NCBI RefSeq assembly: GCF_014058425.1
Contig: NZ_CP049366.1
Location: 1,736,001 to 1,800,000, forward strand
Reading direction: 5' to 3'
From: Companilactobacillus pabuli
Lineage (GTDB): Bacteria > Bacillota > Bacilli > Lactobacillales > Lactobacillaceae
DNA: 64,000 nucleotides
Both the position numbers and the translations under genes were made by a program. This document shows, one piece after another, positions 1 through 64,000 of this stretch; position 1 is the first letter of the stretch, and every line of letters starts with the position of its first letter. A model generated the notes under the pieces. The model did not search any database, was not told the DNA's origin, and saw only the letters and a program-made list of their open reading frames with translations.

Positions 1-312
1 CGGACATCCCATATTAATATCAATAATATCAGCACCAGTATTCTCAGCCACAAATCTAGCCGCATTGACTAAGGTTTCTGTATTGCCTCCAAAAACTTGA
101 ATGCTTACGGGATGTTCCTTGGGATCGACGAAAAGCATGCCTAAAGTTTTAGCATTATGATATTTGATACCTTCGCCACTGATCATTTCACAAACGACCA
201 GACCGGCGCCAAATTCTCTTGCTGTCACCCGAAAGGCTGAATTAGTAACACCCGCCATTGGGGCAACGACGATTTGGTTTGGTATCGTCACATTGCCTAT
301 TTTCCATTCCAT
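1..312 (-). CDS. dus: tRNA-dihydrouridine synthase (DusB-like), C-terminus cut off by the window
   Basis: FMN enzyme that reduces specific uridines in the tRNA D-loop to dihydrouridine. Only about 104 N-terminal residues lie in the window; the frame stays open to base 1. Reading from the ATG at 310-312 the protein begins MEWKIGNVTIPNQIVVAPMA, followed by GVTNSAFR, the FMN-binding N-terminal strand of Dus proteins, and further on contains QVFGG and DINMGCP. The gene follows hslO on the same strand, the usual order in lactobacilli (ftsH-hslO-dus, often then lysS). The exact Dus subfamily cannot be fixed without the C-terminal domain. Confidence 0.93.
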   Translation of the reverse strand, partial: MEWKIGNVTIPNQIVVAPMAGVTNSAFRVTAREFGAGLVVCEMISGEGIKYHNAKTLGMLFVDPKEHPVSIQVFGGNTETLVNAARFVAENTGADIIDINMGCP

Positions 313-382
313 ACGTTTACCTCTGATCATTCAACTACAACGTCAAATAATAACAAATTATCTATTGACATGGCAAATATGA

Positions 383-1264
383 TTAACCTTGTTGGGCAAT
401 AATTTCTTTTAGATCGGCTTCACTAAATTGATATTTGTTACCACAGAATTTGCAAACTGCTTCAGCACCATGATTTTCTTTGATCATATTCTCTAATTCT
501 GATTTTTGTAAGGTTGCTAATGATTTAGAAAATCTTTCTTTAGAACAATCGCATTTGAATCCAACTGGCATTTCTTCCAAATACTTCATTTCAATACCAT
601 TCATGACTTTTTCCATGATGTCCTTGTTGCTCAAACCTTCATTCAGCAATGTTGACAAATTAGGAATAGTCTTCAGATTAGCTTCAATTTTGGCAATATC
701 TTTATCACTTGCACCAGGAAGTGTTTGGACCAAGAAGCCACCAGCTGCACCAACAGTTTCATTAGGTGTCACAAAAACTGAAACACCAATTGCTGAAGGA
801 ATTTGTTCAGATTTGGCCATATAGTAAGCAAAGTCCATACCGATTTCTCCTGAAACCAAAGGAACTGAACCAGTAAAAGGAGCTTTTAGATGTAAGTCTT
901 TAGTAATGCTCAAAGTACCGTCTGTTCCAACAGCTGCCTTGACATTAATATGACCGTCTTCTCTAGCCTTCAAACTGATATGTGGGTTAGTAATATAACC
1001 TTTGACATAACCTTTAGCGTTAGCATCGACCACAATTGCACCAACTGGGCCATTGCCTTGAATACGAGTTGTTAATACTTCGTCTTCTTTCAAAGTTGAC
1101 GTTGCAACAAGCATTGAACCAATCAAAGTTCTTCCAAGAGCAGCACTAGAATTTCTCCAAGTGTCGTGTCTTTTTTGAGCTTCTTGAACGGTTTGTGTGG
1201 CATTAACAACGTAAGCTCTAAACTTACCGTTAGTTGAAACAGCTTTTGTTAATGTATCTGTCAT
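383..1264 (-). CDS. hslO: Hsp33 redox-activated molecular chaperone
   Basis: Cytosolic holdase that is switched on when oxidation releases zinc from its C-terminal redox switch. The 293-residue length is normal. The four zinc ligands are visible as CDC at about residues 238-240 and CKFC at 271-274. The ATG at 1264 is preceded by a GGAGG site. It lies directly downstream of ftsH, separated by a strong terminator, so it may be transcribed by read-through or from its own weak promoter. Both neighbours deal with protein quality control under stress. Confidence 0.97.
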   Translation of the reverse strand: MTDTLTKAVSTNGKFRAYVVNATQTVQEAQKRHDTWRNSSAALGRTLIGSMLVATSTLKEDEVLTTRIQGNGPVGAIVVDANAKGYVKGYITNPHISLKAREDGHINVKAAVGTDGTLSITKDLHLKAPFTGSVPLVSGEIGMDFAYYMAKSEQIPSAIGVSVFVTPNETVGAAGGFLVQTLPGASDKDIAKIEANLKTIPNLSTLLNEGLSNKDIMEKVMNGIEMKYLEEMPVGFKCDCSKERFSKSLATLQKSELENMIKENHGAEAVCKFCGNKYQFSEADLKEIIAQQG

Positions 1265-1286
1265 ATTTATTTCCTCCGTTCAAAAA

Positions 1287-1312
1287 AGCGACTCCATAAG
1301 AGTCGCTTTTTC
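1287..1312 (-). terminator. Rho-independent terminator after ftsH
   Basis: GCGACTC (1288-1294) pairs with GAGTCGC (1300-1306), with T tracts on both strands. It lies between the ftsH stop and the hslO start and would end ftsH messages on the minus strand. Confidence 0.85.
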
Positions 1313-1320
1313 TTATATTA

Positions 1321-3501
1321 TTAATTATCACTATTATTATCTTTATTGCTATCTGAATTACTATCAGAATTTTCTGTTGAATCGTTTGTATCAGATGAAT
1401 CATTCTTTGGTTGATCATCTTTTTCAGAAGGGAATGTAGTGTCATCAGCAGTTGTTTCTGACTTGGCATTTTCCTCTTTGTTTGATTCTTCAGCTTTTTG
1501 TTTGGCAGCATCTTTTGCTTCAGCAGCTTTCTTAGCTTCTTCAAAAGTAGCAGCACTTTCACTTGGGAATTCTTGGTTAGCATCATTAGCAGGCATCTTA
1601 CCTGTCTTGTACAAGCTCAAGATTTCCTTTTCATCAAGTGTTTCGTACTTCAACAAGGCCTCGGCAATAATCTTATGTTGTTCACGATGTGTTTCAAGAA
1701 TTTCTCGAGCACGTTCGTGATCTTCATCGATAATGCGTTTAACTTCTTGGTCGATAGCTTTGGCAGTGTCTTCAGAGTATGAAGGCAATTGACGATAGTT
1801 ACCACCACTGAATGGTTGTCCATTCTTTTCAAGTTGAACAGTACCAAGCTTGTCTGTCATACCATATTCAGTAACCATAGTACGAGCAATTTGAGTAGCT
1901 TGCTCAAAGTCATTTGAAGCACCGGATGATGGTTGACCAACGATTAACTCTTCAGCCGTACGTCCACCAAGCAAACCAGTAATTTGTTCATTTAATTCTT
2001 TCTTAGTAGCAAGGTTTTGATCATCCTTAGGAAGCATGATAGCGTAACCGCCAGCACGTCCACGAGGAACAATCGTAACCTTTCTAACTACTCGAGAATC
2101 ACTCAAGACCAAACCAATCAAAGCATGTCCAGCTTCGTGATAAGCAACCGTATGACGTTCTTTTTCAGGAACAACACGGTTTCTCTTAGCAGGACCAGCG
2201 ATAACACGGTCTTCAGCTTCATCAAGATCAGTTGGATCAATCTTTTGCTTACCACGTCTTGCAGCAACTAGAGCAGCTTCGTTAAGTAAGTTTTCAAGAT
2301 CAGCACCAGCAAAACCTGGAGTTTGTTGAGCAATAGCTTTCAAATCAACATCGTCTGTGAATGGCTTATTCTTAGCATGAACTTTAAGAATAGCTTCACG
2401 ACCCTTGACGTCTGGACGACCAACAAGGATCTTTCTATCGAAACGACCTGGACGTAGTAACGCTGGATCAAGCACATCGGAACGGTTAGTAGCAGCCATA
2501 ACGATGACACCTTCGTTACCAGTAAATCCATCCATTTCAATCAATAATTGGTTAAGCGTTTGTTCACGTTCATCGTTACCACCACCGGTACCGGAACCAC
2601 GTTGACGACCAACGGCATCAATTTCATCGATAAAGATGATTGATGGAGCATCTTTTTTGGCGTTTTCAAACAAGTCACGAACACGTGATGCACCAACACC
2701 AACGAACATTTCAACGAAGTCTGAACCAGAGATTGAATAAAACGGAACTTTGGCTTCACCAGCAACAGCCTTAGCTAGTAAAGTTTTACCAGTCCCGGGA
2801 GGACCCTCAAGAAGAACACCTGATGGGATTCTGGCACCCAAAGAAACAAATTTCCTTGGGTCTTTTAGAAATTCAACAACTTCAACAAGTTCTTGTTTTT
2901 CTTCTTCAGCACCGGCAACATCAGAAAATCTAACTTTATTTTTCTTTGGATCTTGAGGTTTAACCTTGGATTTACCGAAGTTCATTACACGGTTAGCACC
3001 GCCACCTTGGCCTCCTCGACCCATCATTGCAAAGATTATAAAGAAGAATAATGCAAACGGAACAATCACCGTCAAAATCAAAGAAATCCATTGACCGGAC
3101 TGTGATTTAGGAGCCGCAGTCGTCTTAACTCCCTTGGCAGTCGCAGCGTTATTGATTCTCTTTAACGTATCATTATTAGGCAAAACAGTTGAACTAAATG
3201 AAGTTACTTCACTAGAACCAGTGCTTTGAGAACGGCTAAATAATGACACGGAACGTGTAGTATCAGCCTTTTGAGCTTTCTTGTATTCACCAGTAACTTG
3301 ATAAGCCCCTCCGATAGGTTCCAATTTGAAACTCTTCACTTTGCCTTGCTTCAATTGTGTGATGAATTGGTCTTGGCTTAATGTCTTTGATTGGTCTGAG
3401 GATTGACCACCAGCAAACCAACTTGCTGCAAGAACCAAAACAACAAAGAGCAAGATGTAAAACAGGCTATTGTTAATTAACCTATTTCGATTATTTTTCA
3501 T
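1321..3501 (-). CDS. ftsH: ATP-dependent zinc metalloprotease FtsH
   Basis: Membrane-anchored AAA+ protease that degrades unassembled membrane proteins and regulatory proteins. The 726 residues contain a transmembrane helix at about 13-30, an extracytoplasmic domain, a second helix at about 138-160, Walker A GPPGTGKT at 233-240, the Walker B segment IIFIDEID, and the zinc site HEAGH at 455-459. The tail after about residue 640 is a long, low-complexity stretch rich in Ala/Glu/Lys and then Asp/Ser/Asn, typical of lactobacilli and dispensable for catalysis by analogy. An AGGAGG site precedes the ATG. A promoter with an overlapping palindrome lies upstream, so it can be transcribed apart from hpt. 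Confidence 0.98.
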
Positions 3502-3525
3502 ACATTTCCTCCTAATTACTTAGAC

Positions 3526-3560
3526 GTTACATATTGTAACATTGGTGAACATTAACACAA
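3526..3560 (-). promoter_or_regulatory. Putative ftsH promoter with palindromic operator-like site
   Basis: On the minus strand TTGTGT (3555-3560) and TACAAT (3533-3538) are 16 bp apart, a plausible sigma-A promoter. The -10 box is embedded in the perfect palindrome GTTACATATTGTAAC (3526-3540). I do not recognise the palindrome as CIRCE or a CtsR box. Confidence 0.5.
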
Positions 3561-3583
3561 TAATAATTGTAACTCTATCTAAA

Positions 3584-4129
3584 TTATTTTGTACTATATA
3601 CGTCTGGTTTTAAAACCCCAACATAAGGTAAATTACGATATTGCTCATTATAATCCATTCCATAACCAACAACGAATTCATCTGGAATTTGTACACCAAT
3701 GTAATCGACGTCAACATGTTTGATTCTTCGAGCAGGTTTATCTAAAAAGGAAACAATTTTAATTGAGTTAGCATGTCTGGCATTAAACAACTCAGTCAAT
3801 CTATCCAATGTATAACCAGTATCGATAATATCTTCAACAATGACTACATCACGTCCACGTAATGACGTATCCAAATCTTTAATGATTCTAACGTCACCAG
3901 TTGACATCGTATTTTCGCCACCATAACTAGAAACATCCATAAAATCGTATTCCATTTTAATATCGATATTCTTAACCAAATCCATCATAAACATTGCTGC
4001 ACCACGCAAGATACAAACAAACAACGGATTCTTACCACGATACTCCTCAGTTAATTCTTTTCCTAAACGAGCATTAGCCTTTTGGATCTCTTCTTTCGAA
4101 ACCAAAATCTTTTCGATATCTGAATTCAT
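3584..4129 (-). CDS. hpt: Hypoxanthine phosphoribosyltransferase
   Basis: Salvage enzyme that converts hypoxanthine or guanine plus PRPP to IMP or GMP. It is 181 residues long with the PRPP-binding loop VVIVEDIIDTGYT and the usual type I PRTase fold. The start overlaps the tilS stop by 4 bases (ATGA), a conserved tilS-hpt coupling in Firmicutes. Confidence 0.97.
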   Translation of the reverse strand: MNSDIEKILVSKEEIQKANARLGKELTEEYRGKNPLFVCILRGAAMFMMDLVKNIDIKMEYDFMDVSSYGGENTMSTGDVRIIKDLDTSLRGRDVVIVEDIIDTGYTLDRLTELFNARHANSIKIVSFLDKPARRIKHVDVDYIGVQIPDEFVVGYGMDYNEQYRNLPYVGVLKPDVYSTK

Positions 4130-5451
4130 TCTTTTACCTCAACAAAGTTAATTTTGTAATGTTTATTACCTTTTTTTAAATAATCACTCATATTATAAAT
4201 TTTTTCAACCCAAACTATCTGATTATCAAATAATAAAACTAAATAATTTTTACGTTCATATTCAGGTATTTTTTCATTAATAAATCGTTTACTCAATTTT
4301 TGATGTTTTCCATTAGAAAGAAGCAACTTATCCCCATCACGACGCGTTCTTAACGTGATTGTCTGGGGGATTTTGTCAACAACTAACGTACCTGAGTCAT
4401 CATTCGTAATTTTTATTTTTTTTCCATTAAAAGTAATAGTCTGATTTAGTTTAACATCAATTGTTTCAAAATTAGTCGGTGTAGCTTTTTTTATAACAAA
4501 CTGATTGTAAGTACGAATAAAACGCCATGAATCTTCTAAATCAACCGCAGCATTACTTTGATCACCAGTTAAAACTTCAATGATCTGATCGATTTGACGA
4601 TTACTGATGGAAATATCTAATTTTCGCTTCGTAAAGAAATTTCCCCAAAACAAGGTCTGTTGGCCTTTATCCAATTGTAAAACTGGCTTTATTCGTCCGA
4701 TAATTTGCTGCGAATTTTCTCTTAAATCCATTGCTTTTTCAATCGAAATGAATTGTTTTTTAGCCAAATTGATCAATGCTGTCAGCTGTTGGTCAAAAAA
4801 GCGAAAATGACTCAACAACTGTCCGTTTTCTTTTTGTAATTCTGGGAAAATATTGTTTCTCAAACGGTTACGCATGGTTATGTTATCAAAATTAGTTTCA
4901 TCCTGGACATGATTTATATCATGGATATCTGCATATTCAGCTAATTGGCGTTTAGAAAAATCCAATAATGGTCGGACTATTTGACCAGTTCCAAAAGGAC
5001 GTTGTTCCTTTAAGCTGACAACCTCATAAGCATTGCCTGATCGAATCATTTTCATCAAAATGTTTTCTGCCAAATCATTATTATGGTGGGCCGTCAGCAA
5101 CGTATCAAAATTACCTTTTGCCATAACTTTCTTAAAGAAATCATAGCGAAAACTCCTAGCTGCAGCTTCCATTCCAACATCCTTAGGCTTTTTGCGCCAC
5201 TTGGTAGTAAAGAATTGATAACCATTTTCAACACAATACTTTTTGACAAATTTTACTTCGTCGGCACTTTCCGGTCTCAAATCGTGGTCAACGTCAACTA
5301 CCGCAAAATTGTCTGGATCTAAAACTCTGCCAACAACGTGTAATAAGACCATCGAATCCACGCCACCGGATACGGCCACTAAAACTTTCTTAGCTTGATA
5401 GCGTTGGAGTTTTTGGCGCAAGGTTCCTAATAATTTATTGTCTAATTCCAT
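4126..5451 (-). CDS. tilS: tRNA(Ile)-lysidine synthase
   Basis: Modifies C34 of tRNA-Ile(CAU) to lysidine so that it reads AUA; essential in bacteria. The PP-loop motif SGGVDSM lies near the N-terminus, followed by the TilS substrate-binding and C-terminal domains (about 441 residues). I chose the ATG at 5449-5451 because GGAGG sits 7 bases upstream. An in-frame start at 5487 would run through the terminator stem of the preceding gene and lacks a ribosome site. Confidence 0.95.
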   Translation of the reverse strand: MELDNKLLGTLRQKLQRYQAKKVLVAVSGGVDSMVLLHVVGRVLDPDNFAVVDVDHDLRPESADEVKFVKKYCVENGYQFFTTKWRKKPKDVGMEAAARSFRYDFFKKVMAKGNFDTLLTAHHNNDLAENILMKMIRSGNAYEVVSLKEQRPFGTGQIVRPLLDFSKRQLAEYADIHDINHVQDETNFDNITMRNRLRNNIFPELQKENGQLLSHFRFFDQQLTALINLAKKQFISIEKAMDLRENSQQIIGRIKPVLQLDKGQQTLFWGNFFTKRKLDISISNRQIDQIIEVLTGDQSNAAVDLEDSWRFIRTYNQFVIKKATPTNFETIDVKLNQTITFNGKKIKITNDDSGTLVVDKIPQTITLRTRRDGDKLLLSNGKHQKLSKRFINEKIPEYERKNYLVLLFDNQIVWVEKIYNMSDYLKKGNKHYKINFVEVKE

Positions 5452-5468
5452 ACTTGCCTCCACTGAAA

Positions 5469-5498
5469 TAAAAAAGGTTGAGACCAAGTCCCAACCAT
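5469..5498 (-). terminator. Terminator between the S1-domain gene and tilS
   Basis: Minus-strand hairpin GGTTGGGA/TCTCAACC (5476-5496, one mismatch) followed by six T residues. It ends just before the tilS ribosome binding site, so expression of tilS and hpt probably depends on partial read-through. Confidence 0.75.
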
Positions 5499-5507
5499 AT
5501 AAAATTA

Positions 5508-5921
5508 TTAGCTACGGCGTCCGCCACGACCACCACGTTTGCCTTCAGTGTTTTTCTTTAAGATACTTAGTCGTTCTTCACTTTCTTTCATGAAGCCTGA
5601 CATCATATCGTCAAAGCTTTCTTGCTTACGTTGTGGTTTCCTTTCATTACGCTCGTGTGAACGATGTGAATGATACTTTGGCTTAGGTTTGTCTGACGCT
5701 TGCTTAATTGAAAGTGCAATTTTATGATTTCTTTCACCAAGAACTAAAACTTTCACTGTATCGCCAATGCTTAGCACATCATGGATATCTTTAACGTATC
5801 CATCGGCAATTTCACTGATGTGCACCATTCCGCTTTGTCCTTCTCCTAGGTCAACGAATGCCCCAAAATTTGTAATTCCAGTAACTTTGCCTTCTGTTTT
5901 AGCTCCTACTTCAACTGTCAT
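5508..5921 (-). CDS. S1-domain RNA-binding protein (YabR / general stress protein 13 type)
   Basis: Small RNA-binding protein of 137 residues. Residues 1-72 form one S1 OB-fold (VGAKTEGKVTGITNFGAFVD, then GMVHISE). The rest is a basic, Arg/Lys/His-rich disordered tail ending in GGRGGRRS. Homologues between divIC and tilS in Firmicutes associate with ribosomes; the exact role is unsettled. The best Shine-Dalgarno match (AAAGGA) is unusually far from the ATG (about 16 bases, with a T tract between), so the start or its efficiency may differ from the prediction. Confidence 0.9.
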   Translation of the reverse strand: MTVEVGAKTEGKVTGITNFGAFVDLGEGQSGMVHISEIADGYVKDIHDVLSIGDTVKVLVLGERNHKIALSIKQASDKPKPKYHSHRSHERNERKPQRKQESFDDMMSGFMKESEERLSILKKNTEGKRGGRGGRRS

Positions 5922-5944
5922 CTAATTAAAAAAAATTCCTTTCC

Positions 5945-6334
5945 CTATTTTTGAATCGTAGTGGTTTTTACATCATCTGGCAAATTATAAATTTGTTCGC
6001 CCGGTTTGCTATACATGTACTTCTCACGAATGTATTTTTCCAAATAATTCGTGTTATGAAGCTGGCTCACTTCGAGCTTTAAATCCTGTTGTGTGGATTT
6101 TTGCTTGTCTAGCTTTTGCTTGCTAACTTCAATCTGTTCCATTGTATTAGTGTAAGTTCGGTGCGCATTAAAAATTTGAACGCCAAAGACAGTCAAAATA
6201 ATCACAAAAATAATGCCTATCATCAAAATACGCCGACGATGAACTTTCTTGACGTAATTTTTACGATGATTAGGAGTTTGAGATTTCTTTGGCTGTAAGA
6301 CTGAAACGTTGGAATTTAATTTACGTACTTCCAT
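5945..6334 (-). CDS. divIC: Septum formation initiator DivIC (FtsB-like)
   Basis: Bitopic division protein that joins FtsL and DivIB at the septum. Of 129 residues, about 1-35 are basic and cytoplasmic, about 36-53 form one membrane helix (ILMIGIIFVIILTVFGVQIF), and the extracellular part is a Gln/Lys-rich coiled coil ending in the conserved YIREKYMYSKPGEQIYNLP segment. GGGGAG lies 7 bases before the ATG. It sits in the conserved rqcP-divIC-S1 order. Confidence 0.93.
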   Translation of the reverse strand: MEVRKLNSNVSVLQPKKSQTPNHRKNYVKKVHRRRILMIGIIFVIILTVFGVQIFNAHRTYTNTMEQIEVSKQKLDKQKSTQQDLKLEVSQLHNTNYLEKYIREKYMYSKPGEQIYNLPDDVKTTTIQK

Positions 6335-6432
6335 ACCACTACTCCCCTAGAAATGATTACCTTGAGTATAACAAGTTTAAGCAATTATTTGAATAATAAA
6401 ATGGTTAATTTTAATCTATTTCTAATTTTTGA

Positions 6433-6672
6433 TTAGACTTCTTCGTACATATCAGCTGATTCATTTTTCTTAGTTGTATCTTTGGTATTGAGAATTCTAA
6501 TTTTCATAGTTCTTTCTCCAAAGTGTAATTCTAATACATCCCCGACACCAACATCAGTAGACGATTTGGCTACACGATCGTTGATAGTAGCACGACCGTT
6601 ATCGGCAAACTCCTTAGCAACAGTTCTTCTCTTAATAATACGGCTTACTTTTAAAAACTTATCTAGTCTCAT
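6433..6672 (-). CDS. rqcP: S4-domain ribosome quality control factor RqcP (YabO)
   Basis: A 79-residue S4-type RNA-binding protein (MRLDKFLKVSRIIKRRTVAK). In B. subtilis RqcP works with RqcH on obstructed 50S subunits to drive alanine tailing of stalled peptides. Length and position between the flippase gene and divIC match YabO. The start overlaps the end of the flippase gene region (2-base gap). Confidence 0.93.
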   Translation of the reverse strand: MRLDKFLKVSRIIKRRTVAKEFADNGRATINDRVAKSSTDVGVGDVLELHFGERTMKIRILNTKDTTKKNESADMYEEV

Positions 6673-6674
6673 AA

Positions 6675-8234
6675 TTAATCCTCAATTTTCATAAATTTGG
6701 TGAGATATTTACCCATTGGTAAAATTTCCCATTCTTCTTTAGTCAACATTCTCCAATGTTTGGACAATTTTAAATAAACTAATGCCCCAATAGGAATGGC
6801 AATAATATTTAAAATCACACTGTGAACTCGAGTCATCGTTGTACCAACAGCAAACAAACTGACAATAATCTTGACAATGACGGCCATTACTAGTCCCGCC
6901 TTGATCAGATTAAAGATAAATCGTTTGTCTAAAGATAAAAATTCACGATTGAAATCATAAATAATTAAGATTCCAAATAAAATCACGCATTCACTCAAAA
7001 CGGTTGCCATAGCTCCACCAGCAATTCCATATTTAGGAATCAAAATAACATTCAAAGCTGCCTTAGCTACTAACGACATTCCAAACAACACTAATTTGTG
7101 AATGTTTTTTTCATCATCACTACTAGTTATTGCAATCAACAAATTGATCAACGACACGATCAAAATCGACAGCATATAAATGCCCAAAGTTTTCGAGCCA
7201 TTCATATCAGTAAACAACATCGTATTGATCTGAGGCATTAAGGCAATCAATCCAGCTGTTTCTGCCACTGAAAGCCACAAACAAACTCGGACCATCTTTT
7301 GAATCGTCGCTTGATTTTGTTTTACTCTATTAGTTTCCTTTAACTGCGGCATGATTGTAGAAACAAACGACAATGAAATAACGATTCCTAACTGCAACAA
7401 TGGTTGTCCACGATCAAAAATCCCTTTTTGAATTTCCGCTTGTGTCAACGAGATTCCCGAATGCATTAATAATCGCAGCATTGAAAAGGAGTCAATAAAT
7501 TGATAAAAAATCGTAATTCCGGTAAAGACGATAATCAACAATATTTCCAAAGCTAGTCCATGTTCAAGTTTGATTTTTCCATCACTAGCGGCTTCTTCGA
7601 TTCGATGATGCTTTTGAAAAGTTTTCACCAAAATAATCACTGCTAAAATTCCACCGATAAACGCTCCGGCATTAGCAATCGATCCCATTTGATAAACATT
7701 CAAAATCCCATGTCCAAACAAAATTGCACTCGTAATAATGACTACGATCCGCAAAAATTGTTCACTGACTTGTGAAATCGCACTTGGTGTCATCAATAAA
7801 TCACTTTGAAAATAACCGCGCAAACTGGCTTCAAAAGGTACTAATAAGAACGTCAAAGCGACCATTCTCACTTCCAAATAAAGTTGTGGATCTCCCATCA
7901 AAAAAGCTAAATATCTGGAAGACATCCATAACAATCCAGTAACAACGACACAACTAACCGATAAAATCACAAAGGTTTTTTTTAATAAATTGTGTTTAGC
8001 AGTCAGCGAATCTTGTTGAGCAATGGTTTTTGAAATAACCACCGGCAAACCGGATAAAGCTAAAACTGAGAATATCCCATAAATTGGATAAACTTGTTGA
8101 TAAATAAAATAACCACGATCCCCAACAATATTCTGCAATGGAATCCGATAAATGGCACTCAATAGCTCAGAGAACAATGAGGCAATAGTCAGAATCCAGG
8201 TCCCCTTAATAGCCCTAGACACTTCTTTTTGCAT
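6675..8234 (-). CDS. Polysaccharide/lipid flippase of the MOP superfamily (YabM/SpoVB-like)
   Basis: A 519-residue polytopic membrane protein with about 14 predicted helices, starting KGTWILTIASLFSELLSAIYRIPLQNIVGD, which is the conserved N-terminal helix of the polysaccharide transporter/SpoVB family. It probably flips a lipid-linked wall or capsule precursor; the substrate cannot be told from the sequence. It lies 2 bases after mfd and has no good ribosome site, so translation is likely coupled to mfd. Confidence 0.9.
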   Translation of the reverse strand: MQKEVSRAIKGTWILTIASLFSELLSAIYRIPLQNIVGDRGYFIYQQVYPIYGIFSVLALSGLPVVISKTIAQQDSLTAKHNLLKKTFVILSVSCVVVTGLLWMSSRYLAFLMGDPQLYLEVRMVALTFLLVPFEASLRGYFQSDLLMTPSAISQVSEQFLRIVVIITSAILFGHGILNVYQMGSIANAGAFIGGILAVIILVKTFQKHHRIEEAASDGKIKLEHGLALEILLIIVFTGITIFYQFIDSFSMLRLLMHSGISLTQAEIQKGIFDRGQPLLQLGIVISLSFVSTIMPQLKETNRVKQNQATIQKMVRVCLWLSVAETAGLIALMPQINTMLFTDMNGSKTLGIYMLSILIVSLINLLIAITSSDDEKNIHKLVLFGMSLVAKAALNVILIPKYGIAGGAMATVLSECVILFGILIIYDFNREFLSLDKRFIFNLIKAGLVMAVIVKIIVSLFAVGTTMTRVHSVILNIIAIPIGALVYLKLSKHWRMLTKEEWEILPMGKYLTKFMKIED

Positions 8235-8236
8235 AA

Positions 8237-11200
8237 TTAATTTTTAATTTTTTCTTTCTTTAATTTGTCGAAACCTTCAGCCATCTTTTGGGCAAAAGTT
8301 TCAAGTTGTTGGAACCATTCAGATTTATCAACACTCTTTGAATCCAAAGTCATCTTAAATTCATCATTCTTGTCACTGACTTTAGCCTTCATTGTCGTAT
8401 TGCTCAAAAACTTAAAGACTAAATCACCAGTTAAGTAATCATTAGCCTTTTTATCGAATTTAATCGTAATGAAACTATCTCTCATAACGACACTCTTAAC
8501 TAATGATTCATCGAATGAATTCTTCAATAGACTGATATCTAACAAATTAGCAACTTCTTGAGGATACTTACCAAAGCGATCTAATAATTCGGACTTAACT
8601 TCTTGGTAATTTTCCAGAGAATCAATTTGTCTAATTCGCTTGTATAATTCAACTTTTTGACGTTGATCACTGATGTAATCATTTGGTAAATAAGCTTCCA
8701 CAGCCAAATTAACTTCAGAATTGGTCTTTTCAGCTTTCGTATGACCACGTTTTTTGGCAACAGCATCATTTAGCATTTGCGTGTACAAATCAAATCCGAC
8801 TGAATCAATAAAGCCGTGTTGTTGTTTACCGAGTAAATTACCAGCGCCACGAATCGACAAATCACGCATGGCAATTTTGAATCCAGAACCTAGTTCGGTA
8901 AAGTTCTTAATAGCCTCAAGACGTTGTTCGCCGACTTCAGTTAAAACTTTATTTGGACGATACATCAAGTATGCATAAGCTACTCGACTTGAACGACCTA
9001 CTCGACCTCTAATTTGATAAAGTTGTGACAAACCATAACGATCCGCATTTTCAACGATCAAAGTGTTGGTATTTGGCATATCAACACCAGTTTCAATGAT
9101 GGTAGTTGTTACTAAAACATCATATTCACCGTTCAAATAGTCAGCGATTACGCCTTCCATTTGAGTTTCATTCATTCGTCCATGAGCGGTCGCAATTCTA
9201 GCATCGGGTACTAAAGCTTGTAATTGTTCGGCCACTTGATCCATATCTTCAACTCGGTTGTGCAAATAAAAGACTTGTCCACCACGTGCCATCTCTCGTT
9301 TGATAGCACCAGCGATAACTTCATAATTTTGTTCCATCACGTAAGTTTGAACCGGATACCGATTGCTAGGAGCCGTTTCAATCAAAGAAAGATCACGCAC
9401 ACCTAACATCGACATGTTCAAAGTTCTAGGAATTGGTGTAGCTGTTAAAGTTAGGACATCGACATTAGCCTTTAGCTGCTTGATTTTTTCCTTGTGTTTA
9501 ACACCAAACCGTTGTTCCTCATCAATAATTAAAAGCCCAATATCGCTGAACTTAACATCTTTTGACAATAAACGATGTGTTCCAACAATAATATCTAACT
9601 GACCATCAGCCAATTGCTCGATTGTTTCTTTACTTTGTTTTCTTGTTTGAAAACGTGACAAAATACCGATGTTGACAGGAAAACCTTCAAAACGTTCCTT
9701 CATAGTTTCGTAATGTTGTTGAACTAATAAAGTTGTTGGCGCTAAGAAAACAACTTGTTTGCCGGCCTCAACAGCTTTAAAAGCAGCTCTTAAAGCCACT
9801 TCAGTCTTACCAAAACCAACATCCCCGACTAACAAGCGATCCATCGGATGAGGTTTTTCCATGTCACGCTTGATTTCGTCAATTGAACGCAATTGATCTG
9901 GCGTCTCTGGATAAGGAAAGGCATTGTCAAAATCATGCTGCATCGAATCATCTTTAGGAAAAGCAAAACCTTTTTCAGCCTCACGTTTAGCATACAAGTC
10001 AATCAAATCATCAGCGATATCTTCAATATTAGATTGAACTTTACGTTTAGTCTTTTGCCATTCGTTACCACCCAATTTATTGATCTTAGGTGATTTACCT
10101 TCAGCAGAAACGTACTTTTGGACCATATCCAATTGGGTAACGGGGATGAATAAGCGCCCATCGTCACGATACTCAATCGTAATATAATCTTGGTGCTTAC
10201 CATCAACTTCCATCGTCTGCATACCGATGAATTTACCAATACCATGGTTGACGTGAACAACGTAGTCGCCTGGTTTTAGTTCGTTGTAACTCTTCAATCT
10301 CTCGGCATTAGCTAAAGTTTGATGCCGACGCTTCTTAGGTTGACGGTTAAACAATTCTTTTTCTGTAATTACTGCTAATTTTTCCTCTGGCATTTCAAAA
10401 CCAGAACTCAAACTAGCATTCATAATTTGTGTTTGACCTGTAATTACTTTATCTTCAGTTGTCAACGTAGCTTTGATGCCAAAGTCGGTCAAAGTATTGT
10501 TGATAGCATCGATTCTTTTTTCGTTGCTTATGGCTAAAACCACCGTATATTCTTGTTTTTGCCAACGTTCTACTTCAGATTTTAAAAGAGGCATCTGACT
10601 GAAGAACTGTTGCATTGAACGAACTGAAACATCTTGCAACTGATTCAGACGCATCCGTCCCATTCCTTGTTGAAAAGCTGACAAATAGATTTGTCCATGA
10701 AGGTCTTCTTTAATGTTTTCCACGAAGTCCTGACGAATCTTTTGTTCAGGTAGAGCCTTACCAAACTCCAGTTGACTGGCTAGCCATGATTCGTTTTCAG
10801 CTCGATTGTCGTTAGATTGTTCAATCAAACGATTGTACTCATCAAAAATCACTAAATCATCAGTTTGCAAATAATCCAAGAGACTATCTGGTTTTTCAAA
10901 AACGTAATCGGCAATTCGGCCAATATTTTCTGGACGCATCCCTTCAGACAACTCAGCTATCGTCTGTCCAAAAGAAATTTCCAAATTGTCTTTGATATCT
11001 TTATCATCAGTCGAGGCTAATTGTTTTTGATAGCTCTTTTGCAACTTATCCAAAGCTTTAATGACTTGTTCATCTGTTACGATTCGGTCTTTAGCAGGCA
11101 GTACTTCAATTTTTTCTAAAGTATCCATACTGCGTTGCGTTTCAGTATCGAAAAATTTAATTTTTTCTACTTGATTGCCGAAAAAGTCGATTCGAACTGG

Positions 11201-11761
11201 ATTATCTACTGTCAAAGGATAAATGTCGACAATATCCCCACGGATAGCAAAATCCCCAGGTTTAGCAACTAATTTTTCTTTAACATAACCCATTTGGACA
11301 AATTCTTGATTCAAATCTTCCAAATCATATTCTTCATCAACTTTAATTTTTAGTTGTGCTGATTCGAACAATTCTGGCGTTGATAATTCATATTCCAAAC
11401 CAGATACCGATGTCACTAAAATCCCTGGTTCATCGCTGATCAAAAAACTCAAAGAACCAATTCTCTGACTCAATTCATCTGGTGAACTAGTAGCTAATTC
11501 AGTTGAAATCGATTCTTCAACTGGAAAAATATGGACAATATCGCTGTCTAACAAATTCAAATCATCATAAATTTTATTGGCATGGAAATTAGTATTTTCC
11601 ACAATCAATAATTTTTTACCCGTTTTCCTTAATGCTTCCAATGCAAAAAGGGAAATTGTTGATCCCGTCAAACCGGTTAAGACATTTTTTGTCTCTGGCT
11701 TAACTTGATTAATAAATTCCCCAAGGTCGAGCTTATCTGTTATGAAATTTATTAAATTCAA
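8237..11761 (-). CDS. mfd: Transcription-repair coupling factor
   Basis: DNA translocase that removes RNA polymerase stalled at lesions and recruits UvrA. The 1174 residues match the family. In order: UvrB-homology region (residues 1 to about 350), the RNA polymerase interaction domain with YVVHVNHGIGKF near 500, the helicase core with Walker A GDVGFGKT near 650 and DEEQ near 750, a TRG-like segment, and the C-terminal UvrA-binding domain. Translation starts at TTG 11759-11761, supported by AGGGGG about 8 bases upstream. The pth-mfd order is conserved in Firmicutes. Confidence 0.98.
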   Translation of the reverse strand: MNLINFITDKLDLGEFINQVKPETKNVLTGLTGSTISLFALEALRKTGKKLLIVENTNFHANKIYDDLNLLDSDIVHIFPVEESISTELATSSPDELSQRIGSLSFLISDEPGILVTSVSGLEYELSTPELFESAQLKIKVDEEYDLEDLNQEFVQMGYVKEKLVAKPGDFAIRGDIVDIYPLTVDNPVRIDFFGNQVEKIKFFDTETQRSMDTLEKIEVLPAKDRIVTDEQVIKALDKLQKSYQKQLASTDDKDIKDNLEISFGQTIAELSEGMRPENIGRIADYVFEKPDSLLDYLQTDDLVIFDEYNRLIEQSNDNRAENESWLASQLEFGKALPEQKIRQDFVENIKEDLHGQIYLSAFQQGMGRMRLNQLQDVSVRSMQQFFSQMPLLKSEVERWQKQEYTVVLAISNEKRIDAINNTLTDFGIKATLTTEDKVITGQTQIMNASLSSGFEMPEEKLAVITEKELFNRQPKKRRHQTLANAERLKSYNELKPGDYVVHVNHGIGKFIGMQTMEVDGKHQDYITIEYRDDGRLFIPVTQLDMVQKYVSAEGKSPKINKLGGNEWQKTKRKVQSNIEDIADDLIDLYAKREAEKGFAFPKDDSMQHDFDNAFPYPETPDQLRSIDEIKRDMEKPHPMDRLLVGDVGFGKTEVALRAAFKAVEAGKQVVFLAPTTLLVQQHYETMKERFEGFPVNIGILSRFQTRKQSKETIEQLADGQLDIIVGTHRLLSKDVKFSDIGLLIIDEEQRFGVKHKEKIKQLKANVDVLTLTATPIPRTLNMSMLGVRDLSLIETAPSNRYPVQTYVMEQNYEVIAGAIKREMARGGQVFYLHNRVEDMDQVAEQLQALVPDARIATAHGRMNETQMEGVIADYLNGEYDVLVTTTIIETGVDMPNTNTLIVENADRYGLSQLYQIRGRVGRSSRVAYAYLMYRPNKVLTEVGEQRLEAIKNFTELGSGFKIAMRDLSIRGAGNLLGKQQHGFIDSVGFDLYTQMLNDAVAKKRGHTKAEKTNSEVNLAVEAYLPNDYISDQRQKVELYKRIRQIDSLENYQEVKSELLDRFGKYPQEVANLLDISLLKNSFDESLVKSVVMRDSFITIKFDKKANDYLTGDLVFKFLSNTTMKAKVSDKNDEFKMTLDSKSVDKSEWFQQLETFAQKMAEGFDKLKKEKIKN

Positions 11762-11785
11762 TTTTTGCCCCCTTTTTAAGTAGTT

Positions 11786-12343
11786 CTAATTGTATTTATT
11801 CATTAATTGATCAGCAGTACTGCCACTGACCCAATCCTTAACCATGTCAACCGCTTGATCAATTCCAGACAAAGCTACTGGCTCTTGATCTTTAGAAAAT
11901 GGTGTCAAAACCCAGTTGACGACAGTTTGTTTATCAGGATGCTGTATACCAATTTTAATGCGATCGAAGTCTTTGGTACCTACAGCTGAGATTATACTCT
12001 TAATACCATTGTGACCACCAGCAGAACCCTTCGTTCTTAAACGAACTTTACCGATTGGCATATCGAGGTCGTCTTGAATGACCATCAATTCATCAGTTCT
12101 AATCTGGTAGTAGCCCATCAAAAATTTCACGGCTCGACCGGATTCATTCATGAAAGTTAAAGGTTTAACAAGAAAAACTGTTTCGCCATCAACTTTAAAT
12201 TTACAGTATTCAGCTTCAAAATCTTTTTTCATTTGTGTTTGACCGTATTCATTCATTAATCTATCAATGGTCATAAAACCCATATTATGTTTTGTACGAT
12301 CATATTTCTTACCTGGATTACCTAAGCCAACAATTAGTTTCAT
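11786..12343 (-). CDS. pth: Peptidyl-tRNA hydrolase
   Basis: Recycles peptidyl-tRNA that drops off ribosomes. It has 185 residues with the N-terminal signature MKLIVGLGNPGKKYDRTKHN, which includes the catalytic His, and the later GSAGGHNG motif. A GAGGT ribosome site precedes the ATG. It heads the minus-strand run to mfd and diverges from ldh. Confidence 0.97.
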   Translation of the reverse strand: MKLIVGLGNPGKKYDRTKHNMGFMTIDRLMNEYGQTQMKKDFEAEYCKFKVDGETVFLVKPLTFMNESGRAVKFLMGYYQIRTDELMVIQDDLDMPIGKVRLRTKGSAGGHNGIKSIISAVGTKDFDRIKIGIQHPDKQTVVNWVLTPFSKDQEPVALSGIDQAVDMVKDWVSGSTADQLMNKYN

Positions 12344-12418
12344 ATTATTAATACCTCATTTCGAACTTACATTATATCATTTAAAAAATACTAAATTTTC
12401 ACTTTTTTCACAATCGGC

Positions 12419-12448
12419 TTGTTTATTTACCTAAATTATTTGTATAAT
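12419..12448 (+). promoter_or_regulatory. ldh promoter
   Basis: TTGTTT (12419-12424) and TATAAT (12443-12448) are separated by 18 bp, and TG precedes the -10 box (extended -10). It lies 41 bases before the ldh ATG. No convincing catabolite-response element overlaps it. Confidence 0.7.
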
Positions 12449-12480
12449 GGGTCAGGAACATATTATTTTCGAAGGGATGA

Positions 12481-13473
<993 letters not shown>

Positions 13474-13493
13474 TCTATTGATTACCGCTTAAA

Positions 13494-13540
13494 AAAAGCT
13501 TGAGACAAATGAATAATTTGTTTCCAGCTTTTTTTTTATC
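13494..13540 (+). terminator. ldh terminator
   Basis: Interrupted hairpin: AAGCT (13496-13500) and ACAAAT (13505-13510) pair with ATTTGT (13516-13521) and AGCTT (13526-13530), followed by nine T residues. Confidence 0.88.
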
Positions 13541-13592
13541 CCGAATTACTGTATTATTAATTCAATTATAGTTAGATTGGATGTGAATATAT

Positions 13593-14255
13593 ATGTTAGT
13601 TAAATCACTTGTACTAAAAAAGGATAAACTCACTACTGTTAAAGAAACAGTTACACTAGAAGAAGCCTTGAAAGTCCTAGAAGACTCTGGTTTCCGTTGT
13701 GTGCCAATTTTGGATGAGAGTGGACAAATATTCAGGGGTAATATTTACAAGATGCACATCTATCGTCACAAGTCACGTGGTGGCGACATGAACTTGCCTG
13801 TAACTACTTTGATGAAGAACGCTACTAAAACTATTAGCGTAGATTCACCATTCTTCAAAGTTTTCTTCAACATCAAGGATCTTCCTTACATTGCTGTTCT
13901 AGATGAAAATAATCTCTTCTACGGTATCTTGACTCACTCAAGACTTTTGAGCATGTTGTCAGATGCTTGGAACCTTGATATCAGTAGTTATGTTTTAACC
14001 GTCAGTTCTTCTGGCGACCGTGGCGATCTTGAAAAAATGTCAAAGATTTTTGCTAAATACGTCTCTGTAGCTGCTTGTATGACTTTGGATGCCAAATCGA
14101 ATGAAGTAGTCCGCAGAACACTTTTCACATTACCATCTGGAACTGACATCGAAACACTAAAGGAAATTATTAAACGCCTTGAAAAGAAGAGTTTTGTAGT
14201 TTCTGAAATCGATGATTTAAAATCAGGTAAAATTCTCGACAAAAATACATTATAA
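13593..14255 (+). CDS. cbpA: CBS-domain protein, probable cyclic-di-AMP-binding CbpA type
   Basis: A 220-residue soluble protein. Residues 1 to about 130 hold two CBS motifs (EEALKVLEDSGFRCVPILDE and the segment around NIKDLPYIAVLDENNLFYGI). The C-terminal part resembles a small ACT-like regulatory fold (SSGDRGDLEKMSKIFAKYVS). This CBS plus ACT-like layout is that of CbpA, a c-di-AMP receptor described in Listeria. Nucleotide binding is inferred from architecture only. It stands alone between ldh and ald. Confidence 0.72.
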   Translation: MLVKSLVLKKDKLTTVKETVTLEEALKVLEDSGFRCVPILDESGQIFRGNIYKMHIYRHKSRGGDMNLPVTTLMKNATKTISVDSPFFKVFFNIKDLPYIAVLDENNLFYGILTHSRLLSMLSDAWNLDISSYVLTVSSSGDRGDLEKMSKIFAKYVSVAACMTLDAKSNEVVRRTLFTLPSGTDIETLKEIIKRLEKKSFVVSEIDDLKSGKILDKNTL

Positions 14256-14260
14256 TAATA

Positions 14261-14395
14261 GTGTTGCTTACCGAAGTTGATTTAATTTTTAATTGTTTAC
14301 GCAGCAAACAGTTCATCAATCTAATCCACCACGGTAAGCCGTTTTGGGAAATACAAATATAAAATGTTTCTAAAGCAAAACCGTTTCCAAAACAA
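14261..14395. other. Structured intergenic segment with two inverted repeats
   Basis: GCTTACCG (14267-14274) pairs with CGGTAAGC (14333-14340) around a 58-nt loop, and TTTTGGGAAA (14343-14352) is nearly complementary to TTTCCAAAA (14385-14393). No ORF is supported here. It could be a small RNA or the leader/trailer of a neighbour, but I see no clear promoter. Confidence 0.35.
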
Positions 14396-14403
14396 AACCA
14401 AAA

Positions 14404-14446
14404 ATCCTTACTAACTGTCAACCACACAGCTAGTAAGGATTTTTTA
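14404..14446. terminator. Bidirectional terminator between cbpA and ald
   Basis: A perfect 10-bp stem, ATCCTTACTA (14404-14413) with TAGTAAGGAT (14431-14440), flanked by A tracts on the left and T tracts on the right, between two converging genes. Confidence 0.88.
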
Positions 14447-14449
14447 TTT

Positions 14450-15565
14450 TTAAGCTTCAACTTTTACTAAATCATCTAATGAAACATATTTCATGTCTAA
14501 ACTGTCAGCGACAGCCTTTTCGGTTAAATTACCCTGGTAAGTATTAACACCAGTTTTAATAGTCTTATTTTCAATTGCTGCAATACCTTGACTAGCAATC
14601 TCAACTGCATATGGCATTGTAACGCCAGATAAAGCTTGTGTAGCCGTTTTTGGCACAGCCCCAGGAATATTTGCAACTGTGTAATGAACTACGCCGTGAG
14701 ACATGTAAACAGGGTCCTCGTGAGTCGTAGCTTTAACACTAGTTTCAAATAATCCACCTTGATCGATAGGAATATCGACAACTACTGAACCCGGCTCCAT
14801 CGAAGCAATCATTTCTTCAGTTACTAATTTTGGCGTAGCAGCACCGGGAATCAAAACCGCCCCAACTACCAAATCAGATTCCTTAACGCATTTGGCAATA
14901 TTTTGAGTATTCGACATCAAAGTTTGAATCTTGCCATCGAAAATATCCTCAATCTCTACTAAACGTTGCGGATTAATGTCCAAAAGCGTTACTTCAGCAC
15001 CCATACCGATAGCGATTTTAGCCGCATTGACACCAACGGTACCACCACCGATAATCGTAACTTTACCTTTCTTAACTCCTGGTACACCACTCAATAATAA
15101 ACCTTTACCTTGATGTGGCTCTTCCAAGAAATGGGCTCCAACTTGAACTGCCATACGTCCTGCAATTTCACTCATTGGGAAAAGCAATGGCAAACCGCCA
15201 TTTGGTCCGACCATTGTTTCATAAGCAATTCCGGTTGTTTTACTTGCTAGCAACGCATCTGTCAATTTCTTATTGGCAGCTAAATGCAAGTAAGTATAAA
15301 TTATTTGGCCTTCCTTGAAATACTTGTACTCTGTTTCAATTGGTTCTTTAACCTTAATAATCATGTCAGAGTCCCAAACGTCTGCTACATCAGCAATTGT
15401 AGCTCCGGCATCAATGTATTGTTGGTCAGTATATCCCGAACCGATACCCGCATTTTTCTCCACCAAAACAGTATGTCCAGCTTTGACCAGTCCTACTACT
15501 CCATCGGGAGTAGAACCAACACGTTCCTCTTGGTTTTTGAGTTCTTTTGGTATACCAACTTTCAT
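14450..15565 (-). CDS. ald: Alanine dehydrogenase
   Basis: NAD-dependent interconversion of L-alanine with pyruvate and ammonia. The 371 residues begin [20 protein letters not shown], the AlaDH/PNT N-terminal signature, and contain the Rossmann motif [27 protein letters not shown] lies upstream of the ATG. It stands close to alanine racemase but is separated from it by a pair of intergenic repeats, so the two are probably independent transcripts around alanine metabolism. Confidence 0.97.
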
Positions 15566-15664
15566 AAAATATGAATCCTCCTTATTGTGAATTTATTAGC
15601 AATATAATATATCATATCATAGTCTGAAAACGTTCTCAAATTTGACAATAGATGGAAAACTTCC

Positions 15665-15827
15665 GTCGTCCGTGAAAATCCTGTGGCTGGCTGGAACATG
15701 GCTGACACGATTTTGAGCTTTTGCATGGCCCCAAAGACGCAAAATCTCAAAACTCGGTCTTTCACTAGGCAATAAATTGCCAAGAGAAATTTAGCCATTG
15801 AGCCGCCACAGGATTTTCACTCCCGAC
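15665..15827 (+). repeat. Structured intergenic repeat, copy A (full length)
   Basis: Full copy of the window's covarying repeat family. Closing stem GTCG (15665-15668)/CGAC (15824-15827); TCC/TCC internal loop (15669-15671 and 15821-15823); perfect 16-bp stem 15672-15687 with 15805-15820; 6-bp stem ATGGCT (15698-15703)/AGCCAT (15793-15798); hairpin 15711-15724 with 15739-15752 holding a single C-T mismatch; hairpin 15760-15789. It lies between ald and alr. Short ORFs across it are by-products of the repeat. Confidence 0.85.
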
Positions 15828-16009
15828 TAGATTTCAATTTCTATTTGAATAGAATCAGACACATACTTTCTAAAGAACGGCTCTATTTCTTTATTCTTTA
15901 TATATAAAACAAAAAGGACATCATTAGAATGCAGCAATATACTACAATTCTAATAATATCCTCTATTAATTTCTGAAGTATTTTATATAAAGATAGAAAC
16001 TACTATCCA

Positions 16010-16071
16010 GTCTCAGAAGTTCAATTCTGGAAAATTCTCAGTTGTAAAATTTTCCAGGTCGAACGGACGAC
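16010..16071 (-). repeat. Structured intergenic repeat, copy A2 (core deleted)
   Basis: Inverted partner of copy A about 180 bp away. Only the outer stem remains: CTGGAAAATT (16027-16036) with AATTTTCCAG (16048-16057) around an 11-nt loop that keeps the CTCAG remnant of the core, plus GGA and CGAC at 16065-16071. The spacer between the pair (15828-16009) is AT-rich and holds one imperfect hairpin at about 15914-15962 with no T tract and no supported gene. Confidence 0.72.
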
Positions 16072-16086
16072 GGCAGCATCGCACGA

Positions 16087-17199
16087 TTATTTCTTATAAA
16101 CTCGAGGTAACCTTTCACTCAAGCTGCAAAGTATTTCGTAATTAATTGTACCAGCGTATTTAGCGGCATCGGTTGCGGTAATTTCTTGATCGCCGTCTTT
16201 GCCTAAAATGGTTACTTTAGTTCCGACTGGCAATTCTTTTGGCAATCTGACCATGAATTGATCCATACAAATTCGACCAACATTTTGACAACGTTGACCA
16301 TTGATCAAAACGTCGCTGCCTTGCATTCTTCTCAACCAACCATCAGCGTAGCCGATTGGAACTGTTCCAATCCATTCGTCTTCTTTGGCAGTATAAGTTG
16401 CGCCATAACCGACACTTTGACCAGCCTTAATTTTCTTAACGAAGACTAACTCTGAATACAAGCTAAGAGCTGGTTCTAGTTTGTATGGCAATGAAGTGAT
16501 ATCAGTTTGAGATGGATTCAAGCCATACAAGGCAATTCCATATCTAACCATATTGATAGCTAGATCTTTGTGCCACAAGGCTGTAGCTGAATTAGCACAG
16601 TGAACGTAAGTGAATTTTGTTGGCAAATCTGTCGACATTTCCTTGAAACGTTGGACTTGTTTTTCAAAATAGTTTTCATCAGGGCTATCAGCTGTGGCAA
16701 AATGGGTAAACAATCCTTCTGGAATGAAGGCTTCTTGATGATCATTTAAGAAATTGCAAGCGGCAATTAAGTCGTCTTTAGTCTGAAAACCGATTCGACC
16801 CATACCACTGTCAATTCCTAGATGGACACGTAAATTAGCAGTTCTTAATTGTACGGCAACCTTTAACCAGTCTAAATCACCCACAGTAACCGAAATATTA
16901 GCCTGTGCGGCGACTTTAGCATATTCGACAGGAATTATACCTAGAACTAAAATAGGAGCTTCTACGCCACTATTACGGATTTCTAGAGCTTCATCCAAAG
17001 TGGCAACGCATAATCCACTTGCACCAAATTCAATTTCACTTTTGGCAACTTTAACTAGACCATGCCCATAAGCATTGGCTTTCACGACGGCAAATACTTT
17101 GGTACCTTCTGGTACTGAATGTAATTCATTTTGGAGATTTGTCTTTAATTTCCCCAAATCCACTTCAACGTAAGCGGGACGATGAATTGATGGCAACAT
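16087..17199 (-). CDS. alr: Alanine racemase
   Basis: PLP enzyme that makes D-alanine for peptidoglycan and teichoic acids. The 370 residues contain the PLP lysine motif VVKANAYGHG near residue 40 and the catalytic tyrosine region SVGYGATY near 268. The ATG overlaps the acpS stop by one base (TAATG), and GGAGGAAG within the acpS end is its ribosome site, so the acpS-alr pair is translationally coupled. Confidence 0.97.
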   Translation of the reverse strand: MLPSIHRPAYVEVDLGKLKTNLQNELHSVPEGTKVFAVVKANAYGHGLVKVAKSEIEFGASGLCVATLDEALEIRNSGVEAPILVLGIIPVEYAKVAAQANISVTVGDLDWLKVAVQLRTANLRVHLGIDSGMGRIGFQTKDDLIAACNFLNDHQEAFIPEGLFTHFATADSPDENYFEKQVQRFKEMSTDLPTKFTYVHCANSATALWHKDLAINMVRYGIALYGLNPSQTDITSLPYKLEPALSLYSELVFVKKIKAGQSVGYGATYTAKEDEWIGTVPIGYADGWLRRMQGSDVLINGQRCQNVGRICMDQFMVRLPKELPVGTKVTILGKDGDQEITATDAAKYAGTINYEILCSLSERLPRVYKK

Positions 17200-17561
17200 T
17201 ATTTTTCTTCCTCCTCTAGAATAACCTCTGTTATTACTAGTTCGTCTGTATCTGAAATTGAGACGTGAATATTACCTTTGAAGAGCTCTGTCTTAATAAA
17301 TGGTTGACCAGATGAATGATTCAAAACGCTTAAATCATGAAAACCGATGCCGACTAAACCGGTCCCCATAGCTTTAGTGAAAGCTTCCTTTACAGAAAAA
17401 CGACCTGTTAAATAAGTCATCTTAGCTTTTTCGGTATTGAGAGAATTGAAAACTTCAATTTCATCAGCATTTAAAATCTTTTCCAAGAATCTGGGATGAC
17501 GACCATAAATTTGCTTAACTCGACTAATTTCAGCAATATCGATACCTAATCCTTTGATCAT
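17199..17561 (-). CDS. acpS: Holo-[acyl-carrier-protein] synthase
   Basis: Transfers 4'-phosphopantetheine from CoA to ACP. It begins MIKGLGIDIAEISRV, with the metal-binding Asp of GIDI, and carries the downstream WxxKEA-like motif as FSVKEAFTKAMGTG. I start at the ATG 17559-17561 because GGAAGG lies about 8 bases upstream; the in-frame ATG at 17579 has no ribosome site. 120 residues is normal for AcpS. Confidence 0.95.
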   Translation of the reverse strand: MIKGLGIDIAEISRVKQIYGRHPRFLEKILNADEIEVFNSLNTEKAKMTYLTGRFSVKEAFTKAMGTGLVGIGFHDLSVLNHSSGQPFIKTELFKGNIHVSISDTDELVITEVILEEEEK

Positions 17562-17753
17562 ACGTAACCTTCCTTCCATTTTTTCAAGAACAGCACAATT
17601 ATTTCATGAAAATAATTTTTTTGCAGTTCAAATTAACAAAAAAGTGCGACAAATTACTGACTCGTGTAACCTTAAGCCTAAATCATAGCATTATTAACTT
17701 ACTTTACAAGTCCTAACAATTATCTACAAATCCCTTAGACTCATTTTACTGTA

Positions 17754-17790
17754 CAAAAAAAGACAAAGTAAAATAATTTACCTTGTCTTT
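17754..17790 (-). terminator. cshA terminator
   Basis: Minus-strand stem AAAGACAAGGTAAA with TTTACTTTGTCTTT (17759-17790, one G-U pair) followed by a T tract. The rest of 17580-17753 is AT-rich and holds nothing I can name. Confidence 0.85.
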
Positions 17791-17804
17791 ATTTATTTAA
17801 TTAA

Positions 17805-19328
17805 TTATTTTTCTAGATTAGTTCTGATCTTGAATGACTTCTTGCTGCGACCATGACGTCTGTTGTCATTTTCGCGGCGCTTGCCACCCTTCTTGTCATC
17901 ACGACGGTCATTGTTGCGACGACGACGGTGATCATTGTTACCACCACGGTGACCGTTATATCTACCACGACGACCATGGCCAGAACGACTGTGACTAACT
18001 TTTCTTGATGGAAGTGGTCTTTCAGGAGCAATCTTAACAGGAACTGTCTCGGCATCCTTAATTGATTCACTCAAGAAAATACGAGCAATGTCTTCTGGTG
18101 AGTATTCAGCAAGTAATTCTTGAACAGCTGAATCGAAACGATCAAGATGCTTGTCATGTTCCAAAGTATCCTTGATATCTTGCTTAACTGATTCAAGTTG
18201 TCCCTTAAGAACTTCTTTATCAGTAGGTGGAGCAAGTGGTTCCATACGTTTCTTAGTTAAGTTTTCGATTGTACGTAAGTAACCCATTTCGTTAGGTGTA
18301 ACAAATGTTACTGACACACCAGAATGTCCGGCACGTCCTGTACGTCCAATACGGTGAACATAACTATCAGGATCTTGAGGAATATCATAGTTGTAAACGT
18401 GTGATACACCTGAAATATCCAAACCTCTAGCAGCCACATCAGTAGCAACTAAGAAGTCTAACTTACCAGCCTTGAACTTACGTAATACACTAGTACGTTT
18501 GTCTTGTGACAAGTCACCGTGAATACCTTCAGCGTTGTAACCACGAGCTTGCAAGCCACGAGTTAATTCATCAACACGTCTCTTAGTACGACCAAAGATT
18601 AAAGCTAATTCTGGAGCTTGAACATCGAATAAACGAGTCATCAAGTCGAATTTTTCATAATCTTTAGCTTTAACAAAGTATTGTTCGATCTTATCAGCAG
18701 TTAATTCTTTTGACTTGATCTTAACTACCTTAGGTTCGCTCATAAACTTATCAGCAATCTTCATGATAGGCTTTGGCATTGTAGCTGAGAATAACAATGT
18801 TTGATGCTTGTTAGGAACGTTAGAAAGAATACTTTCGATATCTTCAACGAATCCCATATCTAGCATTTCATCAGCTTCATCAAGAACAACTGTCTTAACG
18901 TTGTGCAACTTCAAAGTATGACGGTTGATATGATCGAGCATTCTACCCGGTGTTCCGACAACAATTTGAGGATGATTCTTCAATGCACGGATTTGACGTC
19001 TGATATCAGAACCACCGTAAACACTTTGAACCTTAACTTTTTTTTCTTTACCCAAACGATACAATTCTTCTTGTGTTTGGATAGCTAATTCTCTAGTTGG
19101 TGAGATAATCAATGCTTGAATATCGCTAGATTGAGTATCAACGGCATTTAGCAATGGTAAGCCAAAGGCTGCCGTCTTACCTGTACCAGTTTGAGCTTGA
19201 CCGATAACGTCAGCGCCAGTCATAACTAGTGGAATAGTTTGAGCTTGAATAGGTGTAGTTTCTTCAAAACCGGCTTCGTCTACGGCACTCAATAATCTGG
19301 GATCTAAATCTAATTCTTTAAATTTCAC
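17805..19328 (-). CDS. cshA: DEAD-box ATP-dependent RNA helicase (CshA)
   Basis: Unwinds RNA in mRNA decay and ribosome assembly, and matters in the cold. In the 507 residues the helicase motifs are clear: Q motif, [23 protein letters not shown], and [10 protein letters not shown], followed by a long C-terminal tail that becomes extremely Arg/Gly/Asn/His-rich ([20 protein letters not shown]). Translation starts at GTG 19326-19328 after a GGAGGA site. It ends with its own terminator. Confidence 0.95.
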
Positions 19329-19411
19329 AAATGTCCTCCATTTTTTAAAACACGATAAATAACAATTTGACTACTTTACCACGTTTTTTACACAAACTCA
19401 AATGACAACTA

Positions 19412-20773
19412 CTACATTAAATCATGTAAAACGTTTTCTAAGTGAATTCCATGACTAGCCTTTAACAAGACAGTGTCATCTGGTGTCATTTCTTTTTGTA
19501 AATCTTTCGTCAAATCGGCCAATTGATCTTGGCTATACCAAAGTAAATTGTCAGCTGAATATTTTGTGCTTAATTTATCACGTAAATATTTCATTTCTGG
19601 ACCGACTAAATAAACTTTTTCAAAATCCTTAGGATCGATGTGATCTGCTAACGATTCATGTAATCTCTTCGCTGCATCGCCAAGTTCCAACATGTCACCT
19701 AAAACAATCAATTTGCGACCTGTGGGAATTTCTTTTAAGCTGTGCAAAACTTCAATTGCAGCTGTTGGATTTGAGTTATACACATCACTCAAAATGTCAG
19801 CACCATTTTTAGCTTTGAGCCATTCGGTACGATTTTCAGTCACAAATAAGTCCTGCAATGCCTTTTGCATAGCGTTAGGTTTAATGTGAGAAGCACGTCC
19901 AACTAACAAGGCTGCTAAAGCATTATTAACATTGTATTCACCCATCATAGGAATCTCAAATTCTAAATCAGGCCACTTGTTTGTGTAAAACTTTGTAGTA
20001 GTTTTACCCGGAATAATCTTTGTAGCGTACAAATCATTAGAATCGTGACTTCCAAAGGTCAATTGGTCTTGTTCGACTTGCTCAGCTCGTTTCAATAATA
20101 AAGGTTCATCCCCGTTGTAGACAAAAGTTCCGTCTTCTTGTAGATGATTTGTAATCTCCATCTTAGCATCGGCAATTTTGTCACGTGTACCGAAAAATTC
20201 AATATGTGCTTCACCAATCATTGTAATGACAGAAATATCAGGATTAGCAATATTACTCAAATGATCGATTTGGCCAGGACGATCCATACCCATTTCTACC
20301 ACTAATACTTCAGTATTGATTGGCATATTCAAAATTGTAAAAGGAACTCCAATTTCATTATTAAAGTTTTGTGGTGTCTTAGCGACGTTGTTACTTGTAC
20401 TCAAAACTTTGGCAATCATATCTTTGGTTGTCGTTTTACCATTGCTACCAGTAACAGCAATAACCTTAGGATTTACCTTGTTCAAATAATATTTAGCTAA
20501 TGTCTCAAAAGCTTCTGAAACATTTTCAACTACTACATAGGCAATATCGTCATTTGGAATCTTGTGGTCACTTTGCCAGATAGTAGCACTAACTCCATTT
20601 TCAATGGCACTATTAATAAACTCATGTCCATCGCGTTGTCCTTGCAATGGAAAGAATAAATCACCTTTTTTAGCTTTACGGCTGTCGAAGCAAACTCCTG
20701 TGATTTCAACATCTTTGATATTGTCAGCTTCTATTTTTAATGCGGAGTAAACTTCTCTTAACTTCATCTTCAT
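19412..20773 (-). CDS. murF: UDP-N-acetylmuramoyl-tripeptide--D-alanyl-D-alanine ligase
   Basis: Adds D-Ala-D-Ala to the peptidoglycan precursor. The 453 residues include the Mur-ligase P-loop VTGSNGKTTTKDMI near 110 and the C-terminal ligase domain ending KASHGIHLENVL. A GGGGAAG site precedes the ATG at 20773. Together with alr it covers the D-alanine branch of wall synthesis. Confidence 0.97.
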   Translation of the reverse strand: MKMKLREVYSALKIEADNIKDVEITGVCFDSRKAKKGDLFFPLQGQRDGHEFINSAIENGVSATIWQSDHKIPNDDIAYVVVENVSEAFETLAKYYLNKVNPKVIAVTGSNGKTTTKDMIAKVLSTSNNVAKTPQNFNNEIGVPFTILNMPINTEVLVVEMGMDRPGQIDHLSNIANPDISVITMIGEAHIEFFGTRDKIADAKMEITNHLQEDGTFVYNGDEPLLLKRAEQVEQDQLTFGSHDSNDLYATKIIPGKTTTKFYTNKWPDLEFEIPMMGEYNVNNALAALLVGRASHIKPNAMQKALQDLFVTENRTEWLKAKNGADILSDVYNSNPTAAIEVLHSLKEIPTGRKLIVLGDMLELGDAAKRLHESLADHIDPKDFEKVYLVGPEMKYLRDKLSTKYSADNLLWYSQDQLADLTKDLQKEMTPDDTVLLKASHGIHLENVLHDLM

Positions 20774-20855
20774 GAATAGACTTCCCCAATTTTAAAAAAA
20801 TAATTTTATATGATTCTACTAAAAAGAGTATACTAAGATACTTAGAAAGGATTTG

Positions 20856-22100
20856 ATGTATATGTCATCTAATACGAATGATTCTGAGCAGCCGAATAAT
20901 TATTGGAAGAAAAATCTAATTGTTCTCTGGTTCAGTACCTTTGTATCAGGTATTGGCTTTAGTATGATAACACCCTTTATGCCATTATACATTAACCAGT
21001 TAGGTAATTTCACAAAAAGTCAGCTCGTTATTTGGAATGGTATCGCCTTTTCATCGACATTTCTCGTCATGGCGATCATCTCCCCTATTTGGGGTAAGAT
21101 AGCTGACCGAAAAGGTCGTAAGTTGATGTTGATTCGTGCATCGCTTGGTATGGCCATTGTTATTTTCCTACAGGCCTTCGTAACTGCCCCTTGGCAATTA
21201 GTTGTCTTAAGACTCCTACAAGGTGTCTTTTCCGGATTCGTTAGTAACTCCAACACCTTAATTGCCTCCACAGCTCCTAGATCTGAAAGTGGAAAAGCCT
21301 TAGGAACCTTAAATACCGGAGTTATTTCTGGTACTTTATTAGGTCCGTTGGTTGGTGGTGTTATTGCTCAATACCTCGGTTATCGAATTCCATTTATGAT
21401 AACCGGTTCATTGCTATTCATAGCATTTATCTTAGTCACGATCTTTATTAAGGAAGATTTCAAACCAGTTTCTAAAGAAGACGAAGAATCAACTAAAGAA
21501 ATTTTCCACAAGTTGAAAAATCCTAATTTGATTTTGGCAATGTTCGTCACTACGATGATTATCCAAACTTCAAATAATTCAATCAATCCTATCATCAGTT
21601 TGTACGTCAAACAATTGATGCACGACTCTAGTCAAGTTACTTTGGTAGCCGGAGTTGTAGCGGCAATGCCGGGGATTGCTAATATTATCGCCGCTCCTAG
21701 ATTTGGAGCTTTGGGCGATAAAATCGGTACCGGAAAAATCTTGATCGGTGGTTTGATTTTCGCCGTCTTAGTCTACATCCCACAAGCGTTTGTAACTAAT
21801 GTCTGGCAACTAGCCATCTTAAGATTTTTAGTCGGTATCTCTGATGCTTGTCTAGTTCCACAAGTCCAAACGATTTTGGCTAAATATACTGATGCCAAAT
21901 ATACCGGAAGAGTCTTCGGTTATAACCAGTCCTTCCAGTCAGTTGGTAACGTATGTGGACCATTGTTAGGTTCATCAATATCCAGTGTTCTTAGTTATTC
22001 AGCCGTGTTCTTGAGTACTAGTTTCTTAGCATTGATCAATTTTACTTGGGTCTTTACCCATTTGAAATCAAGAAAAAAGAATATAAGCGCAAAAAAATAA
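20856..22100 (+). CDS. MFS multidrug efflux transporter (PmrA-like)
   Basis: A 12-helix proton-linked exporter of about 414 residues. Helix 2-3 loop GKIADRKGRKLMLIRA and the helix 5 antiporter motif region around LGPLVGGVIAQYLG are those of DHA1 drug exporters close to PmrA. Substrates cannot be read from the sequence. AGAAAGGA lies 4 bases before ATG 20856 and 10 before ATG 20862; either may start, and the latter gives MSSNTNDSE. Confidence 0.88.
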   Translation: MYMSSNTNDSEQPNNYWKKNLIVLWFSTFVSGIGFSMITPFMPLYINQLGNFTKSQLVIWNGIAFSSTFLVMAIISPIWGKIADRKGRKLMLIRASLGMAIVIFLQAFVTAPWQLVVLRLLQGVFSGFVSNSNTLIASTAPRSESGKALGTLNTGVISGTLLGPLVGGVIAQYLGYRIPFMITGSLLFIAFILVTIFIKEDFKPVSKEDEESTKEIFHKLKNPNLILAMFVTTMIIQTSNNSINPIISLYVKQLMHDSSQVTLVAGVVAAMPGIANIIAAPRFGALGDKIGTGKILIGGLIFAVLVYIPQAFVTNVWQLAILRFLVGISDACLVPQVQTILAKYTDAKYTGRVFGYNQSFQSVGNVCGPLLGSSISSVLSYSAVFLSTSFLALINFTWVFTHLKSRKKNISAKK

Positions 22101-22101
22101 G

Positions 22102-22128
22102 CCATCCACTTTGGATGACTTTTTTTTA
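22102..22128. terminator. Bidirectional terminator between the MFS gene and rpmE2
   Basis: CATCCA/TGGATG stem (22103-22117) with eight T residues on the plus strand and an A tract on the other side. It overlaps the rpmE2 stop codon. Confidence 0.8.
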
Positions 22129-22374
22129 CTTGTTTTGCAAGCCATATTTCTTGTTGAAACGATCGATACGTCCATCTGCTTGAGCAAACTTTTGTTTACC
22201 AGTATAGAAAGGATGTGAATCTGATGAGATTTCAACACGAATTAATGGGTATTCTGTACCTTCATAGTCAGTTGTTTCTTGTGAGTTCATTGTTGAACCA
22301 GCTAAGAACTTCTTACCTGTTGATGAATCCATAAATACAACTTGGCGGTACTCTGGATGAATTCCTTGTTTCAT
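22126..22374 (-). CDS. rpmE2: 50S ribosomal protein L31 type B
   Basis: Zinc-independent L31 paralogue: 82 residues beginning [20 protein letters not shown] with no CxxC zinc ligands. The start at 22374 is set by the conserved N-terminus and a GGAG site 9 bases upstream; an in-frame ATG 7 codons earlier is less likely. Confidence 0.96.
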
Positions 22375-22474
22375 TCTATGTCGCTCCTTTGCCATAAATC
22401 TTTTACAGAAATATAGATTAAATTACTAACAGTGTCTAATAATATCATGAGTTAGCTAATTATTCAACACAATT

Positions 22475-23971
22475 CTAGTGATGTAAATTGACTTTTACAC
22501 TGGAAACTGCATCTATCAAATCTTGGTCGTGGTCAATCAAAAGCATAGTGGGACGCTGTTTTTGGATGGCTTCGATAATTTGTTGACGAGTAATAACATC
22601 CAAATAATTCAGTGGTTCATCCCAGAAATACAAATTAGCTTCTTCAGAAAGACTAATTGCTAAAGCAACTTTTCGCTTTTGACCTTGGCTCATTTGTTCG
22701 ATTGGCTGTTCAAAGAGATGACGTTCAAAGCCTAATTTTCGCAAATTGGAAAAAACTAATTCTGATTCAATTTGTTTTTGCTCTGATAACTGTTTAATCG
22801 TCCCTTTTAATTCATTATCTTGTCGCAAATAAGAAATTTTCAAATTATTTGCTACTCGAATACTACCTGTCTGTGCAAAAGGCTGTGGCAGACCAAGAAT
22901 TTGTCTAAAAATAGTCGTTTTGCCAATACCATTCGGTCCAACGATTGCTACGACCTGGTTACGTTTGACTTTAAAACTCACTTTTGGTGTCACGATAAGA
23001 TCGTGCTTTAATGTTAAATTCTCTACTTGGACAAAAAAGTCGGGATGATTTCTTTGTTCATAGTTTAGTCGGATTGGTGCTTCGATTTCGATATTTTTCA
23101 ACAACTTCTTCTTTTCATCGATTGCGGAATTAACTCGATTCTCAGCCGCCTTAGCTTTTTTCATCATTTTGGCAGCTTTAGTCCCAATAAAACCTTTATC
23201 AAGATGAACTTTTTCATGATATTGCTTGCGATTCTTATGCGCCTCTGTCTGACGTGACCAGTTTTCCCGCTTAACAGCAGTTTCATGCAGACGATTGATA
23301 TCTTTTTGTAATTGTTCCTTTTCGTCCGCTTCATGTTGATTTTGTAATTCCCATTGTTCTTGCCACGTATCAAAGTTTCCTTTGTATACCGAAACATCAC
23401 TGCGGTCAATAGAAATAACGTGATCAATCACTGGATTTAAGAAGCTCTTGTCATGCGAAATAACGATAAAACCTTTCTTACTCTTTAAATAATCGGCTAC
23501 AATTTGACGACCTTCAATATCTAAGTGATTAGTCGGTTCATCGATCAACTGAAATCCTGACTCATCGGTGAATAAAATTGCTAATAAAACTTTAGTCCTT
23601 TCTCCAGGACTTAACGTTGAAAACTGTTGCTGAAGAACATTCTGGTCGACTTTTAATTTGTCTAACTCGACCTCTATTTTCCAAAGTTCATAGTCTTCTA
23701 ATTGTGCAATTTCTTTCACTACGTCAACAGTCAATAAATCTTTGTTGACAACCGTCTGTGGATAATAATAAAAATTCAAATTGGAAACTATTTGTCCACT
23801 ATATTTCAACTGACCTAATAACATTTTTAACAATGTTGTCTTGCCACGACCATTACGACCAATTAGTCCGAGTTTCCAACTTTCATCAATTTTTAAATTT
23901 AAAGAATCAAACAAGTTGTCCATCATTTGATCATACTTAAAACTAACATTTTCTATTTGAATTGTTCCCAT
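22475..23971 (-). CDS. ABC-F ribosomal protection protein of the Lsa/Vga/Sal group
   Basis: Cytosolic tandem ATPase of about 498 residues without membrane domains. Two ATP-binding cassettes are visible: GLIGRNGRGKTTLL with LSPGERTKV and LIDEPTNHLD, then VGPNGIGKTTIF with MSQGQKRKV and FWDEPLNYLD. The linker is charged and helical. The N-terminal GRNGRGKTT and the degenerate second DEPLNYLD resemble Lsa proteins, which dislodge lincosamides, streptogramin A and pleuromutilins from ribosomes. That phenotype is inferred. The ATG at 23971 follows a GAGGTG site; the upstream leader contains a likely attenuator. Confidence 0.88.
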   Translation of the reverse strand: MGTIQIENVSFKYDQMMDNLFDSLNLKIDESWKLGLIGRNGRGKTTLLKMLLGQLKYSGQIVSNLNFYYYPQTVVNKDLLTVDVVKEIAQLEDYELWKIEVELDKLKVDQNVLQQQFSTLSPGERTKVLLAILFTDESGFQLIDEPTNHLDIEGRQIVADYLKSKKGFIVISHDKSFLNPVIDHVISIDRSDVSVYKGNFDTWQEQWELQNQHEADEKEQLQKDINRLHETAVKRENWSRQTEAHKNRKQYHEKVHLDKGFIGTKAAKMMKKAKAAENRVNSAIDEKKKLLKNIEIEAPIRLNYEQRNHPDFFVQVENLTLKHDLIVTPKVSFKVKRNQVVAIVGPNGIGKTTIFRQILGLPQPFAQTGSIRVANNLKISYLRQDNELKGTIKQLSEQKQIESELVFSNLRKLGFERHLFEQPIEQMSQGQKRKVALAISLSEEANLYFWDEPLNYLDVITRQQIIEAIQKQRPTMLLIDHDQDLIDAVSSVKVNLHH

Positions 23972-23979
23972 AAAACAAC

Positions 23980-24160
23980 ACCTCACAAGGTGTCGATTAG
24001 TCGACTTAGGCGCACAAAAAAAGAACGCTAAACAGCGTCCTCCCTTTTTACAGGAAGCACTGTTGAGAATTTAAGCCGAGCTAAACTACACCATATATTT
24101 CTATATTTGTATAATTTAAAACTCTAGCTTAGTTTCTCAACGGCGCACTTCCTCTCTGTA
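23980..24160 (-). promoter_or_regulatory. Attenuator leader of the ABC-F gene
   Basis: In transcript order there is a long imperfect stem whose arms are AGGAAG..GTTGAGAA (24129-24153) and TTCTCAAC..CTTCCT (24051-24070), then a terminator hairpin GGACGCT/AGCGTTC with seven T residues (24014-24041), then the gene. Conditional terminators of this layout upstream of ABC-F resistance genes respond to stalled ribosomes on a tiny upstream ORF. Candidate mini-ORFs here are TTG-AGA-AAC-TAA or GTG-CGC-CGT-TGA near 24134-24150. Confidence 0.6.
24014..24041 (-). terminator. Leader terminator of the ABC-F gene
   Basis: Minus-strand stem GGACGCT (24034-24040) with AGCGTTC (24023-24029), loop GTTT, one G-U pair, then seven T residues. 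It lies about 43 bases before the ATG, so it must be bypassed for expression. Confidence 0.75.
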
Positions 24161-24198
24161 TTTGATATAAATAAATTTATCAGGCTAGTTCATTAATG

Positions 24199-25479
24199 TC
24201 AAGATTCTACTAAATCATCTTCACCAATCAATTTAACGTCAGCGCCTAAACAATGCAACTTCCAAACTACTTGGTCATAACCACGCAAGATATTTTCTGC
24301 ATGGTCGATCACTGTTTGACCTTGAGCTAATAGGCCAGCAATCATTAAACAAGCACCAGCTCTGATTTCATCAGCGGACACGTTAGCACCTTTTAACTTG
24401 GCACCACCGTGAACGAAAATCAAATCATTTTCACTAGTGATATTGGCACCCATTTTCGTTAATTGAGCAATATGTTTTACTCGCTTAGGATAAATCGTGT
24501 CGATAATCATTGCATCGCCATTAGCTTGCATTAATAAAGGCGTGATTGGTTGTTGCAAATCAGTCGCAAAACCTGGATATGGCATCGTTTTGATGTTTAC
24601 AGCTTTTAATTCAGGAGAAGGTTTGACATAAATACTGTCTTCGCCAACTTCTAAATTAACGCCCATTTCATCAAGTTTTGCCAAAAAGGCATCCAAATGT
24701 TCACTAATGATATTCTTAACCAAAATACCACCACCACAAGCAGCGGCTAAACTCAAATAAGTTCCAGCTTCAATTCGATCGGGAATAATTGTATGAGCAT
24801 TGTTAGAACGTAATGTATCCACACCTTCGATACGGATAGTTTCCGTTCCGACACCACGGATGACAGCACCCATGTTATTTAAGAAGGTTGCCAAATCAAT
24901 AATTTCTGGCTCTTTTGCAGCATTTTCAATCACAGTTGTTCCCTTAGCTTTGACAGCCGCCAAGATAACATTGATTGTTGCTCCTACTGAAACCATATCT
25001 AAAAAGATTTTAGCTCCCTTCAGACCTTCTTCAGGAGTTGTGATAATGATTTGCCCATGTTTGTTCTCAACGTGTGCACCTAATGCTTCAAATCCCTTGA
25101 TATGTTGATCAATAGGACGCGGTCCAATATCGTCACCACCGGGAAATCCGACTACAGCCTTACCGAATCGTCCCAGCATCGCACCCATAAAATAATATGA
25201 GGCTCGCAAACTGCTAACTTTACCACTTGGTAATTCAGCAAATTGGATCTTTGTCGGATCAATTCGCAATACATCATTATTCATTTCTGAAGTAACGTTC
25301 ATATCTTTCAAAATAGAACGTAAATTTTTTACATCTCTAATTTGTGGAACAGAATCTAATACTACAGGTGTATCGGATAAAATGGCTGCTGGTATCAAAG
25401 CTACGGTACTATTTTTGGCACCACCAATTGTCACCTCACCCGACAATTTCTTTCCACCGTTGATTACAAGTTTTTGCAT
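24199..25479 (-). CDS. murA: UDP-N-acetylglucosamine 1-carboxyvinyltransferase with Asp at the fosfomycin site
   Basis: First committed step of peptidoglycan synthesis: transfers enolpyruvate from PEP to UDP-GlcNAc. The 426 residues align along the whole family (N-terminal [21 protein letters not shown]). The catalytic loop, normally GGCxIGxRPxDxHI, reads [14 protein letters not shown]; residue 116, equivalent to E. coli Cys115, is Asp (codon GAC at 25132-25134). Asp at this position is known from naturally fosfomycin-resistant MurA of other bacteria and stays active. It follows pyrG closely with no terminator between. Confidence 0.96.
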
Positions 25480-25516
25480 AAGCTTTTTCCTAACTATATT
25501 TGACTACTAAGGAAGA

Positions 25517-27130
25517 CTAAATTTCGTCTTCTTCAAGGCCAGAAGCTGCACCGATGAAGGCTTTGAATAGTCCTTCTGGTTTAGTTGGTCTTGACAAGAA
25601 TTCTGGATGGTATTGAGCAGCAACGAAGAACTTGTTTTCAGGGATTTCAATTACTTCAACCAAGTGGTTGTCTGGTGAAACACCTGAGAATACTAAACCA
25701 AGATCTTCAAATTGTTTACGGTATTCGTTGTTGAATTCATATCTGTGACGATGTCTTTCTTGGATAACTGATTGATTATCGTAAGCAGCAGCTGTTTTAG
25801 TACCAGGTTTTAGTTTACATGGATATGCACCCAAACGTAAAGTACCACCACGATCTTCAACATCTTTTTTGTCTGCCATAATGTCAATAATCTTATGAGC
25901 AGCATTTTCATCAATTTCACCAGTTGTTGCATCTTTGATACCAGCGACGTCTCTAGCGAATTCAATACTTGCCATTTGCATACCTAGACATAGTCCAAGA
26001 TATGGTACGTCGTTTTCACGAGCATATTTAATAGCAGCAATCATACCTTCTAGTCCACGGCTACCAAAACCACCAGGTACTAGGATACCATCTGAATCCT
26101 TCAAATAGTCAGCAACATTATCATCATTGATCAAATCAGCTGAGATTTTTTCAATCTCTATTTCTGAATTATAAGCGTATCCGGCTGAACGGAGTGCTTC
26201 TGTAACTGAAATGTAAGCATCTTGTAATTTTGTATACTTACCAACCATTGTGATCTTTGTCTTATGCTTCAAGTTGTGGACACGGTTAACCAATTTGTTC
26301 CATTGTTCCATGTCAGCAGGTTTTGTTTCTAAGTGCAAGTAACGACATACGATATCATCGAAGTTTTGAGCTTGTAGGTTCAAAGGAACATCGTAAAGTG
26401 AGCTTGCATCAAGTGATTCGATTACAGCTTCTGAATCAACATCACAGAATGAAGCAATCTTATCTTTCATACTTTGTGGCATTGGCATTTCTGTTCTAAC
26501 TACCAAGATATTAGGTTGAATACCAATTCCACGTAATTCTTTAACACTGTGTTGTGTTGGCTTTGTCTTCATTTCGCCAGCAGCCTTCAAGTAAGGAACT
26601 AGTGATGTATGAATGTAAACAACATTTTCTGAACCAACTTCAGCCTTCATTTGACGTAATGCTTCTAGGTATGGTTGTGATTCGATATCACCAACAGTAC
26701 CACCAACTTCAGTAATGATAACATCTGAATCAGTAGTTGTAGCAGCACGCATAATCTTTTGTTTAATCATATCTGTAATATGTGGAATAACTTGCACAGT
26801 TGCACCGTTGTAATCACCACGACGTTCGCGACGAATTACTTCGGAATAAATCTTACCAGTAGTAACGTTTGAATATTTGTTCAAATCATTATCAATGAAT
26901 CTTTCATAATGTCCAAGGTCAAGATCAGTTTCTGTACCATCGTTAGTAACAAAAACTTCACCGTGTTGGTATGGACTCATAGTACCAGGGTCCACGTTAA
27001 TATAAGGATCGAATTTTTGCATTGTTACCTTAAGGCCGCGATTTTTTAATAGTCTACCAAGGGATGCGGCAACAATTCCCTTACCTAATGATGAAACAAC
27101 TCCACCTGTAATAAAAATGTATTTAGTCAT
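25517..27130 (-). CDS. pyrG: CTP synthase
   Basis: Makes CTP from UTP, ATP and glutamine. The 537 residues begin [19 protein letters not shown], followed by the synthase domain and a C-terminal class I glutaminase with the nucleophile loop GLCLGMQ and a terminal HPEF. I use ATG 27130, preceded by GGAGGAAGTT, rather than an in-frame codon 4 residues upstream. A promoter, GGGCTC start and leader terminator upstream indicate CTP-dependent attenuation. Confidence 0.97.
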
Positions 27131-27175
27131 AACTTCCTCCACATACTAATTCTAGGGATTTCTTACTCGCAAAAA

Positions 27176-27210
27176 TAAAAAAGTCCCCTATTCAACATGA
27201 ACAGGGAACT
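27176..27210 (-). terminator. pyrG leader terminator
   Basis: Minus-strand stem AGTTCCCT (27203-27210) with AGGGGACT (27182-27189), all paired with one G-U, followed by six T residues. The 5' arm carries a pyrimidine run that a G-rich transcript 5' end could capture. Confidence 0.88.
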
Positions 27211-27229
27211 TGAATTTGTCTATCTAATA

Positions 27230-27271
27230 GAGCCCGAACTATATAATACCGTGATATGTTCGAGTCGTCAA
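27230..27271 (-). promoter_or_regulatory. pyrG promoter with GGGCTC initiation region
   Basis: TTGACG (27266-27271), a 17-bp spacer, TATTAT (27243-27248), then 7 bases to GGGCTC (27230-27235). The initial GGGCUC is the same as that of B. subtilis pyrG, where low CTP causes stuttering at the G run and antitermination. Confidence 0.8.
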
Positions 27272-27306
27272 ACTTTTAATTCGAAAATTTAACTATTATT
27301 TTTTAA

Positions 27307-27939
27307 CTATTCTTCATCGTCATCGTCGTCATCATCTTGGTCAGACAAGTCGATATCTTCGTCGTCATCATCAGCATCGAATTCTGATAATTGTCCCTCA
27401 ATACCGTCTTCCAATGAATCGTCATGTTCATCGTCGTCGTCACCATCAACTGATGTTAAATCTGAATTAGTGAACTTAGACAAGTCTGGTCCATTGTTTG
27501 ATGAGCCATCACTGTCATCGTCATCATCCATATCAGATACATTTAGGTCACTGTCATCATCATAATCGACAACATCATCGTCGTCATCATCTTCACTCAA
27601 GAAGGCATTAACCTTTTGAGCAGCTTTATGAGTATTTTCAGTACCATTATCCTCTGGGTGATTTACTTCTTCGTCGACTGAATCATATGGATACCACTTA
27701 CGTAGACCCCAAACATTTTCGCCGAGTGAAAGAAAACTTCCATCATTATTCAAATCTGTATAGAATTGTGGAAGTGCTCTCTTGATATCTTCGTCAGACT
27801 TACCTAAATAGTCTTGCATTTCGTTAACGATATCTGAGAAATTCATTACTTCTTTATTATTGTTGTTGAGAATCTCATAGGCAACCTCAATCAATGAGAG
27901 CTCGTCTTTATTTTGATCCTTGAATTTATCAAACTTCAA
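27307..27939 (-). CDS. rpoE: RNA polymerase delta subunit
   Basis: Gram-positive auxiliary RNA polymerase subunit that speeds core recycling and alters sensitivity to the initiating nucleotide. Of 210 residues, about 1-95 form the winged-helix domain (SLIEVAYEIL, YTDLNNDGSFLSLGENVWGLRKWYP); the remainder is an almost pure Asp/Glu tail. Translation appears to start at TTG 27937-27939 with AGGA 11 bases upstream. It precedes pyrG, as in many Firmicutes. Confidence 0.95.
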   Translation of the reverse strand: MKFDKFKDQNKDELSLIEVAYEILNNNNKEVMNFSDIVNEMQDYLGKSDEDIKRALPQFYTDLNNDGSFLSLGENVWGLRKWYPYDSVDEEVNHPEDNGTENTHKAAQKVNAFLSEDDDDDDVVDYDDDSDLNVSDMDDDDDSDGSSNNGPDLSKFTNSDLTSVDGDDDDEHDDSLEDGIEGQLSEFDADDDDEDIDLSDQDDDDDDDEE

Positions 27940-27985
27940 ACGTGTACACGTCCTTTCGCAGCGTCTTACTTATAATGATATAGAC

Positions 27986-28426
27986 CTAAGCACTAAAAAT
28001 CAATCTAAACTTATAATTACCTATCACATTATCATCGTAAATCAAGTCATAATCAATGTTTATTTTACCAGAAAGTGGATTATTAACAATTTCAACTTGA
28101 GAATCTTTGGTATAAGTTGCTAATGGCAAGACTCCATATTCTGTTTCCAAATGACCAGTATTGTGCTTTTGATGTGTAAAATACAACAATGATGCTAAAT
28201 TAGTTGACTTAGCGACACGTTTAACATGAATTTCGCCACTCTCAGTCACTTTAACTAAGATCGACGCTTTGTCATTATTATCTAGACTTTCATTGAACCG
28301 TAAATAAATCGAATCACCAATTTGAATAAATTTACCTGGTTCAGAAATCTTTGTATGGGTCAGTTCTCCCGATTGCAAAGTTTCTATATTTAATTCGACA
28401 TTTATGTCAAAACTATTATTTTCCAA
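27986..28426 (-). CDS. DUF1934 family protein (YwiB-like beta-barrel)
   Basis: A 146-residue protein predicted to be almost all beta strand, matching the DUF1934/YwiB lipocalin-like family (IQIGDSIYLRFNE, then HTGHLETEYGVLPLATYT). Function is unknown. It lies upstream of rpoE on the same strand and diverges from lipL. Confidence 0.82.
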   Translation of the reverse strand: MENNSFDINVELNIETLQSGELTHTKISEPGKFIQIGDSIYLRFNESLDNNDKASILVKVTESGEIHVKRVAKSTNLASLLYFTHQKHNTGHLETEYGVLPLATYTKDSQVEIVNNPLSGKINIDYDLIYDDNVIGNYKFRLIFSA

Positions 28427-28481
28427 TAACTCCCGCCTCTACATGATAAAATTATATTAATTAATTAAAAGAAGTGATTAA

Positions 28482-29294
28482 GTGAACAATACTATTATAT
28501 TATACGACCAACAAATTAGCTCAACCAAAGATTTACTCGTACCCTTTTCCGATACCGGTGCTATTTTAAAATTCGTTTCCGAAACTAGTCAACCAGTCAT
28601 TCACTTTTGGACCACGCCACCGACTGTAATTCTAGGCATGCAAGACAAACGACTCAATAATTTTCAAAGTGGACTCGATTTTTTGTCATCTAAAAACTAT
28701 TTATTTTATTTACGCAATTCCGGTGGTTTAGGCGTAGTTTCTGATGATGGCATTTTAAATTGTACGATTTTTTTACCGGATAAAGATAATCTTCTAATCG
28801 ATGATGCCTATAACAAAATGTACATTTTACTAAAAAAAGCTTTTAGTAACAAGATTCAAACTGGTGAAATCACTCAATCTTATTGTCCAGGAACGTTCGA
28901 TCTCAGCATTGATACGCAAAAATTTGCCGGGATTTCTCAACGTCGAGTAGGTAATGCTGTGGCAGTGATGGCCTATATAAGTATCAATGGCGACCAAAAA
29001 AAACGTAGCCAATTGATGAAGGATTTTTATGAAGTTGGCGATTTTCCTAAGAGTCAACAATTCGACTATCCTGATATTGATATTCACGCGATGGAAAATC
29101 TTGATAGCTTGTTACACACTGACTTATCTGTGGATGAAGCTAAAAAAAGAATCCTCAACGCTTTAACAGCTGATTACCAAATTTCACAAAAAGAATTTTT
29201 TATTGTTCAAAACTCACAACCGTATCAAAACGCTTTTAACCAAACTCTAAATAGCTTGATCAAGCGAAATAAAATTATTTTGGAGGAAAAATAA
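28482..29294 (+). CDS. lipL: Octanoyl/lipoyl transferase of the LipL type
   Basis: A 270-residue member of the biotin/lipoate A/B protein ligase family. The active-site stretch SYCPGTFDLSI has Cys at about 135, and KFAGISQRR follows with its conserved Lys, as in B. subtilis LipL, which moves octanoyl groups from GcvH to E2 subunits by amidotransfer. The N-terminal PTVILGMQD and the RNSGGLGVV loop also fit. A lipoate ligase role is the alternative. Its stop overlaps the next start (TAATGG), and LipL beside an HD protein mirrors the B. subtilis ywfL-ywfO neighbourhood. Confidence 0.8.
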   Translation: MNNTIILYDQQISSTKDLLVPFSDTGAILKFVSETSQPVIHFWTTPPTVILGMQDKRLNNFQSGLDFLSSKNYLFYLRNSGGLGVVSDDGILNCTIFLPDKDNLLIDDAYNKMYILLKKAFSNKIQTGEITQSYCPGTFDLSIDTQKFAGISQRRVGNAVAVMAYISINGDQKKRSQLMKDFYEVGDFPKSQQFDYPDIDIHAMENLDSLLHTDLSVDEAKKRILNALTADYQISQKEFFIVQNSQPYQNAFNQTLNSLIKRNKIILEEK

Positions 29295-30637
29295 TGGCAG
29301 ATAATATCAAAATGTTACCACGAGAAAAGGTTTTCCGAGATCCTATTCACAACTATATCCACGTTCAACACCAAGTCATCTTAGATTTGATCAATACTAA
29401 GGAATTTCAACGCTTACGTCGTATCAAACAATTAGGTACTTCTTCATTTACTTTCCAAGGCGCTGAACATTCTCGTTTTACTCATTGTATGGGTGTCTAT
29501 GAGATCACTCGTCAAATCTGTGATAATTTTCAAAGAAACTATCCTTCTAAAACTCCTGGGGATGGATTGTGGAATGACGATGAACGCCTAGTTGCCCTAT
29601 GTGCCGCTTTGTTACATGATGTTGGTCATGGCGCTTATTCACATACTTTTGAACACATTTTCAATACTGACCACGAAATGTGGACTCAAAAAATCATCAC
29701 TTCTAAAGAAACCGAAATCAATCAAGTACTTCGACAAGTCAGCGACGACTTTCCCGAAAAGGTAGCCAGCGTCATTGCTCACACTTACCCTAACCCTCAA
29801 GTCGTTCAAATGATTTCTAGTCAAATTGATGCCGATCGTATGGATTACTTGTTGCGTGATGCTTACTTCACCGGTACTAAATATGGAATGTTTGATTTGA
29901 CCAGAATCTTACGTGTTATGCGTCCTTATAAAGGTGGAATTGCCTTTGACAATGACGGAATGCACGCTGTTGAAGATTACGTACTCTGCCGTTTTCAAAT
30001 GTATCAACAAATTTATTTCCACCCAGTTTCTCGTGGTATGGAAGTTGTTTTGACAAAATTATTGCAACGAGCTAAAGATCTCTATGAACACAACCACATG
30101 CGTGATTTTGAGATGCCCAGTTTATTAGTGCCATTTTTTGAAGACAAAGTGACGATTGATGACTACTTACTATTAGATGACGGCATCCTCAATACTTACT
30201 TCACGCTTTGGCAAAGTTACCCTGATGAAATCCTCAAAGACTTGGCCTATCGTTTTCTATCTCGTAAACCATTCAAATCTTCAGAATATGACAACAAGAC
30301 TAAACATTTCTTACCAGAATTAGCTCAAATGGTCGAGAATGCTGGTTTCGATAAAAAATACTACACAGCCACTAATTCTAGTTTTGATTTGCCTTACGAT
30401 GTTTACAATCCTAATTCCAACAAGAGTCGGACCCAAATTGAAATTATGCAAGACGACGGCTCCTTAATTGAACTTTCAACCGTCAGCCGACTAGTCAATG
30501 CTTTAACAGGAAAGATTCTTGGAGATCAACGTTTCTACTTTCCTAAATCAATGCTTCTAAAACAGACTGACGATTTGTTCAATAATTATTATCTTGAATT
30601 TCAAAAACACATTCATAATGACAAAATCATCATGTAA
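29294..30637 (+). CDS. HD-domain phosphohydrolase (YwfO/SAMHD1-like)
   Basis: A 447-residue metal-dependent phosphohydrolase. It begins with the family signature VFRDPIHNYI, then EFQRLRRIKQLG, the metal ligands HSRFTH and LLHDVGHGAYSH, and the distal SSQIDADRMDYLLRD. Homologues hydrolyse dNTPs and some related nucleotides; the substrate of this one is not shown. It is translationally coupled to lipL. Confidence 0.88.
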   Translation: MADNIKMLPREKVFRDPIHNYIHVQHQVILDLINTKEFQRLRRIKQLGTSSFTFQGAEHSRFTHCMGVYEITRQICDNFQRNYPSKTPGDGLWNDDERLVALCAALLHDVGHGAYSHTFEHIFNTDHEMWTQKIITSKETEINQVLRQVSDDFPEKVASVIAHTYPNPQVVQMISSQIDADRMDYLLRDAYFTGTKYGMFDLTRILRVMRPYKGGIAFDNDGMHAVEDYVLCRFQMYQQIYFHPVSRGMEVVLTKLLQRAKDLYEHNHMRDFEMPSLLVPFFEDKVTIDDYLLLDDGILNTYFTLWQSYPDEILKDLAYRFLSRKPFKSSEYDNKTKHFLPELAQMVENAGFDKKYYTATNSSFDLPYDVYNPNSNKSRTQIEIMQDDGSLIELSTVSRLVNALTGKILGDQRFYFPKSMLLKQTDDLFNNYYLEFQKHIHNDKIIM

Positions 30638-30713
30638 ATCGCTTTCAACTTGTTCTGAATTTTATTAGAATGTACTTAACTAAGTAGGCTTTCTTAAAAT
30701 GAGGAGGAATATC

Positions 30714-32410
30714 ATGTCAGAATTTTCAGATAAAACTAGATCATCTAATTTACAAAATATGCAAGATCAAGTCTTAGACTTACTGATTATCGGTGGGGGT
30801 ATTACTGGTAGTGGAATCGCACTTGATGCACAGTCCCGTAATCTCAAAACAGGTTTGCTAGAAATGCGTGACTTTGCCTCTGGAACTTCTAGTCGTTCAA
30901 CTAAATTAGTCCATGGAGGATTACGATATTTAAAACAAGCGGCTGTCAAAGAAGTTCATGAAGTTGGTAGTGAACGTGCCATTGTCTATAACAACGCTCC
31001 ACACGTTACGACGCCTTTAAAAATGATGTTACCTTTCTATGAAGACGGAACTTTTGGTCCTTTCACCACTGCCATTGGTTTGGACGTTTATGATCGTCTA
31101 GCTGAAGTAAAATACTCAGAACGAAAGTATATGTTGAACTCACACGACACTTTGGAACGTGAACCATATATTAAGGGTGAAGGATTGAAGGGTTCCGGTG
31201 TTTACGTCGAATACCGAACTGATGATGCTCGACTAACTTTGGAAGTTCTCAAAAAAGCTAACGACATGGGTTCTCTAATCGCCATTACGTTAAAGTTACC
31301 GGTCTTTTGTATGACGCTGACGATAAAATCTGTGGTGTCATTTTCAAAGATCTCATCACTGAAAAAACTGGTGAAATTCACGCCAAGAAAGTCATCAATG
31401 CTACAGGACCTTGGGTCGATGGAATCAGAGAAATGGATCACTCTAACATTGGTAAACATTTGCACTTAACCAAGGGTGTCCATCTAGTCATCGATCATGA
31501 TAAGTTTCCAATTTCTAATTCAATTTACTTCGATACACCTTTTCATGATGGAAGAATGATGTTTGCCATCCCTCGTGAAGGTAAAACTTACATTGGAACG
31601 ACTGACACCACTTGGACAAAAGATCCTAAAGAACCTAATATCACCGCAACTGATGTTACTTATATCCTAGCCGCTGCTAACCAAATGTTTGACCTTCCAG
31701 AATATTTAACACCTGAAGATGTCGAAAGCGGTTGGTCTGGAGTTAGACCTCTGATTCAAGAAGAAGGCAAATCCCCTTCAGAAATTTCTCGTAAAGATGA
31801 AATCTTCCAATCAAAGTCAGGATTATTTTCAATTGCCGGCGGTAAATTAACTGGATATCGCAAAATGGCCGAGAAAATTGTCGACCGTGTAGCTAAACAG
31901 CTAGACCTCGAAAGTGAGTACGAATTCTCACCTACTCAGACAAAAGATTTAACCTTATCAGGCGGTGACGTCGGTGGTGGTAAATACTGGATGGAATTTT
32001 TCGATAAAGAAGTCCACGAAGGTATTGTAAATTATGATTTAGATCGTGACGATGCAGAAAAATTAGTCCAACGTTTTGGTTCAAATGTACGTGCTGTTTA
32101 TGAACTATTACCCGAAACTAAAACCAAAGCTCGTTTACCAAGAATCGACTGGGCAATGTTAAATTACGGTTTGCAACACGAAATGGTCGAGCACCCTATC
32201 GATTACTTACTTCGTCGCAGTAGTCAAATGTTATTCAATATCTCTCACATGAAGAGTATCAAAACTCCTGTAATTGATTATATGAGTAAGTTTTATGACT
32301 GGGATGAAGATACTAAGCAACAAATGACTGACGAAGTGAACCAAAAACTAGATTTAAGTGATCTAAAACAAGTTAAGAAGCAATACTTGGAATACAAAAA
32401 AGAACATTAG
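30714..32410 (+). pseudogene. glpD: FAD-dependent glycerol-3-phosphate dehydrogenase/oxidase with a frameshift
   Basis: Oxidises glycerol-3-phosphate to DHAP at the membrane. The N-terminal part from ATG 30714 (AGGAGG upstream) has the FAD motif [18 protein letters not shown] and runs to about 31270. The rest continues in another frame from about 31280 to 32410 and holds the substrate and cap domains. Restoring one A near 31274 (GCC-ATT-ACG to GCC-AAT-TAC) rejoins the frames to a protein of about 564 residues, closer to GlpD length than to GlpO, which has an extra insert of about 50 residues. Both halves look well conserved, so the lesion is recent or a sequencing error. Confidence 0.88.
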
Positions 32411-32427
32411 ATTTGGTTAAGTATTCC

Positions 32428-32589
32428 GTCCTCCATAGCAAAGAAAATTTGGCTGGAACGTAGTGGGCACGACTTGGAGCCTTTGCTAAGACCAAAACCG
32501 GGCAAAGTCTTCAAGCTCGGCCTTATTCTAAGCAACAAGTTGCTAAGAATAATTTCACTACTGAGCCAATTTTCTTTGCTATTCCGGAC
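32428..32589 (+). repeat. Structured intergenic repeat, copy B (full length)
   Basis: GTCC (32428-32431)/GGAC (32586-32589) closing stem, TCC/TCC loop, outer stem 32435-32452 with 32566-32582 (17 bp, one bulged T), GTAGTG (32460-32465)/CACTAC (32556-32561), hairpin 32473-32486 with 32502-32515 holding the C-T mismatch, and hairpin 32523-32552. It starts 18 bases after the glpD stop. Confidence 0.85.
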
Positions 32590-32629
32590 TAGATAGTGAT
32601 TTTCAATTTTTTATATGATCAAACAAATA

Positions 32630-32690
32630 AGCATCTATTCAGATAATGGCAGCCGTTAATCGACTATATCTGAATAGATGCTATTTTTTT
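32630..32690 (+). terminator. Strong terminator-like hairpin in the repeat spacer
   Basis: A 16-bp perfect stem, AGCATCTATTCAGATA (32630-32645) with its complement at 32667-32682, followed by seven T residues. It is part of the duplicated unit shared with 46.8 kb and would terminate glpD transcripts. Confidence 0.85.
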
Positions 32691-32731
32691 AGTTTGAATT
32701 ATTTGAAATAAATAATAAATGTCGTTATCTA

Positions 32732-33208
32732 GTCGGGAGTGACAACTTTGTGGATGCTCAGTACTGAAATTTTACTTAGCGATTTATCGGTTCTTATCAT
32801 AGTTTGGTTATATAAAAATGCAGAGAAGTTCCATTTTCAATGTATTAGTTGTATGTAAGTTTACTTTTTGAATTAAACAAAATGAATAATAGAACTAGGA
32901 TTTAGTCTGGAACACAAGCCCTGTGATGGCTCAGCCGCCAAATTACTGTTAGTGCTTTAGCACTTACAGTAAGGCCTAGTTTTGAGATTTTGCGTCTTTG
33001 GGGCCATGCAAAAGCTCAAAATAGTGCCGGCAGCGTTCCAGCCAATCACAGGGCTTGTGTGGAAGACGGCAATTAACACTAACCAATTTTTAGCAAGAAC
33101 CAATTTATTGCTTAGTGAAAGGTCAATCTTGAAGATAATTCCCGGTTTTGAAATTGGCTTAAAGTTGTGCCTGGTACGTTCCAGAGTCCACAAAGCCGAA
33201 CGGACGAC
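32732..33208 (-). repeat. Structured intergenic repeat, copy C (interrupted by copy D)
   Basis: Ends are GTCG/CGAC (32732-32735 and 33205-33208) with GGA loops inside; outer stem CTTTGTGGA (32746-32754) with TCCACAAAG (33187-33195). The second inner hairpin is split by about 300 bp that includes copy D and an AT-rich segment; the insert is bordered by inverted GGTTCTT-type ends near 32780 and 33095. No gene is supported anywhere in 32411-33338. Confidence 0.72.
32905..33067 (-). repeat. Structured intergenic repeat, copy D (nested in copy C)
   Basis: GTCT (32905-32908)/AGAC (33064-33067), GGA loops, perfect 16-bp stem 32912-32927 with 33045-33060, 6-bp stem GCCGCC (32934-32939)/GGCAGC (33029-33034) with one wobble, hairpin 32980-32993 with 33008-33021, and a perfect hairpin 32943-32972. 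All stems are kept although most bases differ from other copies. Confidence 0.87.
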
Positions 33209-33338
33209 GACAGTCTATCTCTAACAAATTTCATTCTGATTAAATATTCAATAAATATTTTGCTAAACCTTTCATTTTTATCAAAATATAGTAAAGTGAA
33301 ACTTGTACAAAAAATGCAATGAAGGAGATTTAGCGAGA

Positions 33339-33749
33339 ATGCTTAAGGAATTTCAAGAATTTATTTCCCGTGGTACTGTTGTTGACTTAGCTGTCGGTGT
33401 TATCGTTGGTGCGGCTTTTAATAGTTTAGTATCAGCGATCACTACCTACCTTTTGAATCCGCTAATTGGACTCATCATTGGGCAAATTGATTTATCAGAC
33501 ATGAAGTTTCAAGTATTAGGTGCAACCTTTTTAATTGGTGACTTAATTAATGCCATAATCAATTTCCTAATCATCATGTTCGTTGTGTTCTTAATCGTTA
33601 AAATGATGAACCGTATGCGTCGTGATGGATCTCGTAGCAAGTTTGACCAAAATGGTGATGAAATACCAGATCCACAAACTGAATACTTACAACAAATCCG
33701 AGATTTATTGAGATATCAACAAAGAAATGATCACAATAGACGATATTAA
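33339..33749 (+). CDS. mscL: Large-conductance mechanosensitive channel
   Basis: Pentameric stretch-activated pore that vents solutes on hypo-osmotic shock. The protein starts MLKEFQEFISRGTVVDLAVG with helix 1 VIVGAAFNSLVSAITTYLLNPLIG; a second helix LINAIINFLIIMFVVFLIV and a charged cytoplasmic helix follow. 136 residues is normal. ATG 33339 has GAAGGAGA 10 bases upstream; an earlier in-frame codon at 33303 has no such site. Confidence 0.97.
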   Translation: MLKEFQEFISRGTVVDLAVGVIVGAAFNSLVSAITTYLLNPLIGLIIGQIDLSDMKFQVLGATFLIGDLINAIINFLIIMFVVFLIVKMMNRMRRDGSRSKFDQNGDEIPDPQTEYLQQIRDLLRYQQRNDHNRRY

Positions 33750-33762
33750 TTTTTGTCGTCAC

Positions 33763-33806
33763 AAAAAAAAGACTTCATTGGAAATCAATTCCAACGAAGT
33801 CTTTTT
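33763..33806. terminator. Bidirectional terminator between mscL and prs
   Basis: GACTTCaTTGGAA with TTCCAAcGAAGTC (33771-33801), one mismatch, A tract on the left and T tract on the right, between converging genes. Confidence 0.88.
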
Positions 33807-33817
33807 AATTTTAACAA

Positions 33818-34798
33818 TTATTTATTTTTTCTTTCAAAACGAGTGTTGAACAATGGACTAACTGGGTCATTGTCATGAACACGTTTGATAGCTTCTCCGA
33901 TAAGTGGTCCAACTGAAACTTGTACCATCTTGTCGATGATTTTTTCCTTAGGAAGATTGATTGAATCAGTAACAACTAAAGTTTTGATTGGTGAAGCTTC
34001 AATTCTTTCAATAGCTGGGCCTGAAAGGATTGGGTGTGTACAACATGCGTAAACTTCTGTAGCACCGGCATCGATTAGAGCTTGTGATGCTAGAGAAATT
34101 GTACCAGCAGTATCGATCATATCATCGATGATAATGGCACGTTTGCCTTTAACATTACCGATAATGTTCATAACTTCGGCAACATTAGCACGAGGTCTAC
34201 GTTTATCGATGATAGCGATTGGTGTCTTCAAGAATTCAGCTAATTTTCTAGCACGAGTAACACCACCGTGGTCAGGTGAAACAACTACAGCATCTTCTTC
34301 AAGGTGATTTGATAAGAAGTAGTCAGCCAACAATGGAGCACCCATCAAATGGTCAACTGGGATATCAAAGAATCCTTGAATTTGTGCAGCGTGCAAATCA
34401 AGTGCAAGTACACGATCAACACCAGCACGTTCTAGCATGTTAGCAACTAATTTAGCTGTGATAGGTTCACGTGAACGTGATTTACGATCTTGTCTAGCGT
34501 AACCGTAATATGGAATAACAACATTGATTACACTGGCAGAGGCACGTCTTAGTGCATCAACCATGATCAATAATTCCATCAAATTATCGTTAACTGGAGC
34601 TGAAGTTGATTGAATCAAGAATACTTCAGAACCACGAATACTTTCATCAATATTGATTTGGATTTCACCATCACTGAAACGTGTAACTGATGACTTTCCT
34701 AGTGGTACACCGACCTCTTTAGCAATTTTTTCAGCCAAAGGTTTATTGGAGTTCAATGCAAAAATCTTCATTGGTACTTCGTTATTTTGACATGACAT
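33818..34798 (-). CDS. prs: Ribose-phosphate pyrophosphokinase
   Basis: Makes PRPP for nucleotide, histidine and tryptophan synthesis. The 326 residues contain [16 protein letters not shown], the ribose-5-phosphate/PRPP loop [18 protein letters not shown] and [16 protein letters not shown] lies upstream of the ATG at 34798. It follows glmU by 14 bases, the usual glmU-prs pair of Firmicutes. Confidence 0.97.
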
Positions 34799-34812
34799 TT
34801 AATTATTCACCC

Positions 34813-36201
34813 TTATTTCCATTCTTCACTTTTTGATAGTGGTAATCTGTTCCAAAAATCTTCTTTGTTTGTTTGTCTCTCACGTGCAATAGCCATTGCA
34901 TGCTTAGGAATATCCTTTGTTATCGTTGAACCGGCAGCGATGAATGAGTGATCAGCCATCTCAACTGGAGCAACAATATTAGAATTGCTTCCGATAAATG
35001 AGTGGTCGCCAATAGTACTGTGGAATTTCTTAACACCATCATAATTGACGAAGACCACACCACAACCAACATTGATGTCAGTACCTAAAGTAGCATCACC
35101 AACATAAGTTAAATGACCAACTTTAGTTCTGTCACCAATCTTAGCATTTTTAATTTCACAAAAGTTTCCTACGTGAACGTCGCGACCAATTTCAGCCTTA
35201 GGACGTAAATGCGAATTAGGACCAATGTTGCTACCCTTGTGCATAATAGCTTTTTCAATTGTAGAACTGATAACTTCAACGTTATCTTGAATCTCAGAAT
35301 CTGAAATTCTTGAACCAGAACCGATAACACATTCTGAACCGATAGTTGTTTTACCAAAAATCTTAACGTTTGGTTCAATGACAGTATCATTGCCAATTTT
35401 AACGTCAACATCAATGTAAGTATTATCAGGATCAACGATTGTTACACCATCACGCATGTGTGCTTCATTGATTCTTCTTTGCATAATCTTTTCAGCTTTT
35501 GATAAAGCCACACGATCATTAACACCTAATGATTCACTAAGATCAGCCATTTGATAAGCTGAAACCTTCTTACCTTGTTGTTTCAATAGTGAAATAACAT
35601 CTGGTAAGTAGTATTCACCTTGGGCGTTGTCATTATTGACTTTGTGCAAATTCTCAAATAACAACTTGTTATCAAAGCACAAAACGCCAGTATTGATTTC
35701 TTGAATCTCTTGTTCACTACGTGAAGCATCTTTTTGTTCAACGATTTTTTCAACATTGCCATTGCTATCACGAACGATTCGGCCATAACCAAATGGGTCG
35801 TCAGCATGGGCAGTTAAAATAGTTGCACTAGCTTGTTCCTTTTCGTGAAAGTCCAAAAGATTCTCGAAAGTTTGAGCAGTGAACAAAGGAGTATCACCGG
35901 TAACTACTAAAGTAATACCATCCTTGTCACCTAAATCTTTTTCAGTTTGCAATACAGCATGACCTGTACCTAGTTGTTCAGACTGCAAAGCGTATTTGGT
36001 TCTGTCACCAAGTAAGGCTTCAACTTTATCGGCACCATTACCAATTACAGTTTCAATTTGATCTGGCTTGATTTTTTCAACTTGTGTTAAAACATGGTCA
36101 ACCATGGCTCTACCAGCAACAGGATGCAATACTTTGTACAATCTTGACTTCATTCTTGTACCTTTTCCGGCAGCAAGAATTATTACATAACGATTCGACA
36201 T
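34813..36201 (-). CDS. glmU: Bifunctional GlmU: glucosamine-1-phosphate acetyltransferase and GlcNAc-1-phosphate uridylyltransferase
   Basis: Makes UDP-GlcNAc, the donor used by MurA. The 462 residues combine an N-terminal nucleotidyltransferase (LAAGKGTRM at 9-17) with a C-terminal left-handed beta helix of hexapeptide repeats ([20 protein letters not shown] and onward). AAGGGAG precedes the ATG. Confidence 0.98.
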
Positions 36202-36275
36202 CAGAAACTCCCTTCAGTCATTCAAATATCCTTATATATAATAGCATTATTATATATGACTGCTCAATCTAGAAT

Positions 36276-37118
36276 TTATTCAAAATAACTGAAATCGGTA
36301 TTAGTTAAATAATTTCCTGGTTCTACATTAAGAATCCGGTTTTTAGTATCGATTTTAGTTACTTTAAAGATTGATGTAATATCATCATCACTAAATTGAC
36401 TGTGGATATTGATATTTTCAGCAAAAACAGTGGCACCAACAAAGATGGCATTAAATTCAGAAATCAAACTTTGTAAACCATTGATAGTTCCACCGCCTTT
36501 CATAAAGTCATCGACAACTAAGACTCTAGAACCTTCATCCAAACTGCGCTTGGACAATTCCATTTTTTCCACACGGTCAGATGAACCGGATGCATAGTTA
36601 ACACTAATAGTTGAACCTTCCGTAATCTTAGAGTCACGACGGACAATGACAAATGGAATATTCAAGAAATTAGCCACACTTTGAGCGATTGGTATACCCT
36701 TAGTTGCCACTGTCATGACAACATCAATTGAGCTTTGTGAGTATTGAGTAGCAATCATACGACCCACTGTTCTCAATAATTCTGGATCTGCCAATAAATC
36801 AGTTAGATACAAGTAGCCACCAGGCAAAATTCGATTAGGTTCAACCAAACGCTTGGAAGTATCTTCGATAAACTCCGTAGCTTCTTTCTTAGAGATTCCT
36901 GGTGTAAAGATAACTCCGCCACCAGCTCCGGGCAAAGTTTCCAAAACGCCAATTCCTCTAATCATAAAAGTTCTTCGTAAAATTCCTAAATCCTCAGAAA
37001 TTGATGACTTAGCCGATTCGTAACGATCAGCAAAAAATGCTAATGAAATTAATGTATGTGGTCGTTCTAGCAAATAGCGAGTCATATCAATTAAACGTTC
37101 GCTTCTTCGTGTTTTCAT
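36276..37118 (-). CDS. purR: Pur operon repressor PurR
   Basis: PRPP-sensing regulator of purine genes in Gram-positives. About 280 residues: N-terminal winged helix (SERLIDMTRYLLERPHTLIS) and a C-terminal PRTase-like domain with the PRPP loop VLVVDDFMKGGGT. ATG 37118 has AGGAGA 9 bases upstream; an in-frame start 19 codons earlier has no support. An AT palindrome at 36233-36256 separates it from glmU. Confidence 0.96.
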   Translation of the reverse strand: MKTRRSERLIDMTRYLLERPHTLISLAFFADRYESAKSSISEDLGILRRTFMIRGIGVLETLPGAGGGVIFTPGISKKEATEFIEDTSKRLVEPNRILPGGYLYLTDLLADPELLRTVGRMIATQYSQSSIDVVMTVATKGIPIAQSVANFLNIPFVIVRRDSKITEGSTISVNYASGSSDRVEKMELSKRSLDEGSRVLVVDDFMKGGGTINGLQSLISEFNAIFVGATVFAENINIHSQFSDDDITSIFKVTKIDTKNRILNVEPGNYLTNTDFSYFE

Positions 37119-37235
37119 CTTTTTTTCTCCTAAAACATATCTTCCTACAAGATTATAAAGCAAAACAATGAACAATTCATGTTTTTTTCGAAGTAAAACA
37201 TGTCATTCCCCAAACTTTGCTCTCCTAGCCTCCAC

Positions 37236-37277
37236 ACAAAAAAAGAGGTCTGAACTATTTTTGTTCAAACCTCTATT
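37236..37277 (-). terminator. veg terminator
   Basis: Minus-strand hairpin AGAGGTTTGAAC with GTTCAGACCTCT (37244-37275) followed by seven T residues. Confidence 0.85.
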
Positions 37278-37296
37278 CTAATGAACGCTTATTATT

Positions 37297-37572
37297 TTAT
37301 TCAACTTCAGCTTCGGGTTCTGAATCTTCTGATTCTTCACCGTCAAACTTAATATCAATTGATTTTGTCAATAAATCAGCATAACTATATGAAACTCTTT
37401 CAAATGAGTTTTCATTTTGATCCAAATCTACAACAAAAACTGAATGGAATGTTTCTGATAGGGTACCGCGACGGCGGACAACCTTCTTACGACCTGCTTG
37501 TGCAACAATTGTCAAATTCTCACCTAAGTGTGAATCTAATCGACTCTTAATTGTCTTCAATGATGTTGGCAT
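37297..37572 (-). CDS. veg: Veg family protein
   Basis: A 91-residue protein with an SH3-like fold (MPTSLKTIKSRLDSHLGENL, then KVVRRRGTLSETFHSVFVV). In B. subtilis Veg influences biofilm matrix genes; the molecular role is unclear. It lies in the conserved rsmA-veg-purR order. The ATG at 37572 is 11 bases after AAGGAG; the C-terminus is acidic. Confidence 0.93.
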   Translation of the reverse strand: MPTSLKTIKSRLDSHLGENLTIVAQAGRKKVVRRRGTLSETFHSVFVVDLDQNENSFERVSYSYADLLTKSIDIKFDGEESEDSEPEAEVE

Positions 37573-37647
37573 TATAATAATCACTCCTTAGGAGTGAAAT
37601 TTTATCACGTTTCTTTGAAAATTTCAAGAAAATAATAAACCTGTAAT

Positions 37648-38529
37648 CTAAATTTTACTAAATTCTAATGCCATTTTTTTGAATTGTTCGATGGAAACTT
37701 GCTCTGCACGGGCATTCTCAGCGATGTCGCAATTTTCAAAAACTTTTTTTATTTTCGCACGGTTTTCATCAGTCCGGCCCAACCAATTGAGTAAATTATT
37801 CATCAAACTCTTACGTTTTTGCATGAAAGCGGAACGAACTACTTGATTGAAGAATTTTGGATCTTCGATATCAATTTGATCTTTAGGTAGTCGATCTAAA
37901 ACCGCTACTGCAGAATCAACTTTTGGTCTGGGAATGAAAGAACTGCTACCAACAATTCGATCGATTCGTGCATTCATCTGTGTTTGAACGGCAATTGTTA
38001 GAGAACCGTATTCACGATGACCAGGTTTAGCAGTGATACGTTGAGCAACTTCTTTTTGCATCATCAAAACTAATGATTGGAACGGATAATCACTGTTGAT
38101 CAAATTCAACATGATTGGTGTCGTAATGTAGTATGGCAAGTTAGCAACGACTTTAATAGTCTTACCTTCCAAACCATGCTCTTTAACAAATTTATCTAGG
38201 TCAACTTTCAAAATATCTTGATTGATAACTTCAATATTATCGTAATACTGCAACGTATCCGCCAAGACCGGAATCAAATTATCATCGATTTCAAAAGCAA
38301 AAACCTTTTCTGCCACTTGAGCTAATTTCTCAGTCAAGGCACCGATACCAGGTCCAATTTCAATTGCAATTTCATCAGGAGTTAAACCACTAGCATCAAC
38401 GATATCGTCCAAAACTTTTTCATTGGTTAAGAAATTTTGTCCTAAACTTTTCTTTGCACGTAATTTGTATTTGCGCATGATATCATTCGTGCGAATAGGA
38501 TCAGCAATACTTAATCTATTTTGTGTCAT
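37648..38529 (-). CDS. rsmA: 16S rRNA (adenine1518/1519-N6) dimethyltransferase
   Basis: Dimethylates two adjacent adenines in helix 45 of 16S rRNA; loss gives kasugamycin resistance. The 293 residues contain KKSLGQNFL, the SAM loop EIGPGIGALT and the catalytic NLPYYITTP. The start MTQNRLSIADP at 38529, with AAGGAAG upstream, overlaps the end of rnmV by 14 bases. Confidence 0.97.
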   Translation of the reverse strand: MTQNRLSIADPIRTNDIMRKYKLRAKKSLGQNFLTNEKVLDDIVDASGLTPDEIAIEIGPGIGALTEKLAQVAEKVFAFEIDDNLIPVLADTLQYYDNIEVINQDILKVDLDKFVKEHGLEGKTIKVVANLPYYITTPIMLNLINSDYPFQSLVLMMQKEVAQRITAKPGHREYGSLTIAVQTQMNARIDRIVGSSSFIPRPKVDSAVAVLDRLPKDQIDIEDPKFFNQVVRSAFMQKRKSLMNNLLNWLGRTDENRAKIKKVFENCDIAENARAEQVSIEQFKKMALEFSKI

Positions 38530-39091
38530 GAGTACTTCCTTCATCAAAATTTTTAACCGCAGCTACCAAAACATCAGGTGCCACTTGAAACATATTTAGT
38601 CGATTCAAAAATTGTTTAGCATTCGTATAGCCAATTTTTAATTCTGAACCAACGAACAATCTTCTTTGGTGAGAATCCGGTTTGCCAATTAAACCTAAAT
38701 TGACCATATCAGTATGATCATATGCTTGAAAATCAGTCTCTGCATGTGTATAAACGGCTGCTAAAGCTTGCTTGATATCTTCATCTCTAGCATGTTCGAT
38801 TCCTAAACTACCATCACTCTTTTTCGGAACTGCCTTAGCTCGAGGTAAAAAGGCTTGTTTAGCATCGGGTACTGCTTTTTGAATAATCGTCCGCAAACGA
38901 TTGCCATTAAAATCTGGGTCAGTGAAAATAATAACGCCACGTTTTTTTTGAGCAATCTTAATTTGTTTAATGGTTTCTTCATTCAAAGCTGAACCAGTCG
39001 TTTCAATTGTGTCGACATCACCTAAACAATCTTTTAGGCGATTCGTATCAGATTTTCCTTCAACTACAATAATTTCTTTTATTTTTTTCAT
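38516..39091 (-). CDS. rnmV: Ribonuclease M5
   Basis: Toprim-domain nuclease that matures 5S rRNA. The 191 residues begin KKIKEIIVVEGKSDTNRL with the catalytic Toprim Glu, and IIFTDPDFNGNRLR carries the Asp pair. It overlaps rsmA and is 2 bases from tatD. Confidence 0.96.
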   Translation of the reverse strand: MKKIKEIIVVEGKSDTNRLKDCLGDVDTIETTGSALNEETIKQIKIAQKKRGVIIFTDPDFNGNRLRTIIQKAVPDAKQAFLPRAKAVPKKSDGSLGIEHARDEDIKQALAAVYTHAETDFQAYDHTDMVNLGLIGKPDSHQRRLFVGSELKIGYTNAKQFLNRLNMFQVAPDVLVAAVKNFDEGSTHDTK

Positions 39092-39093
39092 AA

Positions 39094-39854
39094 TTATAGA
39101 TTATACACTTGGTGAGCATTGTTAAAAGTATGTTCAGCCACTTCATCAGGTGTAATACCTTTGTATTTTGCAATCGCATCAACTACGTAACGTGTGTATG
39201 CTGGTTGGTTAGTGTGTCCACGATAAGGTTCGGGTGTTAGATAAGGTGCATCCGTTTCAACCAGCAATCTGTCTAACGGTGTTTCCTTAGCTGATTCGTG
39301 AACCTCAGGAGCATTTTTGAACGAAACAACACCACTGTATGAAATCCAAAGTCCCAAATCTAAGAATTTGTTGAGCCACTCAACATCCCCATTGAAACTA
39401 TGCATGATGATACCTGATTTAGACATATCATGATTCTTTAAAATCTGATACATATCATCAAAGGCATCACGACAATGAATTGAAACTGGCATATTATATT
39501 GCTTAGCTACATCCAATTGTTGAATCAAAACCTTTTGTTGAATCTTAGGTTCTGGATCTTCTTCCCAATGGTAGTCCAAACCAATCTCACCAATTCCCAC
39601 TACTTCAGGAAGTTTGATTTGATTGACGAGTTGTTCTTCATTGTATTCTTTAGCAAACTCAGGATGCCAACCGATGACTGCATGCAATGGTTGATAGTTT
39701 TGAGCCAAACGAATAGCTTCGATATTGAATTCTTCGTTAGAACCAATAATAGCCATTTCATCAACATCTAGTTCTTTGGCATTATCAATAAATTGCTGCG
39801 TATTGCCGCTAAAGGCTGGATCATTTAAATGTGTGTGCGTATCAAATATTTTCA

Positions 39855-39855
<1 letters not shown>
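39094..39855 (-). CDS. TatD family metal-dependent deoxyribonuclease (YabD-like)
   Basis: TIM-barrel hydrolase of 253 residues. Metal ligands are visible as DTHTHLND at residues 4-11, VGIGEIGLDYHW, SIHCRDAF and VETDAPYL. Family members are 3'-5' nucleases for DNA or RNA. The start overlaps the metG stop by one base (TAATG). Confidence 0.93.
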
Positions 39856-41921
<2,066 letters not shown>

Positions 41922-42635
41922 TTATATTTGTGAAAAAACGTTCGTGGCATCGTCAGCGATAGCCAGAATTGATGAATCGATATCTAAATCTTCTTTATTA
42001 ATGACGACCAATTTAGCTTTGGGTGAACTGTATTCTAATAACCCTGCAAAGGGATAAACCTTAAAACTAGTGCCAACAACTACTAACAAATCAGCTTTTT
42101 GAACCATCAAGGCCGCATTCTGAAAGTTGTCAGGATTGATATTCTCGCCATATAAAACTGTCGTTCCCGGACGAATAATACCATTATCTTCATGGTGTCT
42201 AAAATCTTTTAAGTAATCATGATAATCAAATTGTTTTCCACACGTTAAGCAATGAATATTATCGTATAAATTACCGTGAAATTCCACGACATTTTTTGCG
42301 CCCGCTTTAGTGTGCAATTTGTCGACGTTTTGAGTAACGATAGCACCTTTTTGATTACTGATCTCAGCCATCTTTTGATGAATGACATTTGGTTTAGCGT
42401 CTGGGAAATACATATTGTGGACAACGAAATCATGAAAAACATCAGGATGCTTGATCAGATTATCGTGACTCAACATGTATTCTGGTGGGAAATTGTACTT
42501 TTCCCGTTTGTAGAGTCCATTTTTTGAACGATAATCAGGAATTCCTGATGGTACGGAAACTCCAGCACCAGTGAGAAAAGTTACGAATTTTGCTTGGTCC
42601 AATAACGTTTTAAAATCTTCGATTTTATCGATCAT
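41922..42635 (-). CDS. NAD-dependent protein deacylase (sirtuin)
   Basis: Sir2-family enzyme of 237 residues: GAGVSVPSGIPDYRS for NAD, TQNVDKLHTKAG and the catalytic VEFHGN histidine. The zinc ribbon has its first pair (CLTC) but the place where the second CxxC is expected reads FRHHEDNGIIRP, without cysteine. GGGG lies upstream of the ATG. It follows the HExxH gene on the same strand. Confidence 0.9.
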   Translation of the reverse strand: MIDKIEDFKTLLDQAKFVTFLTGAGVSVPSGIPDYRSKNGLYKREKYNFPPEYMLSHDNLIKHPDVFHDFVVHNMYFPDAKPNVIHQKMAEISNQKGAIVTQNVDKLHTKAGAKNVVEFHGNLYDNIHCLTCGKQFDYHDYLKDFRHHEDNGIIRPGTTVLYGENINPDNFQNAALMVQKADLLVVVGTSFKVYPFAGLLEYSSPKAKLVVINKEDLDIDSSILAIADDATNVFSQI

Positions 42636-42646
42636 AAATTTTACCC

Positions 42647-43603
42647 CTATCTAATTAAATATTTGATACCCTCTTTTTCAAATACTTCTTGAACTGTATA
42701 TTGGTAAAATGCTTTGTAAAATTCAGGTGTTACTTTATTTGGATCTAGATTTAGAGTTGCCACTCCTTGACCATCATTGATAGCAATCAAAACAAAACCA
42801 TCTCTACCAGTAGCACGATTTTTGTACTCGGAATGTTTGATTTGATAAACTTGGTTAAGCGACAAGCGCAATTGGCGTTTAGAAATAATTGGTGTGACAT
42901 TCAAGAAAGTATGGAAATGAAGTCCCTGATAACCGTTAGAAATAATAATTTCATTGTAGGCATCCAAACAGTTAACTAATGCCCGACGGAATTGGAAAGG
43001 AACTGACAAATCATTTTGCTCGGCAATATCAACTAATTGGCTAGCATACTTAAATGATTTAGGAAAATTATTCTTCCAGTCAGCATCTTCTTGATGTTCT
43101 CCGAAGATAATTCCATCAAACATAACTAAAGTACGGTAGAAACGCATATTAGCCATATCCATCGACACCTTAGGACGAAGAGCTATGTCAATTCCTTTGA
43201 GATACTCTTGTTTGATTTCATCAGTATAAGTACCGTCTTCTTTTTGACGTTGCAAAACGGTAACGTGTTCCAAAGTTTCAAATACTGAATTAGCAACCAT
43301 CAAGACTTGTCCATCACGATCCTTTTGACCACTAGTAACGGCACAATCAATTTCTGGCTCATCAGATAGTTCTAGTTCAATGTGATGCAATTCGTGTGCT
43401 AAGACGAAATCAGCGTACTTCTCGTTAGTAATAATTACTTTGATCGTGTCATTTTTCATCGTGTGACTAGCTTGATCTAAAGTTAAATAATCTTGTTGTG
43501 TATAATCGGAAAAAATTTCGATTTTTTTATTATAATCTTGTTCTATTTTTTCAACCTGATTTACAATATTCTCAGGTAGTTCATTAATATCTATTTGTTT
43601 CAT
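42647..43603 (-). CDS. HExxH-containing protein, IpaB/EvcA-like family of lactobacilli
   Basis: A 318-residue cytosolic protein with no signal peptide or membrane helix. Residues about 86-94 read LAHELHHIE, a zincin-type HExxH motif, with an early zinc-dependent-looking strand before it (KVIITNEKYADFV). I associate it with proteins named IpaB/EvcA family in lactobacilli, whose function is not established. Start MKQIDINELPEN at 43603 has GAGGT upstream; longer forms would overlap the divergent PEBP gene. Confidence 0.68.
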   Translation of the reverse strand: MKQIDINELPENIVNQVEKIEQDYNKKIEIFSDYTQQDYLTLDQASHTMKNDTIKVIITNEKYADFVLAHELHHIELELSDEPEIDCAVTSGQKDRDGQVLMVANSVFETLEHVTVLQRQKEDGTYTDEIKQEYLKGIDIALRPKVSMDMANMRFYRTLVMFDGIIFGEHQEDADWKNNFPKSFKYASQLVDIAEQNDLSVPFQFRRALVNCLDAYNEIIISNGYQGLHFHTFLNVTPIISKRQLRLSLNQVYQIKHSEYKNRATGRDGFVLIAINDGQGVATLNLDPNKVTPEFYKAFYQYTVQEVFEKEGIKYLIR

Positions 43604-43634
43604 TATTAATACCTCATATAAAGGAGATTTTTGC

Positions 43635-44138
43635 ATGGAAATAAAAGTTGATTTACCAAATAACTTATTACCAGACAAATACGGTAAATATGCGAACCCT
43701 CAAGCAATAAAAAATGGGAAACCGGTTATCAGTTTCCCAATTAAGTTATCAGACATACCAGCAGATGCCAAAACTATTGCTCTAACTTTTACTGATCCTG
43801 ATTCAATTCCCGTTTGTGGTTTTGAATGGATTCACTGGACTGCTGCTAACATTCCTGTTGATCAAGAGATCACGGAAGATTTCAGTCAAACAGCTACAAC
43901 TCCAGTTGTTCAAGGTAAGAATAGTTCTGCCAGTCCCTTACTCGATGGTCCTAAAGATGTGGCCACGGGTTACAACGGACCTTATCCACCAGACCAAACC
44001 CATGATTATGTACTCAAGGTGTTTGCTCTAGACGACAATCTTGATTTGGAAAATGGTTTCTGGATGAATGAACTACTACACAAAATGGATGGTCATATTT
44101 TAACTAGTGCTCAAAAGACCATTCCTAGTCGTGCATAA
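43635..44138 (+). CDS. YbhB/YbcL family PEBP-like protein
   Basis: A 167-residue phosphatidylethanolamine-binding-protein fold (Raf kinase inhibitor-like). Family motifs include ALTFTDPDSIPVCGFEWIHW and YNGPYPPDQTHDYVLKVFAL. The bacterial function is unknown. AAAGGAGA precedes the ATG. Its stop touches the stop of the convergent Ppx gene with no room for a terminator. Confidence 0.92.
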   Translation: MEIKVDLPNNLLPDKYGKYANPQAIKNGKPVISFPIKLSDIPADAKTIALTFTDPDSIPVCGFEWIHWTAANIPVDQEITEDFSQTATTPVVQGKNSSASPLLDGPKDVATGYNGPYPPDQTHDYVLKVFALDDNLDLENGFWMNELLHKMDGHILTSAQKTIPSRA

Positions 44139-45077
44139 TTAATTTTCTTGAAGATTCATCTTGTGAAAGTAATTAAAAACATAGCCTTCTCTAACGCCGA
44201 AATTCGAAAAACGGATTTCCTTAGAGGGGCTTTTTTTTATGATTTCTGAGATTATCAAAATCCCACCTAAAATAACTTCATATCTGCCATCACTGAGTTC
44301 TTTGATCTGACTACGCTCTTCCAACGAAGTGTGTATCAATTTATCGAAGAGTTCATCAATCTGATCACAGGAAATTACAGAGTTATGTAAGTTCTTTTTG
44401 TTTTTACCTTCACGGTTCAAAATACTAGTGACAGCTCGCAAAGTACCACCGAGACCAACAAATGTGGCTGGAGTTTTCATCCAATGCAAGTCTTCTAAAC
44501 GCCGACTAATATCTTGTCTTGCTTTAGTTAATTGTTCTGCTTTTATTGGGTCACTTGCCAAATACAAGTCCGAAATTGAAATAGCGCCAATTGGAATACT
44601 TAGTCCATATTTTAGACGTCCTTTTTTGGCTAAACTGATTTCACTACTACCGCCACCAACATCAACAATCAAAGCATCTTTAATGCGCATTGTACTTCTA
44701 ACAGCCACATAGTCATAATAAGCTTCTTCTTTTTCATTGATGATATCTAGTTGCAATCCGGTTTCTTTTAGAACGGCAAAGATCAATTGTTCCTGATTCT
44801 TGGCCATTCTTACTGCGGCAGTGGCAATCAAGCTTATTCTATCCACTTGATAGCGTTCAATTCGGTCTTGAAATTTCTTTAAAACATCAATTGTTTCTTC
44901 AATCTGATCATTAGTCAAAAGTCGACTCTGTGTGATCGATTTTCCAAGTCTAACAGGCTCACGCCAACGATCCAAAGTTTTAAAACGATTCTTTTTTGAA
45001 GATCTATACACTGATGTTCTAATGGAGTTAGACCCAATTTCAATAACTGCTAACTTCAAATCTACATCACATCCCAT
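44139..45077 (-). CDS. Ppx/GppA family phosphatase
   Basis: Actin/Hsp70-fold phosphatase acting on polyphosphate or pppGpp. The P-loops LAVIEIGSNSIRTSVY and ALIVDVGGGSSEIS are clear, and the length of about 312 residues is that of short exopolyphosphatases. The start is uncertain: ATG 45077 has no good ribosome site; TTG 45059 (reading LKLAVIEIG) is an alternative. Confidence 0.88.
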   Translation of the reverse strand: MGCDVDLKLAVIEIGSNSIRTSVYRSSKKNRFKTLDRWREPVRLGKSITQSRLLTNDQIEETIDVLKKFQDRIERYQVDRISLIATAAVRMAKNQEQLIFAVLKETGLQLDIINEKEEAYYDYVAVRSTMRIKDALIVDVGGGSSEISLAKKGRLKYGLSIPIGAISISDLYLASDPIKAEQLTKARQDISRRLEDLHWMKTPATFVGLGGTLRAVTSILNREGKNKKNLHNSVISCDQIDELFDKLIHTSLEERSQIKELSDGRYEVILGGILIISEIIKKSPSKEIRFSNFGVREGYVFNYFHKMNLQEN

Positions 45078-45144
45078 TGTACCAATTATATAAAAAAACT
45101 GCTCCATATAGTAGGTCTAATTGCAGAAAGGTAAGAAATTGGCT

Positions 45145-45205
45145 AAAAAACTCCACTCAAAGTTATCCTTTACCAATTTAATGAATAACTCTAGTGGAGT
45201 TTTTT
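45145..45205 (-). terminator. fetAB terminator
   Basis: Stem AACTCCACT (45149-45157) with AGTGGAGTT (45193-45201), extended by AGTTAT/ATAACT, with T tracts on either side. It lies downstream of fetB on the minus strand. Confidence 0.88.
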
Positions 45206-45218
45206 ATTTTAATTATTA

Positions 45219-45992
45219 CTAAGAAATCAGTTCATCTTTCAATTGTTTTCTTTCGTTAAAGAACTGCTTATAAGCTAGATAACAAGAAATAATTGAACCT
45301 AAACCTGTTGATGCTAGGAGCATGAAAGTTACCATAATTTGGTATTTAATGGCTTTGACTGGATCAACCCCAGCAAAAATCAAACCGGACATCATGCCTG
45401 GCAAACTGACTAATCCTAAGGTTTTAATAGAATCAATCGTTGGCTGCATACCACTTCTAATACTGTCTCGTAAAATATCTAGACAAGCCATTTTGATATC
45501 AGCACCTAAAGCTAATTTTTCTAAAACTTGTTGATGACGATCAGTGAAAGTTTGCATCATATTGCGATAGCATAGACCAATAGCAACCATGATATTACTG
45601 GCAATCATTCCTGTGACCGGCACAATTTGTTCTGGCACGAATTTGATGGAACCAGTCCAGACTAACGTTCCTAATGTAATGACTGTCCCAACTGAAATTG
45701 CTAATAAAGACGACTGAAAGGCTTTGGGAATTCCATTACCACGTTTCCCTGCATTCCAAGAAGCATTAATTACAATGATAATAAAACAGGCACCCGTCAA
45801 CCAAATATCATCAGCTTTGATGACGAACTTCAAAATATATCCAACAATCGACAATTGAATAATTGCCCGCACGACACCAATTAAAATATCTTTATTAATG
45901 TGTAGCTTTTCAACATAACCAATAACTAACGCTACCAAAACCAGGACAAAACCTAGAGCCAAAGTTGAATTTGAAACTGTCAAATTAGTCAT
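45219..45992 (-). CDS. fetB: FetB/YbbM-type ABC exporter permease
   Basis: Membrane subunit with about seven helices (257 residues) of the UPF0014 family. The SGMQPTIDSIKTLGLVSLPGMMSGLIFAG segment is the family hallmark. E. coli FetAB exports iron and protects against peroxide; whether that holds here is inference. It overlaps fetA by 8 bases. Confidence 0.9.
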   Translation of the reverse strand: MTNLTVSNSTLALGFVLVLVALVIGYVEKLHINKDILIGVVRAIIQLSIVGYILKFVIKADDIWLTGACFIIIVINASWNAGKRGNGIPKAFQSSLLAISVGTVITLGTLVWTGSIKFVPEQIVPVTGMIASNIMVAIGLCYRNMMQTFTDRHQQVLEKLALGADIKMACLDILRDSIRSGMQPTIDSIKTLGLVSLPGMMSGLIFAGVDPVKAIKYQIMVTFMLLASTGLGSIISCYLAYKQFFNERKQLKDELIS

Positions 45993-46629
45993 TTACTAGC
46001 TCTCCTTTTCTGATAGTAATTTTATCGGCCGCTGCCTCAATTTCAGTCTCATCATGAGTTACCCGCAAAATCGTCAACCCACGTTGATTAAATTGATTTA
46101 GCATTTTATGCACAATTTCTTTATTTTCAGCATCCAAGCCAGCTGTAACTTCATCAGTTATCAACACTTCTGGTGGAAACAGCAAATTACGCAACAAAGC
46201 AATTCGCTGTTTTTCTCCACCAGATACATCGTTGACGCTCTTATCGATATAAGACTCATCTAAGTTGACCATCTTCAAATAATCAATAATCTTATTCTCG
46301 TCGATTTCTTCTTTACGTACTTCAAATGGAAATTCTAGGTTTTCCCGAACCGTTTTTCCAAATAAAGTTGGCTGTTGAAAAGCATATGAAACTTTTTGAC
46401 GATATAAAATCGGATCATAAGTTTCAATTGATTTGCCATTGAATATTACTTCACCAGAAGTTGAGCTAATCATTGAAGCTAAGATGCGCATCAAAGTACT
46501 TTTCCCACTACCAGACGGTCCAACGACCGTGATGTATTTTCCTTTTTGAATTTCTAAATTTATATCTTTTAAAATTGTTGTTTCGCCAACCTTATAAAAA
46601 AGATGTTTAATTTGAAATATATTTTCCAC
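45985..46629 (-). CDS. fetA: FetA/YbbL-type ABC exporter ATPase
   Basis: A 214-residue ATPase with Walker A GPSGSGKST, the signature VSGGEKQR and LITDEVTAGLD (Walker B followed by Ala-Gly in place of the common Pro-Thr). It is paired with fetB. Confidence 0.9.
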   Translation of the reverse strand: MENIFQIKHLFYKVGETTILKDINLEIQKGKYITVVGPSGSGKSTLMRILASMISSTSGEVIFNGKSIETYDPILYRQKVSYAFQQPTLFGKTVRENLEFPFEVRKEEIDENKIIDYLKMVNLDESYIDKSVNDVSGGEKQRIALLRNLLFPPEVLITDEVTAGLDAENKEIVHKMLNQFNQRGLTILRVTHDETEIEAAADKITIRKGELVND

Positions 46630-46794
46630 AATCCCACCTCAATCCTCATAATATTATCTCTAAGAACCCCCTTAGTTACTAGCAATTAGCTTACAAAAAA
46701 ATCTAACGTAAGGCAATTGATTCTAAAGTTAGATTAAGATACCACTACCGACTGAATAACGACATTTATTATTTATTTCAAGTAATTTAAACTA

Positions 46795-46853
46795 AAAAAA
46801 TAACATCTATTCAGATATAGTCGATCAATGGCGGCTATTATCTGAATAGATGC
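46795..46853 (-). terminator. Terminator-like hairpin in the repeat spacer
   Basis: Stem around CATCTATTCAGATA (about 46804-46817) with TATCTGAATAGATG (46838-46851); seven T residues follow on the minus strand (46794-46800 region). Same orientation relative to its element as the hairpin at 32630-32690. Confidence 0.75.
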
Positions 46854-46894
46854 TTATTTGTTTGATTCTATGAAAAATTGAAAATCACTATTTA

Positions 46895-47043
46895 GTCCGG
46901 AATAGTAAAGAAAATTGGCTCAGTAGTGAAGTTATTCTTAGCAACTTGTTGCTTAGAATAAGGCCGAGCTTGAAGACTTTGTTAGCAAAGGCTCCAAGTC
47001 GTGCCCACTACGTTCCAGCCAAATTTTCTTTGCTACGGAGGAC
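46895..47043 (-). repeat. Structured intergenic repeat, copy E (full length, shortened loop)
   Basis: GTCC/GGAC ends (46895-46898 and 47040-47043), GGA loops, outer stem 46902-46918 with 47019-47036, CACTAC/GTAGTG stem, and both inner hairpins. The terminal loop of the first hairpin is about 12 nt shorter than in copy B while its stem is untouched. Confidence 0.84.
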
Positions 47044-47068
47044 GGAATCCTAATCTAACTCATTTCTA

Positions 47069-48538
47069 TTAAGCAAAGACACGCTTTACTCCGGCAATAT
47101 TTCCACGGCCTGAGTAGATTGAGTGAATTTGAACGGCATATGGCCATGATTCAACCATTGTTGAGGCATCCAATAAGATACCAACGTGCCATAACATACC
47201 ACTTGATGGGTCTGTAAAGAAGATCAAATCTCCTCTTTGACGTTCATTAAAGTTTACGTGTGGAATTCTGTCGTCGTTCCAGTACATTTGACAATTCCAT
47301 TCGTTACCTGGTTGAGCGTGTTGAATTGATGAAATAGGAGCTGAGTCGATACCTGAAGCATAAAGTGCTTGGGTAACTAATCCAGAACAGTCAACACCAT
47401 AGTCAGGAGAACTTGAAGCACCTGAGATCCAAGGTTGTCCTAAGTATCTGTATGCTTCGTTGATCATTGCTTCAATATGGTCTGATCTAGTACTTGTAAT
47501 GTTAGTTCTTAGTGGAGCAACGTATGAGTCGATTCCATACCAACTAGTTTCTGTGAAGCCCATAGCTTTCCAAGTATTTAAATCAACGATACCTGTAACA
47601 GGAAGGCCTTTTCTTGATTGAAGGCTTCTAACACTATTGGCAACATTACCATCATAGATTGTGTGAGCATTTGAATAACCGAAGTACTTTCTTACTAACC
47701 AAGTCTTGATTCCTTCAACGCCATTGTACAAAGGATAACCTACATTACCAACGGGTTTGATTTGTTCATCATGAATTTGAAGCCAACCATTTGGATTTTG
47801 GTAAGCTGGTGCTGTTGTTGCATCATCACTGTTGACCCAAACGTTGCTGGCAATTTGATAGAAAGTCTTACCATTGGCGTTATCAGTACGATTGTATTTC
47901 CAAACTGAGTTTCCATCGAAGTTAGGTTGACCACTTCTAGCAAAGCCTGAGTCATTACGTGTATAGTTTACGGCACCATAAGGTTGAACACGTACGATTC
48001 CGTTTGCAGCACTTCCGTATGACAATGTAACGTTTTGACCGTCAGCGAATTCGTTAGTAGCAACACGGTAGTATGTTCCGCCATTGTAAGCCATTCTTTG
48101 ATCTGTATACCAAGGAGTATTAGGTCCTAAAGCACGGTTAGTCAATTTTTGACCATCTTGTGTATAAAGATAAGTGATTTGGTCTCCAGTAGTTACGACC
48201 CCTTTGATTTGAGTAATATTGGATGCTGTACTGTCAGCTTGTGTCTTAGTTTCTGCAGCTGGTTGAGCATCTTCTGTTACAGCATCATTGACAACTGGTG
48301 TTTGGTTTTGATCTGTTGTTTGCGTTTGGTCAACAGCTTGTGTTGTCTTTTCTGGTGCTAAAACTTCTTGTGAATTTGCTTGTGTGGTTGCTTCTTGTGT
48401 AGCTTGAGCAACTGGTTGTTGAACATTTTCAACTGAAGCGTCAGTTGTTGTATCAGCTTTTACATTTTGTTGTGTAGTTACAGCCAACATTGCTAGTGCA
48501 AAACTACAGACAAAAAACATTTTTGATTTTTTATTCAT
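47069..48538 (-). CDS. Secreted NlpC/P60 peptidoglycan hydrolase with SLAP-like modules
   Basis: A 489-residue exported protein. Signal peptide at about 1-28 (KMFFVCSFALAMLAVTT, cleavage near VKA-DT), a Thr/Gln-rich linker to about 105, two SLAP-like wall modules (TNRALGPNTPWYTDQRMAYN, then KTFYQIASNVWVNSDD), a short peptidoglycan-binding-like repeat (RSLQSRKGLPVTGIVDLNTW), and a C-terminal NlpC/P60 domain with VDCSGL (Cys about 384) and WHVGIL (His about 451). It probably cleaves stem peptides in the wall. Confidence 0.9.
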   Translation of the reverse strand: MNKKSKMFFVCSFALAMLAVTTQQNVKADTTTDASVENVQQPVAQATQEATTQANSQEVLAPEKTTQAVDQTQTTDQNQTPVVNDAVTEDAQPAAETKTQADSTASNITQIKGVVTTGDQITYLYTQDGQKLTNRALGPNTPWYTDQRMAYNGGTYYRVATNEFADGQNVTLSYGSAANGIVRVQPYGAVNYTRNDSGFARSGQPNFDGNSVWKYNRTDNANGKTFYQIASNVWVNSDDATTAPAYQNPNGWLQIHDEQIKPVGNVGYPLYNGVEGIKTWLVRKYFGYSNAHTIYDGNVANSVRSLQSRKGLPVTGIVDLNTWKAMGFTETSWYGIDSYVAPLRTNITSTRSDHIEAMINEAYRYLGQPWISGASSSPDYGVDCSGLVTQALYASGIDSAPISSIQHAQPGNEWNCQMYWNDDRIPHVNFNERQRGDLIFFTDPSSGMLWHVGILLDASTMVESWPYAVQIHSIYSGRGNIAGVKRVFA

Positions 48539-48549
48539 TTTTCTATCCC

Positions 48550-49779
48550 CTAATAACTTATTGCACGTCTATTTTGTGTATTCCAATTATTGATAAATTG
48601 CGTAATCCCCATTTGCAAAGTCTGATCAGTCCAACAATCATTGTAATAAACGTAATTGCTGTCATAACCAGTAACTACTAATGCATGATATGGAAATCCA
48701 TAAAGCGTATTCCAAGTAACAACCGGATGCCCGATATTAATTTGATATTTAATTGCATCAAAATTTTGACCGGTTAAATTCTTAGCCGTACCAGCATATT
48801 TTTCAACCAAATTCATCAAAGCAGATGGAAAAATTGTAATCCCCGTTCCATCCCAAGGTTGACCAATATAACCGTAATTTGGATCACTACTACGTGGCAT
48901 TTCTCTAGCCATTTGCATCTTATCGACGTTGGCACCAGCGTATTGCAACATCATCGTTACCGCGGTGATTTCGCAACCATTAGGAAGTTCTGGCCTTTGA
49001 GCAATCAAAGGAACCCCTGAGATCCAATCTGCCTCTTTGTAGTTTCCATTATTAATGACAACATAATCTTGTGGCACCCAAGTATCGGAACCAATCTGAT
49101 ACCATTCTTTACCACCAATATTGGCGTGGTTATTTACTTTCCAACTTGTACCAGTACTTAAATCATTACCTTCATAAACAGCACGATTACCATAACCTTT
49201 GAAAGAATGAATACTAGAACCTGATTGATAAACCACTGTCGCATTACCAGAATATGGTTGAACATATGATTTATAAGTACCATCTTTAGCACTGGCGTAT
49301 TCATTAGTAGCAACACGGTAATAACTATTGCCACTATCTAAAGTATGATAAGTATCTGTATACCAAGCACTATTAGCAGCTAAAGCCCGATTAGTTTCAA
49401 CTGATCCATCGGCATAATACAAAGGAATATATCCATTATTATTTACCGTATAGACACCATCAATTTGTTTATCAGAAGCAATTTGACTATTGGCTTGAGT
49501 GGTCTGAACATTGCTTTGATTACTGAGTTGACTCTGATTTTGGTTCTTATTTTGAATCGTCGTCGATTCTTTTGGAGTCGTTGTGTCTGGTGTTTCAGTC
49601 TGGTCTAAATCGTTATTAATTGGCTTATCGCTTACTGAACTATTCGGTTGGTTCGTAACGTTTTGACTAACATTTTGCTCTTGGTTTGCATCGACTTGGT
49701 CGGCTTTGACAACTGTGGTTGAAAGCAAACAACTGGAGGCCAAAATCGTGGCATAGAGCATTTTCCTCTTTAATCCCAT
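48550..49779 (-). CDS. Secreted C39-like cysteine peptidase with SLAP-like modules
   Basis: A 409-residue exported protein: signal peptide (KMLYATILASSCLLSTTVVKA), Gln/Asn/Thr-rich linker to about 110, two SLAP-like modules paralogous to those of the neighbour (TNRALAANSAWYTD, GKEWYQIGSDTWVPQDYV), then a papain-like C39 domain with PNGCEITA (Cys about 269) and YGFPYHAL (His about 365). The 11-base gap makes an operon with the NlpC/P60 gene likely. Substrate unknown. Confidence 0.87.
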   Translation of the reverse strand: MGLKRKMLYATILASSCLLSTTVVKADQVDANQEQNVSQNVTNQPNSSVSDKPINNDLDQTETPDTTTPKESTTIQNKNQNQSQLSNQSNVQTTQANSQIASDKQIDGVYTVNNNGYIPLYYADGSVETNRALAANSAWYTDTYHTLDSGNSYYRVATNEYASAKDGTYKSYVQPYSGNATVVYQSGSSIHSFKGYGNRAVYEGNDLSTGTSWKVNNHANIGGKEWYQIGSDTWVPQDYVVINNGNYKEADWISGVPLIAQRPELPNGCEITAVTMMLQYAGANVDKMQMAREMPRSSDPNYGYIGQPWDGTGITIFPSALMNLVEKYAGTAKNLTGQNFDAIKYQINIGHPVVTWNTLYGFPYHALVVTGYDSNYVYYNDCWTDQTLQMGITQFINNWNTQNRRAISY

Positions 49780-49926
49780 AACATTCCCCTTTCAAGGAAT
49801 AATTATGGAATAGTTACAATTATTAATCAATATGAAATATAAAATATATTTATGAAAGTGGTTAATTATTTTTTTTACATTTTGATTTTTATCATTAATT
49901 AAGATGGAAATTTAAAAGAACACATC

Positions 49927-49966
49927 AAAAAAAGCACAAACTCTACAACAGAATTTGTGCTTTTTA
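49927..49966 (-). terminator. Terminator after the DUF4811 gene
   Basis: AAAGCACAAA (49931-49940) pairs with TTTGTGCTTT (49954-49963) around a weakly paired loop, with T tracts on both strands. Confidence 0.82.
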
Positions 49967-49993
49967 GTTAATTTTATGAGTGATAAAAAATCA

Positions 49994-50722
49994 CTATTTA
50001 TTTTTAATTTCTTGGATCAATTTAGCTTGTGCTTGAGCTTGGAAAGCTTGTTGAGCCTGCTTAGTAACTTGCTTTTGTTGAGCAGTTGTCATAGCAGGGT
50101 TTTGAGTCATAGCTTTAGTAACTTCAGCTTTGACAAAAGCTTCTCCCTCTTGCTTCATTTGAGCCTTGAAAGATTTACTGTTCATCTTCTTTTGTAACTG
50201 CTTAGCTTGCGTTGTTGTCAACACTAACCAATCATTTCCAACTTTAAAGGTATTTGTTTGCTTAACGAATTCTTTGTTGTTGTCAGAGATTCCAAATAAG
50301 AATGAATAGAAACCATTTTTATATTCCCAACGAGTTGTCTTTTTCGTTAATGTGGCATTTTTATAATTACCAGTTTTGACGACATTTTTGACATGAGAAT
50401 CTGCTTTAGTTGTTTGAGGTTTCTTAGCTTTAGCAGTTTCAGGTGTTCGATAAACGTAGACATTTTCTTTACCGTTGCTACCTAGCTTTTTCTCAAGCAA
50501 CAAATTAGTACCCTTTTGAGCAGATTGGATTTGATAAGTCTTTTCAGATGTTACCTTTTCCATTCCAAAATGACTATATTCATTTGAAATCAACATAACC
50601 AAAGCGATTAAGAACAAAGCAATAAAAGTGAAGGACAAACTATAACCAACTTTTTTATTTTGCAAAAAGACAGCGAAGAAATAAGCTAATCCGGCAAAAA
50701 TTAAAATTGAGATTAAAATCAT
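49994..50722 (-). CDS. DUF4811 membrane protein
   Basis: A 242-residue protein with two N-terminal helices (about 2-20 and 27-45), an exposed central domain, and a Gln/Ala/Lys-rich helical C-terminus (QAQQAFQAQAQAKLIQEI). DUF4811 genes commonly sit next to DHA2 exporters in lactobacilli. It overlaps the MFS gene by one base, which argues for a partner role in efflux. Confidence 0.85.
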   Translation of the reverse strand: MILISILIFAGLAYFFAVFLQNKKVGYSLSFTFIALFLIALVMLISNEYSHFGMEKVTSEKTYQIQSAQKGTNLLLEKKLGSNGKENVYVYRTPETAKAKKPQTTKADSHVKNVVKTGNYKNATLTKKTTRWEYKNGFYSFLFGISDNNKEFVKQTNTFKVGNDWLVLTTTQAKQLQKKMNSKSFKAQMKQEGEAFVKAEVTKAMTQNPAMTTAQQKQVTKQAQQAFQAQAQAKLIQEIKNK

Positions 50723-52215
50723 TAAGCTTCACCTGCCATTTCTGTCTTCTTTAATTCTACTTCTTTTGACTTAGAACTATTCTTAACCATAAATGTGATG
50801 AAGAAGCCTAATAGACAAAAGACAATAGCTACAGCAAAGGCTGCATGATAACCACTTAAGGTAGCATCATAGAACTTATCTTGATATTTAAGTGGAGCAG
50901 CTGATAAGAGTGACTTACCAGGTTTTAGATTGTTAGTTACGTTAGTCAAGACACTGATCAAGATAGCTGTACCCATTGAACTGAAAACTTGACGAACCGT
51001 ATTATTTACAGCTGTACCGTGACTCATCAAATTGAATGGTAAGGCGTTCATACCATCTGTTGTAACAGGCATCAAGACCATTGAAATACCAAACATACGA
51101 ATCATGTAAAGAATTACAATATCTAATACTGGAGTACTCTTAGTTAAGAATAGGAAAGGAACTGTTCCGGCAGTTAATAAGAACATTCCCATTCGAGCTA
51201 AATCTTTAGGTCCATACTTATCAAAAGCATTACCAGTGATAGGACTCATAACACCAATCATCAAGGCACCTGGTAGTAATGTCAATCCAGAATGGAAAGC
51301 TGACATGCCTTTAACAATTTGTAAGTATAGTGGTAGAACCATTTCAACACCAACCATGGCCATATTAGTAACTGATGACAAGGCGGCAGCGATGGCAAAT
51401 TTCTTTTCTTTGAAAACACGTAATTCCAAGAATGGCTTGTCCATATGTAGTTGACGATAACCAAACAATAAAATAAAAATAACACCGATTGCGATTGAGC
51501 CAATAACAATCATTGAGCCCCAACCTTCATCACCAACTGATGAGAATCCATAAAGGATTGCTCCAAAACCGACAGTTGATTCAATCAAAGATAAAACATC
51601 CAATTTAGTACGATGTGTCTGAATAACTGGACGCATGAAGAAAAATGCTAAAATCAAAACTAAAATAACGATTGGAATAATCATTCCAAAAAGTGCACGC
51701 CAGTTGAAGTTATCAATAATAAAACCTGAAAGTGTAGGTCCAATAGCTGGAGCTAATCCGATAACTAGACCACCCAGTCCCATGGCAGCACCACGTTTAT
51801 TAGCTGGGAATATTGATAGCATAACTACTTGCATTAAAGGCATGGTAATACCAACACCAATAGCTTGAATCAATCGACCTGCTAGGATAACCCAGAAAGT
51901 CGGAGCCACAAAGGCCATAATAGTACCGACTAAGAAAGTCGACATTGCGATAATGTACAAAATCTTTGTACTAAAGTTATTACTTAACCAAGCGGTAACC
52001 GGAATCATAATTCCGTTAACCATCAAGAATCCAGTTGTTAACCATTGGACATCAGATGTCGTTACGTTAAATTCTTTCATCAAAGTTGGAAAAGCAGTAG
52101 TTAAAATTGTACCGTTTAAAACCGTACAAAAGGTACCCACAAGAAGAACCAAAACTAGTAAATTACGGTTAAAGGTCTTCCCATGTGCGTCAACAATTGG
52201 TTTATTGCTCGCCAT
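50722..52215 (-). CDS. DHA2-family MFS drug exporter
   Basis: A 497-residue transporter with about 14 helices. NGTILTTAFPTLMKEFNVTTSDVQWLTTGFLM is the DHA2 helix 1-2 signature, and GLGGLVIGLAPAIGPTLSGFI holds antiporter motif C. LmrB-like drug export is the likely role. It lies 23 bases after marR. Confidence 0.92.
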   Translation of the reverse strand: MASNKPIVDAHGKTFNRNLLVLVLLVGTFCTVLNGTILTTAFPTLMKEFNVTTSDVQWLTTGFLMVNGIMIPVTAWLSNNFSTKILYIIAMSTFLVGTIMAFVAPTFWVILAGRLIQAIGVGITMPLMQVVMLSIFPANKRGAAMGLGGLVIGLAPAIGPTLSGFIIDNFNWRALFGMIIPIVILVLILAFFFMRPVIQTHRTKLDVLSLIESTVGFGAILYGFSSVGDEGWGSMIVIGSIAIGVIFILLFGYRQLHMDKPFLELRVFKEKKFAIAAALSSVTNMAMVGVEMVLPLYLQIVKGMSAFHSGLTLLPGALMIGVMSPITGNAFDKYGPKDLARMGMFLLTAGTVPFLFLTKSTPVLDIVILYMIRMFGISMVLMPVTTDGMNALPFNLMSHGTAVNNTVRQVFSSMGTAILISVLTNVTNNLKPGKSLLSAAPLKYQDKFYDATLSGYHAAFAVAIVFCLLGFFITFMVKNSSKSKEVELKKTEMAGEA

Positions 52216-52238
52216 AATAACAAAATCCTCTTCTCTTT

Positions 52239-52676
52239 TTAATTTGACTCAATTTTGATGTTGTCTAAATTTTTATAGACTTTCATCAAAATTTTCTCTA
52301 ATTGTGTTTGTTCCTCAGAAGTTATGTCTTTAAAAATCGCATCATTACCCTTATGAAAAGCTTTACGGACTTCATCATAAAGCTCTTGTCCTGCGTCGGT
52401 AATAGTTACGATTTTCTTACGACGATTATTGGGATCAGTCTGTCGAGAGACAAAACCACGATCCTCAAGTTTTTTTAAGGCTCTGGCGATGCTAGCACCG
52501 TCAAATAATGTAATTTCTCCGATTTTATCTTGGCTGCATTCTTGTTTTTTATAAACGATGCCTAAAAGAATGCTTTCAAAAGTATTCAGATCCTCTTTTT
52601 TTAAATACTTAGCAGCAATTCGCTTCTTAATCATCGAATATCGCATCACGAATCCAACCAAATTATAATCGTCCAT
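52239..52676 (-). CDS. MarR family transcriptional regulator
   Basis: A 145-residue winged-helix protein: ECSQDKIGEITLFDGASIARALKKLEDRGFVSRQ is the recognition helix and wing, followed by RKKIVTITDAGQELYDEV. As first gene of the marR-MFS-DUF4811 operon it very likely represses its own promoter. Confidence 0.92.
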   Translation of the reverse strand: MDDYNLVGFVMRYSMIKKRIAAKYLKKEDLNTFESILLGIVYKKQECSQDKIGEITLFDGASIARALKKLEDRGFVSRQTDPNNRRKKIVTITDAGQELYDEVRKAFHKGNDAIFKDITSEEQTQLEKILMKVYKNLDNIKIESN

Positions 52677-52727
52677 TAAGTCACCTCATTTTTTCAAAAA
52701 AAACTTTTAATATTTTAGAACAAAAAA

Positions 52728-52785
52728 TATGCTACACCCGACTCTTGATAAAATCAAGAGTTAAGCATAGCATTTTTCTGTAAAA
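52728..52785 (-). terminator. trpS terminator
   Basis: A perfect 9-bp stem, ACTCTTGAT/ATCAAGAGT (52741-52761), with an outer GCTA-type extension, then a T tract on the minus strand. Confidence 0.82.
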
Positions 52786-52805
52786 GCGTTTTTAATTTTC
52801 AGAAA

Positions 52806-53822
52806 CTAGTCGAAATAGTTAACACCAATGGCCTTTCTAACTTCAGATAAAGTTTGGTTAGCAACGATATTGGCATTGTCGCTACCCTTTTTAAGAATAT
52901 CGTAAACACCAGGGATATCTTTTTCATATTCTGCACGACGATTACGGATTGGTTCAAGGATTTCTTGCAAGACATCATTTAGATAACGTTTAACTTTAAC
53001 ATCACCCAAACCACCAGCTTGATATTGTTCCTTTAATTGAGCAATTTTTTCTTTATCAGTACCAAAAGCATCAAGATAAGTAAAGACAGTGTTGCCTTCA
53101 ATTTTTCCAGGGTCTTCAACATGAACGTGGTCTGGATCAGTGTACATAGACATAACTTTCTTAGTAACTTCATCCGCTGAATCAGATAGGTAAATACAAT
53201 TACCTAGTGATTTACTCATCTTAGCATTGCCATCGATACCAGGTAGACGACCTTGTCCCTTAGGTGGGAAGTAGCCTTCTGGTTCTACCAAAGTATCAAC
53301 GTTGTAAGTATTATTGAAAGTACGAACGATTTCACGAGCTTGTTCCATCATTGGTTCTTGATCGTCACCAACAGGAACTGTGTCAGCCTTGAAAGCTGTA
53401 ATATCGGCAGTTTGGCTAACTGGATAAGTTAGGAATCCTGCGGGGATACTTTGTCCAAAACTCTTTTGTTTGATTTCTGTTTTAACAGTTGGATTTCTTT
53501 CCAAACGAGAAACCGTTACAAGATCTAGGTAATACATCGTTAATTCATTCAAAGCAGGAATTTGTGATTGTACTAAAATATTAGTTTTAGCAGGATCGAT
53601 TCCAACTGAAAGATAATCCAAAGCAACTTGAATCAAACTATTACGAACTTTTTGAGGGTCACGGGCGTTATCAGTCAAAGCTTGCATATCAGCAATCATG
53701 ATAAACATCTTGTACTTACCTTCATTTTGGAGCTTAACGCGGTTTTTCAATGAACCTAAATAATGTCCAATATGTAATTTTCCTGTGGGACGATCCCCAG
53801 TTAAAATAGTATTTGTTTTCAT
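52806..53822 (-). CDS. trpS: Tryptophanyl-tRNA synthetase
   Basis: Class I synthetase, 338 residues: [18 protein letters not shown] holds the HIGH box and [11 protein letters not shown] the KMSKS loop. It is preceded by a T-box leader and stands as a single-gene transcript. Confidence 0.98.
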
Positions 53823-53884
53823 GTTTTCCTCCTGAATTAATTAATGCACAAAGATTTTTCTGGTGGTATAATGGCTCTCCACAA

Positions 53885-54102
53885 TAAAAAAAGCGCCCTA
53901 TTATTTATAATAATAGGACGCAAAAGCGTGGTGCCACCTGTCTTGTAGATTGCTCTACCGCTCAAAGTTATAAGGTGACTAACCATACCCACTTCCTAAC
54001 TCAAGGTCGATAACTTTTGCAGCCGTGAAGTTATTCTCTGAACCAACTTACTTGAATTAGTACTAAAAAATGCTTATGCTTTAATGTACTCTAATTGCTA
54101 TT
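53885..54102 (-). promoter_or_regulatory. T-box riboswitch controlling trpS
   Basis: The T-box sequence AGGTGGCACCACGC (53926-53939, minus strand) is followed by a terminator, GCGTCCTATTATT against AATAGGGCGC (53893-53921), with a T tract. Upstream are a Stem I-sized hairpin region with GAGAATAACTTC..AAAGTTAT and a Stem III-like hairpin (AAGTGGGTATGGTTAGTCACCTT region). Uncharged tRNA-Trp would stabilise the antiterminator. A TGG triplet lies in the specifier region, but I cannot place the loop exactly. Confidence 0.9.
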
Positions 54103-54131
54103 AGCATAATTAAAAATCGACAAATTGTCAA
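54103..54131 (-). promoter_or_regulatory. Promoter of the trpS T-box transcript
   Basis: TTGACA (54126-54131) and TATGCT (54103-54108) with a 17-bp spacer on the minus strand. It lies immediately upstream of the divergent helD gene. Confidence 0.75.
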
Positions 54132-54147
54132 CGTGAGAGGGATTTTA

Positions 54148-56421
54148 ATGACGATTAATCAATCAAAAGATGAAGAACAACAAAGAGTCAATTCAGTTGC
54201 TGAAAAAATCGACAACAAGATCAAACGAGTTGACCAAAGCATTGCCCAAGCTCATCAAGAAACCCATCGTATTTATCGCAATTACGGTGAAAATACCAAA
54301 GTTAATACTTTTGAAGTCGATGACCAAATGGAAACTAACGCTTCAGTTCAACAACAGAAGCAATTGGTTGCCTTGGCAGTCGAAAATGAAAATATTTTAA
54401 ACGCTAACCGTCTCAAATTAGAGAATCTTCAAGGTTCCCCATATTTTGGACGAATCGATATCGTCGAAGATGGCGAAGAAGATACTCTCTATATTGGTAC
54501 TTCTACGTTGCAAGATGATGACGGAAACTTCCTAATTTACGACTGGCGTGCTCCTATTTCCGGAATTTACTACAACGGAATGCTCGGCAAAGTGCACTAC
54601 CAAACTCCTAATGGTAAGGCCGAAGTCGAACTAAAAAAGAAACGTCAATTCCAAATCGTTAAAAATAATATTCGTAATATGTTTGATACTAATGAAACTG
54701 TTGGTGATGAAATTCTCCAATCAGTCTTAAGTGAATACAGTGATGAATATTTAAAGAACATTGTTGCCACAATTCAACACGAACAAAATGTCATTATCCG
54801 TGACACTCGCTCCGACGTCTTATTAGTTCAAGGTGTAGCTGGATCTGGTAAAACCTCTGCCATTTTGCAACGTGTAGCTTACTTGCTTTATCATAGTCGT
54901 TCGACGATGAATGCCGACAATATTGTCTTGTTCTCCCCTAATAAATTATTCAGTAATTACATCTCTGAAGTCTTACCTAGTTTGGGTGAACGAAACATGC
55001 GTCAGGTTACTCTAAATGAATTTATTTCTTTACGACTAACTGGTGTTCAAGTAGAAACTCTATTTGAACGTTATGAAAAAGATGAACGCAATTTGCCTGA
55101 ATCAACAGTTAAAATGCGACTTTACAAAGAAAGCGGCGACTTCTTAGATAAGTTGGCTGAACTTGAAGAAGATCATCCTGAACACATCTTGCATTTTGAA
55201 GATATTATCTTTGAAGGTAAACCTTTCTTTACTAAAGAAGAAATGGCCGAAATTTATGATTCAATCAATCACGCCTACCATATCACTGATCGTTTCTTAA
55301 AGACGAAAAATGCCTTGATCAAACGTCTCCAAAAAAGAATCCACGAAGATCGTAATGAAGATTGGGTTCAGGCTGAAATTGATAATTTATCCGATGAAGA
55401 TTTCCAACAAATAATCACTGACCACAACATTGAAGAATCAACTAATCAACGTGAAATTATCGCCGAAGAATTTTTGAAAGAACGTTACGCACCAATTTAT
55501 AACGCCCTCATCAATGACTATTTCTTTAATCCTTACAAGGAATACCTCTTCTTGCTCAACGAAATGGACCAAGATTTAGTTTCTGACAGCGTTTGGCAAA
55601 CAATGATTGAAGCTATCGACAACAATATTGAAGCTCATAAATTAAACCTCAGTGATTCAATTGCCATCCTTTACTTACGCGATATCGTCACTGACGGCGG
55701 TGTTAATCATTCAATTCAACACATCTTCATTGATGAAGTGCAAGATTACACAATGGCTCAACTCAAATACATCTCCCACGCTTTTCCAAATGCCAAGATG
55801 ACCTTGTTGGGTGACCGTGCCCAAGATGTATTAACTAGTTCTTATCGTCAAAAAGATCTTGTTACCGAAGTTAATGAACTATTCAGCAAAAAGCGTATCA
55901 ACACTATTACGCTAAACCAAAGTTATCGTTCAACTGCTGAAATAACTAACTTTGCTACTAAACTCTTGCCAAATGGTGAAGAAATCAAAGCTTTTTCTCG
56001 TCAAGGTGAAGATCCCGTAATCAAGGTCTTTGACGATGACAATTACTACCAAGGTTTGAAAGAAACAGCTAAAGAACTCAATAAGAAATACGAAACAGTC
56101 GCTATCTTGACACGTAATCAAGCCCAAGCTGAACAAATTTACACCCACTTCAGTGATGAATCTATTATTACTTTAGTTGATGCTGACTTTCGTTCTATTC
56201 CTAAGGGAATCCTAGTCCTACCAATTTATTTGGCAAAGGGTTTGGAATTCGATGCTGTTATTGGACATGACGTCTCAGACCAAAACTATCCTGACAGTCG
56301 TAGTACTGATGTTCTTTATACTATCTGTACTCGAGCTATGCACAGTTTGACTTTATGTGTCGATGGTACGGTTTCACCATTATTAAGTAACGAATCTTCA
56401 GATTTGATTTCTGAACAATAA
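54148..56421 (+). CDS. helD: RNA polymerase recycling ATPase HelD (UvrD-like)
   Basis: Superfamily 1 ATPase that pries nucleic acid out of stalled RNA polymerase. 757 residues: N-terminal coiled-coil arm (EKIDNKIKRVDQSIAQAHQE), Walker A GVAGSGKTSAI at about 230-240, IFIDEVQDYT near 530, and C-terminal helicase motifs (NQSYRSTAEI, PIYLAKGLEFDAVI, YTICTRAMHSL). I use ATG 54148 after GAGAGG. Single gene with its own terminator. Confidence 0.93.
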   Translation: MTINQSKDEEQQRVNSVAEKIDNKIKRVDQSIAQAHQETHRIYRNYGENTKVNTFEVDDQMETNASVQQQKQLVALAVENENILNANRLKLENLQGSPYFGRIDIVEDGEEDTLYIGTSTLQDDDGNFLIYDWRAPISGIYYNGMLGKVHYQTPNGKAEVELKKKRQFQIVKNNIRNMFDTNETVGDEILQSVLSEYSDEYLKNIVATIQHEQNVIIRDTRSDVLLVQGVAGSGKTSAILQRVAYLLYHSRSTMNADNIVLFSPNKLFSNYISEVLPSLGERNMRQVTLNEFISLRLTGVQVETLFERYEKDERNLPESTVKMRLYKESGDFLDKLAELEEDHPEHILHFEDIIFEGKPFFTKEEMAEIYDSINHAYHITDRFLKTKNALIKRLQKRIHEDRNEDWVQAEIDNLSDEDFQQIITDHNIEESTNQREIIAEEFLKERYAPIYNALINDYFFNPYKEYLFLLNEMDQDLVSDSVWQTMIEAIDNNIEAHKLNLSDSIAILYLRDIVTDGGVNHSIQHIFIDEVQDYTMAQLKYISHAFPNAKMTLLGDRAQDVLTSSYRQKDLVTEVNELFSKKRINTITLNQSYRSTAEITNFATKLLPNGEEIKAFSRQGEDPVIKVFDDDNYYQGLKETAKELNKKYETVAILTRNQAQAEQIYTHFSDESIITLVDADFRSIPKGILVLPIYLAKGLEFDAVIGHDVSDQNYPDSRSTDVLYTICTRAMHSLTLCVDGTVSPLLSNESSDLISEQ

Positions 56422-56425
56422 TCTA

Positions 56426-56474
56426 AAAACTCCAATGAAATATCCTTATGTGGGTATCTCATTGGAGTTTTTTT
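56426..56474. terminator. Bidirectional terminator between helD and the GNAT gene
   Basis: AAAACTCCAATGA pairs with TCATTGGAGTTTT around an AT-rich loop, with an A tract on the left and seven T residues on the right. Confidence 0.88.
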
Positions 56475-56478
56475 CTAA

Positions 56479-57006
56479 TTATTTTACTAATCCGTACAAT
56501 AATGCATCGTGATATTTACCAGCCGAAAAAATTTCATCCTTCAATGTACCTTCAAACTGAAAACCGACTTTTTTAGCAACTGCATTGCTAGCAAGATTAA
56601 CTTCTTCTGCCATAAGTTTAATTTTATGCAGATTCAATTCATCAAAACCAATTTCTAGTAATTTTTTCAGGCAATCAGTCATAACGCCGTTACCTTGAAA
56701 TTCTCCTCCAAGCCAATAGCCAACTTCAGCATGTTTATTATCAAGATCGATATTATGTAAGTCTATCATTCCAACCGGATGTCCATTGATCCAGATACTG
56801 GCAACCCATAATTTCTTTGCTGCCATGCGATCTTGACAATATTCTAAGAAAGCCCGTTCACTAGCCACAGATTTAGTCGATTCGCCCCAAGGCATGAACT
56901 TAGCTAATTGAGGCCTAGTTTTTTCGATTTGCTCATAAAGACTATCTGCATCCTTAGGATCAACAATCTTCAATTTAATATTTTCTCGAACCAACCATTC
57001 CCGCAT
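56479..57006 (-). CDS. GNAT family N-acetyltransferase (RimJ/RimL-like)
   Basis: A 175-residue acetyltransferase. GYWLGGEFQGNGVMTDCLKKLLEIGFDEL is the acetyl-CoA binding motif of the RimJ/RimL group, and the C-terminal NAVAKKVGFQFEGTLKDEIF agrees. The substrate is unknown. ATG 57006 has GAAGGTGA upstream. Confidence 0.9.
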   Translation of the reverse strand: MREWLVRENIKLKIVDPKDADSLYEQIEKTRPQLAKFMPWGESTKSVASERAFLEYCQDRMAAKKLWVASIWINGHPVGMIDLHNIDLDNKHAEVGYWLGGEFQGNGVMTDCLKKLLEIGFDELNLHKIKLMAEEVNLASNAVAKKVGFQFEGTLKDEIFSAGKYHDALLYGLVK

Positions 57007-57073
57007 ACTGTCACCTTCACTTATTATTTGTATATCATTGTATAACATTTTTTCGGACTGAATAGCGACAATA

Positions 57074-57812
57074 TCAACCTATCTTTTTTCTATTTAAAAT
57101 CATAATCGAGATAGCTAAAACTACTATCGTCGCCACAATACTGATCCAAATGGCTGGATAAATATGAGATATTTTTTCTGTGCCTTTGACTAAATCCAAA
57201 TTATCACTGACCAATGATATCGGATTATACTTCTGTAATTTTTCAAACATATTCACTAGCATCAAACTAATGAACATAATTACTTTTGCTTAGTGTTGAA
57301 CCAAAAATCACCACTGCAACAAACAATAATCCAAAAACTAATAAAGGCCACATCCCTGTCCAAATGTTAGGACTTTTATCATCTGGAAAATAATACGCCG
57401 TATAACCCCAGTTGATCAAAAAAGCAACAATTACTGCTAGACACCATTGCAACATGGCAACGACATATTTGGCAATAACTATGGCATACCGTGGTAATCC
57501 TTTTGTCACCAAATTAACCAAAGTTCCTTTAGATATCTCATTACTGATAGTTCCACTAAAAATAACTGCTAAAATAAAAATCCCAATTTGGGTCATGTTT
57601 TTAAAATACTGTTGCCACGCTTCAACACTAGTAGGATCAGGCATTTTGATAGTCATCTGACTAGTCGAAGCCATCTTTAAAATATCCGGTGTTAACTTAG
57701 CCATCAATGGTCCCTCAATCCCAAAGACTATGAAGATTGCTGCAATAATCAATAAATGGTAATTACGCCATGATTCCAATAGTTCTTTACGCATAAAAAT
57801 CCAAATTTTCAT
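57074..57812 (-). pseudogene. ABC-2 type permease (YxlG-like), broken by a frameshifting deletion
   Basis: Residues 1-181 (57812-57267) give four helices and end prematurely in STLSKSNYVH. The C-terminal 60-odd residues (MLVNMFEKLQKYNPISLVSDN and a last helix) continue in another frame from about 57277 to 57074. The fifth helix is too short across the junction, so a small deletion not divisible by three is the best explanation. The upstream ATPase and PLDc_N genes are intact. Confidence 0.75.
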
Positions 57813-58714
57813 TGAGTTACCTCCGTAAAGATATCTTCCAGACTAGTGGTTTGCCTACTCATAGAAATTGGTACTAAGTCGAACTTTAATAGCTTTTCCA
57901 AAATAGATTTAGCACTTTTCTGATACGAACCATGATAAACAATGGTCAGTTGCGTGTTGTTTTGAAGCGCTTGTTGATTTAATGCAACATTGGCTTTTTG
58001 AGCTGAATTTTTTGAGTCAAAGTTCAAAACTATTTGTGGTTTAGCATAGTCGTTTTTTAAATTATCGAGCGTATCGTTTACTTTTAAAATCCCATCATCG
58101 AGTATGCCTACACGGTCACTGATTCTTTCAACATCACTCAAAATATGCGTTGAAAAGATAATCGTCGTTTCGCCACGTAAGCTTGCCAACAAAGCTAAGA
58201 ATTCACTTCGACCAATCGGATCAAGGGATGAAGTTGGTTCATCGCAAATTAGTAATTTGGGCTGATTCAATAATGCTTGAGCAATTCCTAAACGTTGCTT
58301 CATTCCCCGAGAAAAGCCACCAATCCTTTTCTTATTAACTGGTAAATCAACTGTTTTCAAAAGCTTCGTAATACGATTTGGTAGCTCTTTTTTAGGAATG
58401 TTAGTCAAACGCCCACAGAGTGTTAAGTATTCACTTGGATTCATGTAATCATAGTATTCAGGAACATCTGGCAAATAACCAATCACTTGATTAGTAAGCG
58501 AATTTCCGTAACGAACCTTTTTATCATTAACTTCGATATACCCTGAGTCAATAGTTTCCAATCCTAAAATCATTCTCATCGTAGTAGTTTTACCAGCACC
58601 ATTTTCACCAACAAAACCAAAGATTGAACCTTCCGGAATGGAAAAATCTAATCCTTTGATGATTTCCTTATCACCAAAGCTTTTTTTGACGTTGTGTAAT
58701 TCCAAAATCGACAT
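57809..58714 (-). CDS. ABC transporter ATPase (YxlF-like)
   Basis: A 301-residue DrrA/YxlF-type ATPase: GFVGENGAGKTTTM, GFSRGMKQRLGIAQAL, LLICDEPTSSLDP, and the usual C-terminal regulatory extension. It overlaps the permease start by 4 bases (ATGA) and touches the PLDc_N gene. With its permease broken it may be orphaned. Confidence 0.92.
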   Translation of the reverse strand: MSILELHNVKKSFGDKEIIKGLDFSIPEGSIFGFVGENGAGKTTTMRMILGLETIDSGYIEVNDKKVRYGNSLTNQVIGYLPDVPEYYDYMNPSEYLTLCGRLTNIPKKELPNRITKLLKTVDLPVNKKRIGGFSRGMKQRLGIAQALLNQPKLLICDEPTSSLDPIGRSEFLALLASLRGETTIIFSTHILSDVERISDRVGILDDGILKVNDTLDNLKNDYAKPQIVLNFDSKNSAQKANVALNQQALQNNTQLTIVYHGSYQKSAKSILEKLLKFDLVPISMSRQTTSLEDIFTEVTQ

Positions 58715-58923
58715 TATTCATTCTCCCTGCCAACTAATAAATAAACGACGGCACCAATTGGTTGGAATAATAAAACCAGAATTATCCACAGAATCCTATT
58801 TCCAAAACGGTATTTTTGATGCTTGAAAATATGGACCAACGCCACGATATCTAAAATCAATTCCAAAATTATTAGTGGAATAAATAGTGGTAAATTATTG
58901 AAAAAAATGTCTGGATTATTCAT
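58714..58923 (-). CDS. Small PLDc_N-domain membrane protein (YxlE-like)
   Basis: A 69-residue protein with two helices (LFIPLIILELILDIVALVHI and ILWIILVLLFQPIGAVVYLL); it matches the phospholipase D N-terminal membrane module. B. subtilis YxlE in the yxlEFG cluster is the same size and position. It overlaps the regulator gene by 8 bases. Confidence 0.82.
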   Translation of the reverse strand: MNNPDIFFNNLPLFIPLIILELILDIVALVHIFKHQKYRFGNRILWIILVLLFQPIGAVVYLLVGRENE

Positions 58924-60046
58924 CGCCCAAATTCTCCTTTATTCTGTTTAAATGATCAAAAATTTCTTTAAACTCTTTATCATTTTGATATGACATAAAA
59001 ATTGGATTCTGAGTAATCATCGTCACGAAATCAGTTTTTAATTGTTGTTCACTTCGAGGCAAATTATCACCTAAATCAGTCTGTTTTAACCAATCATCTA
59101 TTTGATCAAAATACTTATCTCCATGCTGTTTGAGTGGAAACTTAACATTTTTCAAGAGTTCAACATACTCAGACAAACACTGCTTGACCATTTCATCATT
59201 CTTAACTTGAGCAAAACCAAACGCTGCTGAAGTCAAAAAATTGATTACAATAGTTGGATTTAATTTTTTAACAGAAAAAGCTGCAATTATTTGTTGTCCA
59301 CGTTGATAAGTAGCTAAAAATCTCTGAGGTTGATTAACAACTAATTGTAGATAATTAGTTAACTGACTCATCATGACGGCAATGTATTGAAATAAAGCAC
59401 TCTGCGTTGTCGCCACAGCCTTGTCATTCTCACCCTTTAATTGATAGGCCCAAGCTATCAAACTTTCTACTGGATAATATTCGGGCACATATTGACCTAA
59501 TTTTTGTAAAACTTCATCTGGCTTTTGCAAAATCAATGAACAATAGGCTGAGAAGTTTTTAGCCTTTGCCAAAAGCTCTGGGTCATTTGATATTTCAGAA
59601 ACATGTTGAAAAAGATCTTGGGCTTGGGTTAAATATTTTTCGGTTTTATTTTTCTTGTCGTCGCCAGGAAACAAATCTCCATGGTTAACTAAGAATTGAC
59701 CCATTTCTAAAATTAACGGTGCACAAGAATAATAGCGATGAATGATTTCTTCAAATGATTTGTAAACTTGTTCAGGTGAATTATCTTTAAAGGAATTGGC
59801 TAAAGACTGATAAATTTCTCTAATTTGTTCAGCGGATAAATTATTACTGTAACTCAATAACTGATCCACTGTGATATCAAAATAGCTTGCTAATAAAGGC
59901 AACAATGTTATATCCGGATACGTTTGCCCTTTTTCCCATTTGGAAACTGAAGCCTTAGATACACCAACGAAATCGGCTAATTGTTGCTGCGTGACTTGCT
60001 TTTCTTTGCGTTTTTGCAAAATAATCTTACTCATATCCAATTTCAT
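58916..60046 (-). CDS. XRE-family regulator with helical C-terminal domain
   Basis: A 376-residue regulator. The N-terminal helix-turn-helix is clear (RKEKQVTQQQLADFVGVSKASVSKWEKGQTYPDI). The remaining 300 residues are helical with TPR-like character (LIAWAYQLKGENDKAVATT) and probably sense a ligand or partner. It heads the four-gene operon, whose overlaps suggest control of the transporter. ATG 60046 follows GAGGTG. Confidence 0.88.
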   Translation of the reverse strand: MKLDMSKIILQKRKEKQVTQQQLADFVGVSKASVSKWEKGQTYPDITLLPLLASYFDITVDQLLSYSNNLSAEQIREIYQSLANSFKDNSPEQVYKSFEEIIHRYYSCAPLILEMGQFLVNHGDLFPGDDKKNKTEKYLTQAQDLFQHVSEISNDPELLAKAKNFSAYCSLILQKPDEVLQKLGQYVPEYYPVESLIAWAYQLKGENDKAVATTQSALFQYIAVMMSQLTNYLQLVVNQPQRFLATYQRGQQIIAAFSVKKLNPTIVINFLTSAAFGFAQVKNDEMVKQCLSEYVELLKNVKFPLKQHGDKYFDQIDDWLKQTDLGDNLPRSEQQLKTDFVTMITQNPIFMSYQNDKEFKEIFDHLNRIKENLGDE

Positions 60047-60147
60047 CTCTATCACCTCTTGTAATAATTATATTGGGTTAATTATGTTTAGTATAGCGAT
60101 ACTTAGTTAACTCTAGATGGTATTTATCAACTTTCACGATACTTTTA

Positions 60148-60193
60148 AAAATAAAAAAAGCCTAATGCCATAGTTTCAAACTACGACATTAGA
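60148..60193 (-). terminator. Terminator after the CPBP-like gene
   Basis: CCTAATGCCATAGTTT with AAACTACGACATTAGA (60152-60192), mostly paired, followed by seven T residues on the minus strand. Confidence 0.85.
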
Positions 60194-60204
60194 CCCATCT
60201 ATAT

Positions 60205-60870
60205 TTAAATAATAATTGTTCCTACTGCTGCACTAACCATAGCTACAAAGATAGCCATCTTTTCATCCTTAGTGTACAAGTATGTCAAAGCATAGCACCA
60301 ACCTAAGGCCATCATCATAAAGAATTGCAATACAGAACCAGGTAAACTGATTAAGCCAGCAATGACTCCACTCAATAGAATTCCCATAATGGCACTGTAA
60401 GCCGAACTCTTTCTAAAGAAATAATTGAAGAAAAATCCGGTTTGCACTAGTTGTTGCTGAATCGTTATAACAAAAACATTTGCAACCATATTAAAGACAA
60501 AAACGCTTTGCTCGGCACTTGAAACATCATCATTAGCAAACTTAGGCAATTTACCGGAAATTTGCAAATAACTGACCATGATCCGCATTAAGCAAACCAA
60601 AATTATCATCAAACTGACCAATCCAGCATTAGATAATAACGAATATACGAAACCATCAGCTGTATCGGAAAACGATTTTTCTTCTCGAATATATTTTCTA
60701 ATCATCAAAAATAGCGTAATTAATCCAACGACAAAGAAGGCTATCATGATTGGCATGTCCAATCCTTTGCTATTTGCCGCATTATTTTTCAACATCAATG
60801 TTACGATGGAAAATGCTATCCATATTAAATATCTGACAAAATCTGTTCCTGGAGATTCTCCTACGCGCAT
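60205..60870 (-). CDS. Polytopic membrane protein, degenerate CPBP-like
   Basis: About 221 residues with seven predicted helices. The segment TIQQQLVQTGFFFNYFF sits where CPBP (CAAX/Abi-type) intramembrane proteases carry EExxxR, but the glutamates and arginine are absent, so peptidase activity is doubtful. A later helix (GLISLPGSVLQFFMMMALGWCYALTYL) matches the family pattern of FxxGxxxxxxYxxT. ATG 60870 follows GGAAGAAG. Family assignment is moderate. Confidence 0.6.
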   Translation of the reverse strand: MRVGESPGTDFVRYLIWIAFSIVTLMLKNNAANSKGLDMPIMIAFFVVGLITLFLMIRKYIREEKSFSDTADGFVYSLLSNAGLVSLMIILVCLMRIMVSYLQISGKLPKFANDDVSSAEQSVFVFNMVANVFVITIQQQLVQTGFFFNYFFRKSSAYSAIMGILLSGVIAGLISLPGSVLQFFMMMALGWCYALTYLYTKDEKMAIFVAMVSAAVGTIII

Positions 60871-60996
60871 AATAACTTCTTCCAATCAATAATTTTACTT
60901 TGTCATTATATCATACGCCAATACTTCATTTTCTTCTTGTTTTCAACTATTATTAATAGAGTATTTAGGTTTGGCGTTAGATGTAATTAAGATGCC

Positions 60997-61160
60997 GTCG
61001 TCCGTTCGGCCCTGGAAAACGCTGGAACGCTGTGGGCACGACTTGGAGCCTTTGCTAAGCCCAAGTTCGGGCAAAGTCTTCAAGATCGACCTTTCACTAG
61101 GCAATAAATTGCCAAGTGAAATTTCACGGCTGAGCATTTTCCAGGGCTCTCACTCCCGAC
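60997..61160 (+). repeat. Structured intergenic repeat, copy F1 (full length)
   Basis: GTCG (60997-61000)/CGAC (61157-61160), TCC/TCC loop, outer stem 61009-61019 with 61137-61147, GCTGTG (61029-61034)/CACGGC (61125-61130) with one wobble, hairpin 61042-61055 with 61071-61084 (C-T mismatch), hairpin 61092-61121. It stands between the CPBP-like gene and the acyltransferase. Confidence 0.86.
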
Positions 61161-61231
61161 TAGATAGTGGATTTTAACTATATTTCAATTAACTTTAATT
61201 CAATACTATCAAGCTAAAGAAACGAAATCTA

Positions 61232-61273
61232 GTCGGCAGCGTTCCAGCTACCCACGGAAATTTTACGGACGAC
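61232..61273 (-). repeat. Structured intergenic repeat, copy F2 (truncated)
   Basis: Inverted partner of F1, 71 bp away. It keeps GTCG/CGAC, one TCC loop strand, the 5' outer arm and the GGCTGGAACGCTG-type block (as AGCTGGAACGCTG), then jumps to the 3' end. With its flank it makes a 20-nt inverted repeat with F1 (60986-61005 and 61265-61284, one mismatch). The rest of 60871-61316 is AT-rich and without a gene. Confidence 0.75.
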
Positions 61274-61316
61274 GGTATCTTAATAACCAAACCTGCATTT
61301 GGAGGGATTTTTTTTT

Positions 61317-62390
61317 ATGAATAAGAATCATCGGATTTTTTATTTAGATTTTATCCGTGTTATTGCCATTCTCTTAGTGGTCTTTATCCACGTTTCTGCT
61401 ATTGATACTACTTTGAATGTTGGCAGTGGACAATGGCAGATCACTAAAATTTTAAATTACTTTGCCCATATCAGTGTTCCTGTTTTCTTCATGATTTCTG
61501 GATCACTGCTGCTCAATAGTAAAAAAACGACTTCTTTAAGCTATACTTGGAAAAAAAGAATCCCGCATGTGGCCATTCCCTTTATCATGTGGTCAATAAT
61601 TTCACCTATCGTTGTTGGAATTTATGCACATTCGTTATCATTTAAAAATGTAATGAGCGTTGTCAAAACTATTCTTTATCAACCAACTTCTCCAACACTT
61701 TGGTTCATGTATCCACTTGTGGGAATTTATATTCTTTCTCCGGTAATCAGAACTTTTGTTGAACACGCTTCTAATGAAATGTTGATTTATGTTACGGGGA
61801 TTTGGTTAGTTACTTGCTCATTATTACCATCGCTTGCTGTGATGTTGCCCAAAGATTACACAAAAATCTTGACTCTATCACCAGTAGCTAACTTCTTCTT
61901 AGTTGGGGGATTCACAGGATACTTTATCCTTGGTTATTTATTAACAAAACTAAAAGTTGAAAAAGCCAATAATCTTGTTTTAATTGCCATTTTCCTAATT
62001 GCTGGTTTGGGTGGTAATTTCATTTCTGAAGCTGTTCCTAAAATTTTTGACAGCAATAACGGCTACTACGTCACTTCAATCTACATCCCTATCATGTCAG
62101 TAGCTGCTTTTATACTTCTACAAAAATGGGGCAGTAAAATCAAATCCAACATTACAATTAAGACTTTTGAATTCTTATCACCACTAGTATTCGGAGTTTA
62201 CTTGATCCACAATTTATTGATCTTGTTCATTGAACCCTGGTTCATGAATCACATTGCTATTCATGGATTAACTGCTACTTTCTTGAGATACATCGTTGTC
62301 TTAATTTTATCAATCATTATCATTTGGATTCTAAATTGGATTCCCGGTATCAATTATTTGCTAACTGGTAATTCTAAAAAGCGCAAATAA
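61317..62390 (+). CDS. Membrane acyltransferase (acyltransferase 3 / WecH-like)
   Basis: A 357-residue protein with about ten helices. It starts HRIFYLDFIRVIAILLVVFIHVSA, with the family's conserved Arg and the catalytic His of FIH, and continues SVPVFFMISGSLLL and KRIPHVAIPF. Such enzymes O-acetylate surface polysaccharides or teichoic acids. ATG 61317 follows GGAGGG. The inverted repeat pair F lies in its 5' region. Confidence 0.88.
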   Translation: MNKNHRIFYLDFIRVIAILLVVFIHVSAIDTTLNVGSGQWQITKILNYFAHISVPVFFMISGSLLLNSKKTTSLSYTWKKRIPHVAIPFIMWSIISPIVVGIYAHSLSFKNVMSVVKTILYQPTSPTLWFMYPLVGIYILSPVIRTFVEHASNEMLIYVTGIWLVTCSLLPSLAVMLPKDYTKILTLSPVANFFLVGGFTGYFILGYLLTKLKVEKANNLVLIAIFLIAGLGGNFISEAVPKIFDSNNGYYVTSIYIPIMSVAAFILLQKWGSKIKSNITIKTFEFLSPLVFGVYLIHNLLILFIEPWFMNHIAIHGLTATFLRYIVVLILSIIIIWILNWIPGINYLLTGNSKKRK

Positions 62391-62392
62391 AA

Positions 62393-62424
62393 AACCTTCA
62401 CGAATTAATCGTGGAGGCTTTATT
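62393..62424. terminator. Terminator between the acyltransferase and LPXTG genes
   Basis: CCTTCACGA (62395-62403) pairs with TCGTGGAGG (62409-62417); A tract before it and a T-rich tail after it, between convergent genes. Confidence 0.8.
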
Positions 62425-62434
62425 TATATCTAAT

Positions 62435-64000
62435 TTAATCTTCTTTTTTAACTCTAGTAAATTTCAAAATTGCACCAAAGGCTGCCAAGATAACGCCTAG
62501 AATTGTTGCAAGAATACCAGTTGTTTCACCAGTTTGTGGTAGTTTTCCTGTAGTTCCTGAATCTGAACTTGAGCCTTGTGACTCAGTAATGTTACTGCCA
62601 GCAACACCAGGTAATAATCCTTCAGAATTTCCTTCTGAACCACCGTTTGTAATAGTATTGCCATCACCATCTAATAGTCCATCAGTTCCTTCTTCTCCGG
62701 CTTCTTCTCCTTCTTCAGACTCGTTAGATTCATCAGAACCATTATTTTCTTCCTCTGAACCTTCATTATCCTCGTCTTCGTCGTCTTTATCTTCTTCGCC
62801 ATTATCATCAGTATCTGGCTTTTGACCTTCTGAACCGCCATCAACTTCGATCAAATCACCAGTGTCAGGGTCAATATCTTCTTCCTCTTCTTCTTCATCA
62901 GGGTTTTCGATATTGCCACCGTCGTTTTCGTCACCTTTTCCTTCATCTGGTAATCCATCAGGAAGTTCACCAGGAATTGTTACAGGTCTTTCGAATTCAG
63001 TTTCTGTAGCGTTATCGTCTTGAAGATCCCATCTGTGAGTTTCGGCGTTGACGATTACTTTGTCAGCTACAATATTACCATCAAGGTTAGCATCAGCTAT
63101 CACAGTTGCCTTTGGAGCCAAAACACTGCCTTGGAATGGACGTTTAACATCGATTGTTCCTGTGTACAAATTATCACTAGCTGTGCTGTCATAGAAGTTC
63201 CATAGCAAGTGGTTGTCATCAAAGTATTCTGTTTCCTGATTAGGACGATCCTTTTGATTGGCATCAGCACCTTCACCATCGTTAAAGGTCAATTTAACTT
63301 GTGAATTAACATCATATGGATCTTGACCTTTTGTATCAACATTAATTATGATACTTGTTCCACCTTTATCAGCAGATAAACCGGTAATGTAAATTGGGGT
63401 ATCAGTATTTAAAACATCAGCATCTAAATTGATAATGATTTGATTGTTTTCATTAGGGTTGTAATCCTCTAAGTTGATAACTCGTTGGTTACGATCTGGA
63501 AAATCACTATTTTGAACCGATACAGTTGGTTCCATATTAGAAAGTGTATTTGATTTACTCTCTAATTGTGAGAACTGTGAACCAAAATCAATATATGTAT
63601 TACCATTCTTATCTTGATACGTTTCATCTTTAGTCAAGTGATCAATGTTAGTTCCATCAACCTTAGTCCGAGTCGTATCAGTAACATCAATATCATTACC
63701 TTCGCCGAAAACAACCTTATTAGTACGATCAGCATTCCCTTGGACAAACGAACTTGAAGCAATAGCATTGTGATTTTGAACATAAGAAATATCTTTATTC
63801 AAATAACCTTCACGAATATTTGTACCAAAATTAACGTTTCCGTTTAAAGTACCAACAGCTAAATTACCATTAGTATGAGCATTCAAAGTTGCTTCATTGG
63901 CAAAAATATGGAAATTTGATGCATAACCTAATTGATTACTATTTTCATTACTAAAGTCATCACTAACACTTCCACCATCTTGAACATCATCATTTACTGA
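62435..64000 (-). CDS. Sortase-anchored choice-of-anchor-A surface protein, N-terminus beyond the window
   Basis: The frame is open to base 64000, so the start lies outside. Of about 521 visible residues, the first 300 or so carry the choice-of-anchor-A fold (LGYASNFHIFANEATLNAHT, NGNLAVGTLNGNVNFGTN, NLDGNIVADKVIVNAE). Then comes a Glu/Asp/Gly/Ser-rich stalk of about 130 residues, and the wall signal: LPQTG, helix ILATILGVILAAFGAILKF, charged tail RVKKED. It is exported and linked to peptidoglycan by sortase. Adhesion is the probable role but not shown. Confidence 0.93.
   Translation of the reverse strand, partial: SVNDDVQDGGSVSDDFSNENSNQLGYASNFHIFANEATLNAHTNGNLAVGTLNGNVNFGTNIREGYLNKDISYVQNHNAIASSSFVQGNADRTNKVVFGEGNDIDVTDTTRTKVDGTNIDHLTKDETYQDKNGNTYIDFGSQFSQLESKSNTLSNMEPTVSVQNSDFPDRNQRVINLEDYNPNENNQIIINLDADVLNTDTPIYITGLSADKGGTSIIINVDTKGQDPYDVNSQVKLTFNDGEGADANQKDRPNQETEYFDDNHLLWNFYDSTASDNLYTGTIDVKRPFQGSVLAPKATVIADANLDGNIVADKVIVNAETHRWDLQDDNATETEFERPVTIPGELPDGLPDEGKGDENDGGNIENPDEEEEEEDIDPDTGDLIEVDGGSEGQKPDTDDNGEEDKDDEDEDNEGSEEENNGSDESNESEEGEEAGEEGTDGLLDGDGNTITNGGSEGNSEGLLPGVAGSNITESQGSSSDSGTTGKLPQTGETTGILATILGVILAAFGAILKFTRVKKED

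Follow-up and report, generated by a model that had tools for sequence, protein, structure and literature searches.

Structured repeats of Lactobacillaceae as probable modules of MITE-like elements with ISL3-type ends and terminator hairpins among their targets

Results

The window, by which we mean the whole 64,000-nt stretch of Companilactobacillus pabuli DNA that was analysed, contains six copies of a structured repeat of ~160 nt. All six copies named in the original prediction lie where it had placed them, and the observation is confirmed and proved to be understated. Core module B (32428–32589, plus strand) is the left half of a convergent pair, separated from core C by a spacer (32590–32731) in which we recognize by eye a hairpin of its own, GCATCTATTCAGATA / TATCTGAATAGATGC. 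Core C had been called interrupted, and it is indeed split into two minus-strand parts (32732–32788 and 33102–33208) by a 313-bp nested mobile element (32789–33101) that has the ends GGTTCTT/AAGAACC, sits in the hairpin-3 loop of C and carries core D (32905–33067, minus strand). The same loop is used in core A (15665–15827, plus strand), which is uninterrupted and empty of the nested element in this genome and in the related genome G153; in the relative G154, a mobile element of the nested sub-type occupies it, with the 8-bp duplication AATAAATT. Core E (46895–47043, minus strand) has a left partner reduced to a remnant near 46741–46753. Core F1 (60997–61160, plus strand) is present as predicted but makes up no more than the left half of a convergent unit between two divergent genes; its inverted right partner (approximately 61225–61287, minus strand) is truncated by an internal deletion that kept the ends and lost the hairpins. 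A near-perfect hairpin, CATCTATTCAGATA / TATCTGAATAGATG, is present in the spacer between B and C (32630–32690) and in that of the E unit (46800–46860) and forms a further module.

The predicted fold of F1 has a free energy of −71.3 kcal/mol (z = −5.2), and comparison of copies shows how its helices change. In 43 copies from the C. pabuli genome, aligned by sequence alone (alignment A2), 34 of 51 predicted pairs change on both sides, and the closing GTCN/NGAC stem covaries as first proposed, with 28 G-C, 14 C-G and 1 U-A pairs. The same holds for 47 of 51 pairs among 41 cores from 29 other genomes and 10 genera, where 95.4% of cells pair as compared with 64.1% after shuffling and 33–44% when partners are slid; this alignment of cores from other genomes was fitted to the covariance model, and alignments A3 and A4, fitted to model R1, lean to its structure. 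Set within these changing helices are mismatches that stay fixed. The C-U mismatch, which lies in hairpin 2, is found in 42 of 43 copies here and 39 of 41 in other genomes, the A.A of hairpin 3 is unpaired in 41/43 and 36/39 elsewhere, and the G.G at the junction is unpaired in all 43. The TCC/TCC internal loop cannot pair in any of the 43 copies, although the invariance claimed for it fails in other genera. By eye, the sequence conserved across genera is roughly (G)GCTGGAACG..GTGGGCACGACTTnGAGCC, GTCTcAAGCTCGGCCTT and AATTTCAC..CTGAGC.

Because the helices change by compensation while their internal mismatches stay fixed, selection on the multi-helix fold itself is strongly supported, in this genome and across 10 genera, as the original prediction had argued from far fewer copies. 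Correction processes can make long inverted repeats more nearly perfect, and helices could seem compensatory if template switching during replication corrected the palindromes of a fold that is not under selection. We consider this very improbable, since such correction would also erase mismatches, yet A.A, C.U, G.G and TCC/TCC remain unpaired in helices that otherwise change freely, and the counts of fixed mismatches already contradict it. Fixed mismatches inside changing helices argue instead for selection on a three-dimensional fold.

The repeat is abundant well beyond the window. Searching the 2.5-Mb genome with model R1, built from the 43 copies of alignment A2, gave at least 114 matches at E ≤ 0.01 with 150 of 1,094 candidates scored; 104 of these matches measure at least 141 nt, and the abundance is far beyond chance. 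Along the chromosome, copies are dense at 0–0.1 Mb and 1.7–2.4 Mb and sparser at 0.7–1.5 Mb. Within the genus, 34 of 36 genomes carry the repeat, with 5 to at least 87 matches each; across the family it occurs in 33 of 151 sampled genomes (C. pabuli counted) and 11 of 40 genera. Under filters stricter than those of the family sample, 12 of 295 genomes of the order match, all of them Lactobacillaceae, and the sole match among 398 genomes of the class is C. pabuli itself. An exact-pattern scan of the genome collection returned 103 stretches, every one titled Lactobacillaceae, from Companilactobacillus, Lacticaseibacillus, Schleiferilactobacillus, Levilactobacillus, Pediococcus, Lactiplantibacillus, Limosilactobacillus and uncultured Lactobacillus. 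In two congeners, G159 and G179 (80 kb of each examined, loci L192–L199), we also saw a core variant with an extra hairpin at about one model match per 3 kb.

The original prediction did not recognize the family, and we likewise found no described counterpart. A search of the window against Rfam gave no match for the repeat, and the F1 region gave a single match at E ≤ 5 (E = 4.6), far under the gathering score, so a known Rfam family was rejected. The window does match Rfam elsewhere, at a ribosomal protein L31 leader of Firmicutes (22384–22416, minus strand). Phage and plasmid sequences gave no blastn match to the repeat queries, and presence of the repeat on phages or plasmids was rejected for that reason. 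No such repeat family is described for Lactobacillaceae in the literature searched.

The cores are arranged as halves of larger units. In the C. pabuli genome, 34 of 36 neighboring pairs are convergent (+−), the two −− pairs are the nested C/D composite, and neither ++ nor −+ occurs. Elsewhere the pattern is similar, with 33 +− and 3 −− pairs (36 in all) in the named genomes and 10 +− and 1 ++ (11 in all) in other genomes; 61 of 133 cores in the named loci have no detected partner. The outer flanks share the inverted end GGTTCTTTCTTAAGTTAGG, and an 18-bp form, GGTTCTTTCTTAAGTTAG, occurs 24 times in the C. pabuli genome with up to two mismatches, against no occurrence of a reversed control. Both ends were recognized in 16 of 80 units, at an end-score threshold of our own choosing; these 16 are 281–528 bp long and include one (2181810–2182252) whose left end is of the nested type.

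A 7-bp target duplication, perfect in three cases and with one mismatch in five, borders eight of the 16 two-ended units, against an expectation of 0.4% from swapped flanks for matches this close; the other eight show no clear 7-bp duplication. Flank identity at 7 bp is 0.69, compared with 0.35 for swapped flanks, and among lengths of 5, 6, 8, 9 and 10 bp a single unit, at 5 bp, reaches one mismatch or fewer. Such duplications argue against an association with REP/RAYT systems, which use a Y1 transposase. Pediococcus units have different ends (CTAAAGGTTGAAAG) and, by eye, 7-bp repeats as well, such as CTTCTAT at locus L117. We recognized no transposase by eye in the reading frames of eight further end-bearing loci. 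With terminal inverted repeats, target duplications, short length without a transposase and a related insertion sequence (IS) with matching ends, the units have the features of MITEs. The reading of the repeats as structured modules of MITE-like, non-autonomous transposons, usually two facing modules inside inverted ends, is well supported by sequence comparison.

Modules appear to have been exchanged among units. Under crude text rules, the outer stem, the 6-bp stem and the two hairpins are found in many combinations, with B-type outer stems joined to two types of hairpin 2 and D-type outer stems to four; the total of 39 combinations is indicative only, as the rules left 6 of 102 cores without a class and gave some labels as '?'. 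The F1 site is occupied in C. pabuli, G153, G154 (as a remnant), G159 and G179, by units that differ in type or carry a third hairpin. Gene conversion between copies would be the simplest account of this mixing.

A candidate source of mobility is an IS of the ISL3 family. A search over 36 congeners revealed one intact IS with matching ends, in the single genome G170. This 1,971-bp element has the ends GGTTCTTTCTCAAGTTTGGTTATAA, agrees with the unit consensus at 20 of its first 22 bases and has a 7-bp duplication, CATCTGA; it lies in a terminator-like hairpin (−10.5 kcal/mol). Its 608-aa product scores 226.7 bits against the NCBIfam ISL3 transposase model (cut-off 180) and matches Pfam DDE_Tnp_ISL3, and no core module was detected within it. 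A second ISL3 copy, in G176, is broken into two reading frames that were scanned as separate pieces, and plasmids gave no blastn match to the G170 element. The ISL3 family has a target duplication of 8 bp; the main units and the G170 element have 7 bp, and the nested sub-type alone has 8 bp.

We found no transposase with unit-type ends in the C. pabuli genome, where the two ISL3 matches on contig 2 lie without such ends, and recognized no autonomous relative by end sequence in this and two close genomes (30 of 44 matches plus one more examined as loci). Eight short chromosomal ISL3 copies in C. pabuli were considered as mobilizers of the main units and rejected, as their ends diverge from those of the units after ~6 bases. 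These eight elements are near-identical to one another, have 8-bp duplications by eye and in several cases sit at the T-run of a terminator. Ends, duplication length and type of target link the units to the long-form ISL3 IS, and the link is well supported by these comparisons; we infer that a transposase of the G170 type or a relative would mobilize them in trans.

Comparison of filled and empty sites indicates where the units land. At an empty site corresponding to 1127725–1128250, G153 keeps an intact predicted terminator, AAAAAAGAGCTCGATTC-TTGTG-GAATCGGACTCTTTTTT, whose loop falls within the duplicated CTTGTGG. At a second (633004–633518), G153, G154 and G156 have an intact predicted terminator with the unit absent from the loop. 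Insertion into the loop of an apparent intrinsic-terminator hairpin is thereby settled for these two loci. More broadly, pairing between the outer flanks reaches the level of the top 5% of swapped flanks in 8 of 16 units and falls short of it in the other eight, which gives statistical support in half of the units for insertion into a predicted terminator hairpin or similar palindrome. At the gene end where G153 retains a simple terminator, the terminator-like hairpins of other congeners differ (loci L327, L329 and L331), and terminators may turn over quickly there.

The units hold no fixed position relative to genes. In the named loci, 97 merged units were placed, 8 of them in ORFs (crude caller) and 19 beyond the outermost called ORF, which were dropped; the 70 in intergenic gaps comprise 45 co-directional, 18 tail-to-tail and 7 head-to-head cases, against 146, 38 and 57 for gaps without a core. 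Divergent gaps are depleted (p = 0.012) and tail-to-tail gaps are in excess at p = 0.076. F1 is one of the head-to-head cases, between divergent genes and away from gene ends. This variation in place and orientation bears out the earlier view that the repeat is not a cis-riboswitch.

The scarcity of units between divergent genes (7 of 70, versus 57 of 241 background gaps) would also be expected if the modules were built-in terminators carried by the elements, like SPRITE or terminator-like repeats, and the spacers do hold a hairpin flanked by A/T runs. However, cores in the C. pabuli genome are not followed by a U-run, their usual 3′ neighbor being TAGATAGT, and F1 lies between divergent genes, which makes this explanation improbable. 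A further alternative is that the copies are stand-alone structured or regulatory RNA genes, acting in trans and multi-copy by chance. Very strong covariation and internal-loop sequence conserved over 10 genera would suit such genes, but inverted ends, target duplications, empty sites and nested insertions would not, nor would match numbers that range among congeners from 0 to at least 87, the variable gene neighborhood or the promoter-like sites within 100 bases, which face inward in 21 of 106 cases and outward in 35 of 106. We judge it about as improbable as the terminator explanation.

What the fold does is harder to say. A full unit is predicted to form a single folded body (−209 kcal/mol, z = −12.4) in which the split terminator makes the outermost stem, and this had raised the idea of a fold that spares the terminator. 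Structure prediction pairs the two terminator arms with each other in 7 of the 8 native units; for these seven, pairing also persists in 35 of 35 shuffles that leave the ends intact and in 31 of 35 in which everything was shuffled. With the 3′ arm not yet synthesized, one of eight units has a 5′ terminator arm that is freer than in 11 or more of 12 shuffles, and four of eight reach the same mark for the inverted-end arm. These modeled tests gave no clear support for terminator sparing.

Strand comparisons were similarly even-handed. Outside fixed columns, G.U and A.C occur at 69:35 in the C. pabuli genome and at 35:37 and 61:94 in the other-genome sets; fixed G.U columns number two in the former and three in the latter. 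Predicted stability favors the sense strand in only 23 of 102, 31 of 118 and 10 of 39 cores (cores outside 150–170 or 125–185 nt were left out), the antisense strand usually being slightly better. In these models a sense-strand RNA is not singled out, and neither strand is; a slight antisense advantage is what one would expect if convergent pairs yield transcripts with one module in sense and one in antisense, or if the folding molecule is DNA.

Selection could act on the fold as DNA, with an extruded hairpin or cruciform serving as a landing pad or protein-binding site, like REP sequences that attract ISs. Nested elements occupy the hairpin-3 loop, related ISs and MITEs occupy terminator-like loops, the strands differ little in how well they fold and, in other genomes, G.U does not exceed A.C outside fixed columns, all of which suits a DNA fold. 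Fixed G.U columns and finely conserved mismatches, in contrast, exceed what a landing pad needs, and no main-type unit was found inside a module among the units examined. We regard the DNA-hairpin explanation as possible, if on the unlikely side, and rank it close behind a folded RNA. A DDE transposase requires double-stranded ends only, and the mismatches resemble RNA internal loops; for these reasons we lean towards a fold that acts after transcription, as an RNA domain, rather than in transposition, and this is the least certain step in our account.

Discussion

Because the ends resemble those of an ISL3-family IS and are accompanied by target duplications and empty sites, we describe here a mobile repeat with a conserved fold rather than a set of stand-alone RNA genes. 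The explanation that we consider probable as a whole is that these are MITE-like structured modules, moved by an ISL3 transposase and inserted into terminator loops, with a selected fold that may act as RNA. Two structured modules would face each other inside the inverted ends of a unit, which an ISL3-family transposase of the G170 type or a relative would move in trans. Insertion into the loop of a terminator hairpin or similar palindrome would let both arms survive and cut no gene; modules would then mix by gene conversion at conserved blocks, and read-through from a neighboring gene would transcribe the fold as a folded RNA domain. A bolder extension, which we think rather unlikely, is that the transposon family has acquired and carries from genome to genome across Lactobacillaceae a functional RNA domain that, once landed in a terminator, works on the transcript concerned, as a portable 3′-end regulator.

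The original prediction thus stands in its central points, namely selection on structure, no known RNA family and no cis-riboswitch. It had also held that descent from an IS would count against it, and this applies in part: the modules belong to MITE-like elements, which have ends that match those of an ISL3-family IS, target duplications and empty sites.

We see several reasons for interest in this family. It is a repeat family without description in the literature searched, abundant in a family of food and gut bacteria, and the constraint on its fold is like that on known functional RNAs. A further reason is the clear example that it provides of terminator-hairpin loops serving as landing sites for a transposon and elements derived from it. 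Finally, annotation pipelines and RNA-discovery scans could mistake the modules for riboswitches.

Among known systems, the ISL3 family is the nearest for the mobilizer. The G170 element resembles it in a transposase above the NCBIfam ISL3 cut-off, ends beginning with GG and a target duplication, and the present system differs in the length of that duplication (7 bp here versus 8 bp for the family) and in its MITEs without transposase. REP units are far shorter than the modules described here, and REP sequences are reportedly linked to tyrosine transposases, whereas the ends and duplication of the present units fit an ISL3 DDE transposase. In one account, REP/BIME elements are paired inverted palindromic units in mosaic arrangement whose hairpins serve as transposition targets (PMC1525189). 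The present units are alike in paired inverted units, mosaic arrangement and hairpins as targets.

Bacterial MITEs are short, folded elements without transposase that have direct repeats and inverted ends shared with ISs, and they are described as mainly IS-derived (PMC10969869). The present units are like them in each of these structural features and differ in having as their interior a conserved module of several helices that the IS with matching ends lacks. BOX, RUP and SPRITE are small, high-copy interspersed repeats of Streptococcus pneumoniae and some related streptococci; BOX has a modular build, both BOX and RUP fold tightly, carry paired inverted ends and give rise to target duplications, and the repeats are inserted into one another and over-represented between convergent genes (PMC3049150). 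The present family is similarly small, high-copy and folded, with inverted ends, target duplications and mutual insertion, and its depletion between divergent genes parallels their over-representation between convergent ones. It differs in one fold that covaries over 10 genera, in convergent pairs of a ~150-nt module and in terminator loops as a frequent target. Overall, the repeat family joins the known MITE-type elements and is distinguished by an unusually constrained fold, a frequent terminator-loop target and a tie to ISL3-type elements.
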